Source: an uncultured Roseburia sp.
GTDB lineage: Bacteria > Bacillota > Clostridia > Lachnospirales > Lachnospiraceae
Assembly (NCBI GenBank): GCA_947644305.1
Contig: CANRYS010000002.1
Coordinates: forward strand, 62,001-126,000
DNA length: 64,000 nucleotides
Direction of reading: 5' to 3'
This document shows, piece by piece, positions 1 through 64,000 of this stretch. The stretch's first letter is position 1, and every line of letters begins with the position of its first letter. A model generated the notes under the pieces. That model saw only the letters and a program-made list of their open reading frames with translations, ran no database searches and was not told the origin of the DNA. Position numbers and translations under genes: made by a program.

Positions 1-192
1 TCCATATCGCAGCCATTCCTCGTTTACACCAAAAGCCATACAGATAGATTTTATAGTGCTATCGGGTACATTGTTATTTGGCTGCTCGCTCCAACTAACG
101 GAACGCTGTGAAATACCGATTTTTTCGGCAAAATCTTTTTGAGAAAGACAAAGCTGCTTTCTCAATTCTCTTATTCTTTCATTCAAAGTCAT
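1..192 (-). CDS. XRE-family phage repressor (CI/Cro-like), 3' end outside window
   Basis: The minus strand reads from ATG at 192 to the window edge without a stop, giving 64 residues beginning MTLNERIRELRKQL. They form a helix-turn-helix of the XRE class (CLSQKDFAEKIGISQRSVS) followed by a segment ending MAFGVNEEWLRYG, typical of phage repressor N-termini. A purine-rich site (GAAAGGTGGTGAG) precedes the ATG. It diverges from the rightward early genes, and an operator array lies between them, so it is probably the lysogeny repressor. The C-terminal part is not visible, so dimerisation or cleavage domains cannot be assessed. Confidence 0.85.
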   Translation of the reverse strand, partial: MTLNERIRELRKQLCLSQKDFAEKIGISQRSVSWSEQPNNNVPDSTIKSICMAFGVNEEWLRYG

Positions 193-223
193 AGGATTCT
201 CACCACCTTTCTAATCACATAAT

Positions 224-340
224 ATACATGATTGCTAAAAAAGTCAAGAAAAATATTAAAAAGCTATTGACAAATATACATAGTTGCTATATTATGAAAG
301 AAATCAAGCAATGATGTATAAATTGTAATACACAGTTGCT
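224..340. promoter_or_regulatory. Operator array between repressor and early genes
   Basis: The 13-mer ATACATRRTTGCT occurs at 224-236 (ATACATGATTGCT), 276-288 (ATACATAGTTGCT) and 328-340 (ATACACAGTTGCT), with starts exactly 52 bp apart. An inverted copy (AGCAATGATGTAT) lies at 307-319. The middle direct copy sits inside the rightward promoter. The layout fits binding sites for the divergent XRE repressor; that assignment is inferred. Confidence 0.65.
267..295 (+). promoter_or_regulatory. Sigma-70-type early rightward promoter
   Basis: TTGACA (267-272), a 17-bp spacer and TATTAT (290-295) form a near-consensus promoter reading toward the early genes. The operator copy at 276-288 lies in the spacer, so bound repressor would block it. 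Confidence 0.8.
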
Positions 341-505
341 TGTACGGGAAAAGCCAACGTCCCACAAATACGCACTGTATCAGAATGGCAGCGGTCACGC
401 CAGCTAGAAAGCGTGTAGATGGTCAACAGGTTTTCGGGGCAGTCCACTTTTTAATGCGAAAAGAGGAAGCAACGGTGCAGAAAGGAAGATAGGAGGGAAG
501 CAAAG

Positions 506-679
506 ATGGCAGAGCAGATGGAAGTATTGCTGAAAACAGAGAAAAAGCCGGAAGCGTCAGCAGTCCTAAAAATCGTAAACGAAATGACGCCGGAAGAACA
601 AAAAGAAATGCTTGTCTTCTTGCAGGGCGTGAGGTTTGCAAAAGGCATGGAAAGAAAGACCGCCGCCAAGCCCGTATAA
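506..679 (+). CDS. Small early phage protein (57 aa)
   Basis: ATG at 506 follows AGGAGGGAAGCAAAG, and the frame ends in TAA at 677-679. The 57-residue product has a charged N-terminus and the segment MTPEEQKEMLVFLQGVRF, a pattern seen in small proteins at the start of clostridial prophage early operons. No enzymatic motif is visible. It is probably the first gene expressed from the promoter at 267. Function unknown. Confidence 0.6.
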   Translation: MAEQMEVLLKTEKKPEASAVLKIVNEMTPEEQKEMLVFLQGVRFAKGMERKTAAKPV

Positions 680-718
680 AAGCGGGTTTGGCGAAACAAC
701 AGAAAGGAGGGCGGAAAA

Positions 719-1030
719 GTGACAGACTTCAACAAAATGCCAGAAAACGCAAAAGAAATAGAACCCGGAAAAGAATATGAAGAAATGACAGATTTTTTCA
801 TATATAAAACGAAGCAAGAAAACAGAGCAGCTTTCTATGACAACGAAGACATAAAGGCGGGGCTTGCAGATGTGAAAATATGGTGGGTAAGAAAAGAAGC
901 GGGGCTGGGATTTGCGCTGAAAAGGGACTGGAAAGCGGAAAAAATGCGCTGGTATAGGCTGGGAAAAGACGAAGACTGGCTGAAATTCAAAAGAGGATTT
1001 GCAGCACAATTCCGGGGCGATAACTCATAA
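719..1030 (+). CDS. Hypothetical early phage protein (103 aa)
   Basis: GTG at 719 lies 7 bases after a strong GGAGGGCGG site. The 103-residue product is soluble and charged, with several Trp residues (IWWVRKEAG, MRWYRLGKDEDW). It has no membrane segment and no motif I recognise. It lies in the same direction as its neighbours in the early operon. Function unknown. Confidence 0.6.
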   Translation: MTDFNKMPENAKEIEPGKEYEEMTDFFIYKTKQENRAAFYDNEDIKAGLADVKIWWVRKEAGLGFALKRDWKAEKMRWYRLGKDEDWLKFKRGFAAQFRGDNS

Positions 1031-1050
1031 AAAAGAGGAAGTGAAGACGT

Positions 1051-1197
1051 ATGGAAGTACAAGGAAAGTTCAGCGCGCAACGGTTTTATGAAACACTGGC
1101 GCGGATTATATCGCAGAAAGAAAATGTTGTTGTGACGGTAAAAGTCACGCAAAAGCCAGAAGACAAGAAGAGGAAAGACGGGAGGAAAACAGCGTGA
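1051..1197 (+). CDS. Small hypothetical protein (48 aa)
   Basis: ATG at 1051 follows AGAGGAAGTGAAG; the frame ends with TGA at 1195-1197. The 48-residue product starts MEVQGKFSAQRFYETLARI and ends in a very basic tail (KPEDKKRKDGRKTA), which could bind nucleic acid. Small basic proteins of this kind commonly precede phage replication genes. Function unknown. Confidence 0.5.
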   Translation: MEVQGKFSAQRFYETLARIISQKENVVVTVKVTQKPEDKKRKDGRKTA

Positions 1198-1485
1198 CAA
1201 AAACAAAGCAACAAAAAAGACCTTGCAAAGTGCCGGGAAAACACTAAAAAGCAAAGTCTTTGAAGTAGGTCGAAACCTAATACTCAATACAAGTATATTG
1301 TACCATATCGACTGGCAAAAGTCAACACAAAAAAGGGAGAAAACCCTTGATTTACAAGGGATTTTCAAACTTTTGTGGGGCTTGTATGAGGTATTAACAT
1401 TCCTACGAAAGCGTATGGTCAATATATTTATACATACAAAGGGGAATGTCACACATACCGGATAGAGGTACAAGGAAAATGGAGT
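1198..1485. other. Gap before the replication gene, with a hairpin
   Basis: About 290 bp hold no convincing gene. A hairpin lies at 1339-1366: GAAAACCCTTG pairs with CAAGGG-A-TTTTC around an ATTTA loop with one bulged A. HUH initiators often nick at a hairpin near their own gene, so this is a candidate origin; it could equally be a weak terminator. A 32-codon frame from ATG 1447 was not called. Confidence 0.3.
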
Positions 1486-2403
1486 GTGTGCAGCGTGTTT
1501 ATAAGAGAGAAAAAGACAAGCTGTGGACGCTATACAGAGGTTGACATTATACCAAGAACAGAACAAGCGGAAATGGCTTCAAAGGGAAAGAGAGGGAAGA
1601 GAGTAAGAGCAACAAAGCCAAAGCAATCAGACCTTAACGACAAGAATAGCAAGCGGTATCTGGTGCAGTTGGGAAATGGTAATTTTGGTAAAGGAGATTT
1701 ACACGTTTCATGCACCTATAACAATGAACATCTTCCAGAGACGGTGGAGGAAGCAGAAAAGAAAGTATGGAACTATCTGCGCCGGATTGCATACCGCAGG
1801 AAGAAGCTGGGGCTTCCGCCACTGAAATATATATTAGTAACGGAGTATGTAGCAGACAAGAATGGTGGCTGGCTGGTAAGAGTACACCACCATATAATCA
1901 TGAACGGCGGACTGGACAGGGACGAAGTAGAAACAATGTGGACTGACCAACGGATAAACTGGAACAGATACCGCAACGAACAGGGCTACACCGTAGAACA
2001 GATGGGATATGTCAACGCTGACCGTCTACAGCCGGACGAAAAGGGAATAGCAGCCCTTTGTCAATACATAGTGAAGAATCCGCAGGGGAAGAAACGCTGG
2101 TCAAGCAGTAGGAATCTGGAAAGACCGGAGACAAAGCGAAATGACAGCAACGACACAAGGAAAAGCCAGTGGAAGTACAGCCGGAATCTGAACGAAGTTA
2201 CAGAGAAATGTAATGACTTCAAGTACAGCCGGAAAAAGGTGGAACGGCTTGCAAAAAGCCCGGATAATGGGCTGGCGGAATTTATGAGGATATACAAAGA
2301 TTATCAGATAGTGGAGGTAAAGCCAGAATACTACGAAGAAACGGGATGGCATATTTACTTGAAAATGTGGAAGAAAGAGCGAAAGCGAGGGAAGAAGACG
2401 TGA
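1486..2403 (+). CDS. HUH-type replication initiator (rolling-circle Rep)
   Basis: The 305-residue product carries the hallmarks of an HUH endonuclease, which nicks one DNA strand to start replication. Near residue 130 is the HUH motif in VRVHHHIIMNGG, and near residue 190 is a Tyr motif (ALCQYIVKNP) that would supply the covalent nucleophile. The segment LRRIAYRRKKLGLPPLKYI is typical of phage Reps related to microvirus VP4. The start is uncertain: GTG at 1486 or 1495 keeps the segment CGRYTEVDII, while ATG 1573 would drop it. The stop overlaps the next gene by GTGA. A hairpin about 120 bp upstream is a candidate origin. Confidence 0.75.
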   Translation: MCSVFIREKKTSCGRYTEVDIIPRTEQAEMASKGKRGKRVRATKPKQSDLNDKNSKRYLVQLGNGNFGKGDLHVSCTYNNEHLPETVEEAEKKVWNYLRRIAYRRKKLGLPPLKYILVTEYVADKNGGWLVRVHHHIIMNGGLDRDEVETMWTDQRINWNRYRNEQGYTVEQMGYVNADRLQPDEKGIAALCQYIVKNPQGKKRWSSSRNLERPETKRNDSNDTRKSQWKYSRNLNEVTEKCNDFKYSRKKVERLAKSPDNGLAEFMRIYKDYQIVEVKPEYYEETGWHIYLKMWKKERKRGKKT

Positions 2404-3086
2404 AAAGGTTATGGAAAATAAGGCTGGCAGCAGTAACAATGACGGCAATGTTTGTAACAGTAGCAGTCACGCAGGGAAGCGCCGGGAAACAAACACAGGA
2501 AACGCAAGCACCGGAAGCGAAAATTGCAACGACAGCAGAACCAGCACCGACAAAGGCACAAGAACGAACTGAATCGCATACGCCAACACAGGAGACAGAG
2601 AACCAGCAGGACGGCTTCACGAAATACGAGATACCGGAGGAATACGAAAAGAGTGGCGGAAGTCTCCCGGAAAAGTATCAAAAATACCTATGGCGTCAAT
2701 GTGAAGAGTATGGAATAGATTTTGCAACGGCGCTGGCAATGATTGAAGTCGAAAGCGGGTACAGACCGCACGCGGAAAGCAGAAACGGCGACGCCGGATA
2801 TTTTCAAGTAGTAGAAAAATGGCATAAAGAACGCATGACGAGACTGGAGGTGTCTGACATGAAAGACCCGTACCAGAATACGCTTGTTGCACTTGACTAT
2901 TTGGAGGAACTGGAAGAACGGTTCGGAAGCGAAGACAAAGCGCTGACGGCATATAATCATGGTGTTTCCGGTGCTATGCGCGACGTGTGGACAAAAACCG
3001 GAGAAGAGACAAGCAGATATTCGCGCAAAGTTAGGAAAATAGCAGAGAGAATTAGAAAGGAGCTGAAAGAAAGTGGCGCAGATTAA
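2400..3086 (+). CDS. Membrane-anchored lytic transglycosylase (SLT-like)
   Basis: GTG at 2400 overlaps the previous stop as GTGA and is preceded by GCGAGGGAAG, so I prefer it to an ATG at 2346. The N-terminus (RLAAVTMTAMFVTVAVTQ) is one membrane segment or signal. A Thr/Glu-rich linker of about 65 residues follows, then a GH23 lysozyme-like domain with catalytic Glu in ALAMIEVESGYRP, the segment GDAGYFQV and ALTAYNHG. It would cleave peptidoglycan outside the membrane. Its early position beside Rep, away from the tail and lysis genes, is unusual and recalls conjugative-element transglycosylases. Confidence 0.8.
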   Translation: MKRLWKIRLAAVTMTAMFVTVAVTQGSAGKQTQETQAPEAKIATTAEPAPTKAQERTESHTPTQETENQQDGFTKYEIPEEYEKSGGSLPEKYQKYLWRQCEEYGIDFATALAMIEVESGYRPHAESRNGDAGYFQVVEKWHKERMTRLEVSDMKDPYQNTLVALDYLEELEERFGSEDKALTAYNHGVSGAMRDVWTKTGEETSRYSRKVRKIAERIRKELKESGAD

Positions 3087-3414
3087 GGAACTGAAAACGG
3101 AAATGACACTTGAACAGCTGATAGAAAGATTGTACGGAAGTGACCGTATACAGATAACAAACGCGGCAAACCAGACAGTATACAGAGGATATGCAGCAAG
3201 CGCAATGGACGGGCTGGGGATTGACCTACAGAGGAAAGTGCGGCGCGTAGGGATAGGGCTGGAATCATACAGAAAAACAGATACTATGTGGGACTGGAAA
3301 AAAATAGACAAGTTACCGCCGCAAGTGCCGTTTGAGAGCATACCGGAATACAACATAGGCGATTTGACACAGCTACTATTCATACGGATTCAGCTATGCA
3401 GTGATTTTGAATGA
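3073..3414 (+). CDS. Hypothetical phage protein (113 aa)
   Basis: GTG at 3073 overlaps the end of the transglycosylase by 14 bp and follows AAGGAGCTGAAAGAAA. The product has MTLEQLIERLYGSDRIQI and a basic centre (DLQRKVRRVGIG), and ends near PEYNIGDLTQLLFIRIQL. It has no membrane segment, metal site or catalytic motif that I recognise. Overlap suggests translational coupling. Function unknown. Confidence 0.6.
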   Translation: MAQIKELKTEMTLEQLIERLYGSDRIQITNAANQTVYRGYAASAMDGLGIDLQRKVRRVGIGLESYRKTDTMWDWKKIDKLPPQVPFESIPEYNIGDLTQLLFIRIQLCSDFE

Positions 3415-3428
3415 TGGAGGTGGCGCAA

Positions 3429-3812
3429 GTGAAAACAATATTACTAAGTTTGCACAAAAAATGGTGGGAAAAAATGCTGACAGGCGAAAAAGTTTTAGAG
3501 ATGCGCAAGACGACGCCAGCAACGGAAGAGCCATGCAGGGTGCTGGTGTATATAACGGGCGGCGTAGGAATTGCAGGACATTTTCTGTGTGAGAAAAGAA
3601 TTAAAATACGAGAAATGCAGGAGGAAGAACAGCGGAAAAGAAGCTGTCTAACAAAAAAACAGATGAAAGAATATACAGGAGACGGCGGGAAGACGGTATG
3701 GGGCTGGACGGTATCAGAAGTGGAAGAATACAAAGAACCGATACCGCTTGACAAACTGGGAATCAAGAGAGCGCCGCAGTCGTGGCAATATGTAAAGATT
3801 ACGGAGGAATAA
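3429..3812 (+). CDS. ASCH-domain-like phage protein
   Basis: GTG at 3429 has GGAGG at 3416-3420 with ideal spacing, so it is preferred to ATGs at 3411 or 3414. The product of about 127 residues begins VKTILLSLHKKWWEKMLTGE with VLEMRKT close behind, a pattern of ASCH/PUA-like domains. These bind RNA or modified bases and are common in phages. A later VWGWTVSEVEEY fits the same fold. A DUF3850 domain, also ASCH-like, closes the ParB protein further on. The exact ligand is unknown. Confidence 0.65.
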   Translation: MKTILLSLHKKWWEKMLTGEKVLEMRKTTPATEEPCRVLVYITGGVGIAGHFLCEKRIKIREMQEEEQRKRSCLTKKQMKEYTGDGGKTVWGWTVSEVEEYKEPIPLDKLGIKRAPQSWQYVKITEE

Positions 3813-3814
3813 CA

Positions 3815-4177
3815 ATGGACCAGATACAACGCGAAAAAATTCTTGATAAACTGGGAAAAATCAAGCAACTTGCAGAAAAAGGTGTAGGCGGAGAAAAAGA
3901 AACGGCATTGCGAATGTATGAAGAACTGAAAGACAAATACGGAATAGCAGAATCAGAGGTTACAGCGGCAGCAGTACCGGAAGAAGCACAGAAGAAAAGC
4001 GAACAGATGGAATTTATATTGTGGACGGTTGCGCAAAATCTGGGAGAAGAACAGCGGCTATGCCAGCAATGCAAGGAAAGACTGAACAGAAAAGAAGAGT
4101 GTCGGGACTGTAGCACGCTACAGAACATAAAACAGCTGGAAAAGCAGTTTGAGGAATTAAGCGAAAAAAGGAAGTGA
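3815..4177 (+). CDS. DUF2786-like phage protein
   Basis: ATG at 3815 sits after ACGGAGGAATAACA, two bases past the previous stop. The N-terminal 45 residues (ILDKLGKIKQLAEKG, then KYGIAESEV) match the short helical DUF2786 domain found in phage and plasmid proteins. The C-terminal half has a zinc-knuckle-like Cys set (CQQCKERLNRKEECRDC) and a charged coiled coil. Role unknown; a DNA- or RNA-associated early protein is plausible. Confidence 0.65.
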   Translation: MDQIQREKILDKLGKIKQLAEKGVGGEKETALRMYEELKDKYGIAESEVTAAAVPEEAQKKSEQMEFILWTVAQNLGEEQRLCQQCKERLNRKEECRDCSTLQNIKQLEKQFEELSEKRK

Positions 4178-4181
4178 GAAT

Positions 4182-4961
4182 ATGAAGTACATTGCTTCAT
4201 TCAGTGGTGGCAAAGACAGCACAGCAACAATAATACTTGCACATGAAAACGGAGAACCACTTGACTTGATACTTTTTTCAGAAGTTATGTTTGATGAAAA
4301 CATAAGCGGAGAATTGCCGGAACATATAGATTTTATAAAAAATGTGTGTATTCCGCAATTTGAAAAGTGGGGGTATGAAACAAAAATCCTACATTCAGAA
4401 ACAACGTATATAGATATTTTTTTTCATACAGTACAAAGAAGCAAAGCGGAAGAAAGAAACGGAAAACGCGCTGGCTTTCCTATGGCGGGGAAATGCGCGA
4501 TAAACAGAAGTTGCAAAATAAAAGCGATAAAACAATTTTTTTCCTCTTTTGAAGAAGAGTACACCCAGTATATAGGGATAGCAACGGACAAACCTAAAAG
4601 ACTAGAGCGAATAGACGAAGTGAAAAAAGTATCATTGCTGAAAAAGTATGGATATACAGAGCAGATGGCGTATGAATTATGCAAAGAATACAAGCTGCTA
4701 TCGCCAGTGTATGACTTTACAAAGCGGGGGGGGTGTTGGTTCTGTCCAAACGCAAGAATAAACGAATTGAGACATTTAAGAAAGTACCATCAAGAACTAT
4801 GGGGAAAGCTTATAGATTTAGAAAACGAAAAAAATCTAGTGGGAAACATCTTCAATAAATTGGAAAAGAAGAGCATACATGACATTGAAGAAAAACTGAA
4901 ATGGGAAGATAGGCAGTTTACAATATTTGATTTTATAGGAGGTAACGAAAGTGGAAAATAA
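4182..4961 (+). CDS. Phosphoadenosine phosphosulfate reductase-like PP-loop protein
   Basis: The 259-residue product starts MKYIASFSGGKDS, the PP-loop ATP-pyrophosphatase signature that adenylates a substrate or holds PAPS. A Cys motif, GGCWFCPNA, appears near residue 185. Phage members of this family lie among DNA-metabolism genes and are not part of sulfate assimilation; no APS or sulfite genes lie nearby. Relatives such as DndC modify nucleic acids with sulfur, so base or backbone modification or anti-restriction is possible but unproven. The stop overlaps the next gene by 11 bp, indicating coupling. Confidence 0.75.
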   Translation: MKYIASFSGGKDSTATIILAHENGEPLDLILFSEVMFDENISGELPEHIDFIKNVCIPQFEKWGYETKILHSETTYIDIFFHTVQRSKAEERNGKRAGFPMAGKCAINRSCKIKAIKQFFSSFEEEYTQYIGIATDKPKRLERIDEVKKVSLLKKYGYTEQMAYELCKEYKLLSPVYDFTKRGGCWFCPNARINELRHLRKYHQELWGKLIDLENEKNLVGNIFNKLEKKSIHDIEEKLKWEDRQFTIFDFIGGNESGK

Positions 4962-5847
4962 ACTGATGTATATATGTAGCCCGTACCGGGGCTGTGTAAA
5001 ACGAAACAAAGAGTATGCAAGGTATCTGGCAAAAACGGCAATAGAAAACGGATTCGCGCCAATAGCAACGCATTTATACATAACAGAAGTACTGGACGAA
5101 AACGAGCCAAAAGAAAGAGAAACAGGACTGGCAGCGGGACGGGAAATATTAAAACAGTGTAAATTCGTTCTTTGCGGGGGACGCTACGGAATCACAGAGG
5201 GAATGGCAGCAGAACTAAAGCTGGCAGAAGAACTGGGGACCGTAGTAGTACACGAAAAGAACGGAAAAATATATCATGCCAAAAACAAGGAGGAAGCAAC
5301 AATGAGACAGGAATTGAAAAGAAGTGATTTTGAACAGGGGAACAAAGTAAACTTTGCCGGGCACAGGTGGAATGTTCTGGCAGAAGTGGGGAAAGATAGT
5401 TTTCTCTGCATAACAGAAGATACCGTTTGCAACAAAGCATTTGACGAAGACGGGAGCAACGACTGGCGAAAATCAAGACTTAGAAAATGGTTGAATGAAG
5501 AATTTATCAAAAATTTTGCCGGGCTTGAATTAGTACCGCAAACGCAGGATTTGACTGCGGACGACGGATTGAAAGATTATGGTAGCAGCACAGATTTGAT
5601 TTTCTTGCTGACAGCAGACCAGTACAGAGCATACAGACAGTATATGAAGCAGCTGGATAAATGGTGGTGGTTGATTACACCAGACAGCCCAATAAACACC
5701 TTTGCCCGCTATGTCACTTCCGACGGCACGCTCTACATCAGCAGCGCGTACAGTGGCAACTGCGGCGTGCGCCCCGCTTGTGTGTTACATCTTCAATCGG
5801 AATCGGAAGAAGATAAAACACAGGAAAAAACGGAGGGTGAAGAGTGA
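4951..5847 (+). CDS. Remote DGR target: deoxyribosyltransferase-like domain fused to a variable DUF6273-like domain
   Basis: GTG at 4951 follows AGGAGGTAACGAAA. Residues 1-95 resemble DUF4406/nucleoside 2-deoxyribosyltransferase-like proteins: MYICSPYRG at the start, ETGLAAGREILKQC, and GITEGMAAE near the end. Residues 118-298 form a DUF6273-like C-type-lectin domain ending in GVRPACVL, with the DGR variable repeat VR2 inside it. No signal peptide is present, so it probably acts in the cytoplasm. At 5302 an in-frame ATG lies 8 bases after a perfect AAGGAGG, so the variable domain may also be made alone. Most DGR targets are surface proteins; a diversified early protein is unusual. The fusion may reflect loss of a stop codon between two genes. 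Confidence 0.75.
   Translation: MENKLMYICSPYRGCVKRNKEYARYLAKTAIENGFAPIATHLYITEVLDENEPKERETGLAAGREILKQCKFVLCGGRYGITEGMAAELKLAEELGTVVVHEKNGKIYHAKNKEEATMRQELKRSDFEQGNKVNFAGHRWNVLAEVGKDSFLCITEDTVCNKAFDEDGSNDWRKSRLRKWLNEEFIKNFAGLELVPQTQDLTADDGLKDYGSSTDLIFLLTADQYRAYRQYMKQLDKWWWLITPDSPINTFARYVTSDGTLYISSAYSGNCGVRPACVLHLQSESEEDKTQEKTEGEE
5699..5786 (+). repeat. DGR variable repeat 2 (VR2)
   Basis: This 88-bp segment aligns without gaps to the template repeat at 33571-33658. I count 16 differences, all at template adenines (changed to T, G or C); none of the 60 non-adenine positions differs. An adenine-free block, CGGCGTGCGCCCCG, near the 3' end is identical in template, VR1 and VR2. Identity stops abruptly on both sides at non-adenine mismatches, as expected of a retrohomed patch. 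Confidence 0.9.
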
Positions 5848-6224
5848 TAAACAGGAAGAGAAGCGAAAGTACAGAACAAATGCGAGTAATAAACTGGGCG
5901 CGGTACAATGAGTACCGCGCGCCAGAACTAAAACTGCTGCACCACATACCAAACGGAGGAAGCAGGAACAAAGCAGAAGCGGCAAACCTTAAAGCACAGG
6001 GAGTAAAAGCGGGTGTGCCGGACTTGTGCTTGCCAGTGCCTTGCGGCGGCGCATACGGGCTGTATATCGAAATGAAGTTCGGCAACAATAAGCCGACAGA
6101 AAAGCAGAAGTGGTGGTTGGAACAGTTGAAAAAGTACGGGTACATAACAAAGGTATGCTGGACGGCAGAAGAAGCGATAGAAACAATTGCGGACTATTTA
6201 GGAATAAAAGCAATAGAGACGTAG
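5844..6224 (+). CDS. VRR-NUC domain nuclease
   Basis: GTG at 5844 overlaps the previous stop as GTGA. The 126-residue protein is a stand-alone VRR-NUC domain of the PD-(D/E)XK fold: HIPNGGSRNKAEAANLKAQG, then GVPDLCLPVP with the catalytic Asp, and YIEMKFGNNKPTEKQ with the Glu-x-Lys pair. Such phage nucleases probably resolve branched DNA during replication or recombination. It lies beside an HNH endonuclease in the early operon. Confidence 0.88.
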   Translation: MINRKRSESTEQMRVINWARYNEYRAPELKLLHHIPNGGSRNKAEAANLKAQGVKAGVPDLCLPVPCGGAYGLYIEMKFGNNKPTEKQKWWLEQLKKYGYITKVCWTAEEAIETIADYLGIKAIET

Positions 6225-6236
6225 CAGAACGGAGGA

Positions 6237-6722
6237 ATGGCAGTGCAATCAAAAGACAGAAAGAAATTGTCAAAAGAAAAGCGCATGGAGGTATACAAAA
6301 GTACCGGAGGGCGCTGCGCATATTGCGGAATCAAAATACAGTATGAGGAAATGCAGATAGACCATGTAGACGCGTTACACAGGCACGAAAAGGAATACAA
6401 GCAGGGGGAAGCAGAGTATTTGGACGCATTAGAAAATCTGCTGCCAGCGTGTAGAATGTGCAATTTCTACAAATCAACATTTACGCTGGAGGGATTCAGA
6501 AAGCGCATACAGACATTAAAAGAACGGCTGGAAAAGGTATTCATATATAGGATTGCGAAGAGGTATGGACTGATAGAAGAAAAGGAAAAAGAAACAATAT
6601 TCTTCTTTGAACAGGAGGGCGCTAAAAATGCGAGGAATGGACTACATGATGAAACAAACAGTACCGTATTACAGCCACGCGAAAAAGGCAATGAAAGCGA
6701 ATCAGAGCAGGGGAAAACATAA
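6237..6722 (+). CDS. HNH endonuclease
   Basis: ATG at 6237 follows ACGGAGGA. The 161-residue protein has an HNH nuclease core: zinc Cys pair CAYCGI near residue 30, MQIDHVDAL with the general-base His, and LLPACRMCNFYKS, which holds the second Cys pair and the Asn. A basic C-terminal extension follows. HNH proteins in tailed phages often help terminase or cut host DNA; here it is far from the terminase, so a replication or homing role is open. Its 3' end overlaps the next gene by about 95 bp. Confidence 0.85.
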   Translation: MAVQSKDRKKLSKEKRMEVYKSTGGRCAYCGIKIQYEEMQIDHVDALHRHEKEYKQGEAEYLDALENLLPACRMCNFYKSTFTLEGFRKRIQTLKERLEKVFIYRIAKRYGLIEEKEKETIFFFEQEGAKNARNGLHDETNSTVLQPREKGNESESEQGKT

Positions 6723-6921
6723 GAAACAGCCCCGGACGCTGACGGAGTATACAGAAAGCGGGAAGAAAGCTGTATTGCGACATGGAGTAACGGTAAATCA
6801 AGCAGCAAGAAAGCTGTACGAGTATGAGCAGACGGGGTTATCGCCAAAAGAAATTGTAGATTTGATACAGCGGGCAGAAAATTTGACTGAACGAGTAAAG
6901 AAGTATGAAAGCTGGGATTGA
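6628..6921 (+). CDS. Hypothetical phage protein (97 aa)
   Basis: ATG at 6628 lies after CAGGAGGGCGCTAAAA, inside the 3' end of the HNH gene in another frame. The product starts MRGMDYMMKQTVPYYSHAKK, is basic, and ends with AARKLYEYEQTGLSPKEI, a C-terminal pattern common in small phage early proteins. No domain with known activity is visible. The strong ribosome site supports translation despite the overlap. Confidence 0.6.
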   Translation: MRGMDYMMKQTVPYYSHAKKAMKANQSRGKHKKQPRTLTEYTESGKKAVLRHGVTVNQAARKLYEYEQTGLSPKEIVDLIQRAENLTERVKKYESWD

Positions 6922-6923
6922 TT

Positions 6924-7199
6924 ATGAAATGTCAAATATGTGGCAGGAAGACAAAGGCTCCGCTGATGATATGCGCGGACTGCATGACACACATACAGAC
7001 AGAAACGAAAGAAGATGCAGAAGAACTGGAAGACATTGCAGCCATATTGTCAATAACGGCGGACACAGACGGAAACATAAAAGGCGCAATGGAAAGCATA
7101 TTGCGTATAGCAGACAGATTGAAACGGAGGGAACAAAGTGGAAGAGTACAAACCCAAAATAGTAAAAGCGAAGTTACACACAGCAGGAAAAACATATGA
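6924..7199 (+). CDS. Small zinc-ribbon protein
   Basis: ATG at 6924 starts MKCQICGRKTKAPLMICADC, which gives two Cys pairs of a zinc ribbon. The rest is acidic and helical (EDAEELEDIAAILSI), then basic. The gene overlaps its 3' neighbour by 62 bp. Phage zinc-ribbon proteins may bind nucleic acid or RNA polymerase; nothing here decides which. Confidence 0.6.
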   Translation: MKCQICGRKTKAPLMICADCMTHIQTETKEDAEELEDIAAILSITADTDGNIKGAMESILRIADRLKRREQSGRVQTQNSKSEVTHSRKNI

Positions 7200-7650
7200 A
7201 GACATAAAGAAAGAACTAAAAGGACAAGGCTTCACTTGCAAGCAAATGAAAGCAATGGTAAGACAAAACAATTATCTTGACGGGCTGACACTATATTTAT
7301 CTTTATGGAACTATGACAATCACGAGAAATGGCACTTGTGGAACTGGGAAGACAGCATTGACGAAAAAGTAATGTGCGCACTATACGAAGCGGAACAGTA
7401 CCACCCAATGCCGAGGTACAAACACGATTTTGAGCGATTCAAAACAGACTGGATAAATGGGGAATACGACCCCGGTTGTAGCTTTACACTTCCTCTGGAA
7501 CAGGTAGAAGTTTTGGAAGTATTGCAAGAGGAATTAGACAACGTAGACCATAGCAAAGTAAAAAGGGAAGTAGAACGGGCGAAGAACGCGCACCGGGACA
7601 AGAGAAGAAAGCAGAGGGCAACAAAGAAAAAACACAGAAAACGGAGGTGA
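7138..7650 (+). CDS. Hypothetical phage protein (170 aa)
   Basis: GTG at 7138 has ACGGAGGGAACAAA before it. The 170-residue product contains YLSLWNYDNHEKWHLWNWED, an acidic middle, and a very basic C-terminus (KRRKQRATKKKHRKRR) suited to nucleic-acid binding. I do not recognise the family. It overlaps the zinc-ribbon gene and is followed 4 bp later by another small gene. Confidence 0.6.
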   Translation: MEEYKPKIVKAKLHTAGKTYEDIKKELKGQGFTCKQMKAMVRQNNYLDGLTLYLSLWNYDNHEKWHLWNWEDSIDEKVMCALYEAEQYHPMPRYKHDFERFKTDWINGEYDPGCSFTLPLEQVEVLEVLQEELDNVDHSKVKREVERAKNAHRDKRRKQRATKKKHRKRR

Positions 7651-7654
7651 CAGC

Positions 7655-7822
7655 ATGGGGAGGAAACACTACAGCGGGAAAGAATTGTTGTATAGGCGCG
7701 CGCTGGACCGGCAGAAAGAGGAAAAGAAGACACAGCCGCGCAATAGGTTAAGGCAGCAGTTAAAAATAGCAAATAGCGCAAAAGAAGCAGTAAAACAGGA
7801 AAAGGAAAGGCAGAAAAAATAA
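7655..7822 (+). CDS. Small basic protein (55 aa)
   Basis: ATG at 7655 follows ACGGAGGTGACAGC; TAA at 7820-7822. The 55-residue product (MGRKHYSGKELLYRRALDRQ) is strongly basic and helical, with a Lys/Glu/Gln-rich end. No recognisable domain. The optimal ribosome site and tight packing (2-bp gap to the next ATG) support it as a real gene. Confidence 0.55.
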   Translation: MGRKHYSGKELLYRRALDRQKEEKKTQPRNRLRQQLKIANSAKEAVKQEKERQKK

Positions 7823-7824
7823 AA

Positions 7825-7974
7825 ATGGACATACTCATATTTTTGATAAAAGGGCTGATAGCGCTGGCGATACTGGCGGTAGCGCTGATTCTGATAGTTA
7901 TAGCAAAGGCAGCGTATAAATACATAATCATGGAAAAAGAAGCAGAACTGCGACACAGGGAAAATAAAAAGTAG
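7825..7974 (+). CDS. Small single-pass membrane protein (49 aa)
   Basis: ATG at 7825 begins MDILIFLIKGLIALAILAVA, one long hydrophobic helix of about 25 residues, followed by a charged tail (EKEAELRHRENKK). TAG ends the frame at 7972-7974, one base before the first palindromic operator. It could be a superinfection-exclusion or lysis-modulating peptide; that is a guess from size and topology. Confidence 0.5.
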   Translation: MDILIFLIKGLIALAILAVALILIVIAKAAYKYIIMEKEAELRHRENKK

Positions 7975-8065
7975 ATACTTCCGTAAGTATACAGATTGCA
8001 CAAATATACTTCCGTAAGATTATGCAGTTTGCATATTGATTTTATACTTCCGTAAGTATAAAATA
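7975..8065 (+). promoter_or_regulatory. Promoter with three palindromic operators (cluster A)
   Basis: The 12-mer TACTTCCGTAAG, core of the palindrome ATACTTCCGTAAGTAT, starts at 7976, 8007 and 8045. A promoter TTGATT (8036-8041), 17 bp, TAAAAT (8059-8064) has the third copy exactly in its spacer. It reads toward the gene at 8107 and possibly parAB. The same element recurs near 40,250 and 41,250. Confidence 0.75.
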
Positions 8066-8106
8066 GTAGACAGTTAAAGAAAACAAACGAACGGAGGTAA
8101 AAGGAT

Positions 8107-8385
8107 ATGACAAAGAAAGCATTGAAAGAAGTGTACAAGGAATGGAACAGGGAAATAACGAAGCTGGACAGCAGGAAAGACGAAATCTTTGAAACATTGA
8201 AAGATATGTGTGAAAAGGACGGAGACGGAAACAGATGGTGTTGTCTTCAAACGTTAGTCGAAAAGTTGACAAAAACAGGAAACGGATTCAAAGCAATGCA
8301 GTTAATGGGGGAATATTACGAGATAGAGGGACAGCATAAAGCATTGATGAATTTTGCGAAAGCAACAAATAATTTTGAAATCTAA
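8107..8385 (+). CDS. Hypothetical protein controlled by the palindrome promoter (92 aa)
   Basis: ATG at 8107 follows ACGGAGGTAAAAGGAT. The 92-residue product (MTKKALKEVYKEWNREITKL) is charged and mostly helical, with a Cys-Cys pair in DGNRWCCLQTLVEKL. Its C-terminus (GQHKALMNFAKATNNFEI) is also helical. It is the first gene after promoter cluster A, so it belongs to the same regulon as the leftward operon and the RHH protein. Function unknown. Confidence 0.6.
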   Translation: MTKKALKEVYKEWNREITKLDSRKDEIFETLKDMCEKDGDGNRWCCLQTLVEKLTKTGNGFKAMQLMGEYYEIEGQHKALMNFAKATNNFEI

Positions 8386-8474
8386 TTTTATAGTATAGCT
8401 CCAATGAACACAAACAATGAAGATATTATTATTGCGTGTTTCCGAGACGACGAGACGGAATGGGAATAAAGGAC

Positions 8475-8540
8475 GTGCCGGAAGCCGGACGGGGCAGCAG
8501 TACTTATACTGTGGGGCTGGTTCAATTCCAGCCCGGCACA
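8475..8540 (+). tRNA. tRNA-like element, degenerate central arms
   Basis: A perfect 7-bp acceptor stem (GTGCCGG at 8475-8481 with CCGGCAC at 8533-8539) and a perfect T-arm (GCTGG-TTCAATT-CCAGC, 8516-8532) are present, with discriminator A at 8540 and no encoded CCA. The total is 66 nt, short for a tRNA. The D-arm would have 3 bp (GCC/GGC). The central hairpin CAGTA-CTTA-TACTG does not give a 7-nt anticodon loop, so no anticodon can be assigned. It may be a decayed or non-canonical phage tRNA. Confidence 0.5.
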
Positions 8541-8587
8541 TTGCTGGGAACAATAAAAAACAACATACCAGACAGGAGGAATGACAC

Positions 8588-9349
8588 ATGAAAACATTAT
8601 CTATTATCAACCTAAAAGGCGGAGTGGCAAAGACTATTTCTAGTATCAACATAGCGCACATACTGGCAGCAGTACATGGATTCAAAGTTCTTTTAATTGA
8701 TAACGACAAGCAGGGGAACGCAAGCAAATTTTTAGGGCGTCACAGCTACGAGCATACCGGAACAGCAGAACTAATGACAGAACGCGGCGTAGATATGGCG
8801 GAAATTATTCAACATACGGACTACGACGGGCTGGACATTATAACAGCGAATATGAATCTTATGCGGGCAAACTTAGAAGTATCGCTTGACCAGAAAAGAC
8901 CGCAGCAGACAAGGTTCAGAACGGCGCTGAAAAGCGTACAAGACAAATACGACTACTGCATTATAGATAATGCGCCGGACTTAAACATATCAACGATAAA
9001 TGCGCTTGTGGCGTCAAATGAAGTAATGGTCCCGATTACGATTGATGATTTTGCCCTTGACGGGCTGGAAGAGTTGGCAGAGCAAATAGAGAATACAAAA
9101 GAGGAACTAAACAGCGATTTAGTTTTCCGGGGCTGCTTTGTAACGCAGTACGAGAAACAGAACGAAGCGGACAGGTACGGTGAGGAATATTTGCAAAACC
9201 TAAAGCACCCGCTTTTCAAGACACATATCAGAAAGACACCAAAAGTTAAACCAAGCACGTTTTACCGCGAACCAATACTGATATATTCCCCGCGGTGCGC
9301 AGCGTCAACAGATTACAAAGAACTGGTGGAAGAATATTTGAAAATGTGA
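8588..9349 (+). CDS. ParA-family partition ATPase
   Basis: ATG at 8588 follows CAGGAGGAATGACAC. The 253-residue protein has the deviant Walker A KGGVAKT near residue 11, the A' motif LIDNDKQGNAS and Walker B in YDYCIIDNAPD. These define a ParA/Soj ATPase that binds DNA and positions plasmid or phage genomes. It is followed after 37 bp by ParB. A partition pair in an integrated phage suggests the excised genome can persist as a plasmid. Confidence 0.92.
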   Translation: MKTLSIINLKGGVAKTISSINIAHILAAVHGFKVLLIDNDKQGNASKFLGRHSYEHTGTAELMTERGVDMAEIIQHTDYDGLDIITANMNLMRANLEVSLDQKRPQQTRFRTALKSVQDKYDYCIIDNAPDLNISTINALVASNEVMVPITIDDFALDGLEELAEQIENTKEELNSDLVFRGCFVTQYEKQNEADRYGEEYLQNLKHPLFKTHIRKTPKVKPSTFYREPILIYSPRCAASTDYKELVEEYLKM

Positions 9350-9386
9350 CCGAATTGGACACGAAAACAGATAGGAGGAATGAAGT

Positions 9387-10808
9387 ATGGTAGCAAAGAA
9401 AGCGTCAATCATGGACATATTAAACCAGCGTTCAAAGGAGAAAGCAGAAGCAGAAAAGAACGCACCGGAAAAAGAGAAAAGCACAACGCAGAAAAAGTTA
9501 TACATAGACCTTTACGACATTATCCCGGAAGAAAAAAACTTCTACAACACCGAAAAGGATTTAGACTGGCTGAAATGGTCAATAGAGCTGCAAGGGCTGA
9601 TAGAACCGTTAGTAGTAACGCCGGACGGAAGCGGAAAATACAAGCTGGTATCTGGACATAGAAGACGCCTTGCACTTCTTGAACTGGTAAAAGAGGGAAA
9701 AGAACGCTTCCGGGATGTGGAATGTAGTATAAGGGATAAGGCAATAACAGAGACGGAAGAAATTATGAACCGTCTGGCAATGATTATGGCAAACGGCTAT
9801 AGGGACAAATCGGACTGGGAACGCATGACAGAAGTCATAGAAACGGAAGCACTCGTGCTGAAACTGAAAGAGCAAATGAATATAAAAGGCAGGACGCGTG
9901 ACCTGTTGGCGGAAATCATAGGAAGCAAGCCAGCACAAGTAGGGAGATACAAGGCAATTTATAACAATCTGTCAGAAGAGTTGATGGAACTATTCAGAGA
10001 AGAAAAGGTAGGAGTTTCAGCAATTTATGAAGCGTCCGGGCTTGGGGAAGAATGGCAGAAAAAAGCGTATAAGGAATACAAAAAAACAGGGGAGTTGTCG
10101 CTAAACGACATTGCAAGGCTGAAAAGGCTGGAAAGAGACGCGCAGGGTGTACCGGGGCAAATAAGCACGGCAGAAGAACAGGAACAACAACCGGAATCAG
10201 AAGAGACAGCGGAAGCTGAACCAGAAGAAGAAACCGGGCTGGAAGAACAAGGGGAAGAAGAATACTTTGAACCAGAGCCGGAAACGTTGACTTCTATCTG
10301 CTACAGCTGCGATAGATACGAAGAGTGCTACGAGAAAAAAGCAACGGTGCGCCAGTGTAACGCATACATTGACCGGGAAGAAGAGAGAAAGACAGAAGAA
10401 CAGCGCTACGAAGAAGAGCAAGCAAAGATTGACGCAGAAACGAGGAAGAAGCTGCGAGAGCAGAAACAGGAAGAAAAGATGGACAATTTGCCGGGCAACA
10501 CACATAAGCAGCGGGATATACGCCTTGCGCGTTCACAATATGAAGAAATAGAAAGCGGTGCATTATCTTTTCTTCTTCTGAAAAAAGACAATTTCAGCGT
10601 AGGCGAAGAATTGACATTGCCGGAATATGCAGACGGGCAAGAAACAGGAAGAACACTAAAACTAAAAATAACATACATCATGGACGACAGAACGGGGCTT
10701 GATGATGAATATTGCATTATAGGATTTTGGCTTATGGGCTGCGCAACAACGGCAGCAGAAGAAGCAGGAACAGACGCAGTACAGCCAGCATTATTGCCGG
10801 GGGTATAG
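9387..10808 (+). CDS. ParB-like nuclease-fold protein with C-terminal DUF3850-like domain
   Basis: ATG at 9387 follows ATAGGAGGAATGAAGT. Residues 35-200 form the ParB core: LYDIIPEEKNFYN, IELQGLIEPLVV, and VSGHRRRLALLEL, the CTP-binding box. A helix-turn-helix region follows (LAEIIGSKPAQVGRYKAI). An acidic linker, a Cys cluster (CYSCDRYEECYEKK) and a last domain of about 85 residues (HKQRDIRLARSQYEEI to YCIIGFWLMGC) resemble DUF3850, an ASCH-like RNA-binding fold. The 473-residue length is long for ParB. It pairs with ParA; no parS site could be assigned. Confidence 0.85.
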   Translation: MVAKKASIMDILNQRSKEKAEAEKNAPEKEKSTTQKKLYIDLYDIIPEEKNFYNTEKDLDWLKWSIELQGLIEPLVVTPDGSGKYKLVSGHRRRLALLELVKEGKERFRDVECSIRDKAITETEEIMNRLAMIMANGYRDKSDWERMTEVIETEALVLKLKEQMNIKGRTRDLLAEIIGSKPAQVGRYKAIYNNLSEELMELFREEKVGVSAIYEASGLGEEWQKKAYKEYKKTGELSLNDIARLKRLERDAQGVPGQISTAEEQEQQPESEETAEAEPEEETGLEEQGEEEYFEPEPETLTSICYSCDRYEECYEKKATVRQCNAYIDREEERKTEEQRYEEEQAKIDAETRKKLREQKQEEKMDNLPGNTHKQRDIRLARSQYEEIESGALSFLLLKKDNFSVGEELTLPEYADGQETGRTLKLKITYIMDDRTGLDDEYCIIGFWLMGCATTAAEEAGTDAVQPALLPGV

Positions 10809-10819
10809 GAGGAAAAGCA

Positions 10820-11080
10820 ATGCAGGAAATAAAAAGATACCGCTGTATAAAAGAGTGCGATTTTGAACTATGCGACGACGACGGATTTACAATGGACGGA
10901 AAATACAAAACCGTAGAACCGGGAAGCATATGGCAAGAAAGCAAATATATGATAGCGGGAGGTTCAGACAGCGTACATTTAGACAGAGAAGCAACAGGAC
11001 AAAACAAAGGGGAGTGGTGTGAACCGACAAAAGAAACACTGGAGAAGTGTTTTGAACAAATTAAAAGTATTTACGCATAG
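10820..11080 (+). CDS. Hypothetical phage protein (86 aa)
   Basis: ATG at 10820 follows ATAGGAGGAAAAGC. The product starts MQEIKRYRCIKECDFELCDD and continues with KYKTVEPGSIWQESKYMI, a compact beta-rich pattern with three Cys. It ends with LEKCFEQIKSIYA. This type of short protein is common in clostridial prophage early operons, but its role is not known to me. Confidence 0.6.
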   Translation: MQEIKRYRCIKECDFELCDDDGFTMDGKYKTVEPGSIWQESKYMIAGGSDSVHLDREATGQNKGEWCEPTKETLEKCFEQIKSIYA

Positions 11081-11094
11081 AAGGAACAGAGAGA

Positions 11095-11334
11095 ATGGAA
11101 AAATTTATCAAAGACGCTACGAAAGCGTACATCATTGCATATAATACGGCAATGGAAATGACACACAACGCAAATATGGCAATGAATATAGCAGCTTGCG
11201 TAACTATGTCTTTCATGCAAATTACAAAGCCACAGGAACAAGAAACAAACCCAATGGCAGCAGTTATGGTAGCAGTGGGGCAAATATTGACAAAGCAGAA
11301 CAAGGAAGAACAGGAGGAAACAAATAATGAATAA
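11095..11334 (+). CDS. Hypothetical helical protein (79 aa)
   Basis: ATG at 11095 follows AGGAACAGAGAG. The 79-residue product is Ala/Met-rich and helical (MEKFIKDATKAYIIAYNTA, then HNANMAMNIAACVTMSFM), with a Glu/Gln-rich tail. Hydrophobicity is too low for a clear membrane helix. It overlaps the next start by 8 bp. Function unknown. Confidence 0.55.
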   Translation: MEKFIKDATKAYIIAYNTAMEMTHNANMAMNIAACVTMSFMQITKPQEQETNPMAAVMVAVGQILTKQNKEEQEETNNE

Positions 11335-11668
11335 AGTGGGAATGAATTGCAGTCTGAACGACACAAAAGAGCTGAAAAAGCTGATTCTGGAGAATCCAGA
11401 CTTGCCACTTCTGATATTTGCTGGAGAAAACGCGAACACAGGAGAATACTGTTACGAATCGACAGAAGCAAGCGTGCGAGGAATTGAAAAGCTGACGCTA
11501 TACAATGACGTATGGCAGGACGAAGGAGACTTCCGCGAAGCGTTACAAGAAAATTTGTGTGACGAAGAAAAATATGCAGAATTGACAGATAAAGAGTTTG
11601 AAGCAGCGATTGAAGAGATTGTAAAAGAAACAGAGTTTGTAGAAGCAATAGTAATATACGTCGGATAG
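11327..11668 (+). CDS. Hypothetical phage protein (113 aa)
   Basis: ATG at 11327 has CAGGAGGAAACAAATA before it. The 113-residue product begins MNKVGMNCSLNDTKELKKL and has the segment LENPDLPLLIFAGENANTGE, typical of a small acidic phage family of unknown function. It overlaps the preceding gene by 8 bp and is followed 19 bp later by the coiled-coil gene. Confidence 0.6.
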   Translation: MNKVGMNCSLNDTKELKKLILENPDLPLLIFAGENANTGEYCYESTEASVRGIEKLTLYNDVWQDEGDFREALQENLCDEEKYAELTDKEFEAAIEEIVKETEFVEAIVIYVG

Positions 11669-11687
11669 AAAGAAACGGAGGTATGAA

Positions 11688-12224
11688 ATGTTTGGACTAA
11701 AAAAGAAAAAAGAAAAAGAGCGGATAGAAGCAAGGGAAGAAAAGACCGGAATGGTGGAATATGTAAGGATAGACAGTATACAAGCGCACTTGGTAGATGT
11801 TTTGGAAGAAAACAGAAGACTAAAAGAAGCAATGAAACAGAGAGACGAAACACATTTCAGCGATATGAGGAAAAAAGAAAAGGAAAAGGAAATAGCACTG
11901 ATAGAAGCGGACGAGTGGAAGAAAAGGGCGGCAGAAAAAGAAAATGAAATAAAAAAGCTGAAAAAAGAAATTGACAGACAAGACAAAGAACTGGAACAGC
12001 TAAAAAACATGGAAAATCACTTGAAAACAGAAGCGGAAATGGCAAAGGCAGAATCAGAAAGAGTTATAAAGAGACAATCGGAAAAAGAAGAAAATTTAAG
12101 ATGGTTGGAAAGAGCGGTAAAAAAATATATGGAAAACGACTGGAAGAAAATGACAAAGACGCAAATAATAGACATCTTAAAAACGATAGTAAGCGAAAAT
12201 GGGGAGGGAAAGAAAGAGCAGTAA
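11688..12224 (+). CDS. Coiled-coil phage protein
   Basis: ATG at 11688 follows ACGGAGGTATGAA. After a basic start (MFGLKKKKEKERIEAREEK), residues 45-150 form a long Lys/Glu heptad region indicating a coiled coil. The C-terminal 30 residues (DWKKMTKTQIIDILKTI) look helical and globular. Probably oligomeric; no enzymatic motif. Confidence 0.6.
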   Translation: MFGLKKKKEKERIEAREEKTGMVEYVRIDSIQAHLVDVLEENRRLKEAMKQRDETHFSDMRKKEKEKEIALIEADEWKKRAAEKENEIKKLKKEIDRQDKELEQLKNMENHLKTEAEMAKAESERVIKRQSEKEENLRWLERAVKKYMENDWKKMTKTQIIDILKTIVSENGEGKKEQ

Positions 12225-12261
12225 ACAGGGCTTGTTTGAAAAGAAACGGAGGAATAGCAGA

Positions 12262-12732
12262 ATGGACTATGAAAAAGTAATACGTTTTTTAGAAATGTAT
12301 TCAAGGATTGACGGGAATGTGCATTTTTTGAAAAAGTGCATAAAAGGATTGCATGACGAATACTACACGCAGCTTTCCGGTACAAACTACGACGGACTAC
12401 CAACAGGCAAGAACAATATTTCCAATGTAACAGAGAATCTGGCGCTGAACATTCCAGATGGTGTATCAGAGGGAATAAAAAGCTACGAAGCGCAGATTTC
12501 AGAACTGCAAAAACTGAAAGCGGAGATATTACGGGAAATATCGCGCTTAAAATACGTTCAAAAATCAGTGATTTTCGACAAATACATAAACGGGCTAAAA
12601 TGGGAACAAGTTGCAGTACGAAATCACTACACAAGCAGGCATTGTAAAAACATACGCCGGGAAGCTGTAAAATGCCTTGCGGAAAGATTTGAAAAGAACG
12701 AAACAATATCAAAATTCAAAATTACAGCGTGA
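12262..12732 (+). CDS. RinA/ArpU-type late transcription regulator (sigma-70 region 4-like)
   Basis: ATG at 12262 follows ACGGAGGAATAGCAGA. The 156-residue protein has an N-terminal helical half and a C-terminal sigma-region-4-like helix-turn-helix: SVIFDKYINGLKWEQVAV, then SRHCKNIRREAVKCL. Proteins of this class (DUF1492, ArpU, RinA) sit just before the terminase in Firmicute phages and switch on packaging and structural genes. Its position before a terminator and the terminase genes fits exactly. Confidence 0.75.
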   Translation: MDYEKVIRFLEMYSRIDGNVHFLKKCIKGLHDEYYTQLSGTNYDGLPTGKNNISNVTENLALNIPDGVSEGIKSYEAQISELQKLKAEILREISRLKYVQKSVIFDKYINGLKWEQVAVRNHYTSRHCKNIRREAVKCLAERFEKNETISKFKITA

Positions 12733-12785
12733 AAACATATGCTATTCCGCTGATAGAATAAAGACGGAAAACAAGCCTAATATTC

Positions 12786-12828
12786 AATACACTTTGATTT
12801 TCAATTTTCAAAGTGTATTATTTTTTCT
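12786..12828 (+). terminator. Rho-independent terminator after the late regulator
   Basis: AATACACTTTGA (12786-12797) pairs perfectly with TCAAAGTGTATT (12808-12819) around a TTTTCAATTT loop, followed by ATTTTTTCTTTTT. It separates the early operon from the packaging genes. Confidence 0.8.
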
Positions 12829-12886
12829 TTTTCCGGCAGGAAGAAGAAACCGAGTTTTCAGAAAACGAACGAAAGGAAGTGTAGAC

Positions 12887-13699
12887 ATGGGAAGACCGAG
12901 AAACCCAGAAAGGGACAAGTCGCTAAAAAGATACCTTGAAAGCGACGGGAAAATAACAACAAAAGAACTGGCAGAACAGGCAGGAGTACCAGAAGCGAGG
13001 ATAAGAAAATGGAAGTCGCAAGACAAGTGGGAAGAAGCACTGAAAAAGAAGCCGAGAAAAAGAGGGGGACAAAAAGGAAATAGGAACGCAGCCGGAAAGA
13101 CACCAGCAAAGAAAGGGAATAAAAACGCGGTTACGCATGGGGCATATGCGGCAGCAGGGCTAGACGATATAGACCCGGCGAAAGCGGAAGAAATAATGCG
13201 TGGGAATACGGGCGCAGCAGAACGAATGACAGAAGAACTAAAAGCCCTTTTGATACGGCGCGCATATCTTGAACAGCTGGTAGAGAAATACCAAGAAGAG
13301 GAAGCAGAAGAAAAGTATTATGTAGATAAGATAGTACACATGATTGTACCAAAAGGGCTGGACGATATAGAAGCAGAGAAGGACACAGGCAAAGAGAGTG
13401 ACGTTATAGACCCGGACGAACAGGGGAAGAATCCAGAGAAAATGAAGACAGCTATGAAATCTATAGTGAAGTCAAGCGCGTTTGACAGGCGTCAGAAAGT
13501 AGAAGCAGAACTAAACCGAATACATGGGCGAATCATAAAGCAGCTTGATAGCATGAAGTCATACGAACTAGAGCGGCAGAGGATAGACATAGAAGAGCGA
13601 CGGCTACAGCTGGCACAGGCGAAAGCGACAGGTGCGTTTGATGTTGAAGACGAAGAGACGGAAGAAATTATTGAAGACGAAGACAAAGAAGAAATATAA
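12887..13699 (+). CDS. Terminase small subunit-like protein (PBSX type)
   Basis: ATG at 12887 follows AAAGGAAGTGTAGAC. The N-terminus (MGRPRNPERDKSLKRYLES) and helix-turn-helix KELAEQAGVPEARIRKWKSQ match PBSX-type small terminase subunits, which recognise packaging DNA. The segment GNKNAVTHGAY near residue 85 is a signature of that family. The 270-residue length and acidic C-terminus are usual. A second small-terminase candidate (Nu1-like) follows directly, which is unusual. Confidence 0.75.
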   Translation: MGRPRNPERDKSLKRYLESDGKITTKELAEQAGVPEARIRKWKSQDKWEEALKKKPRKRGGQKGNRNAAGKTPAKKGNKNAVTHGAYAAAGLDDIDPAKAEEIMRGNTGAAERMTEELKALLIRRAYLEQLVEKYQEEEAEEKYYVDKIVHMIVPKGLDDIEAEKDTGKESDVIDPDEQGKNPEKMKTAMKSIVKSSAFDRRQKVEAELNRIHGRIIKQLDSMKSYELERQRIDIEERRLQLAQAKATGAFDVEDEETEEIIEDEDKEEI

Positions 13700-13714
13700 A
13701 GCCGGAATAGGTTC

Positions 13715-13790
13715 TTTCAGCGCGGCGCTAGTCTTGCGGGTACAGCGACGCCCAAAGGTCGCCTAGCCGCGAGGGGATTTTTCTACTGGG
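13715..13790. other. GC-rich structured intergenic element (possible cos or RNA)
   Basis: Between the two small-terminase genes, CGCGGCGCTAG (from 13720) can pair with CTAGCCGCG (13763-13771) with a small bulge, and GCGAC/GTCGC forms an inner stem. GGGGATTTTT follows, so it may be a terminator. Its position just before the Nu1-like and GpA-like genes also matches a cos or terminase-binding region. GCCGGAAT occurs on both flanks. Confidence 0.35.
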
Positions 13791-13825
13791 GAAATTGCCG
13801 GAATTTTTTTAAGGGGGTGTATTTT

Positions 13826-14320
13826 TTGAAAATTTATACGGTCAAAGTAATTGCAAGCTGGCTGGACATGACAGAACGAAACGTGCGCCACCTTGTAAAA
13901 AAGAAAGTGTTGACAGAATACAGACCGGGACTATTCAGACTGAAAGAAAATGTGCGCGCCTATATAAATTATTTACGAAAACAGGGACCAGAACAGGAGG
14001 AAGAACCGGACTACAACAAGGAACGTGCACTGATGGTGCGGACGAAGAGGGAAACGGCAGAACTAGAACTGAAACTGCGAAAAAACGAATTGCACCAGTC
14101 GGAAGACATTGAACTGATAATGTCGGATATGCTTCTACGCTTCCGAACAAAGCTAATGTCGATACCAGCGAAGCAAAGTCCGATTCTGGCGGAAAAAGAA
14201 GACCAGAAAGAAGTATTTAAGATTCTGAAAACAGCGATTGACGAAGCGCTGGACGAACTATCAAATTATGATACGGCGTTCGGAGACAACGACGAAGAGG
14301 TGGAAGAACGTGCAGACTAA
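13826..14320 (+). CDS. Phage terminase small subunit, Nu1-like
   Basis: TTG at 13826 lies 9 bases after AAGGGGG; a GTG at 13817 is possible. Residues 5-45 (KVIASWLDMTERNVRHLVKK, then FRLKENVRAYINYLRK) are a winged-helix DNA-binding domain like lambda Nu1. The middle (ALMVRTKRETAELELKLRKN) and the C-terminal helices also fit Nu1. Nu1 partners with GpA-type large subunits, and such a gene follows with an 11-bp overlap. Confidence 0.8.
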   Translation: MKIYTVKVIASWLDMTERNVRHLVKKKVLTEYRPGLFRLKENVRAYINYLRKQGPEQEEEPDYNKERALMVRTKRETAELELKLRKNELHQSEDIELIMSDMLLRFRTKLMSIPAKQSPILAEKEDQKEVFKILKTAIDEALDELSNYDTAFGDNDEEVEERAD

Positions 14321-16133
14321 TACAGAAAAACTATTTAAGAAAATATTTTCCATACTAAAACCACCGCCAGATTTGAAGTTATCTGAATGGGCTGATAAAT
14401 ACAGACAGCTATCAAGCGAAGCAAGCGCTTCCCCCGGACGCTGGAGAACTGACAAAGCGCCGTACCAGCGCGAGATAATGGACACAATAACGGACATAGA
14501 CACGCAAAAAACAGTCATAATGTCGGCGGCACAGGTGGGAAAGACTGACGCGATGGTACTGAATCCGATAGGATATTATGTTCATTACGAACCAAGTCCG
14601 ATTATGGTAATACAGCCAACAATACAGATGGCGGAAAGTTTCAGCAAAGAGCGGCTTTCACCTATGATACGAGATACACCCGTATTAGCAGAACGTATCA
14701 ACGACAAATCAAGAAACAGCGGGAACACAATACAGCAAAAAGTATTTCCGGGCGGTCATGTAACAATGGTTGGTGCAAATAGCCCGGTAGGACTGCGAAG
14801 CAGACCGATTAGAATACTGCTGGCAGACGAGATTGACGCATACCCGCCGAGCGCCGGAGCGGAGGGCGACCCACTTCTTTTAGCGTCAAAACGATTGACA
14901 ACATACTGGAACAAAAAGCAAGTGGATATTTCAACGCCGACGACAAAAGGAATGTCGCGGATAGAAATAGAATACGAGCATAGCAGCAAAGGGGAGTGGA
15001 ATGTGCCTTGCCCTTGCTGCGGGGAGTTACAGCCGTTAAAATGGGCGAATATCATTTTTGATAAAAACAATCTGGAAAAAATAAAGTGCGTATGTGAAAA
15101 ATGCGGCGTAATATCGACGGAATCAGAATGGAAAGAGCATTTTGTTGACGGGAAATTTATACACGCAGACCCGGAAAACCCGGTACGCGGCTTTCACTTA
15201 AATGCGCTGGCGTCCACATTGTCAACATGGCGCGAGACAGTGGAAAAGTTTCTGACCGCGAGGGAAGAGCAGAAAAAAGGTAACATAGAACTGATGAAAG
15301 TATGGACCAATACGGAAATGGGGGAAACGTGGGAAGAAGAAAACGAAATACTGGAAGAAGACGAACTAATGAAGCGGTGCGAAAAATATAACTGCGAAGT
15401 GCCAGACGGCGTATTGTATTTAACGGCGGGAGTAGATACACAAGATGACCGTTTTGAAATAGAGGTAGTAGGCTGGGGAGAGGAACACGAAAGCTGGGGA
15501 ATAAAATACGCTGTGATTTATGGAAATTTAGACCAGACGCAGATATGGGAAGACCTTGACGCGTTCTTGCAGCAGACTTTTACAAAGGCGGACGGAACAA
15601 AGCTGGCACTGCGCTGTGTATGTGTCGATTCTGGAGGGCATTACACAAACAAAGTGTATAAATTCTGCAAACAGCGGTTCGCGCGGAATATATTTGCAAT
15701 AAAAGGTTCAAACGACAGTGCAGCAGCATACATACAAAAGCCGAAAAAGAACAACAGGGAACAGGCATATAGATTTGATTTAGGAGTTGACACAGGAAAA
15801 TCACTTTTAATGGGGCGGCTAAAGGTAGAAGAAGAGGGACCGGGCTACTGTCATTTCCCGAAAGAGGAAGAAAAAGGCTACGACAAGCATTACTTTGAGG
15901 GGCTGACAGCAGAAAAAAAGGTACTAAAGTACAAAAGGGGAAAGCCATATTTTGTATGGGAAAAGCGGGATAAAGGCGTACACATGAGAAACGAAGCGCT
16001 TGACTGTAGGAACTACGCGGCGGCAGCGATTGAAATAACGAATTTGCCACTGAAAGCGCCGAAGAAAGAAGCAGAAACAAAACAACGCGCGAAAAAGCGC
16101 AGAAGAAAAAGGACGAATGGAGGAATAGCATAA
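14310..16133 (+). CDS. Terminase large subunit, GpA family
   Basis: GTG at 14310 has GAGG 9 bases upstream and overlaps the Nu1-like gene. The 607-residue product has the GpA features: LSEWADKYRQLSSEASASPG, the ATP-binding loop SAAQVGKTD, Walker B ILLADEIDAYP, zinc Cys set CPCCGELQPLKW with a further CVCEKCG, and nuclease Asp in LTAGVDTQDDRFEIEV. It packages phage DNA into the prohead and cuts it, probably at cos sites as in lambda. Confidence 0.95.
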   Translation: MQTNTEKLFKKIFSILKPPPDLKLSEWADKYRQLSSEASASPGRWRTDKAPYQREIMDTITDIDTQKTVIMSAAQVGKTDAMVLNPIGYYVHYEPSPIMVIQPTIQMAESFSKERLSPMIRDTPVLAERINDKSRNSGNTIQQKVFPGGHVTMVGANSPVGLRSRPIRILLADEIDAYPPSAGAEGDPLLLASKRLTTYWNKKQVDISTPTTKGMSRIEIEYEHSSKGEWNVPCPCCGELQPLKWANIIFDKNNLEKIKCVCEKCGVISTESEWKEHFVDGKFIHADPENPVRGFHLNALASTLSTWRETVEKFLTAREEQKKGNIELMKVWTNTEMGETWEEENEILEEDELMKRCEKYNCEVPDGVLYLTAGVDTQDDRFEIEVVGWGEEHESWGIKYAVIYGNLDQTQIWEDLDAFLQQTFTKADGTKLALRCVCVDSGGHYTNKVYKFCKQRFARNIFAIKGSNDSAAAYIQKPKKNNREQAYRFDLGVDTGKSLLMGRLKVEEEGPGYCHFPKEEEKGYDKHYFEGLTAEKKVLKYKRGKPYFVWEKRDKGVHMRNEALDCRNYAAAAIEITNLPLKAPKKEAETKQRAKKRRRKRTNGGIA

Positions 16134-16369
16134 TGGCAGCAATATCACTAAAAACAGCACAAAAACATCTTAAAGAATGGCTGAAAGCAGAAGAAATGGT
16201 AACAAATGCGCAGTCGTACACCATAGGAAGTAGAACTTTGACATACGCCAATTTGTCAGAAATACGGAAATCAATAGATTACTGGGAAAGCAAAGTGACA
16301 AAATTGGAAAATGCACAAAAATCCCGGGGAAGAAACCGGATAAAAAGAGTAGTTCCACGCGATTTATAA
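16133..16369 (+). CDS. gpW-like head protein (DUF6148-like)
   Basis: ATG at 16133 overlaps the terminase stop. The 78-residue product starts MAAISLKTAQKHLKEWLKAE, continues with YTIGSRTLTYANLSEIRKS and has a basic tail. This is the pattern of the small DUF6148/gpW-like proteins between terminase and portal genes, thought to seal the head-tail joint. Position and size agree. Confidence 0.75.
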   Translation: MAAISLKTAQKHLKEWLKAEEMVTNAQSYTIGSRTLTYANLSEIRKSIDYWESKVTKLENAQKSRGRNRIKRVVPRDL

Positions 16370-16433
16370 AAAGATTTCCCGCTATTTCCCCTTTTTTAAC
16401 GTATAATAATAATATCGAGAAATAGGAAAAACA

Positions 16434-16465
16434 CGAAAAAGCACCGATAAAAGGTGCTTTTTTCG
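16434..16465 (+). terminator. Rho-independent terminator before the portal gene
   Basis: CGAAAAAGCACC pairs with GGTGCTTTTTTCG around GATAAAA. It lies inside the late operon, just before the portal ribosome site, so it may tune relative levels of terminase and structural transcripts. Confidence 0.75.
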
Positions 16466-16483
16466 CGCCCGGAGGTAATGAAA

Positions 16484-18106
16484 ATGAATCCATTTGCAAG
16501 AGCAGTTGACGGGATTTTTGCAGTAATTTCCCCGCAAACAGCGTTAAAAAGAGCAGGCGCAAGGGCAAGAACAAGGATATTGAACAGCGGATATGGAAAT
16601 TATGGTGCGTCAACAACGAAAAAGTCACTGGCTGGCTGGTTGCATGGCGGAGGTTCAGCGCGCGAAGACATAAACGACAATCTGGTGGTTTTAAGAGAAC
16701 GCAGCCGCGATTTGTATATGGGCGTGCCTTTGGCGACAGGTGCTATAAAGACAATGCGGACGAATGTGGTAGGACGCGGGCTAAAGCTAAAGCCGACGAT
16801 TGACCGCGAAGCGCTGGGAATTTCAGCAGGGGAAGCAAAAAAGTTAGAAAAACAGATTGAAAGAGAATGGGCGGTATGGGCGGAAAGTGCGGATTGCGAT
16901 ATGTCAAGACTTGATAATTTCTACGAATTACAGCAGCTTGCATTTACAAACTGGCTACTGTCCGGGGATTGCCTTGCGGTGCTTCCAGTAAAGCCGAGAA
17001 AGAACCAGCCGTATGACTTGCGCGTGAATTTGATAGAAGCGGACAGACTGCAAAGCCCGAATGATTTTGACACGTTCGACAATAGGATTGTGGGCGGTGT
17101 AGAGCAATCAGAAGACGGGGAAGTGATAGCGTATCATTTCACAAAGCACCACCCGCTTTCTTATGCGAATGAGAAAATGGAGTGGGTAAGAGTAGAAGCA
17201 TACGGCAGCAGGACGGGAAGAAAAAACGTGCTTCATATAATGTGCCGAGAACGGATAGGACAGCGCAGGGGCGTGCCGTTTTTAGCGCCAGTAATCGAAG
17301 CGCTAAAACAGCTGGGAAGATACACAGACGCAGAACTGGTAGCAGCAGTCGTTTCCGGTATGTTTACAATTTTTATTGAAAAAGAGGGAAGTAGCGAAGA
17401 AGACGCAATAGGTTCAGCAATACCGGAGGAAGAAGAAATTGACGCCGACGACGATACGACAATAGAACTTGCGCCCGGTGCAGTATTTGACTTAAACGAC
17501 GGAGAAAAAGCGCATGACATGAATCCGGGAAGACCAAATACAGGTTTTGCGGGATTTGTAGAAGCGATTTGCCAGCAGATAGGCGCAGCGCTTGAAATAC
17601 CGTATGAGTTATTAGTAAAGCGTTTTAACAATAGCTACACAGCAAGCAAAGGCGCACTGGAAGAAGCATGGAAAATGTTCAGAATGTACCGGGGTTGGCT
17701 TGCTATGGATTTTTGTCAGCCAGTGTACGAAGAATGGCTGGCAGAAGCAGTGGCAAAAGGAAGAATCAAAATGCCGGGCTTTTTCACAGACCCGATACGG
17801 CATAAAGCATTTTGCAAAGCAGAGTGGAACGGACCAGCGCGGGGGACGTTAGACCCGGTAAAAGAAGTGACGGCAGCAGAAAAGAGAGTAGCAAACGGGT
17901 TAAGCACAAGGGCAGCAGAAACTATGGAAATTACTGGCGGGGACTATTACAGCAATATTGAACAGTTGAAGCAGGAAGAAAAGAAGCTAAAGGAGGTAAA
18001 AGACATTGTCAAAGGCAGCAAACAGAAACAGCCAAAAACAGAACAGTTTGCGGGAGAACATAACGAGCAGAACGACGCCGGGACAGACGGAAAAGAGCCA
18101 GAATAA
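16484..18106 (+). CDS. Portal protein, lambda gpB-like
   Basis: ATG at 16484 lies 8 bases after GGAGG (16471-16475); ATG 16478 is less well spaced. The 540-residue product matches lambda-type portals: RDLYMGVPLATGAIKTMRTN, NWLLSGDCLAVLPV, VNLIEADRLQSP, and NNSYTASKGALEEAWK near the C-terminus. Portals form a dodecameric ring for DNA passage. The 3' end overlaps the protease gene by 101 bp. Confidence 0.93.
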   Translation: MNPFARAVDGIFAVISPQTALKRAGARARTRILNSGYGNYGASTTKKSLAGWLHGGGSAREDINDNLVVLRERSRDLYMGVPLATGAIKTMRTNVVGRGLKLKPTIDREALGISAGEAKKLEKQIEREWAVWAESADCDMSRLDNFYELQQLAFTNWLLSGDCLAVLPVKPRKNQPYDLRVNLIEADRLQSPNDFDTFDNRIVGGVEQSEDGEVIAYHFTKHHPLSYANEKMEWVRVEAYGSRTGRKNVLHIMCRERIGQRRGVPFLAPVIEALKQLGRYTDAELVAAVVSGMFTIFIEKEGSSEEDAIGSAIPEEEEIDADDDTTIELAPGAVFDLNDGEKAHDMNPGRPNTGFAGFVEAICQQIGAALEIPYELLVKRFNNSYTASKGALEEAWKMFRMYRGWLAMDFCQPVYEEWLAEAVAKGRIKMPGFFTDPIRHKAFCKAEWNGPARGTLDPVKEVTAAEKRVANGLSTRAAETMEITGGDYYSNIEQLKQEEKKLKEVKDIVKGSKQKQPKTEQFAGEHNEQNDAGTDGKEPE

Positions 18107-19199
18107 ATTCTGGGACTTTATACCGGGGACAGAGACACAGCCACCGGAAATATTGCTATACGGCGCAATATCAAGCCAGCAATCATGGTGGGAAGACAGA
18201 GTAACGCCGACGCTTTTCAACAAGGAACTGGAAGAACTAGGCGACGTGCCGGAAATAGTCGTGCGAATAAACAGCGGCGGCGGAGATGTATTTGCGGCAA
18301 ATGCAATATATACGAGATTGAAAGACCACAACGCGCATATCACAGTAAAAGTAGACGGCTGGGCGGCGTCAGCAGCTACGATAATCGCTATGGCGGGGGA
18401 CAAGATACAGATTGCAAGAAACGGTGTATTCATGATACATGACCCGGCAATGACTGTATGGGACACATACCGCGCAGAAGATTTTGAAAAGCTGGCGGCA
18501 GAACTGAAAGTAATCAAACAGTCAATAGTAAACACATATGCAATGAAGACAGGGAAAGAAGCGGAAGAAATAGAAACGCTAATGTCAGAAGAAACATGGT
18601 GGACAGGCAATGAAGCGGTACAAAATGGATTCTGTGACGAATTGTTGTTTGAAAGCAGCAAAACAGTTGTGGAAAATTCGCAAAAAGTGATAGTGAATGA
18701 AGTACCGATTGACGTATCGAAATTCAGAACGATACCCACAGCGATACTAAACAGCCGGGAAAATCCGAGTTGCTTAGATAATAGTGCAAATAAAGAAAAG
18801 GAGGAAGAGAAAATGGCAGAAAACAGCACAAAGCCAGCAGGCGCAGACATAACAACGGTTGAAGCGCTCAAAGCCGCATACCCGGATTTAGTAGCTTCAA
18901 TCAGAAACGAAGCAGCAGAGGGGGAAAGAAGCAGAATCAAGGCTATCAAAGACATGGCGCTTGAAGGATTTGAAGACATTGTAGAAAGTGCAATGTTTGA
19001 AAATCCAATTACGGCAGAACAGGCAGCAGTGAAAATCATCAACGAGCAAAAGAAAGTGGGCGGCAAGTATCTTTCAGACAGAGAGAAAGACGCAGAAGAC
19101 GCACAGACAAACAGAGTTGGTGTTGACACTACAGAACAGGGCAGCGGAAAGTCGGTAGACGAATTTAATCAAGCTATCGACCAGCTATTTCCAGACTAA
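18006..19199 (+). CDS. Head maturation protease (ClpP/S49-like) with C-terminal scaffold
   Basis: TTG at 18006 follows AAAGGAGGTAAAAGACA. Residues 45-230 are a ClpP-like protease: VRINSGGGDVFAANAIY, catalytic Ser in DGWAASAATIIAMAG and His in VFMIHDPAM. The last 130 residues are acidic and helical like a scaffold. At 18813 an in-frame ATG sits after AAAAGGAGGAAGAGAAA, so a scaffold-only product is expected, as with lambda C and Nu3. It processes the prohead. The long overlap with the portal gene suggests coupling. Confidence 0.92.
   Translation: MSKAANRNSQKQNSLRENITSRTTPGQTEKSQNKFWDFIPGTETQPPEILLYGAISSQQSWWEDRVTPTLFNKELEELGDVPEIVVRINSGGGDVFAANAIYTRLKDHNAHITVKVDGWAASAATIIAMAGDKIQIARNGVFMIHDPAMTVWDTYRAEDFEKLAAELKVIKQSIVNTYAMKTGKEAEEIETLMSEETWWTGNEAVQNGFCDELLFESSKTVVENSQKVIVNEVPIDVSKFRTIPTAILNSRENPSCLDNSANKEKEEEKMAENSTKPAGADITTVEALKAAYPDLVASIRNEAAEGERSRIKAIKDMALEGFEDIVESAMFENPITAEQAAVKIINEQKKVGGKYLSDREKDAEDAQTNRVGVDTTEQGSGKSVDEFNQAIDQLFPD
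18813..19199 (+). CDS. Nested scaffold protein (Nu3-like) from an internal start
   Basis: In-frame ATG within the protease gene, with AAGGAGG at an ideal distance. The 128-residue product (MAENSTKPAGADITTVEALK) is acidic and helical, without protease residues. By analogy with lambda Nu3 it would guide capsid assembly and then be degraded. Supported by the ribosome site and length; not proven. Confidence 0.65.
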   Translation: MAENSTKPAGADITTVEALKAAYPDLVASIRNEAAEGERSRIKAIKDMALEGFEDIVESAMFENPITAEQAAVKIINEQKKVGGKYLSDREKDAEDAQTNRVGVDTTEQGSGKSVDEFNQAIDQLFPD

Positions 19200-19217
19200 T
19201 ACAAGGAGGTAAGAAAA

Positions 19218-19559
19218 ATGGGAGAATTAGCAATCCAGACACGAAGCATAGAGCCGAAAAATTTTTTCGCGGGCGAATTTCCGACGCTGACAGAAACAGG
19301 GACAGCAGGGGCAGCAGTAAAACAGTATGCGCCCATCATGAAAGACGAAAACGGAAAGATTGTTGCGGTTACAAAAGAGGGAAAAGAGAATGTAATCGGA
19401 ATAACAGCGGCGGCAGCAGAAGAGGACGAGCCAGTAGTATATTACATGACTGGAGAATTTTTTGCTGACGCCTTAGAAATGCCAAAAGATGTAACAGTTG
19501 ACGACATAAAGGACGCGTTGAGAAAATTATCAATTTTCTTGCGACAAGAACGGAGGTAA
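19218..19559 (+). CDS. Capsid decoration protein, lambda gpD-like
   Basis: ATG at 19218 follows CAAGGAGGTAAGAAAA. The 113-residue protein has the gpD pattern: an N-terminal arm, TLTETGTAGAAVKQYAPI, then VIGITAAAAEEDEPVVYYM and a C-terminal helix. It would stabilise the capsid at three-fold sites. It sits between scaffold and major capsid, as in lambda. Confidence 0.82.
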   Translation: MGELAIQTRSIEPKNFFAGEFPTLTETGTAGAAVKQYAPIMKDENGKIVAVTKEGKENVIGITAAAAEEDEPVVYYMTGEFFADALEMPKDVTVDDIKDALRKLSIFLRQERR

Positions 19560-19566
19560 AGAAAAG

Positions 19567-20622
19567 ATGGCGAACGAAGTAAGCATTTACACACCGAGAA
19601 CAATGGGGCGGATTGTAAGCAAATTACCGCCCGCGCACACGTTTTTCAGAGATACATTTTTCAAAAACGAAGAAACATTCACGACAAAAGATGTTGACGT
19701 GGATTTTGTAAAGGGAAAAAGGAAAGTGGCGCCGTATGTGCATAGAATGATAGGCGGGAAGACTGTACCAAACACAGGCTACGAAACGAAGACATACACG
19801 CCGCCGCTGGTAGCGCCGGACAAAATTACGACGGTTGATGACTTGCTGACAAGACAGGCAGGAGAAAACCCATATTCCGGCAGGACGCCAGCGCAGCGTG
19901 CCGTATTAAAAATGTCACAGGACTATACAGAACTGCGGGACATGATTGTGCGACGTGAAGAGCTGATGTGTACGCAGTCGATTTTCACAGGTACAATTCC
20001 GATTATCGGCGAGGGAATCAACGAAATTATTGATTTTGGATTTACAAACAAAGAGAAAATAACAACAGCAGCAAAGAAATGGTCAGCTGCTACATCTGAC
20101 CCGATTGGAGACTTAAAACGCTGGCACAAAACAGTACAGAAGACAGGGTTCACAAATTGCAATATGTGTATTATGGCGGACAATGTAGCGACTGCATTTG
20201 TCAATCATGAGAAAGTACAGAAAATGCTTGACGTGAAAAATTTCAATCTGGCGGTAATACAGCCAAAACAGTTACCGAACGGCGTTACATATGTAGGAAC
20301 GGTGCATGAACTGGGTATGGATATTTACACATACAATGAATGGTATCTGGACGACTGGACAACGCCGGGAACGGAGGAAGAGAAGCCGCTTGTGCCGGAC
20401 AACACGCTGGCGCTGATTTCAAGCAATGCAAGTTATTCTATGTATTACGGTGCAATTACTCTGATAAACGAAACGACAAAAGATTTTGTTACGGTTGAGG
20501 GAAAATATGTGCCGGAAACATGGGTAGAGAGGAAGCCAGCACGCCGTTTCTTGCAGTTGTCAAGCGCGCCTTTGTCTGTGCCGCATGAAGTTGACAGCTG
20601 GTTTGTAGCGGAGGTACTCTGA
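19567..20622 (+). CDS. Major capsid protein, lambda gpE-like
   Basis: ATG at 19567 follows ACGGAGGTAAAGAAAAG. The 351-residue product has the gpE-family features: LPPAHTFFRDTFFKNEETF, VDVDFVKGKRKVAPYVH, and a C-terminus with RFLQLSSAPLSVPHEVDSWF. It forms the HK97-fold shell. The length is typical. The next gene overlaps its stop by one base. Confidence 0.93.
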   Translation: MANEVSIYTPRTMGRIVSKLPPAHTFFRDTFFKNEETFTTKDVDVDFVKGKRKVAPYVHRMIGGKTVPNTGYETKTYTPPLVAPDKITTVDDLLTRQAGENPYSGRTPAQRAVLKMSQDYTELRDMIVRREELMCTQSIFTGTIPIIGEGINEIIDFGFTNKEKITTAAKKWSAATSDPIGDLKRWHKTVQKTGFTNCNMCIMADNVATAFVNHEKVQKMLDVKNFNLAVIQPKQLPNGVTYVGTVHELGMDIYTYNEWYLDDWTTPGTEEEKPLVPDNTLALISSNASYSMYYGAITLINETTKDFVTVEGKYVPETWVERKPARRFLQLSSAPLSVPHEVDSWFVAEVL

Positions 20623-20966
20623 TGGATTTCAAAAGCCAGATTGTAAGAGACATGAAAGTTTTTCACAATCCGGCTGAAATGGCTGAACTGCTTGACATAT
20701 ATTACAACGGGAACTGTTATACAGTACCCGTTGTAATGGACCATACACAGGTAAAAGACAGACCGACAACAGCAGACCACGCGGAGGGGATAAATCAAAT
20801 AGACTGCGTAGCATATATGGCGCTGACTGATATAGGAATCGTGCCACAAAAAGGCGCGTCTATAGAGATAGGGACAGAACAGACGGGATATACAGAATAT
20901 CAGATTTCAAACGCAAACTGCGAAGACGGCGAAGTTATTCTTGAAATGGTGGTGTATGCGGAATGA
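20622..20966 (+). CDS. Head-tail joining protein, lambda FII-like
   Basis: ATG at 20622 overlaps the capsid stop (TGATGG) with GCGGAGGTACTC before it. The 114-residue product (MDFKSQIVRDMKVFHNPAEM, then VAYMALTDIGIVPQKG) fits the phage attachment/ATP-binding-sugar-transporter-like family placed after gpE. Its position and beta-rich character support the call; residue-level evidence is limited. Confidence 0.65.
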   Translation: MDFKSQIVRDMKVFHNPAEMAELLDIYYNGNCYTVPVVMDHTQVKDRPTTADHAEGINQIDCVAYMALTDIGIVPQKGASIEIGTEQTGYTEYQISNANCEDGEVILEMVVYAE

Positions 20967-21574
20967 TAGAAATATCAGAAGAAACAGTGAACCGGGTAGA
21001 AAGAATACTTGCGGAAGTTCCGGGAGGGGCGCAGAAAGCACTATCGGCAGCAATGAACAGAGGGCTGGCAAAGGTGCGGACGGCAGCTTTCAAGGAAGTG
21101 CGAAGCGTATACGCGGTACAATACAGCGCGTTAAAAGAAAAGACAAGCATAAGGACAAAGAAAGCAAGCACGTCAAATCTTGCGGGAGAAGTATATTTTT
21201 CCGGCGTAAAAATACCGCTGTATAAATTCAAAGTAACGCCACAGGCAGCAGCAACAGGCGCGAAAGTTATGGCAACGGTACAGAAAGGAAATCAGACAGA
21301 ATTTTCAAATGCGTTTATTGCAATGATGGGAAGCGGGCATATAGGCGTCTTTGAGAGAACCGGAACACAGGGCATAAAGTCAAGAACAGAACAATACAAA
21401 GCGGGCAAACACACAGAAAAACTGGAAGAAAAAATGGGCTTGTCCGTACCGCAGATGGTAGGAAACAGTGACGTCATAGAGCGTGTATCTGCGGAAGCAC
21501 AGGAAACCATAAACACAAGAGTAGAACATGAAATAGACAGGATTTTGAACGGATACGGAGGTGGCAAGAAGTGA
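20963..21574 (+). CDS. Minor tail protein Z-like
   Basis: ATG at 20963 overlaps the previous stop by 4 bp. The 203-residue protein has VPGGAQKALSAAMNRGLAKV at the start and HIGVFERTGTQG later, the pattern of the Minor_tail_Z/HK97-gp10-like completion family. These proteins terminate the tail or head-tail interface. Gene order (capsid, FII-like, Z-like) agrees. Confidence 0.72.
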   Translation: MIEISEETVNRVERILAEVPGGAQKALSAAMNRGLAKVRTAAFKEVRSVYAVQYSALKEKTSIRTKKASTSNLAGEVYFSGVKIPLYKFKVTPQAAATGAKVMATVQKGNQTEFSNAFIAMMGSGHIGVFERTGTQGIKSRTEQYKAGKHTEKLEEKMGLSVPQMVGNSDVIERVSAEAQETINTRVEHEIDRILNGYGGGKK

Positions 21575-22059
21575 CGCCTATATATTTACTTGAAGCGCTG
21601 ACAGAGTTTGTAAAAGAGCAGACAAAAGACATAATATTGCCAGTGCGGGTAAGGAAAGAGGGGACGGAAGACAAAGAACGAGCGGCAAATGTGTATAAAA
21701 TGGCATTGCCAAAAAAAGAAGACCAGACACAGAAAGCGCCGTATATTCTCTTGCAAGTGCTAAACGGCAAGGACGACAAGCCGGACGGCGGACTGCAAAG
21801 GAATATGTGCGCGATACGAATTGTGGTGGTTGTATACGCAGAAAGCGCAGAGCATGGAACATACCATGTCTTGAATATCATTTCCCGCTTGCGAAGCGAA
21901 CTTGAAAAAGCTGGCGTCATAGGCGGGAAATTTACATTACAAATGCCACTGGAATACATTATTTATCCAGACAATATTCCACCATATTTTGTGGGCGAAA
22001 TGATGACTAACTGGCATGGACCAACAATACAAAGGGAGGTAGAAGAATTATGGCAGTAA
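21571..22059 (+). CDS. Tail terminator/completion-like protein
   Basis: GTG at 21571 overlaps the Z-like gene by 4 bp and follows ACGGAGGTGGCAAGAA. The 162-residue product (MTPIYLLEALTEFVKEQTKD) has a central NMCAIRIVVVVYAESAEHG strand region and GPTIQREVEELW at the end. Size and place just before the sheath match tail-terminator proteins; homology is inferred mainly from context. Confidence 0.6.
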   Translation: MTPIYLLEALTEFVKEQTKDIILPVRVRKEGTEDKERAANVYKMALPKKEDQTQKAPYILLQVLNGKDDKPDGGLQRNMCAIRIVVVVYAESAEHGTYHVLNIISRLRSELEKAGVIGGKFTLQMPLEYIIYPDNIPPYFVGEMMTNWHGPTIQREVEELWQ

Positions 22060-22427
22060 AAAAGACCACAGCAACGCCAAAAGCAACGGAAAACAACACA
22101 GACGAAGAAGTTACCACAAAAGAAGAAAAAGCCGTTAAAACGGAAAATACAGCGTCAGAGACGGGAGAGGAAACACAGCTTGTCTATATAGGACCATCGC
22201 TGCCAAAAGGACAGCTGAAATCAAATACGATTTTTGCGGGGACGCGGGAAGACATTATGAAAAATATCGCAGGAATTACAGAAAAAATTCCACTGGTAGA
22301 AAAGATGTTTGTCCCGGTATCAGAACTTGCGGACAAGAAGCAGAGAGTAAAGACGGAGGGAAATATCTACAACAAGTTTTACAAAGACATTGCTTCCGCA
22401 GCAACAAAGTTATTAGAGGAGGAATAA
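22050..22427 (+). CDS. Small structural protein with Lys/Thr-rich N-terminus
   Basis: ATG at 22050 follows AAAGGGAGGTAGAAGA. Residues 1-45 are low-complexity Thr/Glu/Lys; the rest has VYIGPSLPKGQLKSNTIFAG and a helical C-terminus ending KLLEEE. Such proteins often precede the sheath in contractile-tail prophages. Precise role unknown. Confidence 0.6.
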   Translation: MAVKKTTATPKATENNTDEEVTTKEEKAVKTENTASETGEETQLVYIGPSLPKGQLKSNTIFAGTREDIMKNIAGITEKIPLVEKMFVPVSELADKKQRVKTEGNIYNKFYKDIASAATKLLEEE

Positions 22428-22430
22428 AAG

Positions 22431-23858
22431 ATGGCAAGTATTACGCATGGTATTGAAACAAGCAAGCTGCGCACAAGCGTCTCTACGCCAGTGACAGTTG
22501 CAAGCGGAGTACATTTTGTAGTGGGGACAGCGCCAGTGCATACAGTAGGCGGAAAAGTGAATGAGGTTGTAATGCTGACCACATACGCAGAAGCAGCGGA
22601 ACTGATTGGATATTCCGACGACTGGAAAAAGTACAGCCTTTGCGAAGAAGTCTATACGGCGTTTTCGCTGTATGGGGTATCGCCGATTTTTGTTGTAAAC
22701 GTACTTGACGCAAAGAAACACAAAAAAGAGGTAGAGGGCGAGGAACTGGCGGTTATTGACAATCAAATCAAGCTGCCATTTGAAGCAATCGAGGACACTA
22801 TAATGATAACCGGAAAGACAAAAGATACTGATTACGGCGTAATTTATTCAGATGGTTACTGTATCGTAGAATTTCTGGAAAATACAACGGGGACAATGAC
22901 GGTAAGCTATTCAGCGGTAGCGCCGGAAATGGTGGATAAAAAGGATATTATAGGCGGCTATGACGTCAATACAAAGAAGAACAAAGGCTTTGAATGTATT
23001 GATGAAGTTTTCCCGAAATACACATACGCGCCAGATTTGTTATTGTGTCCAAATTGGTCACACGACAGCGAAGTTGCAGCGATAATGTCAGCGAAATGCG
23101 AGGGAATCAACGGAGTGTTTGACGCAGACGCAATACTGGACATTGACACAACAGACAGTGGGGTTACATATTATTCAGACGCGCCGGAGTGGAAGAAAAA
23201 GAAGAACTTCACAAAAACAAATGAAATTGTATGCTTCCCGCGCTTGAAGCTGGGAGATACGCAGTACAATTTCAGTACGCAGTTAGCCGGGCTTATATCG
23301 CAGACAGACCAAGACGGGGACTACGGGGACGGGACGCCTTGCGAAAGCGCGTCAAACAAATCATTGCAAGCAGACAGCATGGTTATTGCTTCCGGCGAAG
23401 AGGTAGTGCTTGACGTACAGAAAGCAAACTACCTAAACGACAATGGAATTGTAACGGCGCTGAATTTTTACAACGGCTTTGTAAGCTGGGGGAATTATAC
23501 AGCGTGCTATCCGTCGAACACAGACCCAGTTGACTACTTCTACTGCATATCCAGAATGTTCAAATGGGTTGCAAAAACAGTAGTATTGTCATACTGGTCA
23601 AGTCTTGACGGGAAAATGACAAGACGGCTGATTGACACAATACTGCAAGGAATAAACGACTGGCTGAATGGGCTGACGTCGGAGGAAAAAATTCTGGGCG
23701 GGCGCGTAGAGTTTAACGAAGACGAAAACACAACAACGGCGCTGATGGCTGGAAAAGCAAAATTCCATGTATTTCTGACGCCGCCATCACCTATGCAGAA
23801 GCTGGAATTTGTATTTGAATATGACATTTCATATTTGACTACGTTATTTGCAGCATAA
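22431..23858 (+). CDS. Contractile tail sheath protein
   Basis: ATG at 22431 follows GAGGAGGAATAAAAG. The 475-residue product matches P2 FI-type sheaths: GIETSKLRTSVSTPVTVASG at the start, YTYAPDLLLCPNWSHD in the middle, SYWSSLDGKMTRRLIDTI and a C-terminal strand. It contracts to drive the tube into the host. Its presence makes the phage a myovirus despite the lambda-like head genes. Confidence 0.92.
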   Translation: MASITHGIETSKLRTSVSTPVTVASGVHFVVGTAPVHTVGGKVNEVVMLTTYAEAAELIGYSDDWKKYSLCEEVYTAFSLYGVSPIFVVNVLDAKKHKKEVEGEELAVIDNQIKLPFEAIEDTIMITGKTKDTDYGVIYSDGYCIVEFLENTTGTMTVSYSAVAPEMVDKKDIIGGYDVNTKKNKGFECIDEVFPKYTYAPDLLLCPNWSHDSEVAAIMSAKCEGINGVFDADAILDIDTTDSGVTYYSDAPEWKKKKNFTKTNEIVCFPRLKLGDTQYNFSTQLAGLISQTDQDGDYGDGTPCESASNKSLQADSMVIASGEEVVLDVQKANYLNDNGIVTALNFYNGFVSWGNYTACYPSNTDPVDYFYCISRMFKWVAKTVVLSYWSSLDGKMTRRLIDTILQGINDWLNGLTSEEKILGGRVEFNEDENTTTALMAGKAKFHVFLTPPSPMQKLEFVFEYDISYLTTLFAA

Positions 23859-23872
23859 AGGAGGAAAGAGAC

Positions 23873-24388
23873 ATGAACCATGATACGCTAAACATAAGTT
23901 ATGCGATTTACGAAAACGCAGTAGAACGGCTGGGAACGACAGAAGCGACGCTGCCAGATGTGGAATATATGTCAGAAACGATTTCCGGCGCAGGAATCGG
24001 CGGCGAAGTGGAAGAAGTCATTATAGGAATGATTTCTGCAATGACAACATCATTGAATTTCAGAACGGTATGCCCGGCAGCAGTCAGTCTAATGGAGCCG
24101 CGCACACACAAGATAGACTTGCGTGTGGCACAACAGCAGACAGACAGCAAGACCGGAGATGTAAAAGCAGTAGCGGTAAAGCATATTCTGAAACTGAAAC
24201 CCAAAAAGACAGGAATGGGGAAAGTGGCAAGTGCTTCCGCAGGGGATTTGTCGGGCGACTATGCGACAACATACTTTGCGACGTATTATAACGGGAAAAA
24301 AGTAACAGAGTTAGACCCGTTCAATTTTATCTGCATGATAAACGGCAAAGATTATCTGGCAGACGTGCGGAAAGCATTGGGGAAATAA
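23873..24388 (+). CDS. Tail tube protein, P2 FII-like
   Basis: ATG at 23873 follows AAAGGAGGAAAGAGAC. The 171-residue protein (MNHDTLNISYAIYENAVERL, then DVEYMSETISGAGIGGEVEE) has the P2 FII pattern, including a C-terminal FNFICMINGKDYLADVRKAL. It polymerises inside the sheath to form the DNA conduit. A terminator follows. Confidence 0.9.
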   Translation: MNHDTLNISYAIYENAVERLGTTEATLPDVEYMSETISGAGIGGEVEEVIIGMISAMTTSLNFRTVCPAAVSLMEPRTHKIDLRVAQQQTDSKTGDVKAVAVKHILKLKPKKTGMGKVASASAGDLSGDYATTYFATYYNGKKVTELDPFNFICMINGKDYLADVRKALGK

Positions 24389-24408
24389 AACAGGCAATAA
24401 AACAGGAT

Positions 24409-24435
24409 AAAAGCCAGCGGAAACGCTGGCTTTTT
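24409..24435 (+). terminator. Rho-independent terminator after the tail tube gene
   Basis: AAGCCAGCG, GAAA loop, CGCTGGCTT, then TTT. It probably lowers transcription of the tail-assembly genes relative to the abundant sheath and tube. Confidence 0.85.
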
Positions 24436-24464
24436 AATGCAATCAGAATTAGGAGGAATAAAAG

Positions 24465-24851
24465 ATGGCAGATACAACAAGCGAAAGCATGAAAGAGGAA
24501 ATGAAGAAAGCGGAAAAGACGGGAACGGTAGAACTGAAACAGGGAAAAAAGCCAGTAAGTCAGAACTACACACACACATTTTCAAGCCCGGTAGAAATTG
24601 AGGGAACAGAGTACAAAACAATGACGTTTTATTTTGAAAATCTGACAGGGTATGACATTGAAGCAATCGAGGAAGAATTGCAGGACGAACAGCGCTACGT
24701 GCTTTCACCGGAGATTTCTTCTGTATTCCAGTCAGCACTTGCCGCGCGCGCCGCAGGAATCGCGTCTGACGAAATCAAACGTCTTCCAGTTGGCGATTAT
24801 CTAAAAATCAAAAACAAGGCGCGGGATTTTTTAATAAGTGCCGGTTACTAA
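24465..24851 (+). CDS. Tail assembly chaperone (P2 gpE-like), unshifted product
   Basis: ATG at 24465 follows TTAGGAGGAATAAAAG. The 128-residue protein has SSPVEIEGTEYKTMTFYFEN and a helical C-terminus with SALAARAAGIASDEIKRL, as in P2 gpE-type chaperones that coat the tape measure during assembly. Near the 3' end lies a slippery heptamer in the correct frame, giving the longer product described next. Confidence 0.85.
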   Translation: MADTTSESMKEEMKKAEKTGTVELKQGKKPVSQNYTHTFSSPVEIEGTEYKTMTFYFENLTGYDIEAIEEELQDEQRYVLSPEISSVFQSALAARAAGIASDEIKRLPVGDYLKIKNKARDFLISAGY

Positions 24852-25015
24852 AAACCGAAAATCCGGCAAATCATTTGCGGAAACAATCCTGCAGACTGGC
24901 GCAGGCGTCACATACGCCAGTAACACATTGGCTGAAATTGCCCATCAAGAAACTTGAACGCTGGATAGACAGTGTAAACGAAGTGGAAAAGGAAGACAGG
25001 GAAAACAGCCAATAA
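24465..25015 (+). CDS. Tail assembly chaperone, -1 frameshift product (gpE+E'-like)
   Basis: At 24827-24833 the sequence T TTT TTA lies in the zero frame (GAT TTT TTA), the classic -1 slip heptamer. The -1 frame stays open from there to TAA at 25013-25015, adding about 60 residues with LKLPIKKLERWIDSVNEVEK. Frameshifting at this place between tube and tape-measure genes is conserved in lambda (G/GT) and P2 (E/E'). The extension is thought to contact tail subunits. Confidence 0.82.
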
Positions 25016-25033
25016 AAAAGGAGGTGGCAAATT

Positions 25034-28000
25034 TTGGCGGGGGTCCAGAAAGAATTTGAATTACTATTCAAACTTTCAGCGTCGCTGGGACCGAACTTCA
25101 ACAGTTCTTTCAAAAACGCAATAAACACGCAGAAGTCATTGCAGGACAGCATGAAGAAAGTCAATTCCATTCAAGGGAAAATTGACGGTTACGCAAAAAC
25201 TTCAAAAGCTATAGGAGAGCAGAACGGAAAGCTGGAGAAGTTGAAAAGCGAAAATGAAAAAATAGCTTCAAGCATAAACAGACACCAGAGCAACGCGGAA
25301 AAACTGCGAGCGAAGATTGAAGAGACAGGGGACGCTTCCGGGGAATTGACAGCACAGCTTGTCAAGGAAGAAAACGAGTTACAGAAAGACACTGAAAAGT
25401 TACAAAAAAACAAGACCCAGATACAACAAACCGCCGCCAAGATAAAACAACAAACTGAAAAATTAAATGAATTAAGTGGAGAACTGGAAGAAGCCGGGGT
25501 ATCAACCGAAAATCTGGAAGAAAAAAACGCGAAGCTTCAAAAGTCGTATGAAAAGCTGAAAAAATCACAAGACAGGATAGGTGAACTGGCAGAGAAGCAA
25601 CAACAGGTAAACCAGAGCATTTCCGAAACAAAACTAAAGCTGACAGCAACGACTGGGGCGATAGGGGCTGTAGCAGCCGCCTTTTATGCGGGACCAGTAA
25701 AATCTGCAATGGACTACGAAACAGCAATGCAGAAAGTATCAACCATTGCAGATACGCAAGCAGTACCGCTGGACAAACTTTCAAAGCAGATAACCGCATT
25801 GTCTAGCGAAACAGGCATTGCAGCGGGGGCTATAGCAGACGACGTATACAATGCAATTTCAGCAGGGCAGAAAACGGGGGACGCTGTAAACTTTGTATCA
25901 AATTCAACAAAACTTGCAAAAGCCGGATTTGCTGAAAGTAGCCAAACGCTTGACGTTTTGACGACAATATTAAACGCATACGGAATGGAAGCGGACAAAG
26001 TAGGCGTTGTATCAGATATGCTTATCCAAACGCAGAACAAAGGTAAAGTGACCGTAGGCGAATTGTCAAGCGTAATGGGTAAAATAATACCGACAGCAAA
26101 CGCGAACGGCGTAGCATTAGAACAGCTATGCGCCGGATATGCAATAATGACTTCAAAAGGTATCGCAGCAGCAGAAACTACAACATACATGAATAGCATG
26201 ATGAATGAGTTAGGCAAAAGCGGTACAACAGCAGACAAAGCACTGCGGAAAGCTGGCGGCGGAAGTTTCAAAGAATTGATGGCGTCCGGGAAGTCTTTAG
26301 GCGACGCGCTTGAAATACTTGACGAAGCGGCAAAAAAGAACAAAAAAAGCATTTCTGATATGTTCGGAAGCGCAGAAGCAGGAAAAGCCGCAATGTCGCT
26401 ATTATCAAACGGCGCAAAAGGGTTCAATGACCAAGTAGCAGGAATGGTGGATAGCACAGGCGCGACGCAATCCGCGTTTGAGAAAATGGAAGCAAGCACA
26501 AGCGCAAAAATGGAGAAAGCAAAAAATTCCATTGCGAATCTAACAATAACGCTAGGGCAGCAGCTTCTTCCAACAGCCGGAAAAGTAGCGGGAAAAGTAG
26601 CAGAACTGACTACGAAAGTAACAGACTACGCACAGAAGAATCCAAAAGCAGTAAAGACCGTATTAGCGTTAGTTTCCGGGCTTGCCGGGCTGAAAGTAGG
26701 CGGACTGGCTGCAAAACTGGGATTTCTGGAAAGCAAAAAAGGGATATTAGCGCTTCAACAAGGATTTGCAAAGTTAAGCGTATTAAAACAAAGCAAGGCG
26801 CTGGGAACGCTTGCAACTAACGCGGGGGGACTACTGAAAGCAGTAGGACCGTTCGTGGGGATTGCGGCGGCAATCGGCGGCGCAATATATTACGTCGCAA
26901 ACAATCTGGAAGAAGTACGAGGTAAAATAAAGAAGACGTTCGGCGACGAGGGGCTGGCAATATTTGACCAGATATGGGGCGTCATAACGCAAATAGGCGA
27001 CACAATGAAAACAGCCTTTGCGGGCGCAGGAACGGACGTATTCGCGGCGTTAAAAGCCGTAATACCGCCGATTGTGCAAACGCTACAGACGGCAGCAAAG
27101 ACGGTATTTCCGCTAATCGTGCAAATGATACAGCAAATACTACCATTATTGGCACAGCTTGTAGCGTCGATACTTCCGGTGGCAGCACAGATAATAACGC
27201 AACTTGTAACGGCAATATTGCCAGTGTTGGCGCAGCTGATAACTAACATAGTCCCCGTTATTGTGCAGATTGCAAGCGCAATACTCCCGGTAATTATCCA
27301 ATTATTGAATACGATTATTCCGGTTGTAACGCAGATTATTCAAGCAATATTGCCAGTGTTGACAGAACTATTAAATGCGATACTTCCATTGATTCAGATG
27401 GTAGCTGACGCAGTTTTGCCAGCAATCGTACAAGTGCTGAATACGCTCATGCCGATTATTCAAAACATAATCGACGCAGTTTTGCCAGTCTTGACAACGC
27501 TCATAAACGCACTTGTGCCAGTAGTGCAATTTTTGGCGCAGGTATTGTCAAGTGCGCTGGGGGCAGCATTGCAGGGGATAACAGCAGTGGTGCAAAACGT
27601 ACTGACAGTTTTTCAAGGGCTGATAGATTTCATAACCGGAGTTTTTACGGGAAACTGGACACAGGCATGGAACGGCGTCAAAAGCATTTTTTCCGGCATA
27701 GTGGGCGGGCTTGGAGAAATAATAAAAGCACCGCTGCGAGTGGTTGTTTCAGCAGTAAATACAGTCATAGGCGGATTGAATAAATTAAAAGTGCCGGACT
27801 GGGTGCCGGGGCTTGGTGGAAAAGGAATAAATATTCCACTGATACCGGGATTTGCAAAAGGAACAGACAAAACACCGGAAAACTTTATTGCAGGAGAAGA
27901 GGGACCGGAGTTAATCACAAACGCGCCGAAGCGCGCAGTATATACAGCAGCAGAGACGCAGAACATATTCGCAGCACAAAAGGCAGCGCAAAGAGCAAAG

Positions 28001-28213
28001 GGCGAAGCACAAGAACCGCTGGAGGTAAAGACGCCGGGCGGCGGGGCTTCAAAATCAGTAGTAATAAATCAGACAAACACTTTCAACATAAGTGGAGACA
28101 AGCCGGAACAGCTGGAAGAGACTTTGCAGAAAAACAACGAAGAACTACTACAGCAAATCGACGAAAAGCTGGGAAGCGACGAAGAAGACGAAAGGAGAAC
28201 GCGCTATGAGTAA
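25034..28213 (+). CDS. Tail tape measure protein
   Basis: TTG at 25034 follows AAGGAGGTGGCAAATT. The 1059-residue protein has an N-terminal coiled coil (residues 40-200), a TMP core with DYETAMQKVSTIADTQAVPL and TGIAAGAIADDVYNAISAGQ, then a hydrophobic heptad-like repeat region at about 27045-27540 (LLNAILPLIQMVADAVLPAI) that may insert in the host membrane. It ends with GFAKGTDKTPENFIAGEEGP, common in tape measures. Its length sets tail length. The stop overlaps the LysM gene. Confidence 0.95.
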   Translation: MAGVQKEFELLFKLSASLGPNFNSSFKNAINTQKSLQDSMKKVNSIQGKIDGYAKTSKAIGEQNGKLEKLKSENEKIASSINRHQSNAEKLRAKIEETGDASGELTAQLVKEENELQKDTEKLQKNKTQIQQTAAKIKQQTEKLNELSGELEEAGVSTENLEEKNAKLQKSYEKLKKSQDRIGELAEKQQQVNQSISETKLKLTATTGAIGAVAAAFYAGPVKSAMDYETAMQKVSTIADTQAVPLDKLSKQITALSSETGIAAGAIADDVYNAISAGQKTGDAVNFVSNSTKLAKAGFAESSQTLDVLTTILNAYGMEADKVGVVSDMLIQTQNKGKVTVGELSSVMGKIIPTANANGVALEQLCAGYAIMTSKGIAAAETTTYMNSMMNELGKSGTTADKALRKAGGGSFKELMASGKSLGDALEILDEAAKKNKKSISDMFGSAEAGKAAMSLLSNGAKGFNDQVAGMVDSTGATQSAFEKMEASTSAKMEKAKNSIANLTITLGQQLLPTAGKVAGKVAELTTKVTDYAQKNPKAVKTVLALVSGLAGLKVGGLAAKLGFLESKKGILALQQGFAKLSVLKQSKALGTLATNAGGLLKAVGPFVGIAAAIGGAIYYVANNLEEVRGKIKKTFGDEGLAIFDQIWGVITQIGDTMKTAFAGAGTDVFAALKAVIPPIVQTLQTAAKTVFPLIVQMIQQILPLLAQLVASILPVAAQIITQLVTAILPVLAQLITNIVPVIVQIASAILPVIIQLLNTIIPVVTQIIQAILPVLTELLNAILPLIQMVADAVLPAIVQVLNTLMPIIQNIIDAVLPVLTTLINALVPVVQFLAQVLSSALGAALQGITAVVQNVLTVFQGLIDFITGVFTGNWTQAWNGVKSIFSGIVGGLGEIIKAPLRVVVSAVNTVIGGLNKLKVPDWVPGLGGKGINIPLIPGFAKGTDKTPENFIAGEEGPELITNAPKRAVYTAAETQNIFAAQKAAQRAKGEAQEPLEVKTPGGGASKSVVINQTNTFNISGDKPEQLEETLQKNNEELLQQIDEKLGSDEEDERRTRYE

Positions 28214-28430
28214 GGCAAAAACATATAGAACTATTTCCGGCGATATGTGGGACCAGATAGCATACGAGCAAATGGGTTCTTCTTTTTACGCTGACCAGCT
28301 GATGAAAGCAAATAAGCAACATTTGAAACACTACGTTTTCCCAGCCGGGGTTGTATTGACAATCCCGGAAGTGGAAGACGAAGAAGTGGCAGCATTGCCG
28401 TTATGGAAAAGGGGCGTATTGCGTGAGTAG
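28206..28430 (+). CDS. LysM-type tail protein X
   Basis: ATG at 28206 overlaps the tape-measure stop by 8 bp. The 74-residue product (MSKAKTYRTISGDMWDQIAY, then MKANKQHLKHYVFPAGVVL) is a single LysM-like P2 gpX domain, which joins the tail tip to baseplate parts. The overlap indicates coupling. Confidence 0.88.
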   Translation: MSKAKTYRTISGDMWDQIAYEQMGSSFYADQLMKANKQHLKHYVFPAGVVLTIPEVEDEEVAALPLWKRGVLRE

Positions 28431-29406
28431 CGAAGTGAAAATAAACATACTGGCAGACGGGGAAGAACTGACAGAAGAACAGCTGGCAGAAATAACGACG
28501 CTGGTATATATAGACAACGACGAAAGACACATTGACGATTTGCAGCTGATAACAAACGACGCGACAGCTTTCAAAGAAAAAACAGAATTGCAAGTATCGC
28601 TAACAGATAAAAAACGGGAAGACGAAAACAGAAGCGCAAAACTAAAATGCGGCAGCTTTTATATCGACGACAAAAGGACGGACGACACAACAGGGACAAA
28701 TATAATAAAAGCGGCAGCAGTTACAGAGACGTCAAAGGTAAGACAGGAAGAAAAAAGCAACGCATGGGAGAGAATAAACCTAAAGGAACTGGCAGAGGAA
28801 CTGGCAAGAAATAATGGCTTGTCGTTAATATATGCGGCAAAATTCAATCCGGTATTTTTTCGGAAAGAGCAAATTCTGACGTCAGACATAAAATTTCTTG
28901 CGGACACTTGCGGAAGTGTAGGACTGACTTTGAAATATACAGACAATGCGCTGGTAATCTTTTCAAAATATGAGCAGCAAGCAGAGACGGCAAGGACGTT
29001 CACAAAAGGCGACGAAGAAATAATTGACATAAATCTACATCACAGAAAAAACGATACGGCATACGGAAAAAGCTGTGTGACGTATTATGACCCAGTAAAA
29101 AAAGAAATGATAACCGGGGAACATATCATAAACGAAAACGGGCGCGCATTGCAGATACGGAAAAAAGTATCGTCAACAGAAGAAGCAAGAGAAATAGCAA
29201 TGTACGCATTAAAAGAAAAAAATAGCAAAGAGTATACGGGCTATATAGTGGCTGACGGGGATATATCACTGGCAACGGGGATAGCGATTGAATTAAAAGG
29301 CTGGGAGGAATACGACCGCAAATATATTGTAAAAAAAACAGTACATATGCTACGCGGTTCAGTGTATACGACAAAAATATTTTTTGAAATGGCAATGGAG
29401 GGATAA
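28423..29406 (+). CDS. Baseplate hub, phage late control gene D-like
   Basis: GTG at 28423 overlaps gpX by 8 bp. The 327-residue protein resembles P2 gpD: RHIDDLQLITNDATAFKEKT near the start, WERINLKELAEELARNNGL, and a C-terminal LKGWEEYDRKYIVKKTVHML. The family forms the trimeric hub under the tail tube, related to T4 gp27. Confidence 0.82.
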   Translation: MSSEVKINILADGEELTEEQLAEITTLVYIDNDERHIDDLQLITNDATAFKEKTELQVSLTDKKREDENRSAKLKCGSFYIDDKRTDDTTGTNIIKAAAVTETSKVRQEEKSNAWERINLKELAEELARNNGLSLIYAAKFNPVFFRKEQILTSDIKFLADTCGSVGLTLKYTDNALVIFSKYEQQAETARTFTKGDEEIIDINLHHRKNDTAYGKSCVTYYDPVKKEMITGEHIINENGRALQIRKKVSSTEEAREIAMYALKEKNSKEYTGYIVADGDISLATGIAIELKGWEEYDRKYIVKKTVHMLRGSVYTTKIFFEMAMEG

Positions 29407-29619
29407 ATGCAGGAAGTGTTCAGAGTTGGAAAAGTACACACAATAAACGAATCAAGGCGGACTGTGCGCGTAAAATACGAAATGTACGGCGGTATGTTAT
29501 CGGCAGAATTAAAAGTAATATGGCAAAAAGAGCAATGGCTTCCCAAAATAAACGAAGAAGTATTTGTTATTTGTCCGCCAGACGGGGACGGGGACGGGTA
29601 TGTGATTGGGAGGTGCTGA
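29407..29619 (+). CDS. Baseplate spike-like protein (OB-fold, gpV-like), short
   Basis: ATG at 29407 directly follows the hub stop. The 70-residue protein (MQEVFRVGKVHTINESRRTV, then NEEVFVICPPDGDGDGYVIG) has the OB-fold start and YVIGRC ending common to gpV/gp5-type spike proteins, but no C-terminal needle. It probably caps the hub. Confidence 0.7.
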   Translation: MQEVFRVGKVHTINESRRTVRVKYEMYGGMLSAELKVIWQKEQWLPKINEEVFVICPPDGDGDGYVIGRC

Positions 29620-29621
29620 AA

Positions 29622-30086
29622 ATGGCAAAACTACATTCAAAAAAAATAAAGAACGTAAACAGCAAGAAGAAAAAAAAGAAAAAAAGAGGTAGGCGGACTA
29701 TAGGGAAATGGGGTTCGGTAAAGTTCACAGTATCGCCCAAAAAACAGAAGACATTTACCGGATTGACATGGACAACAAGCATACGCTATGACACGAAAGA
29801 AAGAAAAAAGAAAGTGTCAAAAGTTACATTCAAGGGAATAGACCCGGACACTTTTTCTTTCACAATGCGGCTTTCTGTGTTTGGCGGGCTGAATCCATTG
29901 AAAGAAATAAAAAAGCTGGACAAGTTAGCGAGAAAAGGAAAAGCAAACCGCTTGATTATAGGCGGGAAAAAATACGGGAAATATAAAACGGTCATAACCG
30001 GAATAACAAAAAATCTGAAATATTTTGACCGGAAAGGAAATTTATGGATAGCAGAAGCAAAAATATCCATGAAAGAAAAACCGTAA
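29622..30086 (+). CDS. Tail protein U-like (phage P2 gpU family)
   Basis: ATG at 29622 follows GGGAGGTGCTGAAA. The first 30 residues are extremely Lys-rich; the rest (WGSVKFTVSPKKQKTFTGLT, SFTMRLSVFGGLNPLKEI, LKYFDRKGNLWIAEAKISMK) matches the gpU pattern of a beta-rich tail terminator or baseplate protein. Function assigned by pattern and position. Confidence 0.65.
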   Translation: MAKLHSKKIKNVNSKKKKKKKRGRRTIGKWGSVKFTVSPKKQKTFTGLTWTTSIRYDTKERKKKVSKVTFKGIDPDTFSFTMRLSVFGGLNPLKEIKKLDKLARKGKANRLIIGGKKYGKYKTVITGITKNLKYFDRKGNLWIAEAKISMKEKP

Positions 30087-30102
30087 AAGGGAGGTGGCTA
30101 CG

Positions 30103-30447
30103 GTGGCGCGGGTAGCAATGAGCGAAATGCCGGAAATATCACTGGCAGAAGAAGAACTGGAAAAAGATGTGGCGCAATGCGCAAGAATGATATTCAGCAC
30201 GCCGAAAGGTTCAGTCCCTTATATGCGTGGGTTCGGAATCGAGCCGGGGCTTGTAGATAACAGAATTACGCAAGACATAAACGAAATCGTTGATGAAAGT
30301 TACGAACAGGTGGAACGTTACGAACCGCGTATGGATTTAGAAGACGTCGAACAGGAAGTAGACGCAATGACAGGGAATGTAGATATAATAATTTCCTACA
30401 CATTGGAAGACGAAGAAGACGACGAAGAGGGGGAAGATGATGAATAG
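30103..30447 (+). CDS. Baseplate protein W (gp25-like)
   Basis: GTG at 30103 has GGAGG with 8-base spacing; GTG 30094 is the alternative. The product (MSEMPEISLAEEELEKDVAQ, then PKGSVPYMRGFGIEPGLVDN) carries the signature of P2 gpW/T4 gp25, a sheath-initiating wedge protein. The tail is strongly acidic. It overlaps the next gene by 11 bp. Confidence 0.85.
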   Translation: MARVAMSEMPEISLAEEELEKDVAQCARMIFSTPKGSVPYMRGFGIEPGLVDNRITQDINEIVDESYEQVERYEPRMDLEDVEQEVDAMTGNVDIIISYTLEDEEDDEEGEDDE

Positions 30448-31558
30448 AAAATATCCAGATATTGATTTTGTCGAAACGGACGCACAGGAAATAGTATCAA
30501 CAATGATACAAATGTATGAAGAATTGACAAAAAAGACGCTATACCCGGCTTCCCCAGAACGCCTTTTTATATCGTGGTGCGCTTCTGTTATCATACAGCA
30601 GCGCGTATTGATAAACGAGACGGCAAAAAAGAATGTACCGCGCTATGCGGACGGGGAATATTTAGATAGTCTTGCAGAACTATTCAGAGACATTGAACGG
30701 CTTCCAGCAAGCAAGGCAAAAGCGACATTCCGCTGCTACATTTCAGAACCGCAGCAACAAAGCGTATTCATTCCGGCAGGAACGCGAGTTACGGCTGACG
30801 GGGATATAATGTTCACGCTTGACAGGGTTATAGAGATACCAGCAGGAAGCACCTATGCCGACGCAGAGGGAACTTGTCAGACAGAGGGGGAAGAAGGGAA
30901 CGGGTTTGAAGCAGGACAGGTAAAACAGATTGTAGACGTATACGACTACTTTCAGAAGATAGAAAATATTACAGCGTCTTCCGGCGGCGCAGAACAAGAA
31001 AGCGACGAAGCGTTTTACGAACGCATGAGAGAGAGCATGGAGAGTTTCAGCACAGCGGGACCGGTAAACAGTTACATATATCATGCAAAATCAGTATCAG
31101 TAGCAGTGCAAGACGTAGTAGCGACAAGCCCGACGCCGGGGACGGTTGATGTGCGCGTGTTGTTAAAAAGCGGGACAGACGGGGCGGAAGCAGTTATGGA
31201 CGATATAGAAAAGGCGTTAAATGCGGATAACATTAGACCGCTGACAGACTATGTGACGGTAGCAGCGCCAGAAACAGACGACTTTGAAATAGACGTGACA
31301 TACTACATACCGCAGGAACAACAGGCAAACGCGCTTGTCATAGACGCTGACGCAAAGGCAGCAGTGCAGTCATACATAGAATGGCAGACAGGAAAAATGG
31401 GGAGGGATATAAACCCGTCACAGCTGACAGCAAAATTGATGGAAGCCGGGGTAAAGCGCGTAGAAGTGACAAAGCCGGAATTTTCCGTAGTAGAGCAAAC
31501 ACACATTGCAAAGCTGACAAGCAGCACAATAAAGAATGGGGGGATAGAAAGTGTATAG
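30437..31558 (+). CDS. Baseplate wedge protein J
   Basis: ATG at 30437 overlaps gpW. The 373-residue protein matches P2 gpJ: NVPRYADGEYLDSLAELFRD, VFIPAGTRVTADGDIMF, GGAEQESDEAFYERMRESME and a C-terminal GVKRVEVTKPEFSVVEQTHI. It links baseplate wedges. It ends in TAG and overlaps gpI by 8 bp, showing TAG works as a stop in this phage. Confidence 0.92.
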   Translation: MMNRKYPDIDFVETDAQEIVSTMIQMYEELTKKTLYPASPERLFISWCASVIIQQRVLINETAKKNVPRYADGEYLDSLAELFRDIERLPASKAKATFRCYISEPQQQSVFIPAGTRVTADGDIMFTLDRVIEIPAGSTYADAEGTCQTEGEEGNGFEAGQVKQIVDVYDYFQKIENITASSGGAEQESDEAFYERMRESMESFSTAGPVNSYIYHAKSVSVAVQDVVATSPTPGTVDVRVLLKSGTDGAEAVMDDIEKALNADNIRPLTDYVTVAAPETDDFEIDVTYYIPQEQQANALVIDADAKAAVQSYIEWQTGKMGRDINPSQLTAKLMEAGVKRVEVTKPEFSVVEQTHIAKLTSSTIKNGGIESV

Positions 31559-32387
31559 GACGATTTACAGCACAGACTTTACAGACTATCTTCCAGAGCC
31601 GTTAAAAAGAGACAGAAAGATATTTGCGACAGCAAAAGCAATGTCGGAGAAAATGCTTGAAGTATCTGGACTGTTAGACAACACGCTGATATATTCAAGG
31701 ATTGACGAATTGCCGGAAAATATTCTTGATATATTGGCATATGATTTTCACTGCGACTGGTACGACGTAAATTACAGCATAGACATAAAACGGAAGATAT
31801 TAAAAAGCAATGTAATCATACATAAAAGACTGGGAACGAAATACGCAGTCACAAGGGCGCTGGAAGACGTATACAAAACAGCGTCAGTGCAAGAGTGGTT
31901 CGAGTATGGCGGGAATCCGTACTGCTTCAAAATAACCGTAAATATAGGGAATGAGGGGCTAACAGAGGACACAACAAGAGAAATAGAAAGCAAAATGTGG
32001 TTCTACAAAAATCTGCGTTCACATTGCGACGGAATATATTATCAATTAGACGCAGAAACCGCGACAATAAGGGCAGCGCCAGTATTGCTATACGGTGGAA
32101 TATTAAAAGTAAAACCACTGCTAAAAGAAGAAATAAAAACACAGGCAGAAAAGAATGTTTCAGCAACACTTCTTGACGGCGGAACATTGAAAGTAAAACC
32201 GCTGCTAAAAACTAACATAGAAACAAAGGCGCAGGAAACCGCAATGTCAGCAATACGAGGAAGCGAAAAGATGAAAATAAAAACCTATGTGGAAGAAAAA
32301 ATAAGAAGCGAAGCAGAAGCGACGGCGGCAGCGTTTTTGAAATCAAAAAACACAATTCATATCAGAAAGGAGACAGACAATGGCTAG
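31551..32387 (+). CDS. Tail protein I (P2 gpI-like) with C-terminal tandem repeats
   Basis: GTG at 31551 overlaps gpJ. Residues 1-170 match P2 gpI (PEPLKRDRKIFATAKAMSEK, YDFHCDWYDVNYSIDIKRKI, FKITVNIGNEG). Residues 178-278 hold about four repeats of 28-30 residues: GGILKVKPLLKEEIKTQAE, GGTLKVKPLLKTNIETKAQ, a diverged third and a partial fourth. gpI connects baseplate to fibres; the repeats may extend it as a fibre-binding stalk. The repeats are not part of P2 gpI as I know it. Confidence 0.82.
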   Translation: MYRTIYSTDFTDYLPEPLKRDRKIFATAKAMSEKMLEVSGLLDNTLIYSRIDELPENILDILAYDFHCDWYDVNYSIDIKRKILKSNVIIHKRLGTKYAVTRALEDVYKTASVQEWFEYGGNPYCFKITVNIGNEGLTEDTTREIESKMWFYKNLRSHCDGIYYQLDAETATIRAAPVLLYGGILKVKPLLKEEIKTQAEKNVSATLLDGGTLKVKPLLKTNIETKAQETAMSAIRGSEKMKIKTYVEEKIRSEAEATAAAFLKSKNTIHIRKETDNG

Positions 32388-33111
32388 TAAATATTACTCA
32401 TTGGTTACAGACGTAGGCGCGGAAAAAATGCTGGAAGCCGTAAACAATGACCGAAAAGTGGATATAACAGAATTTGCGGTAGGAGACGGCAACGGGGCAT
32501 ATTACAAACCGACAGCAGAACAAACGACGCTACGGCATGAAGTATGGCGCGGCGCTGTAAACGCTTGCCGCATTAGCGAAGAATCGGAAAACGTGTTGAT
32601 TGTTGACAGCGTGATACCGTCTGACGCTGGAGGTTTTACAATCCGGGAAATGGCGATATTCGACAGCGAGGGAAACATGATTGCAGTATGTAGCACGCCG
32701 GACACAGAAAAAGTAAAAGTGACAGACGGCGTAGTGCATGAACTTGACTTGTCAATGGAAATCGTACTGACAAATACAGACAGCGTGCAGCTAGTAGTAG
32801 ACCCGAATGTGGTAACAGCAACAAAAAAAGACATAGAGGAAGCAGAAAAACGACTGGGACTGCGTATTGAATCAATCAATCAGACTGTAAATGAGGAATG
32901 GCAGCAAGCACTAATCATCATAGGGCAGCAGAGCAATGTTACAGACGAAATACAAGCGAATATTCTCGACTTGGGGCTTGTGGTCACAGCACTTGCAGAA
33001 GCAAAGGCGATAAACGCGGACAATATCGCACTGGAAACGTTCATGGCAGACAATGATATTATCATGATTTCCGGCGCGTACAGCAAAACAGAAAAGATGG
33101 TGTACGCATAA
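32380..33111 (+). CDS. Tail fibre N-terminal protein (P2 gpH N-terminus-like)
   Basis: ATG at 32380 overlaps gpI and follows AAAGGAGACAGACA. The 243-residue protein starts ASKYYSLVTDVGAEKMLEAV and has GGFTIREMAIFDSEGNMIAV, typical of the fibre-attachment domain (DUF3751-type). A helical C-terminus follows, but no receptor-binding head. The DGR genes come directly after it, so the variable protein at 34989 may supply host binding. Stop and next start overlap as TAATG. Confidence 0.85.
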   Translation: MASKYYSLVTDVGAEKMLEAVNNDRKVDITEFAVGDGNGAYYKPTAEQTTLRHEVWRGAVNACRISEESENVLIVDSVIPSDAGGFTIREMAIFDSEGNMIAVCSTPDTEKVKVTDGVVHELDLSMEIVLTNTDSVQLVVDPNVVTATKKDIEEAEKRLGLRIESINQTVNEEWQQALIIIGQQSNVTDEIQANILDLGLVVTALAEAKAINADNIALETFMADNDIIMISGAYSKTEKMVYA

Positions 33112-33527
33112 TGGCTGTAAAAGCAGGAGAACGGAATCAAGGCGACTTGACAGTGATAACAAAAGCGAAAGACCATGCGGCATATACACTGGCAATAACC
33201 GATAACGAGAAAAATTTTCCGAAGCGTCACAGATTTTCTACAGCAAACAAACTACAGGAAAAGGCTTTCACAATTTTAGAATGTCTCATAGAAGCAAATG
33301 AATTTTACCCGAAGACGCCGGAGGAACTAAACCACAGGCGCTTTCTACAAAGAAAAGCAATAGCTGGCTGTAAATCAATGCTGACAATGATTGATGTATG
33401 CAAACAGCGTTTTGCAATAAAAACAACAACAGTGGAATACTGGACAAGGCAGTTATGGGACATTAGAAATCTGACAGCGGCATGGCTTGTCAAAGACGAA
33501 GCAAGGTTCAAAAGTCTTTTACGGTAG
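33111..33527 (+). CDS. avd: DGR accessory variability determinant (Avd-like)
   Basis: ATG at 33111 overlaps the fibre stop (TAATG). The 138-residue product is basic and almost fully helical, with HRFSTANKLQEKAFTILECL, HRRFLQRKAIAGCKSMLTMI and TVEYWTRQLWDIRNLTAAWL. This is the four-helix-bundle pattern of Avd, which forms a pentamer and binds the DGR reverse transcriptase and RNA. It lies 20 bp before the template repeat and upstream of the RT, the canonical DGR order. Confidence 0.88.
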   Translation: MAVKAGERNQGDLTVITKAKDHAAYTLAITDNEKNFPKRHRFSTANKLQEKAFTILECLIEANEFYPKTPEELNHRRFLQRKAIAGCKSMLTMIDVCKQRFAIKTTTVEYWTRQLWDIRNLTAAWLVKDEARFKSLLR

Positions 33528-33547
33528 AAACATGGGGTATATCCTAC

Positions 33548-33659
33548 AACGCCGAACTCCGGGAACTCGTACAATGCCCGCAATGTCAATTCCGACGGCA
33601 CGCTCAACAACAACAACGCGTACAATGGCAACAACGGCGTGCGCCCCGATTGTGAGAAC
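33548..33659 (+). repeat. DGR template repeat (TR)
   Basis: This 112-bp segment aligns without gaps to 35651-35762 (VR1). It has 34 adenines; 12 differ in VR1 and no other base does. Positions 33571-33658 also align to VR2 with 16 adenine-only differences. AAC and AAT codons, ideal for adenine mutagenesis, cluster at 33606-33617 and around it. The segment is transcribed as RNA and copied by the RT with adenine errors. The block at 33635-33648 has no adenine and is identical in all three copies. Confidence 0.95.
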
Positions 33660-33832
33660 CACGCGACAAAGTAGGCTGCAAAAGCAGCAGAAATCAGAGT
33701 ATCACACAAGGAGGATATATCCCAGCCAGACGGCGAATAAAAGATTGCCGACGCCAGCCACTTCACATTTGAAGTGGCTGTGCTTGCGCTCATTTGCGGC
33801 GGCATGAGCAATAAAAAATAAAGGAAAATTGT
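33660..33832 (+). ncRNA. Structured spacer of the DGR template RNA
   Basis: Between TR and RT lie two hairpins: GCTGC-AAAA-GCAGC at 33675-33688, and an 11-bp stem at 33755-33780 (CAGCCACTTCA/TGAAGTGGCTG, loop CATT). TTGCCGACGC and GCGGCGGCAT can extend the second stem with mismatches. No T-tract follows, so it is not a terminator. In BPP-1 the spacer 3' of TR primes cDNA synthesis and binds RT-Avd; the same role is inferred here. Confidence 0.55.
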
Positions 33833-35053
33833 ATGATAACAAGAAAACAAAATGAATATGACGACTTTGGAATCATGACGGATTTTGAAAATCTGTATCA
33901 AGCACATTGTAAGTGCAGAAAAGGAAAAAGATGGAAAGATAGCGTGGCAACATACGACATACGGGCGCTGGAATGTACGCTATATCTCCAATATTTGTTA
34001 AAAAGCGGGTAGTACAAAATAAGCGAGTATTTTTGCTTTACCGTAAATGAGAGGGGGAAAATAAGAGAAATAAAAAGCACGCAGTATAAAGACCGAGTGG
34101 TGCAGAAAGTTTTATGCGACAAAATTTTGCGCCCGCGTATAGAACCAACTTTCATTTACGACAACGCGGCAAGCGTGACCGGAAAAGGTACTGACCATTC
34201 ATTGAACAGGTTGAAAGAACATTTGCGCAGATTCTATAGAAGACATGGGGCTGACGGCTGGATTTTGGTAGGAGATTTGAAAAGCTACTTTGACAGCATA
34301 CCGCATGAGTTATTAAATGAATTATACGCAAAAGAGTTTTCGGACAAGTACATAATGGGATTGATACGGCATATTCACGCAAGCATACCGGGCGGCGTAG
34401 GCGTACCGCTGGGGAACGAAACTTCACAGATAGACGCGTTACTGGCTTTTAGCGCGGTAGACCATTACATCAAAGAGAATAAGGGAATAAAGGAATATGG
34501 AAGATATATGGACGATTTCTATTTGATACATGAAAGCAAAGAATATCTGGAAGAGTGCAAGCGGGAAATCGAACAAAAAGCAATAAAACTGGGCTTGAAG
34601 CTGAATACGAAAAAGACGCGTATAGTCCGCATTACAACCGGAATAAATTTTCTGGGCTTTCATATCTACATCACAGAAAGTGGGAAAGTGATAATGCGGA
34701 TAAAGGCGAAGAGCAAGAGTAGGGAACGGCAGAAGCTACGAAAATACAAAAGGAAAGTAGAAGCCGGGGAAATGGAAATGGCAGCAGTACGGGAAGCATA
34801 CAAGGCATGGAAGGCACACGCAAAGAGGGGCAATACATACTATATGCTTCAAGAAATGGACTGCTATTTCTACGGCTTATTTGAAAAGTATCTGACGCCG
34901 GAAGAAAAGACCCGGTACGAAAAGCTGAAAATCAGTCAATCAAATAGGCTGGAAAAAAGAAAAGAAAAAACAAGGAGGAAAAGAGAAAATGGCAAAAGCT
35001 TTAAAAACGCTGGCGGTAGGGGCGAAAGTCAAAGATACCGGGACAACGTATAA
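33833..35053 (+). CDS. DGR reverse transcriptase, interrupted by an in-frame TAG
   Basis: From ATG 33833 (AAGGAAAATTGT upstream) the frame encodes a DGR-type RT: ENLYQAHCKCRKGKRWKDSV, then after a TAG at 34010-34012 (codon 60) FCFTVNERGKIREI, DRVVQKVLCDKI, GDLKSYFDSIPH, VPLGNETSQ (the DGR form of motif 4) and catalytic YMDDFYLI. A basic thumb/C-terminus follows. Without the TAG it would be about 406 residues, normal for the family. A start at GTG 34097 would lack the first RT motif. The 3' end overlaps the target gene by 65 bp. The TAG may be a nonsense mutation, sequence error or readthrough site. Confidence 0.85.
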
Positions 35054-36704
35054 CGGAAAGCCAATACTGTTTACGATTATGGAACATGACCACGCAGGAG
35101 ACCCGGCAGGAACAACGGCGTTAATAACGTCAAACATTATTACGCTGAAATGCTTTGACGCAATCGAAGCGTCGAATAACGACAGCGGTCGGAAGTCATA
35201 CGGAAACAATAGATATTCCGTATCAAACTTGAAACAGTGGTTAAATTCAGACGCAGAAGCCGGAAAGTGGTATGCAGCACAGCACAGCGCAGACGCAGCG
35301 CCGAATAATTCAAATGTGTGGTCGAATTACAATGAATATGACCAAGAAAAAGGATTTTTGGCGAACTTTTCCGCAAAAATGAAAAACGCGCTGCAAACCG
35401 TAACGAAACGGACAGTGAAAAACACAGTAACGGACAGCGGAAGTTACGAAGAAGTTAGCCAGAAAGTATTTTTGCTATCGACAACAGAAGTGGGACTGGC
35501 AAACGAGAACAACATTGCAGAGGGAAGTGTATACGCACTTTTTCCGACAGCAAATAGTAGGATTGCAAAACCAACAGCGGAAGCGATAAGTAATTCAGAA
35601 TATAAATCTACAAATATTGAAACAGGAAAGTCATGGAGATGGTGGCTTAGAACGCCGAACTCCGGGAGCTCGTACGATGCCCGCTATGTCTATTCCGACG
35701 GCACGCTCAACTACAACTACGCGTACTATGGCAACAGCGGCGTGCGCCCCGCTTGTGTGGTCGCCTCTTCTATCTTTGTTTCTGATACGCCAGACAGTGA
35801 CGGCGCATATACGATACTGTGGAACAGCGCACCGAATATCACTACAGCAAGCGAAAATCTGGGAGACAAAAACACGCCGTTCAGCTTTACGTACACAATC
35901 ACAGACGCAGACAATGACACAGTAAGCGCGACAGTGACGCTTGACGGGACAAATATACAAACGTTAAGCGAAGCGGTATTGGGGCATGAATACAGCATAA
36001 ATATGACAGCACAGGCATTGACACAGCTGGCAACGGGCGCGCATACATACGCAATAAAAGCAGTAGACGCGTATGGAAACGAAAGCACAAAAACAATAAA
36101 GTTTAACAAAGTCGCTTCTTCCGTAGCGATTTCCGGCGAAGATGGAAGCATGGGAACAAAGTGGAATCCGTTCCAGTACGCCTATCAAGTAACAGACGAA
36201 GACGGGAAAGCGATAACGGCGAAAGAGTTTATAGACGACGAACTGACGCGGACGGTAGAAAATGCGCCGCAGGGAACGGACATAATCTTTGATATGTCAA
36301 AATTTGCAGAACTGCAAAGCGAAGAAACACACACGTTAATGATAGAAGCAGTAAATGCAGACGGTGACGAAGCGTTCAGAACGGTAAATTTCAAGAAACT
36401 GGCAGACAAGCTGATGTTTGAGTTGAAACCAATAGAAACAGACGCACCAGCGGAAAAAATTATGGTAGAAGCGGATTTTGAACCAAAAGACGCCGAGCGA
36501 TTGATTGAAGTCACAAACTGCGTATACAACGCAGAAGTTATCTGGGAAGACATGACGGCGGAAGCGCGAGAACGGAAGCCACACGAATTTCAGAACAAAA
36601 ACTTTGACAGCGAACGCTACGGCGTAGCAGCACGCGTCACAATCAAAAAGGATGATACGACAGAAAGAGTATACTGTTACGGCGTGGCACTGCAATACGA
36701 TTGA
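34989..36704 (+). CDS. DGR target protein: DUF6273-like variable domain plus Ig-like domains
   Basis: ATG at 34989 has AAGGAGGAAAAGAGAAA upstream, inside the RT 3' end. The 571-residue protein has a C-type-lectin-like DUF6273 domain at residues 1-260 (SVSNLKQWLNSDAEAGKWY, WWLRTPNSGSSYDARYVYSD, GVRPACVVA). VR1 lies at its end. About 310 residues of Ig-like beta domains follow (AYTILWNSAPNITTASENL). It sits after the fibre gene in a myovirus tail module, so it is probably the receptor-binding adhesin. The VR is internal, whereas in many DGR proteins it is C-terminal. Confidence 0.9.
   Translation: MAKALKTLAVGAKVKDTGTTYNGKPILFTIMEHDHAGDPAGTTALITSNIITLKCFDAIEASNNDSGRKSYGNNRYSVSNLKQWLNSDAEAGKWYAAQHSADAAPNNSNVWSNYNEYDQEKGFLANFSAKMKNALQTVTKRTVKNTVTDSGSYEEVSQKVFLLSTTEVGLANENNIAEGSVYALFPTANSRIAKPTAEAISNSEYKSTNIETGKSWRWWLRTPNSGSSYDARYVYSDGTLNYNYAYYGNSGVRPACVVASSIFVSDTPDSDGAYTILWNSAPNITTASENLGDKNTPFSFTYTITDADNDTVSATVTLDGTNIQTLSEAVLGHEYSINMTAQALTQLATGAHTYAIKAVDAYGNESTKTIKFNKVASSVAISGEDGSMGTKWNPFQYAYQVTDEDGKAITAKEFIDDELTRTVENAPQGTDIIFDMSKFAELQSEETHTLMIEAVNADGDEAFRTVNFKKLADKLMFELKPIETDAPAEKIMVEADFEPKDAERLIEVTNCVYNAEVIWEDMTAEARERKPHEFQNKNFDSERYGVAARVTIKKDDTTERVYCYGVALQYD
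35651..35762 (+). repeat. DGR variable repeat 1 (VR1)
   Basis: Ungapped partner of the TR at 33548-33659. All 12 differences are at TR adenines: 33565, 33573, 33582, 33588, 33609, 33615, 33624, 33634, 33649, 33655, 33657 and 33658. The changed codons turn Asn-type codons into Tyr, Asp and Ser in the lectin-like domain. Identity ends at a non-adenine mismatch (35763). Confidence 0.95.
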
Positions 36705-36719
36705 TAGGAGGTATGGCAA

Positions 36720-36887
36720 ATGCAGAGGTTAGCAGAAAGAAGCCTTGCGGAAAAGCGGGACGAAAAGAAGCGCTTACCGGAGGTAGAGCAGCAAATGACG
36801 GAATTGGAACTTGACGGACTGGAACGGGACCAGCAAATGACGGAACTGGAACTTGCGGTGCTTGAATTACAGCAGAAAGGAGAATAA
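36720..36887 (+). CDS. Small coiled-coil protein (55 aa)
   Basis: ATG at 36720 follows ATAGGAGGTATGGCAA; TAA at 36885-36887. The product (MQRLAERSLAEKRDEKKRLP) has a repeated segment, QQMTELELDGLERD then QQMTELELAVLELQ, giving a Leu/Glu coiled coil. It lies between the DGR target and an XkdX-like gene; a fibre-associated or accessory role is possible. Confidence 0.55.
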   Translation: MQRLAERSLAEKRDEKKRLPEVEQQMTELELDGLERDQQMTELELAVLELQQKGE

Positions 36888-36890
36888 AAC

Positions 36891-37037
36891 ATGGCAGCAT
36901 ATTCAAAAAGATTTGAGGAATTAAAAAGACGCTACGGCAGGGGAGGTTGCACAAAAGAACAGCTTGCGCGGTTCGTGCGGTTTGGCGTGCTGACAGCTGA
37001 AGAATACAAAGAAATTACCGGAGAAAAGTATGAGTAG
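36891..37037 (+). CDS. XkdX-like phage protein (48 aa)
   Basis: ATG at 36891 follows AAAGGAGAATAAAAC; TAG at 37035-37037. The 48-residue product (FEELKRRYGRGGCTKEQLAR, then GVLTAEEYKEITGEKYE) is the XkdX family pattern found downstream of tail-fibre genes in Firmicute phages. Role unknown. It overlaps the next start by 8 bp. Confidence 0.75.
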   Translation: MAAYSKRFEELKRRYGRGGCTKEQLARFVRFGVLTAEEYKEITGEKYE

Positions 37038-37230
37038 CGAAGTGGGACCGCTGGAAGTAATAGACGGATTGTGCAGCGTAACAGAAAAGATGGCGCAGCT
37101 GGTAAAGAAACAAGCGGAAGTCATAGCGCAAGCCGATATTGCGGAAGAGGTCAAAGAAGAACTGGAAGCAATGCAGAAAGAAACTGACGGCAAACTAAAC
37201 GTTCTGGAATACAAAATGCGAAGAATGTAA
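37030..37230 (+). CDS. Small helical protein (66 aa)
   Basis: ATG at 37030 overlaps the XkdX-like gene. The product (MSSEVGPLEVIDGLCSVTEK, then QAEVIAQADIAEEVKEELEA) is a charged helix, probably a coiled coil, as in many genes before phage lysis cassettes. No membrane segment. A terminator follows directly. Confidence 0.6.
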   Translation: MSSEVGPLEVIDGLCSVTEKMAQLVKKQAEVIAQADIAEEVKEELEAMQKETDGKLNVLEYKMRRM

Positions 37231-37233
37231 AAA

Positions 37234-37266
37234 AGAAAAGCGCTGGGCTTATCCCGGCGCTTTTCT
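37234..37266 (+). terminator. Rho-independent terminator before the lysis module
   Basis: AGAAAAGCGCTGGG pairs with CCCGGCGCTTTTCT around CTTAT, with one mismatch. The T-run is part of the stem. It separates tail from lysis genes. Confidence 0.75.
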
Positions 37267-37290
37267 GTAATCAAAAAAGGAGGGCGAACC

Positions 37291-37737
37291 ATGCCAACAA
37301 TATCATTTACACTGGAAAACATAAAAGAATTATGTATGTGGCTGGCTGGGCTGGGGATAGTTGTTGACTTGACGCCGGGAATCAAGATTCAACCGATACG
37401 CTGGCTTATACGGACACTGGGAAATCTGATGAACCAAGACATCAAAAAGCAGTTAGATGTATTACAGAAAGATTTGACGGCGCACAAGATAGACAGCTGG
37501 CGCAATGAAATACTGACGTTTGCGAATAGTTGCATGAATCAGACGAAACACACAAAAGAAGAGTTTGACCACATTATAGAAATACACGACAACTACCAAA
37601 CGTATTTAGAAGAAAACAATATTGAAAATGGACGCGTGAAAGCGGACTTTGGATATATTGAAAAAATCTATATGCACTGCTGCGAAAAAAATAGTTTTCT
37701 TTCAGTCAGACCAGAAGACGACGAAGAGGACGAATAG
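37291..37737 (+). CDS. Phage protein with N-terminal membrane helix, lysis-associated
   Basis: ATG at 37291 follows AAAGGAGGGCGAACC. Residues 8-30 (NIKELCMWLAGLGIVVDLTP) may form one membrane segment. The rest is helical and soluble (QPIRWLIRTLGNLMNQDIKK, HTKEEFDHIIEIHDNY). This protein type is regularly found near holins in clostridial phages; its exact function is not known to me. Confidence 0.6.
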   Translation: MPTISFTLENIKELCMWLAGLGIVVDLTPGIKIQPIRWLIRTLGNLMNQDIKKQLDVLQKDLTAHKIDSWRNEILTFANSCMNQTKHTKEEFDHIIEIHDNYQTYLEENNIENGRVKADFGYIEKIYMHCCEKNSFLSVRPEDDEEDE

Positions 37738-37753
37738 AAAGGAGGTGGACAAA

Positions 37754-38137
37754 ATGAAGCTATTGTTTTTTGCAATCGGATTTCTTGCGTGTGTTTTTTT
37801 GTTTTGCATTTTCAACTTTCCGTATCTTAGGAAACTACGACGGAAAAGAAAAACAGAAATTGAAAAGAATCCAGACAAGAAAATCACAACAACAAAAGTC
37901 GTATTATTTTCAATACTATTCACATATTACGCAGCGTTTGCGCTGGGAATGTATGTGGTTTTGCTCAAAGATACGGCAGAACTGGCAAACTTGCTAACCT
38001 TTGTCGGCGGCGCCACTGTGTTTGCGGTTGCGTTTTATTGCTGGAAAGCAAAATGCGAGAATCTGGAGAAAATCAAAAACAGAAGCCCGGACATGGAAAG
38101 TACGCTTTCAGACTTTTCAAATGTGGCTTCGCAATAA
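37754..38137 (+). CDS. Membrane protein, candidate holin or lysis accessory
   Basis: ATG at 37754 follows AAAGGAGGTGGACAAA. The 127-residue product has three hydrophobic segments: residues 1-20 (MKLLFFAIGFLACVFLFCIF), about 50-75 (VVLFSILFTYYAAFALGMYV) and about 80-98 (LLTFVGGATVFAVAFYC), with a basic loop between the first two. Its place before the endolysin suggests a holin-like role. Confidence 0.6.
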   Translation: MKLLFFAIGFLACVFLFCIFNFPYLRKLRRKRKTEIEKNPDKKITTTKVVLFSILFTYYAAFALGMYVVLLKDTAELANLLTFVGGATVFAVAFYCWKAKCENLEKIKNRSPDMESTLSDFSNVASQ

Positions 38138-38158
38138 AAAAGATAGGAGGAATAAATC

Positions 38159-38947
38159 ATGGCAGTATTATGTGGCTGGGCGTCGATTGACGAACGCGGA
38201 AAAACAAGAGGTGGAAAAGCGGGGGACCAGACGGGGAAAGAAGTAAAAACGGGAAGCTGGTATGCTTTCGGGCAAACTATGGTATACCGCTGGAAAGACA
38301 GGAAACAGGCGAAGAAGTACGCAAAGGCTATCAAAGCGTTATGCGAAAACAAAAATGTGGGGTATGACCAGACGGACAGGACGACACTTTTCAACGCGTT
38401 AAAAGCGGCGCGCTGGGACTACACAAAAATAAAAAGCCCGGTTGAGTGTGATTGTTCGGAATTGATTGCTTGTGCTGTAAATTGCGTAACAAAAAAAGAA
38501 ACAGTCCCTTCATGGATTTACACAGGGAATCTGGCGGCATTGTTAGAAAAGACAGGGCTTTTCAAGACGGTGCTGACAGGCTCAAAATACTGTAAACAAA
38601 GTGACTATCTGGCTACGGGCGATATTTGCAACAAGCCAAGCGGTCACGTTATCAGTGTGCTTGCAGACGGACAGAAAGCGGGATTGACAAGCGCAAAAGA
38701 GGGAAAAAGCCTTGCAGCAGAGCCAACACTGCAAAAAGGTTCGACGGGTTCACAAGTAAAGAAGCTGCAAAAGAATTTGAACACGCTGAAAATCACAGAC
38801 GCAGCAGGGAAAAAGCTGGAAGAAGATGGCGCGTTCGGTTCATGCACGCTGGAAGCCGTCAAGAAGTATCAGAAAAAGTATAAGCTGGAAGTAGATGGAA
38901 TATACGGCGAAAAGTCGTATGAAAAAATGAAAACATTAGTCAAATAA
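38159..38947 (+). CDS. Endolysin with peptidoglycan-binding domain
   Basis: ATG at 38159 follows ATAGGAGGAATAAATC. Residues 1-165 form a Cys/His hydrolase-like domain: GKAGDQTGKEVKTGSWYAF, catalytic Cys region SPVECDCSELIACAVNC and His in KPSGHVISVLADG, like the NlpC/P60 or CHAP fold. Residues 190-262 are a PG_binding_1 domain (KGSTGSQVKKLQKNLNTL, EVDGIYGEKSYEKMKTLV). It degrades the wall for lysis. No signal peptide, so it depends on a holin. Confidence 0.85.
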   Translation: MAVLCGWASIDERGKTRGGKAGDQTGKEVKTGSWYAFGQTMVYRWKDRKQAKKYAKAIKALCENKNVGYDQTDRTTLFNALKAARWDYTKIKSPVECDCSELIACAVNCVTKKETVPSWIYTGNLAALLEKTGLFKTVLTGSKYCKQSDYLATGDICNKPSGHVISVLADGQKAGLTSAKEGKSLAAEPTLQKGSTGSQVKKLQKNLNTLKITDAAGKKLEEDGAFGSCTLEAVKKYQKKYKLEVDGIYGEKSYEKMKTLVK

Positions 38948-38962
38948 CAGGAGGAAAAAAAG

Positions 38963-39355
38963 ATGGATAAAAATATCATGTATTTAGGAGCGCAGCTGGT
39001 AGTGGCAGTTTTAGCATTTATTTTTGGGAAATACGTCATTCCGAACGTGCCGAAGTCAGTAATGGACAATTTGAAGATTCTGGAAAAGTGGGCGGAAAAG
39101 TTTGTGCGCTGGGCGCGCGAGTTTATGAAAAGCGAAAACGGGGCAACAAAAATGGCGCGAGTTGTAACAATGCTGAAAGAAATTGCAAACGAATCTGGTA
39201 TTGACATTGACGAAGAACGACTGCGGGCGATTGCGCAAACGGCATACGAAGAAATGATTGCCGGGACAGAATCAGAGGAAGCAGCTGACGCGTTCAGACC
39301 ACACACCAGACGGCGCACTGGAACAGAACGAAGACGGGACATACAACGCATATAA
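38963..39355 (+). CDS. LL-H-type phage holin, apparently frameshifted at the 3' end
   Basis: ATG at 38963 follows CAGGAGGAAAAAAAG. Residues 1-28 (YLGAQLVVAVLAFIFGKYVI) form one membrane helix, then an amphipathic region (ILEKWAEKFVRWAREFMKSE) typical of LL-H holins. The called C-terminus turns very Arg-rich (RRRTGTERRRDIQRI). In the +1 frame the DNA instead reads DHTPDGALEQNEDGTYN and on to AAHNVSAIVAEGNG, ending at 39449, which looks like genuine protein. One extra base near 39297 would explain both. Confidence 0.75.
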   Translation: MDKNIMYLGAQLVVAVLAFIFGKYVIPNVPKSVMDNLKILEKWAEKFVRWAREFMKSENGATKMARVVTMLKEIANESGIDIDEERLRAIAQTAYEEMIAGTESEEAADAFRPHTRRRTGTERRRDIQRI

Positions 39356-39491
39356 CAAAGCAGGAGAAAAGACCGGGACCATATCTGTGGAGGTGGCAGA
39401 GGAAGCCGCCCACAATGTCAGTGCGATTGTCGCGGAGGGAAACGGCTAATCATGCCACGCTGACACGCCAGACAGCGCAAAATGCAGACTT

Positions 39492-39530
39492 AAAGCCCGC
39501 AAGTGTAAATGTACGCTTGCGGGCTTTTCT
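39492..39530. terminator. Bidirectional terminator between late genes and leftward operon
   Basis: AAAGCCCGCAAG (39492-39503) pairs perfectly with CTTGCGGGCTTT (39516-39527), followed by TCTT. It lies between convergent transcription units. Confidence 0.85.
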
Positions 39531-39554
39531 TGCGTATATGGGGCAAATACGGGG

Positions 39555-39875
39555 TCAAAATGGCTTGTATGTATAAGATACGCCGTTTTCAGTTGCGGTG
39601 ATTGTATCAAGGTTTTCTTTGTAAATACCATTTTCAGCTATCTTCTGGGCTTTTTTGATTGCTTCCGCTTCCGTTCTTGCCTTTACATTGAGCCAGTCAA
39701 AGGGGACACCGCTATTGTCTGCTATTCTGACAAGGAATTGCTTGTGCATATAGCGTTTCAACTTCCCAGACCCGCTGCAGGGGTAACAGTGACCGACAAT
39801 GCCGGACCGGTAAATATATTCACCAGACCCGTTGCATTTTGAACAAGTAACGACTTCATAATTGATTTTCGCCAT
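39555..39875 (-). CDS. DnaJ-type zinc-finger-like protein
   Basis: Minus-strand ATG at 39875 with GAGAGGAAATGCA upstream. The 106-residue product has CSKCNGSGEYIYRSG and CYPCSGSGKLKRYM, two CxxCxGxG repeats like half of a DnaJ zinc domain. A mixed C-terminal part follows (VRIADNSGVPFDWLNVKART). It is the last gene of the leftward operon. Its role in the lysogen is unknown. Confidence 0.65.
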   Translation of the reverse strand: MAKINYEVVTCSKCNGSGEYIYRSGIVGHCYPCSGSGKLKRYMHKQFLVRIADNSGVPFDWLNVKARTEAEAIKKAQKIAENGIYKENLDTITATENGVSYTYKPF

Positions 39876-39901
39876 TGCATTTCCTCTCTTTCTTTACTGG
39901 A

Positions 39902-39923
39902 GGGGCGGCAGAACCGCCGCCCC
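39902..39923. repeat. Intercistronic hairpin in the leftward operon
   Basis: GGGGCGGC and GCCGCCCC form a perfect 8-bp stem with AGAACC loop. A closely related element (CTGGAGGGGC with a GC stem) lies at 40849-40867 between two other genes of the operon, both just before a CCTCTCTTTC segment (ribosome site on the minus strand). Possibly an RNA-stability or attenuation element. Confidence 0.5.
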
Positions 39924-39931
39924 GGTTTGTT

Positions 39932-40203
39932 TCATGCTTCATGCTTTCTCAATTCATTATAGACGTGCTTTCCCATTTCCCGCATGGCTTCTGGCGTTTC
40001 TTTGACAAACATTGCGAAAAGGAAAGTCATAAATTCACTTTTTGTCTGCTGCCATTCTTCCGGGGTCATGTTAGGATTTGCCGCCAGCTTCATTTCAAGC
40101 AATTTCTGGGTCATTTCTTGACCAGCGGGCATATTCAGTGCTTTTCTTTCTGCTTCTGACACCTTTTCAATAAATTCATCAAAATTATTTGCTATCTGCA
40201 TTA
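39932..40203 (-). CDS. Hypothetical protein of the leftward operon (90 aa)
   Basis: Minus-strand ATG at 40203 has AGAGAGGGAAGCATA before it; upstream in-frame ATGs lie in the promoter and are unlikely. The product (MQIANNFDEFIEKVSEAERK, then PNMTPEEWQQTKSEFMTFLF) is acidic and helical. It is transcribed from the palindrome-containing promoter at 40233-40261. No known family. Confidence 0.6.
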
Positions 40204-40232
40204 TGCTTCCCTCTCTTTCATTTGATAAGTTT

Positions 40233-40322
40233 ATTATATACTTACGGAAGTATAATTTCAATAGGCAAAATACACAAACTTACGGAAGTATAACTGTGCA
40301 TTTTATATATACTTCCGTAAGA
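40233..40322 (-). promoter_or_regulatory. Leftward promoter with palindromic operators (cluster B)
   Basis: On the minus strand TTGAAA (40261-40256), 17 bp, TATAAT (40238-40233) forms a strong promoter, with operator ATACTTCCGTAAGTAT exactly in the spacer (core 40241-40252). Further copies have cores at 40279-40290 and 40310-40321. Spacings of 31 and 38 bp mirror cluster A at 7975-8065. Confidence 0.78.
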
Positions 40323-40331
40323 TAAAAATAA

Positions 40332-40350
40332 GCCCCGGAAGAACCGGGGC
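40332..40350 (-). terminator. Leftward terminator
   Basis: GCCCCGG-AAGAA-CCGGGGC is a perfect 7-bp hairpin. Read on the minus strand it is followed by TTATTTTTATC. It ends transcription from the gene at 40367-40822 just before promoter cluster B. Confidence 0.7.
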
Positions 40351-40366
40351 GGCAGGACTGCGGATA

Positions 40367-40822
40367 TTATGCGGATTTAACAATAAAATAGCAAGTTGAC
40401 CAGTCATTTTCACAAGCGGAAATATTGGACTTTACAACCTTATAACCAAGTTTTTCAACTTGTTTGCAGCGGCGGGAAAAGCTATCTGCGCAGCACTCGC
40501 ACAAGATTTCTTCCGTTGCACTGTTTTTGCAGCAGTTTTCAAGGACTTTTTCAAGGTCACTATGTTTTGCAGACATAAAGCCGAAGTGTCCGCAGGAATA
40601 AGAAATATTTTTTTGAAAAATGATATGTGCGCCGTAATCACCAGTATAGATACCGCACCAACTGGGGTGAAGCACAATCATTTTACCAGCGGCATTGAAG
40701 CGGATAACATAACCGTACAGAACGGCTTCACCGTTCTTTTCGGCTTCATTGACTGTCTTTATAATATCCGGCATCTGAAATCCTTTGTTTTTTAATACTT
40801 CAACGGTTTTAATATTTATCAT
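40367..40822 (-). CDS. Hypothetical Cys-rich protein of the leftward operon
   Basis: Minus-strand ATG at 40822 follows GAGAGGAAAAAGCA. The 151-residue product (MINIKTVEVLKNKGFQMPDI) has a beta-rich middle (LYGYVIRFNAAGKMIVLHPS) and a Cys cluster (ENCCKNSATEEILCECCADS). It ends with WSTCYFIVKSA. Metal binding is possible. No family recognised. Confidence 0.6.
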   Translation of the reverse strand: MINIKTVEVLKNKGFQMPDIIKTVNEAEKNGEAVLYGYVIRFNAAGKMIVLHPSWCGIYTGDYGAHIIFQKNISYSCGHFGFMSAKHSDLEKVLENCCKNSATEEILCECCADSFSRRCKQVEKLGYKVVKSNISACENDWSTCYFIVKSA

Positions 40823-40874
40823 TGCTTTTTCCTCTCTTTCTTGCTGGAGGGGCAGCAGAGCCGCCCCGATAGTT

Positions 40875-41201
40875 TTATAAGTGCGTAGCCATTCCGGTTG
40901 TTGCGGTGAATATTTCTTGTAGCATATCAGCATATACGCCGGAAATAATCTTTATATCTTCCTGCTTGTCTGGGGTCCATGCGAAAGTTGTTTTATTGAG
41001 CCGTCCGGCAGTAAATTTGAAAAAGTGCATTGCATAAGTGTCCGTTGCGTCAAGGGTGATATAAAGGCGGTTTGCCTTGCTGCGATTTTTAGGAAGTGTC
41101 ATGCGCAGCGTGTTTCCGTCTGATAAGAAATTCTTTGCGCCAGTCATTGCAATAAATTTATTGCCGCCGAGTTGTTCAAGGATTGTATTTGCTATGGTCA
41201 T
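40875..41201 (-). CDS. Hypothetical protein, first gene of the leftward operon (108 aa)
   Basis: Minus-strand ATG at 41201 has AGAGAGGGAAACACA upstream; longer frames run into the promoter. The product (MTIANTILEQLGGNKFIAMT, then NTLRMTLPKNRSKANRLYIT and MHFFKFTAGRLNKTTFAWTP) looks beta-rich and compact. Related proteins occur in phages and mobile elements, but I do not know the function. Expressed from promoter cluster C. Confidence 0.6.
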   Translation of the reverse strand: MTIANTILEQLGGNKFIAMTGAKNFLSDGNTLRMTLPKNRSKANRLYITLDATDTYAMHFFKFTAGRLNKTTFAWTPDKQEDIKIISGVYADMLQEIFTATTGMATHL

Positions 41202-41232
41202 TGTGTTTCCCTCTCTTTCATTTGATAAATCT

Positions 41233-41340
41233 ATTATATACTTACGGAAGTATAAAAGCAATAGGCATTTTGCACAAATATACTTCCGTAAAATTGTGCA
41301 AGGTTTATACTTCCGTAAGATAAGAAAACGTGATATACTA
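41233..41340. promoter_or_regulatory. Divergent promoter region with palindromic operators (cluster C)
   Basis: Leftward: TTGCTT (41261-41256), 17 bp, TATAAT (41238-41233), with the operator (core 41241-41252) in the spacer. Other copies have cores at 41281-41292 (last base A instead of G) and 41308-41319. Rightward: TGATATACT at 41331-41339 is an extended -10 for the RHH gene at 41401. The RHH protein may control both directions. Confidence 0.72.
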
Positions 41341-41400
41341 AAGAAACAGGAATCACGCAAGAACAGAGGAAACAAAACAACACAGAAAGGGGGATTGCAA

Positions 41401-41676
41401 ATGCCGAGCAACAATGAAACAGGAGGAAAACACTACAGAATCCCAAGAGGGGCAGCAGCCACAGCAGCAAAAAATAAACATAGAGATAAAAATTACGACA
41501 GGGCAGAACTGACGCTGCCAAAGGGAATGAAAGAAGTAGTAAAACAAATAGCGAAAACACAAGGGAAATCATTCAACGGCTATATCTGGGAAGCGGTAAA
41601 AGAAAAAACGCAGCGTGACACAGGCGAAGAACTGTTATGGGAGAAGCACACAGAACAGGAGGGAAAAGCAGAGTGA
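41401..41676 (+). CDS. Ribbon-helix-helix (Arc-like) regulator candidate
   Basis: ATG at 41401 follows AAAGGGGGATTGCAA. The 91-residue protein has a basic N-terminal tail, then a strand-helix-helix pattern: YDRAELTLPKGMKEVVKQIA, then KTQGKSFNGYIWEAVKEKT. This fits Arc/CopG RHH repressors, which bind palindromes as dimers through the strand. It is adjacent to operator cluster C, so autoregulation and control of clusters A and B are plausible. Confidence 0.75.
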   Translation: MPSNNETGGKHYRIPRGAAATAAKNKHRDKNYDRAELTLPKGMKEVVKQIAKTQGKSFNGYIWEAVKEKTQRDTGEELLWEKHTEQEGKAE

Positions 41677-42170
41677 ACAATCTTGAAGAGTGGAAAGAAG
41701 CAACTGGGGCATTAGAAGAAGTGAGAAAAGACTGGGGACCGCACTTTGAACTGCTGCGGACGGAAGACGGAAGAGAAGAGCCTATAATGATGTTGTTTAT
41801 TACGAAAGACACAACAACAGAATGGAATTTATACAATGCCGCGCCGGAGGAAGCACGCGAAGACACAGCGGACTACATAGGAGACGCAAAAGAAGAATTG
41901 TTGGAAAAGGTAGGATTTGAAGAAGAAGACTTTTTCGGAAAACCGCTAGACGACACGACGGCAGATAAAATGACAGAACAACTGGTAGAAAAAATAAAAG
42001 AATACGAAGCACGCGACGGACGGGACATAAAGCGCCTTTTCATCAATATGGCGCTATATTCTGAATGGGTAGCACTTCCGGCTATAGTTCTTGAAGCACG
42101 TTATGAAGAAGAGGTAGGAGAAATAGGGGAAGCGGAAGCGCAGCAGGACACCGGGGAGGAACTGGCATGA
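41673..42170 (+). CDS. Hypothetical acidic protein downstream of the RHH gene
   Basis: GTG at 41673 overlaps the RHH stop (GTGA) with CAGGAGGGAAAAGCA upstream. The product of 165 residues (VNNLEEWKEATGALEEVRKD) has PIMMLFITKDTTTEWNLYN and RLFINMALYSEWVALPAIVL, and is strongly acidic. No domain recognised. Coupled to the RHH gene and to the next gene by a 4-bp overlap. Confidence 0.6.
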   Translation: MNNLEEWKEATGALEEVRKDWGPHFELLRTEDGREEPIMMLFITKDTTTEWNLYNAAPEEAREDTADYIGDAKEELLEKVGFEEEDFFGKPLDDTTADKMTEQLVEKIKEYEARDGRDIKRLFINMALYSEWVALPAIVLEARYEEEVGEIGEAEAQQDTGEELA

Positions 42171-42391
42171 AAAAAGAAACAAAAGCAGAATTAAATGATA
42201 AAGTCCCAACAATAAACGGGAAACCAGATACGGACATCATAGCAGATATGATTGTGAAAAAGATACTAATAGAAAGCATAGTAAAGTATCATGGAACGCG
42301 ACTGGGGAATGATGAAGTAAAAGAACTGGATAAATATGTAAAAGAGAAATTAGAAAACATCATAGAATATACGAAACATAATTGCATATAG
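42167..42391 (+). CDS. Small hypothetical protein at the prophage right end (74 aa)
   Basis: ATG at 42167 overlaps the previous stop by 4 bp and follows CGGGGAGGAACTGGC. The 74-residue product (MKKETKAELNDKVPTINGKP) is helical in its second half (KELDKYVKEKLENIIEYTKH). It is the last phage gene; a terminator follows and then host sequence. Confidence 0.6.
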   Translation: MKKETKAELNDKVPTINGKPDTDIIADMIVKKILIESIVKYHGTRLGNDEVKELDKYVKEKLENIIEYTKHNCI

Positions 42392-42399
42392 CGGAAGAC

Positions 42400-42430
42400 A
42401 AAGAAGCCCGGCAGCAGTGCGGGCTTCTTT
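42400..42430 (+). terminator. Terminator at the prophage right end
   Basis: AAAGAAGCCCG and CGGGCTTCTTT form a perfect 11-bp stem around GCAGCAGTG, ending in a T-run. It prevents phage transcripts from entering the split host gene. Confidence 0.88.
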
Positions 42431-42643
42431 ATGGATTGTACTAATCATACACTACCAACGGGTGCACTGGATTCCAAAACCGGCAGGACGATCATGGACA
42501 TCTTTCACCGGCTGCATAAGGAGCAGGGAAAAACCATTGTGCTGATCACCCATTCCGCGGAACTGGCAGAGGAGACCGGCCGGGTTGTTACGCTGCGGGA
42601 TGGGGAAGTGACGGGAATACGAAAAGGAGGTGCTGCATGCTGA
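42431..42643 (+). pseudogene. 3' fragment of a MacB-type ABC transporter ATPase split by the prophage
   Basis: From about 42455 the frame reads PTGALDSKTGRTIMDIFHRL, then GKTIVLITHSAELAEETGRV and VTLRDGEVTG, which is the part of a MacB/LolD-type ATPase just after Walker B through the H-loop His. Walker A, the signature motif and Walker B are missing. The ATG at 42431 has no ribosome site and MDCTNHT is phage-side sequence. The fragment overlaps the permease gene (ATG 42637) as in an intact operon. The 5' part should lie beyond the other prophage end. Confidence 0.85.
42450..42470. other. Right prophage-host junction (attR)
   Basis: Homology to ABC ATPases starts at the Pro codon (42455-42457) of PTGALDSKTG and is absent upstream, where the phage terminator lies. 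The crossover core is therefore close to CCAACGGGTGCACTGG. The exact core needs the left junction, which is outside the window. Confidence 0.6.
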
Positions 42644-43926
42644 TCCTTGAAAATATCAAGCTTGCCTTTGGGGCACTGCGGGCTAATAAAATGCGAGGGT
42701 TTCTGACCATGCTGGGAATCATTATTGGAATTGGATCTGTTATCGCCATCATGACGGTGAGTTCTTCTCTCACCACATCCATTTCTGTCTCCTTTCAGGA
42801 AATGGGTGCTAATAATATTACTGTTGGTCTGAGACAATCCGGTGAAGAGGAAGAGGTCAGGCAGAACGGAATGAGATTTGGTGCCTCCGGTCGCAGCAGT
42901 ACAGTGGAGGAAGAGGACCGGATTACCGATGAGATGCTGGAAACATTGACTTCCCGCTTTCCAGATCAGATCGAAGCCATTGCCATCAGTGAATCGGTAG
43001 CAGAGGGCACAGTTAGAAAAAAAGACAGCACAGCGAATATATCCATTACAGGTATAAATGAGGACTATTTTGCCAGCAGTGATATTACGCTTTTAGCGGG
43101 CAGAAAGGTAAAAAAAGAAGATCTGGAGGGAAATAAAAAGGTAATCATGGTCTCCGACAAGGTAGTAGAAAATATATTTGATGGTAAATATGAAGAGGCT
43201 CTATGGAAAGAGATCAGCGTGGAGATCAATGGTGTTTATGTTTCCTATTACATCGTAGGTGTATATAAATACGAAGAAAGCAGTTCTTTTTCTTCCTCTT
43301 CGGAGGATGAGGTGGTCACGACAGCCTATATTCCTCTAACTACGGGAAAAGAACAGATTCATGCGGACGACGGATACGATCATTTTACGGTGGTCACAGC
43401 AGCGGGATTATCGAGTGTATCTGCCTTTGCCAAGGAGCTGGAAATCTTTTTTCTTCCATATTATGCGGCAAACGATGATTATGAGATCACTGCCACCACA
43501 ATGGAATCCATGACAGAATCCATGAATGACATGATTCAGACGGTATCAGCCGCCATTGCGTTTATTGCAGGAATCTCCCTGCTGGTAGGGGGAATTGGCG
43601 TAATGAACATCATGCTGGTATCCATTACAGAACGGACTCGGGAAATCGGTACCAGAAAGGCACTGGGAGCAAAAAATAGTTTTATTCGGCTCCAGTTTAT
43701 CATCGAATCGATGATACTGTGCCTGGTAGGCGGGTGTCTTGGGATTCTTTTAGGATTTGGACTAGGAGCAGTGGCGGCAACGCTGTTGGGGTATTCCGCC
43801 TCAGCTCCTGTGGCGGCGATTCTAATTGCTGTGGGATTTTCCATGACGATCGGGTTGTTTTTCGGATATTATCCCGCAAATAAGGCGGCAAAGCTGAATC
43901 CTATCGAAGCGCTACGCTACGAATAA
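42637..43926 (+). CDS. MacB/FtsX-type ABC transporter permease
   Basis: ATG at 42637 overlaps the ATPase fragment stop and follows AAAGGAGGTGCTGC. The 429-residue protein has a first membrane helix (MLGIIIGIGSVIAIMTVSS), a long extracellular MacB_PCD domain (residues 45-280) with a Ser-rich loop, and three C-terminal helices (AFIAGISLLVGGIGVMNIML, then ERTREIGTRKALGAK). Such mechanotransmission transporters export peptides or lipoproteins or confer resistance. Its partner ATPase is broken by the prophage, so the system is probably off in this lysogen. Confidence 0.9.
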   Translation: MLILENIKLAFGALRANKMRGFLTMLGIIIGIGSVIAIMTVSSSLTTSISVSFQEMGANNITVGLRQSGEEEEVRQNGMRFGASGRSSTVEEEDRITDEMLETLTSRFPDQIEAIAISESVAEGTVRKKDSTANISITGINEDYFASSDITLLAGRKVKKEDLEGNKKVIMVSDKVVENIFDGKYEEALWKEISVEINGVYVSYYIVGVYKYEESSSFSSSSEDEVVTTAYIPLTTGKEQIHADDGYDHFTVVTAAGLSSVSAFAKELEIFFLPYYAANDDYEITATTMESMTESMNDMIQTVSAAIAFIAGISLLVGGIGVMNIMLVSITERTREIGTRKALGAKNSFIRLQFIIESMILCLVGGCLGILLGFGLGAVAATLLGYSASAPVAAILIAVGFSMTIGLFFGYYPANKAAKLNPIEALRYE

Positions 43927-43940
43927 AAGAATCTTTACAA

Positions 43941-43982
43941 AAAAGAAAAGGCATGGTACACTGATACTATGCTTTTTTCTTT
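43941..43982 (+). terminator. Terminator after the permease gene
   Basis: AAAAGAAAAGGCATGGTA pairs imperfectly with TACTATGCTTTTTTCTTTT, ending in a T-rich run. Confidence 0.65.
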
Positions 43983-44064
43983 TATGAAGAAAGTTCTTTC
44001 GATATTCAGATTTTGTTCCCGATTATTACTTATTTAACAGGCTTGAATCAATAGAAAAAAACAG

Positions 44065-44116
44065 TTGACAGTTTATCAACATTGGTGTAGTATATCTATA
44101 TACAGAACAGATGTTC
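44065..44116 (+). promoter_or_regulatory. recA promoter with LexA (SOS) box
   Basis: TTGACA (44065-44070), 17 bp, TAGTAT (44088-44093). Just downstream at 44105-44116 is GAACAGATGTTC, a perfect match to the Gram-positive LexA core GAAC-N4-GTTC. Bound LexA would block initiation, giving DNA-damage induction. Confidence 0.88.
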
Positions 44117-44163
44117 CGAAATGAAGTTCGATTGTAATTTTATATTTTTTGGAGGATATTGAA

Positions 44164-45234
44164 ATGATGGAGAAAGATCAAAATAAAGTAAAAGCATTGG
44201 AGTCTGCGATTGCGCAGATAGAAAAACAGTATGGAAAAGGCTCTGTGATGAAACTGGGCGATACCACATCGCGAATGGGCGTTGAAGTAGTACCCACCGG
44301 TTCCCTCAGTCTAGATATCGCTCTGGGAGTCGGCGGTATTCCTAAAGGAAGGATCATCGAGGTCTATGGTCCCGAATCCAGTGGTAAGACCACTGTTGCC
44401 CTGCATATGGTGGCAGAAGTGCAAAAACGGGGAGGAATTGCGGGATTTATTGATGCAGAGCATGCGCTGGATCCCACCTATGCCCGGAATATTGGGGTGG
44501 ACATCGATGAATTATACATATCTCAGCCGGATTGTGGTGAACAGGCGCTGGAGATCACCGAGACGATGGTGCGCTCTGGAGCGGTGGATATCGTGATCGT
44601 GGATTCGGTGGCAGCTCTTGTACCGAAAGCAGAGATCGATGGAGACATGGGAGACAGTCATGTAGGACTTCAGGCAAGGCTGATGAGTCAGGCGCTGAGA
44701 AAGCTTACAAGTGTTATTAACAAATCAAATTGCATCGTTATATTCATCAACCAGCTCCGGGAGAAGATCGGTGTTATGTTTGGTAATCCAGAGACTACCA
44801 CGGGTGGCCGCGCCCTGAAATTTTATGCTTCCGTGCGACTTGATGTCAGAAGAGTGGAGACATTGAAACAGGGTGGTGAGATGATTGGTAACCACGTCCG
44901 TGTAAAAGTGGTCAAAAATAAGGTGGCACCTCCTTTCCAGGAGGCAGAATTTGATATCATGTTCGGAAAGGGAATTTCCAGAGAAGGCGATGTTCTGGAT
45001 CTTGCCACAAAGAACGATATCATTGCGAAGAGCGGAGCATGGTATTCCTATAAGGGAGAGAAGATCGGACAGGGACGGGAGAATGCCAAGACTTATCTTG
45101 CCGATAATCCGACAGTATTTGAAGAGGTAGAACGTCTGGTACGTGCCAGGTACGTAGAACAGTCAGAAGAAGAAACTGTGCCTGAGGAAAAAGAGAGTAA
45201 AAAGAAAAAATCTTCAGTAAAGGAAGAGAAGTAA
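44164..45234 (+). CDS. recA: Recombinase RecA
   Basis: ATG at 44164 lies after TTGGAGGATATTGAA. The 356-residue protein has [12 protein letters not shown], Walker [10 protein letters not shown], the Walker B region [20 protein letters not shown], loop L2 [20 protein letters not shown] and an acidic/basic C-terminal tail. It catalyses strand exchange and activates LexA cleavage, and it can trigger prophage induction. The 3' 76 bp are duplicated downstream. recX follows, the usual order. Confidence 0.98.
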
Positions 45235-45339
45235 AAGGGATTACTTTATAAAAGGTAGGAATGACAGTCAGAAGAAGAAACTGTGCCTGAGGAAAAAGAG
45301 AGTAAAAAGAAAAAATCTTCAGTAAAGGAAGAGAAGTAA
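45159..45339 (+). repeat. Tandem duplication of the recA 3' end
   Basis: The 76 bp at 45159-45234 (last 25 codons of recA with stop) recur identically at 45264-45339, a period of 105 bp. The second copy has no start and ends just before recX. The intervening 29 bp are not duplicated. It is a recent duplication or a scar of recombination. Confidence 0.85.
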
Positions 45340-45347
45340 GGATATTT

Positions 45348-45845
45348 ATGAAGAAATGGAAAGAGAACGACAAACCTTCATTCAATTTTTCCGACGAAGA
45401 GTGCAAAAGGGCGGCCTCCAAAGCCATGGCTCTTTTGCTTCACAAAGACCGGACCAGATTAGAACTTGCCAGTCGTCTTGACCGAGAAGGATTTTCCGAA
45501 CAGGCTTCTCTGGAGGCGATGAAATATGTAGAGTATTTTGGCTATATCAATGATCATAGATATGTAGAAAATTATCTCATGTTTCAGAAGGGGAAGCGGA
45601 GCCGACGGGAGATTTTTTATAAGCTCTCAGAAAAGGGAATTTCGGATGAACTGGTCCGGCAAGTGATGGAGGAAACAGAGTACCAGGGGGAAGAGGAAGC
45701 GATCGAATTATTGATATACAAGAGATTAAAAGGAAAGCAGCCAGGAGACCTTTCTTATGAGGAAAAAGGAAAAATATTTGCATATCTCGGACGAAAAGGA
45801 TATGAGATGAATACCGTGAAGAAAGTGTTTTCAAAACTAGTATAA
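45348..45845 (+). CDS. recX: Regulatory protein RecX
   Basis: ATG at 45348 follows AAGTAAGGATATTT; the usual ribosome site is weak here, perhaps displaced by the recA-tail duplication. The 165-residue protein has RecX three-helix repeats: ASKAMALLLHKDRTRLELAS, EYFGYINDHRYVENYLMFQK and RREIFYKLSEKGISDELVRQ. RecX binds RecA filaments and limits their activity. Length is typical. Confidence 0.92.
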   Translation: MKKWKENDKPSFNFSDEECKRAASKAMALLLHKDRTRLELASRLDREGFSEQASLEAMKYVEYFGYINDHRYVENYLMFQKGKRSRREIFYKLSEKGISDELVRQVMEETEYQGEEEAIELLIYKRLKGKQPGDLSYEEKGKIFAYLGRKGYEMNTVKKVFSKLV

Positions 45846-45856
45846 TGACGTTATAC

Positions 45857-45885
45857 TTGACAATTAGTCATAAAAAGTGTAGAAT
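45857..45885 (+). promoter_or_regulatory. Promoter of rny
   Basis: TTGACA (45857-45862), 17-bp spacer, TAGAAT (45880-45885), about 50 bp before the rny start. Confidence 0.75.
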
Positions 45886-45935
45886 TGAAGTGTTGTATTT
45901 ATGTGCAATGAAAACTAAATTAAGGAGGTGCTCCT

Positions 45936-47507
45936 GTGCCAGAGTTAAGTGTAGGTTTTGTGGTCGGCGCAGTCATCGTAATCCTTGCTCTTATTGCAGT
46001 AACAGCACTGGTTGCCTGGAAATGTGCTATTTCTTATCGTATTAAAGTTGGAGAAGCTAAGGTAGGAAGTGCAGAAGAGAAAGCAAGAGAGATTATTGAT
46101 GATGCATTAAAGACGGCAGAAACCAAAAAGCGTGAAGCTCTTCTGGAAGCCAAAGAGGAAAATCTCAAGGCAAAGAATGAACTTGATCGTGAGACCAAGG
46201 AGAGAAGAGCCGAGATCCAGCGCTACGAAAAACGGGTGTTGGGTAAGGAAGAGACTTTGGACAAGAAACTGGATGCACTCGAGAAACGGGAATCAAAGCT
46301 CACCACTAAATTGGCGGAATTTGAAAAAGAAAAAGAGACAGTAGAAGAACTCCGTCAGAGCCATTTGCGTGAGTTGGAAAAGATTTCGGGTCTCACCTCC
46401 GAACAGGCGAAAGATTATTTATTGCGAACTGTGGAAGAAGATGTGAAACACGAGACTGCAGTTTTAGTAAAAGAATTGGAGCGTCAGGCAAAGGATGATG
46501 CGGATAAGAAAGCGAAGGAGTATATTGTAAACGCCATACAGAAATGTGCGGCGGACCATGTATCAGAAGCTACGATATCAGTGGTTCCATTGCCAAGTGA
46601 TGAGATGAAGGGAAGGATTATCGGTAGAGAAGGAAGGAATATCCGGACGCTTGAGAATCTGACCGGTATTGATCTAATCATAGATGATACACCGGAGGCA
46701 GTTATTTTATCCGGCTTTGATCCAATTCGTCGCGAAATAGCCAGAATTGCTTTGGAAAAATTAATCGTGGATGGCAGAATTCACCCTGCCAGAATCGAAG
46801 AAATGGTTGAAAAAGCAAAAAAAGAAGTTGAAACAATGATTCGTGAAGAAGGGGAAGCAGCAGCACTTGAGGTTGGTGTGCATGGAATACATCCAGAACT
46901 GATTCGTCTTCTGGGTAAAATGAAGTTCAGAACTAGTTATGGTCAGAATGCGTTAAAGCATTCCATTGAGGTTGCTCACTTGTCCGGTCTTCTTGCGGGA
47001 GAACTTGGGGCGGATGTGCGTATGGCAAAACGTGCGGGACTGCTTCATGATATTGGAAAATCAGTAGACCATGATATGGAAGGTTCACACATCCAGTTGG
47101 GTGTGGAGCTTTGCCGCAAGTTTAAAGAATCTGCATTAGTGATCAATGCAGTAGAGGCGCATCACGGAGATGTGGAACCGGAGAGTTTGATTGCCTGCGT
47201 TGTTCAGGCAGCAGATGCAATATCTGCAGCTCGTCCTGGTGCGAGAAGAGAAACCTTAGAAACATACACGAACAGATTGAAACAATTAGAGGATATTTCA
47301 AACGGCTTTAAAGGTGTCGACAAATCTTTTGCCATTCAGGCAGGTAGAGAAGTTCGAGTTATTGTAGTTCCGGATCAGATTGATGATGATGCGATGGTAC
47401 TGTTAGCAAGAGACATATCAAAACAGATTGAATCTGAGCTTCAGTATCCTGGTCAGATCAAAGTAAACGTGATTCGTGAATCCAGAGTTGTGGACTATGC
47501 CAAATAG
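45936..47507 (+). CDS. rny: Ribonuclease Y
   Basis: GTG at 45936 follows TAAGGAGGTGCTCCT. The 523-residue protein has an N-terminal membrane helix ([20 protein letters not shown]), a coiled coil at about residues 35-185, a KH domain ([20 protein letters not shown]) and an HD domain with [18 protein letters not shown]. RNase Y is the membrane-anchored endonuclease that starts mRNA decay in Firmicutes. Length and domain order are standard. Confidence 0.97.
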
Positions 47508-47566
47508 GAACGGATTAGAACAATTCTATTGGCGTAAGAAACATTATATTTATTGTGAGTGAGTAT

Positions 47567-47625
47567 AGAAGGTGTTCTATAACTATTTTTATAAAACTAT
47601 AGTTAAAGAGGACACCTTCTTTTTT
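47567..47625 (+). terminator. Terminator of rny
   Basis: AGAAGGTGT (47567-47575) pairs with ACACCTTCT (47612-47620), with further pairing inside, followed by TTTTTG. Confidence 0.8.
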
Positions 47626-47656
47626 GTGCTGAATTTAATACCTCACTGAAGAATAT

Positions 47657-47690
47657 AAAACACTGGTCCACATAGTGGAACCAGTGTTTT
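47657..47690. terminator. Bidirectional terminator between rny and the xylanase gene
   Basis: AAAACACTGGT and ACCAGTGTTTT form a perfect 11-bp stem around a 12-base segment that can itself pair (TCCAC/GTGGA). On the minus strand a T-rich run follows, so it mainly ends the xylanase transcript. Confidence 0.8.
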
Positions 47691-47742
47691 ATTCTTGTTA
47701 TCTGATCAGATCCGGCGGTTTCTCGCCAGTTAATTAATATAT

Positions 47743-50562
47743 CTACTGACCATTTTTTAGAATGTCATGGACATTTTTAAAGGAATCTTTTACTGCCAGA
47801 TTTTCATTGAACAAACCGCAGTATGGTCCGTTCATTTTAAAACTGTAGTCGTCAGGCTTCAGATCTGGTTCATCGATGATACCCCAGATGGAGATGGCCT
47901 TCAAAGGTTTTTCTTCCCCTGAATTTATTTCCAGATACGCCTGGAATAGTTTCTTGTAGAACTCGCCGTGTTTTGCTAGCGTTTCGGCATCATTTTCATA
48001 ATTTCGGACCGCAAGCTCTGTTACCTGCACTTCTATGCCCAGTGAGGCGAACTTGAGGATGGCTTCTTTCACTAGATTGATATCATTTTCGTTCATACAT
48101 CCTGCCTGTTGTCCAAAACCGCCGATATAACTTTGCATGCCTACACCGTCACAAAGTTTCACATATCCACCCTTGCCATCTGACAGGAAAGAATTCACGG
48201 AACTTACCAAGTTGTAGATCGCATCCCTCTTTGAAGCAAAGAATGTACTATAATCGTTATAATACAACTTGATATCCAGTGTTGGCATGGTCTTCTTCAA
48301 CTCTTGAAGAACTTCGTAGGAATACTGGAACGATAATTCTACATAATCGCGTCCCACTAACGTGTAAAATGGATTGTCTTCGTCATTACGTTTGGTACGC
48401 ACATGGCGATCGTCGCCTTCTTCATATTCTGAGGAGGAATCGCCTACTGCCTCATTGACGACATCCCAACAATAAATCACGCCTGGATATTTTTCTTCAA
48501 AATGTGTCAGTACTTGTTCAATATAGTTTTGAAGTCTTGCCTTTACAACCTCTGTCGTGGCATAGGGTTTTGTTACATCGTATTCTTCATGGAAGAACCA
48601 GTCCAGCATACCCGCATCCCAGACAAGGGCGTGACCGCGTACTTTTATATTGTTTGTTTTGGCGAAATCCATAATCTTATCGGCTCCGGTGAAATTCAGA
48701 ATAGGCATGGAATTCTCGTCGGTGTACGCTTCCTTTGTTTTATATAGATCTAGCATTGAGTATGCTTTCATTTCATTAGCGGCAGTAATGCTGTTAAAGT
48801 GATATTTCATTAAGTCGCCATATTTTTTATCTGCCACTTTTCGGTCGTTCATGACAGTACCCATTTTCAAACCATAGGCGGCGGCCATTTCTGCCAATGA
48901 TGTATAGTTGTTCATGGCGTCTGTGGTATCTCTTGTATCCTTTACAAAGGAGATGGAATGAATGGTTAGTTTAATTTCTTCCGGCAGATATTCCGATCCC
49001 CCTGGGTTGTATTTAACTCCAAAGCCAAGGGTACTGGTTATAGTACTCAGGTCACAAATGTAATCCTTCTGTTCTGTAGTGATATCCGTAAAGGACAATA
49101 CTGTTGAGGAATTGGATCCCCAATAATCGGTAGTGTCATGTGTTCTCAAACAGATTGGCGCCTCAGCATCGGCGGATAGATTGAAGATAACTTTCGTATA
49201 ATCACTTAAATCTACCATGGATTTGGAAGGGTCCATATAGAAGCCGATTCCGCCTCCGCCGTATTGTTTCTTCAGCGTCACGGTAACACTGCCGTCTGCA
49301 TTATAGACCGGAGTATCTGCTGCGCCGGATGCCAGAAAGGTATCTTCAGAAAAAGTCATGGAAGCCTCTGGTGCCATTGTCACCAGTGGTTTGTCCGTGG
49401 CTATCGGCGTTTTCGTTGGCTGTGAGGTGGCTGTCGGTGTAGGTGATGCCGATGGTTTCGCTTTTGGAACTACAAAAGACAGTTTTGTCAAAGTGGCAGT
49501 AGCTGTCTGCGTCGTATCTTCGATGTTGGTATTTGTCATAACAGAATACTGGGTTATGATTTTGTTCTTGTGCTGATCTGGAATTGTTATGGAATGGGTT
49601 CCTGTTGCTTTGTTATATTGTGTTATATCCGAAAGTTCATTTCCCTCGGAGTCGTATAACTTAAAGGATACAGAATCCGGTGTTCCCTTTACGGAGAGTG
49701 CGAACTCCACGCTTTCGATACCGTTTAGGGAAATAGGGGATGCCAGAAGGAAATTTGCCTGGCTGTACTGCTTGGAAGCCTTGAACTCTGTCACGGCTCC
49801 TGTTGTACCTACCGATGCGCTCACACTGGTATTGGAGGTTCCCTTTACTTTGGATCCTTCGATCGCATTATCAGGGATCTGGGATGGCGCTAACGGAGTG
49901 GCTGTCGGAACTGCAGTAGGAGAAGCGGTTGGCTTCACTGTTGGGGGTGCCGTCGGCTTTTCGGTGGGCTCTGCAGTTGGTTCTTCCGTAGAAGCCGTTG
50001 GCGGAGTCGTAGTGGGATTCGCTGACGGAGTTACCGTCGGAACTGCTGTTGGAGTTGCTGTCGGGGGCGATGTCGGCTCTCCAGGTGTGCCCTCTGCTGG
50101 TGTAGCAGTTGGTGTACTCTGGGGTACGTTCGGATTATCTGGAGCCTGTGTAGCGGGATTCACGGATGGCGCCGGCGGAACAGCCGTATTAGGTGCTGGT
50201 GTAATTTTGCTTGCGGCAGAAACGGTTACCTTACAGGATAACGTACGGCGTGTCTTTCCCTTTTTTGCTGTCGCCGTGATCTTCACTGTGCCCTTTTTCT
50301 TTGCAGTAATCTTTGCTGCGTATTTCCCAGCTTTTTTTACAGTGGCAATTTTTTTATTTTTGCTCTTCCAGGAAATTTTCCAGCCTTTTGCCCGTTTCAC
50401 CGAGAGTTTTGCTGTTTTTCCTACTTTGATGGAAAGCTTTTTTTTACTTAAAGCTGGTTTTTTGGCTTTTGCCTGCACAACTGTGGATACCGGAGACAAA
50501 ACACTACTCACCAATAATGCAGTTGTACATACAAGTGATGTAATTTTTACACTTTTTTTCAA
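47743..50562 (-). CDS. Secreted endo-1,4-beta-xylanase, GH10, multidomain
   Basis: TTG at 50562 on the minus strand follows GGGGAGGTATACCA. The 939-residue protein has a signal peptide (LVCTTALLVSSVLSPVSTVV), a Lys-rich Big2-like domain (40-115), a Thr/Pro linker of about 110 residues, two beta-rich CBM-like modules (about 230-365 and 395-545) and a GH10 barrel from about 555. The acid/base Glu is in YCWDVVNEA (residue 704) and the nucleophile in VQVTELAVRN (residue 849). It cuts xylan outside the cell. No sortase motif is visible; the basic Big2-like domain may hold it at the cell wall. Confidence 0.95.
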   Translation of the reverse strand: MKKSVKITSLVCTTALLVSSVLSPVSTVVQAKAKKPALSKKKLSIKVGKTAKLSVKRAKGWKISWKSKNKKIATVKKAGKYAAKITAKKKGTVKITATAKKGKTRRTLSCKVTVSAASKITPAPNTAVPPAPSVNPATQAPDNPNVPQSTPTATPAEGTPGEPTSPPTATPTAVPTVTPSANPTTTPPTASTEEPTAEPTEKPTAPPTVKPTASPTAVPTATPLAPSQIPDNAIEGSKVKGTSNTSVSASVGTTGAVTEFKASKQYSQANFLLASPISLNGIESVEFALSVKGTPDSVSFKLYDSEGNELSDITQYNKATGTHSITIPDQHKNKIITQYSVMTNTNIEDTTQTATATLTKLSFVVPKAKPSASPTPTATSQPTKTPIATDKPLVTMAPEASMTFSEDTFLASGAADTPVYNADGSVTVTLKKQYGGGGIGFYMDPSKSMVDLSDYTKVIFNLSADAEAPICLRTHDTTDYWGSNSSTVLSFTDITTEQKDYICDLSTITSTLGFGVKYNPGGSEYLPEEIKLTIHSISFVKDTRDTTDAMNNYTSLAEMAAAYGLKMGTVMNDRKVADKKYGDLMKYHFNSITAANEMKAYSMLDLYKTKEAYTDENSMPILNFTGADKIMDFAKTNNIKVRGHALVWDAGMLDWFFHEEYDVTKPYATTEVVKARLQNYIEQVLTHFEEKYPGVIYCWDVVNEAVGDSSSEYEEGDDRHVRTKRNDEDNPFYTLVGRDYVELSFQYSYEVLQELKKTMPTLDIKLYYNDYSTFFASKRDAIYNLVSSVNSFLSDGKGGYVKLCDGVGMQSYIGGFGQQAGCMNENDINLVKEAILKFASLGIEVQVTELAVRNYENDAETLAKHGEFYKKLFQAYLEINSGEEKPLKAISIWGIIDEPDLKPDDYSFKMNGPYCGLFNENLAVKDSFKNVHDILKNGQ

Positions 50563-50677
50563 TGGTATACCTCCCCAAATATTTTTTACTTAATCATACA
50601 AACATTTTCTCATTTTGACAATAGAGTTTATAAATATTTATGATACATTTAAGACTTTTAATAAACCCTTTGTTAAG

Positions 50678-50706
50678 TTGAATGGAAGATTGATTTGTGA
50701 TATGAT
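50678..50706 (+). promoter_or_regulatory. Promoter of the nuclease lipoprotein gene
   Basis: TTGAAT (50678-50683), 17-bp spacer, TATGAT (50701-50706), 27 bp before the ATG at 50734. Confidence 0.72.
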
Positions 50707-50733
50707 AAAATAACGAAAAAGGAGATGAAATCA

Positions 50734-51681
50734 ATGAACGTTCAAAAATTACTTTGGCTGCTTTGTCTGATATCTGCTCTTTTGCTGTCAGGATGTTCTG
50801 TAAAAGAGGCGATGGAATCGCTGTCTGCTGATAGTCAGGGAGAAGGAAATGTAACTGGGACAGTAGTGGCAGATCTGGAAGGTGTTCCAGAATTTAAGGG
50901 TGAATCCTTTGTGGTGATCAATGATAATAAGCCGGAATTTGATGAATCGGACTACACCACAGAGTCTTTTGAAAACTATAGTGAGCTGGATTCTCTGGGA
51001 AGATGTGGCGTGGCAGTAGCCAATATTGGGACGGACCTGATGCCTATAAAGGAAAGAGAGTCCATCAGTCCGGTGAAGCCATCGGGATGGCAGAACGCAA
51101 AGTATGACTGTGTAGAGGGAAAGTATTTGTACAATCGCTGTCACCTGATCGGTTATCAGCTTTCTGGGGAAAATGCCAACAAGAAGAATCTCGTGACAGG
51201 AACCCGTTATATGAATGTGGAGGGAATGCTTCCCTTTGAAAATGAAGTGGCGGACTATGTAAAGGAGACCGATAATCATGTTCTTTACCGGGTGACACCG
51301 GTGTACGAGGGAAATAATCTGGTGGCCAGCGGGGTTCAGATGGAAGCATGGTCGGTGGAGGATGAAGGGAAGGGCGTTTGTTTTAATGTCTATGCCTACA
51401 ATAACCAGCCCGGCGTGGAAATCGATTATGCTACGGGAAAGAGCCGTCTTACGGGAGAGGAGCTCTCGGAAGATAAGCCGGAAGAATTCTCCGATCAAAC
51501 ATCTGGACAGGCGACAGGAGAAACAAGACAGTACATATGCAATACCAATACCCACAAATTCCACAACCCGGATTGTTCCAGTGCAAAGGATACAAAAGGG
51601 AAAAACAGGAAAGAGACGAAAGAGACAAGAGAGAAGCTGATCCAGCAGGGATATGAGCCCTGTGGAAGATGTCATCCATAA
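50734..51681 (+). CDS. Lipoprotein DNA/RNA non-specific endonuclease
   Basis: ATG at 50734 has AAAGGAGATGAAATCA at the right distance (ATG 50725 is too close). A lipoprotein signal ends in LLLSGC. The nuclease core has VVINDNKPEFDESDY, SLGRCGVAVANIG and YNRCHLIGYQLSGENANKKN, where His and Asn would bind the metal and activate water. The C-terminal 45 residues (YICNTNTHKFHNPDCSS, then GYEPCGRCHP) form an Ada-like zinc module. It may degrade extracellular nucleic acid for nutrition or competition. Confidence 0.88.
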   Translation: MNVQKLLWLLCLISALLLSGCSVKEAMESLSADSQGEGNVTGTVVADLEGVPEFKGESFVVINDNKPEFDESDYTTESFENYSELDSLGRCGVAVANIGTDLMPIKERESISPVKPSGWQNAKYDCVEGKYLYNRCHLIGYQLSGENANKKNLVTGTRYMNVEGMLPFENEVADYVKETDNHVLYRVTPVYEGNNLVASGVQMEAWSVEDEGKGVCFNVYAYNNQPGVEIDYATGKSRLTGEELSEDKPEEFSDQTSGQATGETRQYICNTNTHKFHNPDCSSAKDTKGKNRKETKETREKLIQQGYEPCGRCHP

Positions 51682-51721
51682 TAAATATTGAACGTACTTT
51701 TGAGTATCAGGAGGAAAAAAG

Positions 51722-53677
51722 TTGAGACAAAAGAGACTATTTTTGGGGGCAGTACTGGTGCTGCTGTGCGTGGCTTCCTGCGGAAAAGAGGAAAGCGGGG
51801 AAAGGGTCAGCCAGAAAGATACCCAGACCACAAACGTCATAAGTGGAAGCGCGGTCGATGCCGTAACTTCTAAGACGATCAAGACAAAGAAATATCTTCC
51901 GGTGAGCTGCCAGGAGAAGGATGAAATGTATGAAAAGCAGCTACAGTCGGGAGACTATACATGGGAGAAGCCATTGGTGGTGCAAAATCCTTATGGAAAT
52001 TCCCCTCTGACAGCCTATATACTTTTTAGGACTTCTAAGCCCCGTAAGGTGAGGGTTACCGTAAAAGGAAAAAACAAGGATACGGATCTGAATGGAAGCC
52101 TCGAAAAAACAAAGGAGCATCGGATCCCGGTGGTTGGGCTGTATCCAGACTACAAAAATGAGGTGGAGATAAGTTGTCTGGATGATAAGGATAAGGTGAC
52201 GGAATCCCAGATCATTTCGATTCAGACAGACAAGCTTCCGGAAGCGCTGAAAGACGCAGTGAAGGTGGAAAAGTATTCCAAAAAGACGGCGTATGGTCTT
52301 ACGGTTATTTCCGGTCAGACGACAAAATATCCCTTTGCCTATGACCAGAAGGGTGAGATCCGCTGGTTTATCACGATGACCACAGGCTCTTACGGTGTCT
52401 TTCCCCTCTCCGACCAAAGGCTAATCTTTCAGACCAATGAGGCATTGACGCCGACGGAGGAAAAGCCGCATACGACCCAGATGTATGAGATGGATTATCT
52501 GGGGCGGGCTTACCGGCTGTATTATGTAAAAAATGGCATTCATCACGAAGTGATCGAGAAGGAGCCAGGAGGAAATCTGTTTCTGTTAAGCAGCTCCATT
52601 GATGGCCATACGGAAGATGTGGTTCAGGAAATGGACCGTCAGACCGGGGAGATCATTCAGTCCCTGGATATGAGGGAGATCTTTGATGATACCTATGAAG
52701 ACATGGTGGACTGGGTTCATCTGAATACGGTTTCCTATAATAAGGAAGATGATACGGTGCTGCTGTCACCGCGAAATATCCATTCGGCGGTAAAGGTGGG
52801 CTGGAAAGACAAGAAGATTAAATGGATACTCACCAATCCGGAGATGTTTGAGGGGACCAAACAGGAGAACATGGTGTTAAAACCTCAGGGAGATATCACC
52901 TGGCATTTTCAGCAGCACAGTGTGTATGAGATCCCCTATGATCTGGACGGTGATTCAGACACCAGACATATTATGCTCTATGATAACCACTGGCAGACCA
53001 AACGGAAGGTAGATTTTTTTGACGGCAAAGAGCAGTCCTTCGTATCGGTCTATGTGGTAGATGAAAAAAGGATGACTGTGCGACAGGACAAACTGTTTCC
53101 GGGAGTGCGATCCATTATTACTTCCAATTGTGCCTATGACAAGAAACAGGACCGGATGTTTTCCTTTGGAGGATATCTTCATCCCCTGATCAATGGGCAG
53201 AAGGGAATGATCTATGAATTCGATTATTCTTCCGGGGAACTGCTCAATCAGTATTCTACAAAATATTATTTTTACCGGGGGTACGGTATTGGAATAAATT
53301 GGAGAGATCTGGCGCAGCCACTAAAGATCGGTGACGGCTACGTGAAAGGGACGCTGCAGGCTCCAGTGAAGTCCAAAGAGTCAGAGGTACCGAAAGAGAA
53401 GATGGATGAGAAGAAAGTCGGTTTTACCCTGATGGAATCGGTATTATATATGAAGACATCGGATCACGCCATTTCTAAAATACGGTTTGTGGGGCAGACT
53501 TACCATTATCTTATGGATTATTCCAGTGCCGGAAAGGGAATGAAATCAAAGCAGAATCAGAAATATGCCATCGCGGTTCCCCTGTCCGGGCTGCAGCCGG
53601 ATACGTATGAAATTGTTGTTTACTATGATGGGAAATGGTGCGATACGGGGAAAGAAATTGTGAGGAATCAGGAGTGA
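51722..53677 (+). CDS. Arylsulfotransferase-like lipoprotein (ASST family)
   Basis: TTG at 51722 follows CAGGAGGAAAAAAG. A lipoprotein signal ends in LLCVASCGK. Residues 90-160 are a beta-sandwich like the ASST N-terminus, and the rest is a propeller with IHHEVIEKEPGGNLFLLSS, DWVHLNTVSYNKEDDTVLLS and WHFQQHSVYEIP, where His residues match those of PAPS-independent sulfotransferases. It would move sulfate between phenolic compounds outside the cell. At 651 residues it is slightly longer than E. coli AssT. Confidence 0.85.
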   Translation: MRQKRLFLGAVLVLLCVASCGKEESGERVSQKDTQTTNVISGSAVDAVTSKTIKTKKYLPVSCQEKDEMYEKQLQSGDYTWEKPLVVQNPYGNSPLTAYILFRTSKPRKVRVTVKGKNKDTDLNGSLEKTKEHRIPVVGLYPDYKNEVEISCLDDKDKVTESQIISIQTDKLPEALKDAVKVEKYSKKTAYGLTVISGQTTKYPFAYDQKGEIRWFITMTTGSYGVFPLSDQRLIFQTNEALTPTEEKPHTTQMYEMDYLGRAYRLYYVKNGIHHEVIEKEPGGNLFLLSSSIDGHTEDVVQEMDRQTGEIIQSLDMREIFDDTYEDMVDWVHLNTVSYNKEDDTVLLSPRNIHSAVKVGWKDKKIKWILTNPEMFEGTKQENMVLKPQGDITWHFQQHSVYEIPYDLDGDSDTRHIMLYDNHWQTKRKVDFFDGKEQSFVSVYVVDEKRMTVRQDKLFPGVRSIITSNCAYDKKQDRMFSFGGYLHPLINGQKGMIYEFDYSSGELLNQYSTKYYFYRGYGIGINWRDLAQPLKIGDGYVKGTLQAPVKSKESEVPKEKMDEKKVGFTLMESVLYMKTSDHAISKIRFVGQTYHYLMDYSSAGKGMKSKQNQKYAIAVPLSGLQPDTYEIVVYYDGKWCDTGKEIVRNQE

Positions 53678-53683
53678 TATGAG

Positions 53684-54595
53684 ATGACATTGACCCAACT
53701 AAGGTATGTGATCGAGGTGGCGAGTTCCAGTTCTATGAATGAGGCAGCAAGAAATCTGTTTATTTCACAGCCCAGTCTGTCTTCCTCCGTGAAGGATCTG
53801 GAAGAAGAAGTGGGCGTGGAACTCTTTAAGCGCACCAACCGGGGCATTTCAATGACTCCGGAAGGAGAAGAATTTATCGGATATGCCAGGCAGGTGGTAG
53901 AGCAGTACCAGCTCATTGAGGCCAGATATATCTCCAAGGAACAGATACGGAAAAAATTTAGTGTATCGATGCAGCACTACTCCTTTGCGGTCAACGCATT
54001 TGTGGAGATGGTGAAGCAGTTTGGAATGGATAAATATGAGTTTGCCATACATGAGACTAAGACTTATGAGGTGATCGAAGATGTAAGAAATTTTCGGAGT
54101 GAGATCGGCATTCTTTACATTAATGATTTTAACCGCAAGGTGCTGATGAAACTATTTCATGAATCGGGGCTGGAATTTCATGAGATACTAAAGTGCGGAA
54201 TCTATGTATATATGTGGAAGAGACACCCTCTGGCGGACAGAGAACTGCTGACACTGGAAGAGCTGGAAGATTATCCCTGTCTCTCCTTTGAACAGGGAAA
54301 CTACAATTCTTTTTATTTTGCCGAGGAAGTGCTGAGCACTTATGACTATAAACAGTTTATAAAGGCAAATGACCGCGCTACCATGCACAATCTTATGGTG
54401 GGGCTAAATGGCTACACGCTGTGTTCTGGCATTCTCTGTGAGAAGCTCAACGGCTCGGAATTTTGTGCTGTGAAACTGAAGTCAGATGAAAGGATGACCA
54501 TCGGGTATCTAGTAAGAAAAGGTGTGGCGATCAGTCCGCTGGGAAAAAAATATCTGGAGGAGATTGCGAAGTTTGAAGATAAGGGACTGGTATAG
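53684..54595 (+). CDS. LysR-family transcriptional regulator
   Basis: ATG at 53684 lies 6 bp after the previous stop with AATCAGGAGTGATATG upstream. The 303-residue protein has a LysR helix-turn-helix (MTLTQLRYVIEVASSSSMNE, then NLFISQPSLSSSVKDLEEEV) and a substrate-binding half with SEIGILYINDFNRKVL. It lies between a sulfotransferase-like gene and O-acetylhomoserine sulfhydrylase, so a CysB/YtlI-like role in sulfur control is likely but inferred. Confidence 0.9.
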   Translation: MTLTQLRYVIEVASSSSMNEAARNLFISQPSLSSSVKDLEEEVGVELFKRTNRGISMTPEGEEFIGYARQVVEQYQLIEARYISKEQIRKKFSVSMQHYSFAVNAFVEMVKQFGMDKYEFAIHETKTYEVIEDVRNFRSEIGILYINDFNRKVLMKLFHESGLEFHEILKCGIYVYMWKRHPLADRELLTLEELEDYPCLSFEQGNYNSFYFAEEVLSTYDYKQFIKANDRATMHNLMVGLNGYTLCSGILCEKLNGSEFCAVKLKSDERMTIGYLVRKGVAISPLGKKYLEEIAKFEDKGLV

Positions 54596-54725
54596 GAAAA
54601 GACTATAGCCAGTTCTTTTTATTGCATATTGGACAAAGAAAAAAGGTCATGATATTATATCCTTGTAATCAGATAGGAAATATAAAATATCATCATCAGA
54701 CTAAGTGCCAGAAAGGAGTCTTATT

Positions 54726-56033
54726 ATGGGTAAAAAGACATATAAGGAAAGAAATCTTAAATTTGAAACCTTACAACTGCATGCGGGACAGGAGAATCCG
54801 GACCCGGCTACCGACGCCAGGGCGGTTCCGATCTACGCCACTTCTTCTTATGTGTTCCACGACTGTGAACACGCTGTGGCGCGATTTAATCTCAGTGATG
54901 CGGGAAATATATATGGACGGTTGACAAATCCTACCCAGGAAGTGTTTGAGCAGAGAATTGCAGCACTGGAGGGAGGTGTGGCGGCTCTGGCAGTAGCTTC
55001 TGGCGCTGCGGCGATCTCCTACACCATCCAGAATCTTGCCCAGGCAGGAGACCACATCGTGGCAGCAAAAAACATTTATGGTGGAACCTATAACCTGCTG
55101 GCCCATACGCTGCCGGATTACGGTATCAGCTCTACTTTTGTAGATCCTTCGGATGAAGAGGCGGTGCGGGGAGCGATCCGGGAAAATACCAAGGCGGTGT
55201 ATATCGAGACACTGGGCAACCCCAATTCAGATGTGGTGGACATCGAGAAGCTGGCGGGCGTAGCCCATGAAAATAAGATCCCCCTGGTTATCGACAACAC
55301 CTTTGCCACACCGTATTTGGTGCGTCCCATCGAGCACGGGGCAGATATCGTAGTACACTCGGCTACCAAATTCATCGGCGGTCACGGTACGGCCATCGGC
55401 GGCGTGATCGTGGACAGTGGCAGATTTGACTGGGAGGCAAGCGGCAAATTTACATCTTTGACCGAGCCGAATCCCAGCTATCATGGGATCAGTTTTACAA
55501 AAGCGGTAGGAGCAGCGGCATTTGTCACAAAGATTCGTGCCATCCTGCTTAGGGATACTGGTGCCACCCTGTCGCCCTTCCATGCGTTTTTGTTTTTGCA
55601 GGGATTAGAAACGCTGTCCCTGAGGGTGGAGCGCCATGTGGAAAATGCCTTGAAGGTCGTTCAGTATCTGGCGGACCACCCCCAGGTGGAAAAGGTAAAC
55701 CATCCATCGGTATCAGCAGATCTGTCCCAGTCAGATCTTTATCGCAAATATTTTCCAAATGGCGGGGGTTCGATCTTTACTTTTGAGATCAAAGGGGATG
55801 CCGGGAAGGCAAAAGAATTTATCGACAATCTGCAATTGTTTTCCCTGCTTGCCAATGTGGCGGATGTAAAATCCCTGGTGATTCATCCGGCTTCTACCAC
55901 TCACTCACAGTTGACAGAGGAGGAACTGCTGGAACAGGGCATCAAGCCGAATACCATCCGTCTATCCATCGGAACAGAGAATATTGATGATATCATAGAA
56001 GATCTGCAGGCGGCATTTGAGGCAGTAAAATAG
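54726..56033 (+). CDS. O-acetylhomoserine sulfhydrylase (PLP enzyme)
   Basis: ATG at 54726 follows AAAGGAGTCTTATT. The 435-residue protein matches OAH/OAS sulfhydrylases: FETLQLHAGQENPDPATDAR, YGRLTNPTQEVFEQRIAALE, PLVIDNTFATPYLVRPIEHG and PLP Lys in VVHSATKFIGGHGTAIGG. It forms homocysteine from O-acetylhomoserine and sulfide. The LysR gene directly upstream is its probable regulator. Confidence 0.95.
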   Translation: MGKKTYKERNLKFETLQLHAGQENPDPATDARAVPIYATSSYVFHDCEHAVARFNLSDAGNIYGRLTNPTQEVFEQRIAALEGGVAALAVASGAAAISYTIQNLAQAGDHIVAAKNIYGGTYNLLAHTLPDYGISSTFVDPSDEEAVRGAIRENTKAVYIETLGNPNSDVVDIEKLAGVAHENKIPLVIDNTFATPYLVRPIEHGADIVVHSATKFIGGHGTAIGGVIVDSGRFDWEASGKFTSLTEPNPSYHGISFTKAVGAAAFVTKIRAILLRDTGATLSPFHAFLFLQGLETLSLRVERHVENALKVVQYLADHPQVEKVNHPSVSADLSQSDLYRKYFPNGGGSIFTFEIKGDAGKAKEFIDNLQLFSLLANVADVKSLVIHPASTTHSQLTEEELLEQGIKPNTIRLSIGTENIDDIIEDLQAAFEAVK

Positions 56034-56097
56034 CTTGCATTTTGATCCGGCGAATGGTACATTAGAGATAGTTTGTGTGATGGAGGAGAGACATGAC

Positions 56098-56781
56098 ATG
56101 TCGGAACAATTTTCTAGGACCGAGCTTCTTTTGGGAGAGACGGGGCTGCAGAAACTTTGTGAAAGTCGGGTGGCAGTGTTTGGAGTAGGAGGAGTCGGCG
56201 GCTATGTGGTGGAGGCGCTGGCGAGAAGCGGGGTGGGGGCCCTTGACCTGATCGATCATGATAGAGTCAGCCTGTCGAATATCAACCGACAGATCATAGC
56301 CTTGCATTCTACAGTTGGAGAATACAAGGTGGATGTGATGAAACGCCGCATCGCGGATATCAATCCGGCGTGCCGCGTCCTGGCGCATAGATGTTTCTTT
56401 CTGCCAGAGACCAGGGATGAGTTTGATTTTTCTGATTATGATTATGTGGTGGATGCGGTGGATACGGTCACTGCCAAGATTCAGCTTGTACTGCAGGCGA
56501 AGGAGGCAGGGGTTCCGATCATCAGCAGTATGGGCGCCGGGAACAAGTTGAATCCAGCGGAATTTGAGGTGGCGGACATCTACCGTACTTCTGTATGTCC
56601 TCTGGCGAGAGTAATGCGGCGGGAGCTGAAAAAGCGGGGGGTGGAGGAACTGAAAGTGGTTTACTCCAAAGAGGAGCCAAAAGACTGCGGCGGGCAGAGA
56701 GTGCCTGGATCGACGGCGTTTGTACCCTCGGTGGCGGGGCTGATCATCGCCTCAGAGGTGGTTAAGGACCTGGTACACTAG
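56098..56781 (+). CDS. tcdA: tRNA threonylcarbamoyladenosine dehydratase (TcdA/CsdL)
   Basis: ATG at 56098 follows ATGGAGGAGAGACATGAC. The 227-residue protein is a ThiF/E1-like enzyme: AVFGVGGVGGYVVEALARSG binds ATP, DHDRVSLSNINRQIIALHST and DAVDTVTAKIQLVLQAKEAG follow, and SVCPLARVMRRELKKRG is typical of TcdA. It makes cyclic t6A37 in tRNAs reading ANN codons. A ttcA-like gene follows. Confidence 0.92.
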   Translation: MSEQFSRTELLLGETGLQKLCESRVAVFGVGGVGGYVVEALARSGVGALDLIDHDRVSLSNINRQIIALHSTVGEYKVDVMKRRIADINPACRVLAHRCFFLPETRDEFDFSDYDYVVDAVDTVTAKIQLVLQAKEAGVPIISSMGAGNKLNPAEFEVADIYRTSVCPLARVMRRELKKRGVEELKVVYSKEEPKDCGGQRVPGSTAFVPSVAGLIIASEVVKDLVH

Positions 56782-56863
56782 TAACGTGTATCCATGGTGT
56801 GCCAAAGGAGCTGTGGTGCTGAAAAGTTGTATCAATAAAGATTTTCCGGGAAGGACAGGGACG

Positions 56864-57733
56864 ATGAACCAGAGAAAACAGGAAGATAACAGGGAAGAAA
56901 AATACTGTCAAGACGTGGAGCGGAGCATCATAAAAAAATATCGCAAGGAGATCTGGCGCAAGTTTACGAAAGCCATCAATGAATATGAACTGATTCAGGA
57001 TGGAGACAAGATCGCCGTGTGTATCTCCGGTGGGAAGGATTCTATGCTTATGGCAAAGCTGTTTCAGGAATTAGAGCGCCACGGACAGAAGAATTTTGAG
57101 CTGGTGTTTCTTGTGATGAATCCTGGGTATAATGACATCAATTATGACACCATTCAAAACAATGCTCGTCGTCTACGGGTGCCGATTACGGTATTTGAGA
57201 CCAGGATCTTCGATGCGGTGGTAGAAGAGGAATCTCCCTGCTATCTCTGTGCCAGAATGCGGCGGGGGTATCTATACAGCAAGGCGAAGGAGCTGGGGTG
57301 TAACAAGATCGCTCTGGGCCACCATTTTGATGATGTGGTGGAGACGATCCTTATGGGAATGATGTACGGCTCCCAGATCCAGACGATGATGCCGAAACTT
57401 CACAGTACGAATTTTGAGGGCATGGAACTGATCCGTCCCCTCTATCTGATCCGAGAGCAGGATATCATTCACTGGATGCACTACAACGAGCTTCTTTTTA
57501 TCCGCTGTGCCTGCCGGTTTACCGAGCGGTGTGCTGCCCAGGAGGAGGAAAAGGAGAAAAGCTCCAAGCGGGCGGAGATCAAGGAACTGATCCGGCAGCT
57601 AGAACAGGTCAATCCCTCGGTGGCAAAGAATATTTTCAGAAGTGTGGAAAATGTCAATCTCGCTACGGTCATTGCCTATAAAAAGGATGGCTTGAAACAT
57701 CATTTTCTAGAAGATTATGATTCGCATCGTTGA
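56864..57733 (+). CDS. tRNA 2-thiocytidine biosynthesis-like protein (TtcA family)
   Basis: ATG at 56864 follows GGAAGGACAGGGACG. The 289-residue protein has PP-loop ICISGGKDSM, Cys pair SPCYLCARMRRGYLY, KIALGHHFDDVVETILMG and a second Cys set FIRCACRFTERCAAQ that could hold an iron-sulfur cluster. TtcA thiolates C32 in some tRNAs. The divergence at the second Cys set makes the exact substrate uncertain. Confidence 0.85.
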   Translation: MNQRKQEDNREEKYCQDVERSIIKKYRKEIWRKFTKAINEYELIQDGDKIAVCISGGKDSMLMAKLFQELERHGQKNFELVFLVMNPGYNDINYDTIQNNARRLRVPITVFETRIFDAVVEEESPCYLCARMRRGYLYSKAKELGCNKIALGHHFDDVVETILMGMMYGSQIQTMMPKLHSTNFEGMELIRPLYLIREQDIIHWMHYNELLFIRCACRFTERCAAQEEEKEKSSKRAEIKELIRQLEQVNPSVAKNIFRSVENVNLATVIAYKKDGLKHHFLEDYDSHR

Positions 57734-57800
57734 ACAAAGCCAGTAGGAACGTTCTGTAGGATCATCACATATTTTGAGAAAAAGAGAATAAATAGGTGTG

Positions 57801-58280
57801 ATGCATATGGATTACTCTGGATTTGAGCCTGTGGTGGGCACAATTTTAAACATTAGCAGGGGAGGAGACTGCTGCAGTCAGATGATATCCCTCCGTACGG
57901 GAAATGGAATTGTCAACTTTCATGTGAATGCCGAGACATTGATCATTGATAACAGACAGTTGAGGCGGGGCATGCAGGTGGTGGCGTATTATGACCGCTA
58001 TCTGCCAGTGCCTCTTATTTTTCCGCCTCAGTACCAGGCCCAGCTCATAGCAGTACCAGGACGAAACGAGCAGATGGTGCTGCAGTTTTTTGACCGGAAC
58101 CTGCTGGCCGGGGACCGGTCTCTTCAACTGAACATCGGAGATAATACGTCAGTCAGGACGGTAAATGGCCAGAACTTTGGGTGCAACCCCGGCGGACATA
58201 TGCTTTTGGTGTTCTATTCGGTGACGACGAGAAGCCAGCCGCCGCAGACAACGCCGCGTCAGATCGTGGTATTGTGCTGA
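57801..58280 (+). CDS. Hypothetical protein (about 159 aa)
   Basis: ATG at 57801 or 57807, with a weak upstream AATAGGTG. The product is beta-rich: FEPVVGTILNISRGGDCCSQ, IDNRQLRRGMQVVAYYDRYL, PLIFPPQYQAQLIAVPGR. It resembles small OB-like cytoplasmic proteins of Clostridia with no known role. Its stop directly abuts the converging AraC gene stop. Confidence 0.65.
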   Translation: MHMDYSGFEPVVGTILNISRGGDCCSQMISLRTGNGIVNFHVNAETLIIDNRQLRRGMQVVAYYDRYLPVPLIFPPQYQAQLIAVPGRNEQMVLQFFDRNLLAGDRSLQLNIGDNTSVRTVNGQNFGCNPGGHMLLVFYSVTTRSQPPQTTPRQIVVLC

Positions 58281-59177
58281 TCAATTTTCCAGAATCATTT
58301 TGCGGTACTGGGTGGGGGAAAGGCCGGTTTCTTTCTTAAATACATTGGAAAAATAGTAAATATCATCATAACCCACATGAAGGGCGATGGTTTTTACCGG
58401 GAAATTGCCAGAGGTCAGCAGTACTTTTGCCTGGGAGATTCGTACCATGGTCAGGTAGGAAAAAATAGTCTGCCCCGTCTCTTTTTTAAAGATCCGGTTG
58501 ATGTAATCAAAATTACAGGTAAACTTTGCCTCGATGAGACGGCTCGAGAATTTTTCCGAATAATTATAATTGATCTCTCGCAGTAAATCATAGACGATAA
58601 AGGTAGAGCGTTTGATATTTCTATCTTCATTCGATAAGATCTGGTTTGAAAAGATGTGAGAGAGGTGGATCAACAGATCCAGCAGCAGGCATGAGGTCTG
58701 CAGATCAGAATGTTCTTTATAGGCATTAAAATACTGTTTTCCCCGGTTTAACAGGTGAAGGATCGTCTCATAAGCCATGTGGGATCTGGCGTGACAGAGC
58801 TTGGGAATGATGATGTGATCTGAAATATTTTTACCCTGCAGGGCTTTCATTTTGTTGTGCTTCAACAGTTCCTGCAGGGTTTGTTCGTCCATTTCGACGC
58901 CAGTCAGTGCGTCGATTTGAAAGTGGATATAAAAATAGGTACAGTGCTCGCTGATTTTATATCCATTATGTTCTTTTCCGGGTTCTAACAGCATCCAGTC
59001 TCCCTCTCTTAAATGATAGTGAATCTGATCTTCCATCAGATACATATCCCCTTTTACGATATAGAAAGCGATATATTCATCCGGTGTTCTGCGGAAATGA
59101 ATACAATCGTCCACGCTGATGGAATTAAAAAGATTTATCTGAGGAAACACGTAAGGTTTTACTTGGCAGATATACAT
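58281..59177 (-). CDS. AraC-family transcriptional regulator
   Basis: Minus-strand ATG at 59177 has AAAGGAGGATTCCGCC. The 298-residue protein has a cupin-type N-terminus (CIHFRRTPDEYIAFYIVKGD, HLREGDWMLLEPGKEHNGYK) that would bind a sugar and two AraC helix-turn-helix units (FSSRLIEAKFTCNFDYINRI; VKTIALHVGYDDIYYFSNVF). It diverges from the GH2 beta-galactosidase gene across a 200-bp gap and is probably its regulator. Confidence 0.92.
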   Translation of the reverse strand: MYICQVKPYVFPQINLFNSISVDDCIHFRRTPDEYIAFYIVKGDMYLMEDQIHYHLREGDWMLLEPGKEHNGYKISEHCTYFYIHFQIDALTGVEMDEQTLQELLKHNKMKALQGKNISDHIIIPKLCHARSHMAYETILHLLNRGKQYFNAYKEHSDLQTSCLLLDLLIHLSHIFSNQILSNEDRNIKRSTFIVYDLLREINYNYSEKFSSRLIEAKFTCNFDYINRIFKKETGQTIFSYLTMVRISQAKVLLTSGNFPVKTIALHVGYDDIYYFSNVFKKETGLSPTQYRKMILEN

Positions 59178-59380
59178 GGCGGAATCCTCCTTTCTGATTT
59201 TGCTCAATGGGCGGCCACGCCAGCTCAGTCCTATTATAACACAAAAAAAGGAAAAAGTCGCTATTTTATAAAAAAACTACTGCATTTACTATTGTAAAGA
59301 TGTCCCTTATTTAATATGCTTTTATATAATACGTACACGGTCTGGCAGTACCGGGCTGTGGGAAGAAGGGAGAAGGTATT

Positions 59381-62300
59381 GTGAAAAAAAGGATTATTGC
59401 AGGAGTTTTATGTGCCGTTTTTTGTATCACGTCACTTTGGGGACTGTCCCCGGTTACTCCACAGTTACAAGCCAGCGCAAAAGAAAACAAGGTAGAAGAG
59501 GGCGTTCCATGGAATGACACTCCGATGCCAGTTCTGGAGTCTGTCAGAGACAGCAGCGTGGCGCAGGAAACAAAGTTCACTCATAAGGAGTGGACCGGTG
59601 AGAGTGGATATGTGGACGCCTACGGGGAAACTGTGAATGCCGCAGATGTATATCGCATCAATGTTCAGGATGCCACGTCTTCGTCCACGCATTCGGTTCC
59701 CTACCACTCTGTGGACAAAGCCATCGAGGGGGCGGTGAATTACAAAAAAGAGGCGTCGGAGTATGTACAGTTTCTGACGGGGGAAAAGGAAGCCGACTGG
59801 GATCTGGTGGTGTTGCAGAACCAGACGAAAGCCCAGGCGGAGCAGTATAAAGATTTCTATAAAAAGGAATACGTGGTGCAGGGGGAGGATAAATGGAAAG
59901 AAGACCTCGTACTGCCGGCGAGCTGGACCAGCTATGGATTTGACAAGCCGATCTATGCCAATGTGCAGATGCCCTGGCAGAGTGCCTATGACCGGAGTGT
60001 AAAGGTTCCCAAGGCGCCGGTGAACTATAACCCGGTGGGCCTGTACCGGAAGACCTTTGATGTAAAGGATACCATGCTCCGTACCAACGGGCGGGTTTAT
60101 CTTTCCTTCCAGGGAGTAGAATCCTGTTATTATGTATATGTCAACGGAAAAGAGGTGGGGTACAGTGAGGATTCCTTTAGTCCCCACAGCTTTGATGTCA
60201 CTGATTATCTGACGGAGGATGGAAAGGATAACCTTCTGGCAGTAGAAGTACATAAGTTTTGTGACGGTACATGGATGGAGGGACAGGATATGATATACGA
60301 CGGCGGAATTTTCCGCGATGTGTATCTCTATTCCACTCCTCTGATCCACATAGAAGATTATCATGTTGTAACGGATCTCGATGAAGATTATAAGGATGCG
60401 GATCTGAACATCGATCTGGCTGTGAGCAATAGCAGTAGGGCAGATCTGTCGGATTACGCAGTGGATATCCAGCTCTACAATCCCGACGGCTCTGTGTTTA
60501 TGAATGGATACACCATCGATATTCCAGAAGTAAAAAGGGCGGCAGAGGATGGCGCCAGAACGACGGTGACTGCTTCCGGCTCCCATGCGGTGTATGGGCC
60601 CAAACTGTGGTCAGCGGAGCAGCCGAATCTGTATACCATGGTACTTACCTTATATCACAAATCAACGGGAGCTTATATCGAGAGTCTGTCCCAGCAGCTC
60701 GGGTTCCGGGAGATGGAATTTGTCAGCAGCGAAGTGAATTCCAACGGTCAGAGAAAGACGCAGGACAGTGAATTTCAGCCGATGAAGATCAACGGGAAGC
60801 CGATCCTTCTAAAAGGCACGAACCGGCACGATACAGATCCGCTTTATGGAAAATATGTCCCAGAAGCCACGGTTCGCCAGGATATTGAGACGATGAAGCG
60901 GTTCAATCTGAATGCGGTCCGGACCTCCCACTACAGCAACGACGAATATCTCTATTATTTATGTGATAAATATGGGATGTATGTCATGGCGGAGACCAAT
61001 GTGGAGTCTCATGCTCTTATGAACAAGGGAGATAGTCAGAAGCATTTTAAGAAAATGGTGATGGACCGGACGGTGACTGCCTACAACCGCTTAAAAGATC
61101 GGACCAGCGTGGTGATGTGGTCCACGGGAAATGAAAATTATTATAATTCAAACAAAAATTATGCCGACGGTATGTTTTATGATCTGATCCAATATTTCAA
61201 GGAAAAAGATCCCACCCGGCCGGTTCACTGCGAGAGTTCCGGCAATCAAAACGGTGTGGATATGGACAGTAATATGTATCCCACGGTGGGAACGGTAGAG
61301 GGGAAAGCAAAAGCAAATATGCCCTATGTCCTCTGCGAATATGACCACGCTATGGGAAATGCGGTGGGAAATATAAAGGAGTACTGGGATGCGATTCGCA
61401 GCTCAGACAATATGTTGGGTGGATTTATTTGGGACTGGGTGGACCAGTCCAGACTGGCAGAGCTTCCCCAGTTCAAATACGACTATTATTCCGAAGAATT
61501 CGCTCACAAGACATTGTATTCGGAGGAGGCAGAGGGAAAATACTACGCCTATGGCGGGGACTGGAAAGACCAGCCCAACGATGGTTCCTTCTGTGTGAAC
61601 GGTCTTGTTTCTCCCGACCGGGACGTCCAACCTGAGCTGTATGAGGTGAAATATATATACCAGAATTTCTGGTTTAGCGCCGGAGATATCGATCTGGCAA
61701 GAGGAAATGTGCATGTTTACAATGAGTCTTCCTTTGACAATATGGATCAATATAATCTGGTCTGGAAACTCAGCGAGGACGATACAGAGCTTGCCAGAGG
61801 CACAGAGTGCGTCGATGTGAAACCGAGAGAGGAGGCGGACATTTCTCTTTCTTATATGGATAAGCTGCCAGAAGAGCGCAAGGCGGGAGCGGAATATTAT
61901 CTGACCCTTGAGCTGCAGCTAAAGTCCGACACGTTATATGCGAAAGCCGGTCATGTGTTGGCCCACGAACAGTTTTTACTGCCGGAGACATTAGAACATG
62001 CCTCTTATCAGCCGGCAGCAGGAAATGTGGAGATTCAGGATGAGGATGGGGGGATCGCTGTAAACGGTACCGATTTTTCCTTTACCATCGACAAAGAGAG
62101 TGGGATGCTGAAAGATTATACATATCGTGGAACCCTTCTGATGTCAGAGGGACCAGTTCCGAATTTTTACCGTGCTCCTTTGAATAACGATGGTTCCCAT
62201 GATAAAAAGTGGAAGAGTGCAGCCAACAATCCTTCTCTGAAGGATTATGAGATTGAGGAAGAGGGCGACGGGCGCAGGATCATACGGACCACTCTTTCTT

Positions 62301-64000
62301 TCCCAGAGCAGCCTGGTCTTTATACTGCCCTGGATTACACCATTGAGGCGAATGGTGCGGTGACGGTGAAAATGACCAGCGATGCCACCGGCACATCCTT
62401 GGGGAATTATCTGAGGATCGGAACCAATATGCGTCTTCCGGGCGGCTACGAGAATATTACCTGGTATGGAGACGGTCCGGTAGAGTCCATGAGCGACCGA
62501 AATAATTTTGCCGTCGTCGGCAGATACCAGTCAACGGTATCGGAGATGTTTTATCCTTATCTGGATACTCAGGATACCGGTACACTGCCAGGGACAAAGT
62601 GGTTTACCGTCACCGATCCGAATCAAAAGGAGGCCCTTGTGGTAGCGGGAAGAGAAGATGTGGAGACGTCTGCTCTGCATTTCACGGTACAAGATCTGAC
62701 CAATGCCAGACATCCTTATCAACTGACGCCGGAGGATGACACGATTCTGTCTGTGAATCTCGCCTCCCAGGGCGCCGGAAATAAGAGTTGTGGCCCGGAC
62801 ACACTGGCGGAATATCTCATTCCAAATAACAAGGAATATTCCTATGAGTATACTCTTTTGCCCTATGATGTAGGAGCAGCACAGAACTTGACGGAGCTGA
62901 CAAGAGGATATCGGAATGTAGAAGTGTATGAGGGAAATCCTACCGTAAAAGCTTTTGAAAAGGAAGTGAAGGAGATCGTGGTCTATTCTTCTTCCCAGTT
63001 GGAGGCGCTGTTAGATCTCCAGGCGAGATACGAGGGAGATCCATCATACGTAGGTGAGGGAACCGTTCTCACAGCAGAGGAAAAATCTTTTGTGAGTGAA
63101 GAGGTTGTCCTGCTTCTCCAGCATAAGATCAAAGAGGCCCAGGACATGGCGGATCACCCGGCGGCTATCCTGTGGAAAGATCTGAGCAAGAACAAACTGG
63201 ATTCTTCTATGACTGGGGATTCCAAGTACACATTGGGGTATGACGAAGCAGAAAATGTAAGTTATCTCCGCGGTTATTTTGACCTGGATTCCGACCAGGC
63301 GAAGGAGGTCTTCGACCGGCAGTTTAAAGAGGGCAGAGCCTTTACGGTGGAAGCCTACCTGAACATGAATGGAAGCTACGATGAAATGAATATGATCTTC
63401 GGAAAGGGAGACCATACCATGGGATTCCGTGGGACTGGTTCCAGCCTGTATTTCTTTATCCATAATGGAACGGACTGGGAGACCTGCGAAGCCACTGGAC
63501 TCTATCTGGAGGGCTGGCATCATGTGGCGGCGATGTATTCTCCAGAAGAAAATGGCACGATCATGATCGCTCTGGATGGATCGGTGATCCAAAAGACAAC
63601 AGGTGTCGGAACCCCTTCTGACTCCGGCTATCCTTTTGGCATCGGCCACGATGCCCAGACAGACCGCACCGGAGATAACAGCTACGCGGCAGTTCGTGTG
63701 TACAACCGCGTGTTGTCAGAGGAAGAACTGCAGGGGCAGCGCGATTATGATCTGGGATATCGCAGCCAGCCAGCGGTTTCTTCATCGGATGAGGCGGCTG
63801 AGCTCTGGTATGAATTTGCCTGCAAGCCTGCCCTGGTACATTTCTCAAAGTCTAAAGTAAGTTTGGAGCCGGGAGGACCATCCAAAACCATAAGTGTCAC
63901 CGTTGCCCCGAGAAACTATCACAATGCGGCTCTTTCTGTTACATCGCAGAATGAAAGTGTTGTTACAGTAAAGGTGAATGGCTCCGAGATTGAATTAAAT
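59381..64000 (+). CDS. Secreted GH2 beta-galactosidase, multidomain, 3' end outside window
   Basis: GTG at 59381 follows GAAGGGAGAAGGTATT; a TATAAT at 59325-59330 is a possible -10. The frame is open for 1540 codons to the window end. It has a signal peptide (GVLCAVFCITSLWGLSP), GH2 sugar-binding and Ig domains, and the catalytic barrel with NRHDTDPLYGKYVPEATVRQ. Acid/base Glu is in WSTGNENYY (residue 585) and nucleophile in PYVLCEYDHAMGN (residue 653). A LacZ-type C-terminal domain, a LamG-like domain (about residues 1295-1440) and the start of an Ig-like domain follow. It hydrolyses galactosides outside the cell. Confidence 0.93.
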   Translation, partial: MKKRIIAGVLCAVFCITSLWGLSPVTPQLQASAKENKVEEGVPWNDTPMPVLESVRDSSVAQETKFTHKEWTGESGYVDAYGETVNAADVYRINVQDATSSSTHSVPYHSVDKAIEGAVNYKKEASEYVQFLTGEKEADWDLVVLQNQTKAQAEQYKDFYKKEYVVQGEDKWKEDLVLPASWTSYGFDKPIYANVQMPWQSAYDRSVKVPKAPVNYNPVGLYRKTFDVKDTMLRTNGRVYLSFQGVESCYYVYVNGKEVGYSEDSFSPHSFDVTDYLTEDGKDNLLAVEVHKFCDGTWMEGQDMIYDGGIFRDVYLYSTPLIHIEDYHVVTDLDEDYKDADLNIDLAVSNSSRADLSDYAVDIQLYNPDGSVFMNGYTIDIPEVKRAAEDGARTTVTASGSHAVYGPKLWSAEQPNLYTMVLTLYHKSTGAYIESLSQQLGFREMEFVSSEVNSNGQRKTQDSEFQPMKINGKPILLKGTNRHDTDPLYGKYVPEATVRQDIETMKRFNLNAVRTSHYSNDEYLYYLCDKYGMYVMAETNVESHALMNKGDSQKHFKKMVMDRTVTAYNRLKDRTSVVMWSTGNENYYNSNKNYADGMFYDLIQYFKEKDPTRPVHCESSGNQNGVDMDSNMYPTVGTVEGKAKANMPYVLCEYDHAMGNAVGNIKEYWDAIRSSDNMLGGFIWDWVDQSRLAELPQFKYDYYSEEFAHKTLYSEEAEGKYYAYGGDWKDQPNDGSFCVNGLVSPDRDVQPELYEVKYIYQNFWFSAGDIDLARGNVHVYNESSFDNMDQYNLVWKLSEDDTELARGTECVDVKPREEADISLSYMDKLPEERKAGAEYYLTLELQLKSDTLYAKAGHVLAHEQFLLPETLEHASYQPAAGNVEIQDEDGGIAVNGTDFSFTIDKESGMLKDYTYRGTLLMSEGPVPNFYRAPLNNDGSHDKKWKSAANNPSLKDYEIEEEGDGRRIIRTTLSFPEQPGLYTALDYTIEANGAVTVKMTSDATGTSLGNYLRIGTNMRLPGGYENITWYGDGPVESMSDRNNFAVVGRYQSTVSEMFYPYLDTQDTGTLPGTKWFTVTDPNQKEALVVAGREDVETSALHFTVQDLTNARHPYQLTPEDDTILSVNLASQGAGNKSCGPDTLAEYLIPNNKEYSYEYTLLPYDVGAAQNLTELTRGYRNVEVYEGNPTVKAFEKEVKEIVVYSSSQLEALLDLQARYEGDPSYVGEGTVLTAEEKSFVSEEVVLLLQHKIKEAQDMADHPAAILWKDLSKNKLDSSMTGDSKYTLGYDEAENVSYLRGYFDLDSDQAKEVFDRQFKEGRAFTVEAYLNMNGSYDEMNMIFGKGDHTMGFRGTGSSLYFFIHNGTDWETCEATGLYLEGWHHVAAMYSPEENGTIMIALDGSVIQKTTGVGTPSDSGYPFGIGHDAQTDRTGDNSYAAVRVYNRVLSEEELQGQRDYDLGYRSQPAVSSSDEAAELWYEFACKPALVHFSKSKVSLEPGGPSKTISVTVAPRNYHNAALSVTSQNESVVTVKVNGSEIELN

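What the first reader, a model, noticed from the sequence alone, without database searches (positions are those of the whole stretch)
33111..36704. Complete diversity-generating retroelement in a contractile-tail prophage
Avd-like gene, template repeat, structured spacer, YMDD reverse transcriptase and target gene lie in one 3.6-kb block at the tail-fibre position. My base-by-base alignment of TR 33548-33659 with VR1 35651-35762 gives 12 differences, all at template adenines, and none at the 78 other positions. That pattern is the mark of adenine-specific mutagenic retrohoming.
Basis: partly seen in the sequence, partly recalled or inferred. Interest (0 to 1): 0.95.

Follow-up and report, generated by a model that had tools for sequence, protein, structure and literature searches.

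The report
Two-target hypermutation element with broken enzyme
A prophage carries a known kind of self-mutating cassette that has rewritten two of its own genes, one at the tail end and one among its DNA-replication genes, although the copying enzyme in this copy is cut by a stop codon.

Summary
The diversity-generating retroelement (DGR) is real: TR 33548-33659 and VR1 35651-35762 differ at 12 positions, all template A (P about 1e-7); Avd and an RT domain are confirmed.

(1) The RT frame 33833-35053 is not open: TAG at 34010-34012. In 62 of 63 relatives' loci checked (of 80 fetched) the frame is open there. The cassette looks recently disabled.

(2) A second repeat, VR2, lies 27.9 kb away at 5700-5784 in a small DUF6273 gene, with 13 differences, all at template A.

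Two-target DGRs of this sort ('tentaclin' plus small DUF6273 protein) are published for phages nd4 and nd12 (PMC10743442): a new member of a known kind. Not found in the parts of papers I read: the second target sits among replication genes, here, in 5 of 5 other remote-VR phages with informative annotation (of 7), and around IMG/VR relatives. No membrane segment in 30 proteins. It diversifies in relatives: one pair is identical outside VR2 but differs at 12 template-A sites inside. This speaks against, without excluding, the published guess of an Mtd-like receptor binder.

The parts
33111..33527 (+). avd accessory gene
   Evidence: phrog_3206 'Avd protein of DGR' E 2.6e-23; NF033474 below its cut-off
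33548..33659 (+). template repeat TR; 34 adenines
33660..33832 (+). spacer of the template RNA, structured
   Evidence: fold z -3.84 for 33655-33832; motifs shared by 9 sequences
33833..34009 (+). RT gene, first piece (59 codons before the stop)
   Evidence: phrog_1423 E 6e-7; 45/58 identical to L004 RT
34010..34012 (+). in-frame TAG that interrupts the RT gene
   Evidence: L004 RT is continuous here; 62 of 63 relatives' loci open here
34013..35053 (+). RT gene, second piece with the catalytic YMDD
   Evidence: RVT_1 E 7e-23; phrog_1423 E 3e-89
34989..36704 (+). target gene 1, tentaclin: N-terminal DUF6273 plus Ig-like part
   Evidence: PF19789 E 2.6e-34; 41% identical over its full length to nd12 tgt1
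35651..35762 (+). variable repeat VR1
   Evidence: 12 differences to TR, 12 at A
4951..5847 (+). target gene 2 (remote): DUF7768 part 4951-5301 in frame with a DUF6273 part
5302..5847 (+). DUF6273 part of target 2, with its own ATG and ribosome-site-like stretch; probably also translated alone
   Evidence: PF19789 E 2.7e-13; phrog_9958 E 3.5e-45; sequence; relative L046 has a like start
5700..5784 (+). variable repeat VR2, second target of the same TR
   Evidence: 13 differences to TR 33572-33656, 13 at A

Best explanation
It is a diversity-generating retroelement of a contractile-tail temperate phage with one template and two targets. When active, the template RNA is copied by the Avd-RT complex with random bases opposite A, and the cDNA replaces VR1 in the tentaclin gene at the tail-fibre position and VR2 in a small gene among replication genes. 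Shown: A-only differences for both VRs and the same layout in relatives. From knowledge of DGRs: the copying and homing steps. Inferred: the tentaclin is a virion adhesin; the second target is a cytoplasmic, early-made binding protein, not a virion part, whose variable surface follows a fast-changing partner inside the cell (a host defence or rival-phage protein is my guess). In this prophage the RT gene has an in-frame stop, so the cassette is probably now silent, after a recent spell of activity.
For: TR/VR1 12 of 12 at A, TR/VR2 13 of 13 at A, VR1 versus VR2 13 of 13 at template A. Remote VR more than 10 kb away in 6 of 13 records scanned, plus Brigit and Toutatis from fetched parts. In IMG/VR, 8 of 9 contigs holding both genes have VR2, with 100 of 100 differences at A. 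Control with C or G as the tolerated base: 0 of 13 records and 0 of 9 contigs; T: 3 of 13 and 0 of 9, the 3 being those with the cassette on the minus strand. Closest relative, in two contigs of one metagenome: 8 of 8 differences over 70 nt at A. Target 2 genes of L067/L065: 0/560 differ outside VR2, 12/76 inside, all at A. Neighbours of remote target 2 genes, 95 scanned: DnaC loader 7, Rep 6, RusA 5, DNA polymerase exonuclease 5. No 19-residue stretch above 1.6 in hydropathy in 30 proteins, 24 of them from remote loci or the window. RT stop. No non-A difference to TR at 78 (VR1) and 60 (VR2) sites suggests recent homing.
Against: Gene position is not expression: there are no transcript or virion data. 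C-lec DGR targets are usually taken to be extracellular binders, and Mtd-like use of target 2 (the published guess) is not excluded. The hydropathy test is crude and no signal-peptide predictor was run. The stop could be a sequencing error or be bypassed. No structure was obtained. In 20 of 65 loci the small DUF6273 target stands right beside the cassette, so the replication-module place is not universal. Of 15 phage records, 7 have only a local VR.
Confidence: 0.55

Rival explanations
1. Target 2 is a receptor-binding virion protein like Mtd of BPP-1, as Baykov et al. 2023 propose; its gene simply sits away from the tail genes.
For: C-lec fold with a variable hairpin in nd4 and nd12 target 2 models (PMC10743442, sections read); the same TR serves a gene at the tail-fibre position.
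Against: The gene lies among DnaC, Rep, RusA and SSB genes (annotations); no Ig domain found in target 2; it is in frame with a nucleotide-metabolism-like domain in the window (DUF7768).
Confidence: 0.25
2. Target 2 acts at the cell surface or in lysogeny, for example as superinfection exclusion.
For: Temperate phage with an integrase; a protein matched to local receptors would suit exclusion (inference).
Against: No membrane stretch in 30 proteins.
Confidence: 0.2
3. The DGR is fully active: the TAG is an error, is suppressed, or the second piece works alone.
For: No non-A drift between TR and either VR; both pieces well kept.
Against: TAG ends 8 of the 37 ORFs that I took as prophage genes, Avd among them; the in-frame GTG at 34097 would leave out a stretch that L004 keeps; RT frames are broken elsewhere too (L110; G016; L102), so loss seems to recur.
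Confidence: 0.25
4. The TR/VR similarity is ordinary repeat divergence.
For: None found.
Against: A-only differences in both VRs; 0 pairs with C or G as the tolerated base.
Confidence: 0.01

Closest known systems
Phages nd12 and nd4, two-target DGRs with tentaclins (Baykov et al. 2023, PMC10743442)
   Same: one TR for a tentaclin (VR in its first half) and a small DUF6273 target 2 (VR near its 3' end); TR-RT-target 1 order; tgt1 of nd12 41% identical over its length
   Different: RT matches in nd12 and nd4 lie in annotated CDS, here a stop cuts the gene; nd12 target 2 has a DUF3310-like part (paper), here DUF7768
IMG/VR 3300043003_000027 and _000080 (L004, L046), probably pieces of one phage
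   Same: closest RT with an open frame (78% and 63% to the two pieces); both targets with A-only differences
   Different: RT uninterrupted; target 2 has no DUF7768-like part in its frame
IMG/VR 3300010270_000007 (L110, L047)
   Same: RT 66%, target 2 48%; VR2 17 of 17 at A, VR1 15 of 17
   Different: its RT frame is also broken in this stretch, by a frame change
Roseburia phage Shimadzu; Faecalibacterium phages Lelie, Toutatis, Brigit; Dulem virus 34
   Same: remote VR in a small gene away from the virion genes
   Different: in Shimadzu and Dulem34 the local VR lies upstream of the TR, in a tail-fibre or Ig-like gene
Bordetella phage BPP-1 DGR (recalled)
   Same: TR, VR, Avd, RT, A-specific homing
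   Different: one target, Mtd; no remote early target

Membership tests
Diversity-generating retroelement | TR/VR pair differing at template adenines only | tested here: met
   12 of 12 and 13 of 13
Diversity-generating retroelement | RT of the DGR kind near TR | tested here: met
   RVT_1 and phrog_1423; its relatives L004, nd12, nd4, Shimadzu sit in cassettes with TR and VR. No tree was built; NCBIfam's best match is group II intron RT, below cut-off
Diversity-generating retroelement | RT gene intact | tested here: not met
   TAG at 34010
Diversity-generating retroelement | Avd or other accessory protein | tested here: met
   phrog_3206
Diversity-generating retroelement | ongoing VR variation in this strain | not testable with these tools
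   no reads; variation seen only between relatives
Tentaclin (target 1) | N-terminal DUF6273/C-lec, Ig-like domains, shared C-terminal Ig part | tested here: met
   DUF6273; 41% identity through the C-terminus to nd12 tgt1. Pfam Ig match below cut-off; the seven-residue consensus was not checked
Two-target tentaclin DGR | second VR of the same TR near the 3' end of a small DUF6273 gene | tested here: met
Mtd-like receptor-binding target | C-lec fold with virion-anchoring domains | tested here: inconclusive
   only DUF7768 and DUF6273 found in target 2; the structure job did not return

The most novel reading that the evidence does not exclude
These phages use one template to diversify two arms at once: an adhesin on the virion and an early, intracellular recognition protein made with the replication genes, i.e. 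a hypermutable counter-defence or rival-recognition protein. Surveys that look for VRs next to the RT miss this class (PMC8144416 says its approach would not detect remote targets; passage).
Probability: 0.35. Interest if true: 0.78.

Novelty: new member of a known kind. Interest (0 to 1): 0.5.

Why it matters
The element itself is of a published type. The repeated placing of the second target among replication genes makes an open question testable: what a hypermutated C-lec-type protein does when it is not part of the virion. If it is intracellular, DGRs serve more than host adsorption.

Tried and rejected
Trans-complementation by another RT in the genome: two other loci match the RT profile; both fit the retron_St85 model best, C27 above and C9 below its cut-off. 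NCBIfam gave no DGR-type RT match for any of the four RTs scanned, so this is a retron call, not a test against a DGR model. Recoding of TAG: judged unlikely because TAG ends 8 of 37 ORFs taken as prophage genes. I did not search the genome outside the window for a suppressor tRNA; the window has no tRNA. Exact A-masked TR pattern: 0 hits in viral contigs and genome contigs. RT piece against genome contigs: 35 pattern stretches, 0 relatives. RT at E 1e-80 or better in 299 genomes of the family: own only; at 1e-40 in 39 of the genus: 5 including own. Rfam at gathering score: 0. A target 2 profile of 7 sequences was too diverse to search; 4 sequences worked. Papers: PMC10743442 abstract, Results, Discussion and figure legends; PMC5883640, PMC11792537 and PMC8144416 passages only; the Shimadzu paper not seen. 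That the replication-module place is not in print rests on these parts and on the searches.
Full report
WHAT IS THERE. A repeat of 110 nt links 33545-33654 to 35648-35757. Compared base by base, TR 33548-33659 and VR1 35651-35762 differ at 12 of 112 positions, all at the 34 template adenines, P = 1.2e-7 if differences fell at random. The differing adenines stand in codon positions 1 and 2 of the target. Avd (phrog_3206), a reverse transcriptase (RVT_1, phrog_1423) and a DUF6273 target with a weak Ig-like match fill the block. Next to it lie baseplate J, tail protein I and a tail-collar fibre gene; a sheath gene lies at 22431-23858, and an integrase 1.2-2.8 kb left of the window (serine-type is inferred from its invertase match). 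recA and RNase Y to the right are host genes. So it is an integrated contractile-tail prophage. The host was not identified.

THE RT IS INTERRUPTED. The frame from ATG 33833 meets TAG at 34010-34012. Both pieces match the same family on their own and align to one continuous RT in L004 with 78% and 63% identity. Of 63 relatives' RT loci examined (of 80 fetched), 58 passed my open-frame test; four (L004, L111, L113, L127) failed only because the frame ends, 310-330 codons on, before the end of the match, and one, L110, has a true break at this stretch. Broken RTs also appear in G016 (one TGA inside the match) and L102 (two adjoining pieces); contig errors are possible there. TAG is an ordinary end codon in this prophage (8 of 37 ORFs taken as genes). 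The two other RT loci of the genome fit a retron model best. I read this as recent inactivation: TR and the two VRs show no difference at non-A sites (0 of 78; 0 of 60). A sequencing error cannot be excluded.

A SECOND TARGET. A search of the whole genome with the TR found a third copy, window 5700-5784, which differs from TR 33572-33656 at 13 positions, all adenines (P = 7e-9); two more template adenines just beyond also differ. VR1 and VR2 differ from each other at 13 of 85 positions, all template adenines. VR2 lies near the 3' end of ORF 4951-5847, whose first part is DUF7768 (nucleoside 2-deoxyribosyltransferase by PHROG) and second part DUF6273. An ATG with a ribosome-site-like stretch at 5302 and a like start in relative L046 suggest that the DUF6273 part is also made alone. 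Its neighbours are a PAPS-reductase-like gene and a VRR-NUC nuclease.

RELATIVES. In 13 records scanned by script, 6 have a second VR more than 10 kb from the TR: window, nd12, nd4, Shimadzu, Lelie and Dulem34; 7 have only a local VR (four of the 13, Lelie, MT835491, Taranis and phiWae15, were fetched only in part, and some are incomplete contigs). Brigit and Toutatis, of which only parts were fetched, have a remote VR too. The records were chosen for RT likeness, so this is no census. In IMG/VR, 9 contigs came up with both genes; in 8 the VR2 differs from the contig's own TR only at A, 100 of 100 differences, and in the ninth no TR was found. The scripts tolerate A by design; with C or G as the tolerated base they find 0 pairs in 13 records and 0 in 9 contigs; with T they find 3 self pairs, as many as there are records with the cassette on the minus strand, and 0 of 9. 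Exceptions to A-only in named phages: 1 of 10 differences in nd4 VR2 and 1 of 16 in Lelie VR2, 1 of 14 in Toutatis and 2 of 9 in Brigit, in untrimmed matches. Local VR1 exceptions occur as well, for example 2 of 17 in L110 and 2 of 18 in L126.

THE SECOND TARGET DIVERSIFIES IN RELATIVES. Target 2 genes of L067 and L065 are identical at 560 positions outside VR2 and differ at 12 of 76 inside, all template A. Lelie and Toutatis share the TR stretch compared and differ at 17 of 101 inside (16 at A) and 12 of 547 outside. Of the 11 IMG/VR pairs tried, two were identical where they overlap, two (L055/L064 16 of 16, L079/L081 20 of 20) differ inside only at A like L067/L065, four have some non-A changes inside (15 of 20, 16 of 18, 12 of 14, 16 of 21 at A), and two involving L084 are too diverged to tell (11 of 23 and 11 of 22 at A).

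WHERE THE SECOND TARGET SITS. In annotated records it lies in the early block: beside a DNA polymerase III alpha-like gene in nd4, upstream of exonuclease and RecT genes in Brigit, upstream of the replication initiator in Toutatis, between methyltransferase and Erf genes in Shimadzu, and between methyltransferase and Rep genes in Dulem34. Lelie and nd12 have no telling names around it. Around remote-class IMG/VR target 2 genes and the window's, 95 neighbours were scanned: DnaC-like loader 7, replication initiation 6, RusA 5, DNA polymerase exonuclease 5, pyrophosphatase 4, helicase 3, SSB 2, against endolysin 3 and peptidase 3, and no capsid, sheath or baseplate family among the 25 commonest of 190; the rarer families are not shown. 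The class of L073, whose cassette lies about 3 kb off, is uncertain. In an earlier mixed set of 105 neighbours, Avd (8) and phrog_9958 (12) also appear, and a 'lytic tail fiber' family twice. In 20 of the 65 loci a small DUF6273 target stands directly beside Avd-TR-RT, in 18 of them with a VR by script, so small targets are found in both places. None of 30 target 2 proteins (24 remote-class or window, 6 cassette-adjacent) has a 19-residue stretch above 1.6 on the Kyte-Doolittle scale; the highest is 1.45 in L059. A solved relative of the DUF6273 domain is an IgA protease chain, 9qa6, which shows only that the domain occurs in other contexts.

WHAT IS KNOWN. Baykov et al. 2023 (PMC10743442) described tentaclins and two-target DGRs in nd4 and nd12, with 39 of 54 nd4-like genomes holding both targets, and proposed that target 2 binds receptors like Mtd. 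PMC11792537 (passages) found second variable regions in Lelie, CP11 and Lagaffe_CP and cites Shimadzu; functions are called unclear. PMC5883640 (passages) speaks of one target each for the phages it names, Brigit and Toutatis among them. PMC8144416 (passages) says its survey would not detect remote targets. None of the parts I saw discusses the replication-module position.

VERDICT. Known kind, new member; RT broken in this copy; the second target among replication genes is the part worth following.

Noticed in passing
window 45148-45339: The 3' end of recA is followed by a near-copy of itself (87 nt, 95%), perhaps a scar of an insertion or a tandem duplication.
   Followed up: no
window 40186-40309, 41186-41309, 7978-8066: Long imperfect repeats near the right end of the prophage and an inverted copy near the ParA-like gene; could be partition or regulatory sites.
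   Followed up: no
window 8588-10808: ParA-like gene and a gene with DUF3850 and a weak ParB_N match in a prophage that also has an integrase.
   Followed up: partly
L110 9781-10930: Closest long relative also has its RT frame broken close to the same place, by a frame change; RT loss may recur in these phages.
   Followed up: partly
L027 4808-8909 (C9 of the genome): Retron-like RT beside a 994-aa ORF with DUF6273 on the other strand; no TR/VR-like repeat pair recognised there.
   Followed up: partly
window 5302-5844 and 34989-35766: DUF6273 has a solved sequence relative in an IgA protease (9qa6).
   Followed up: no
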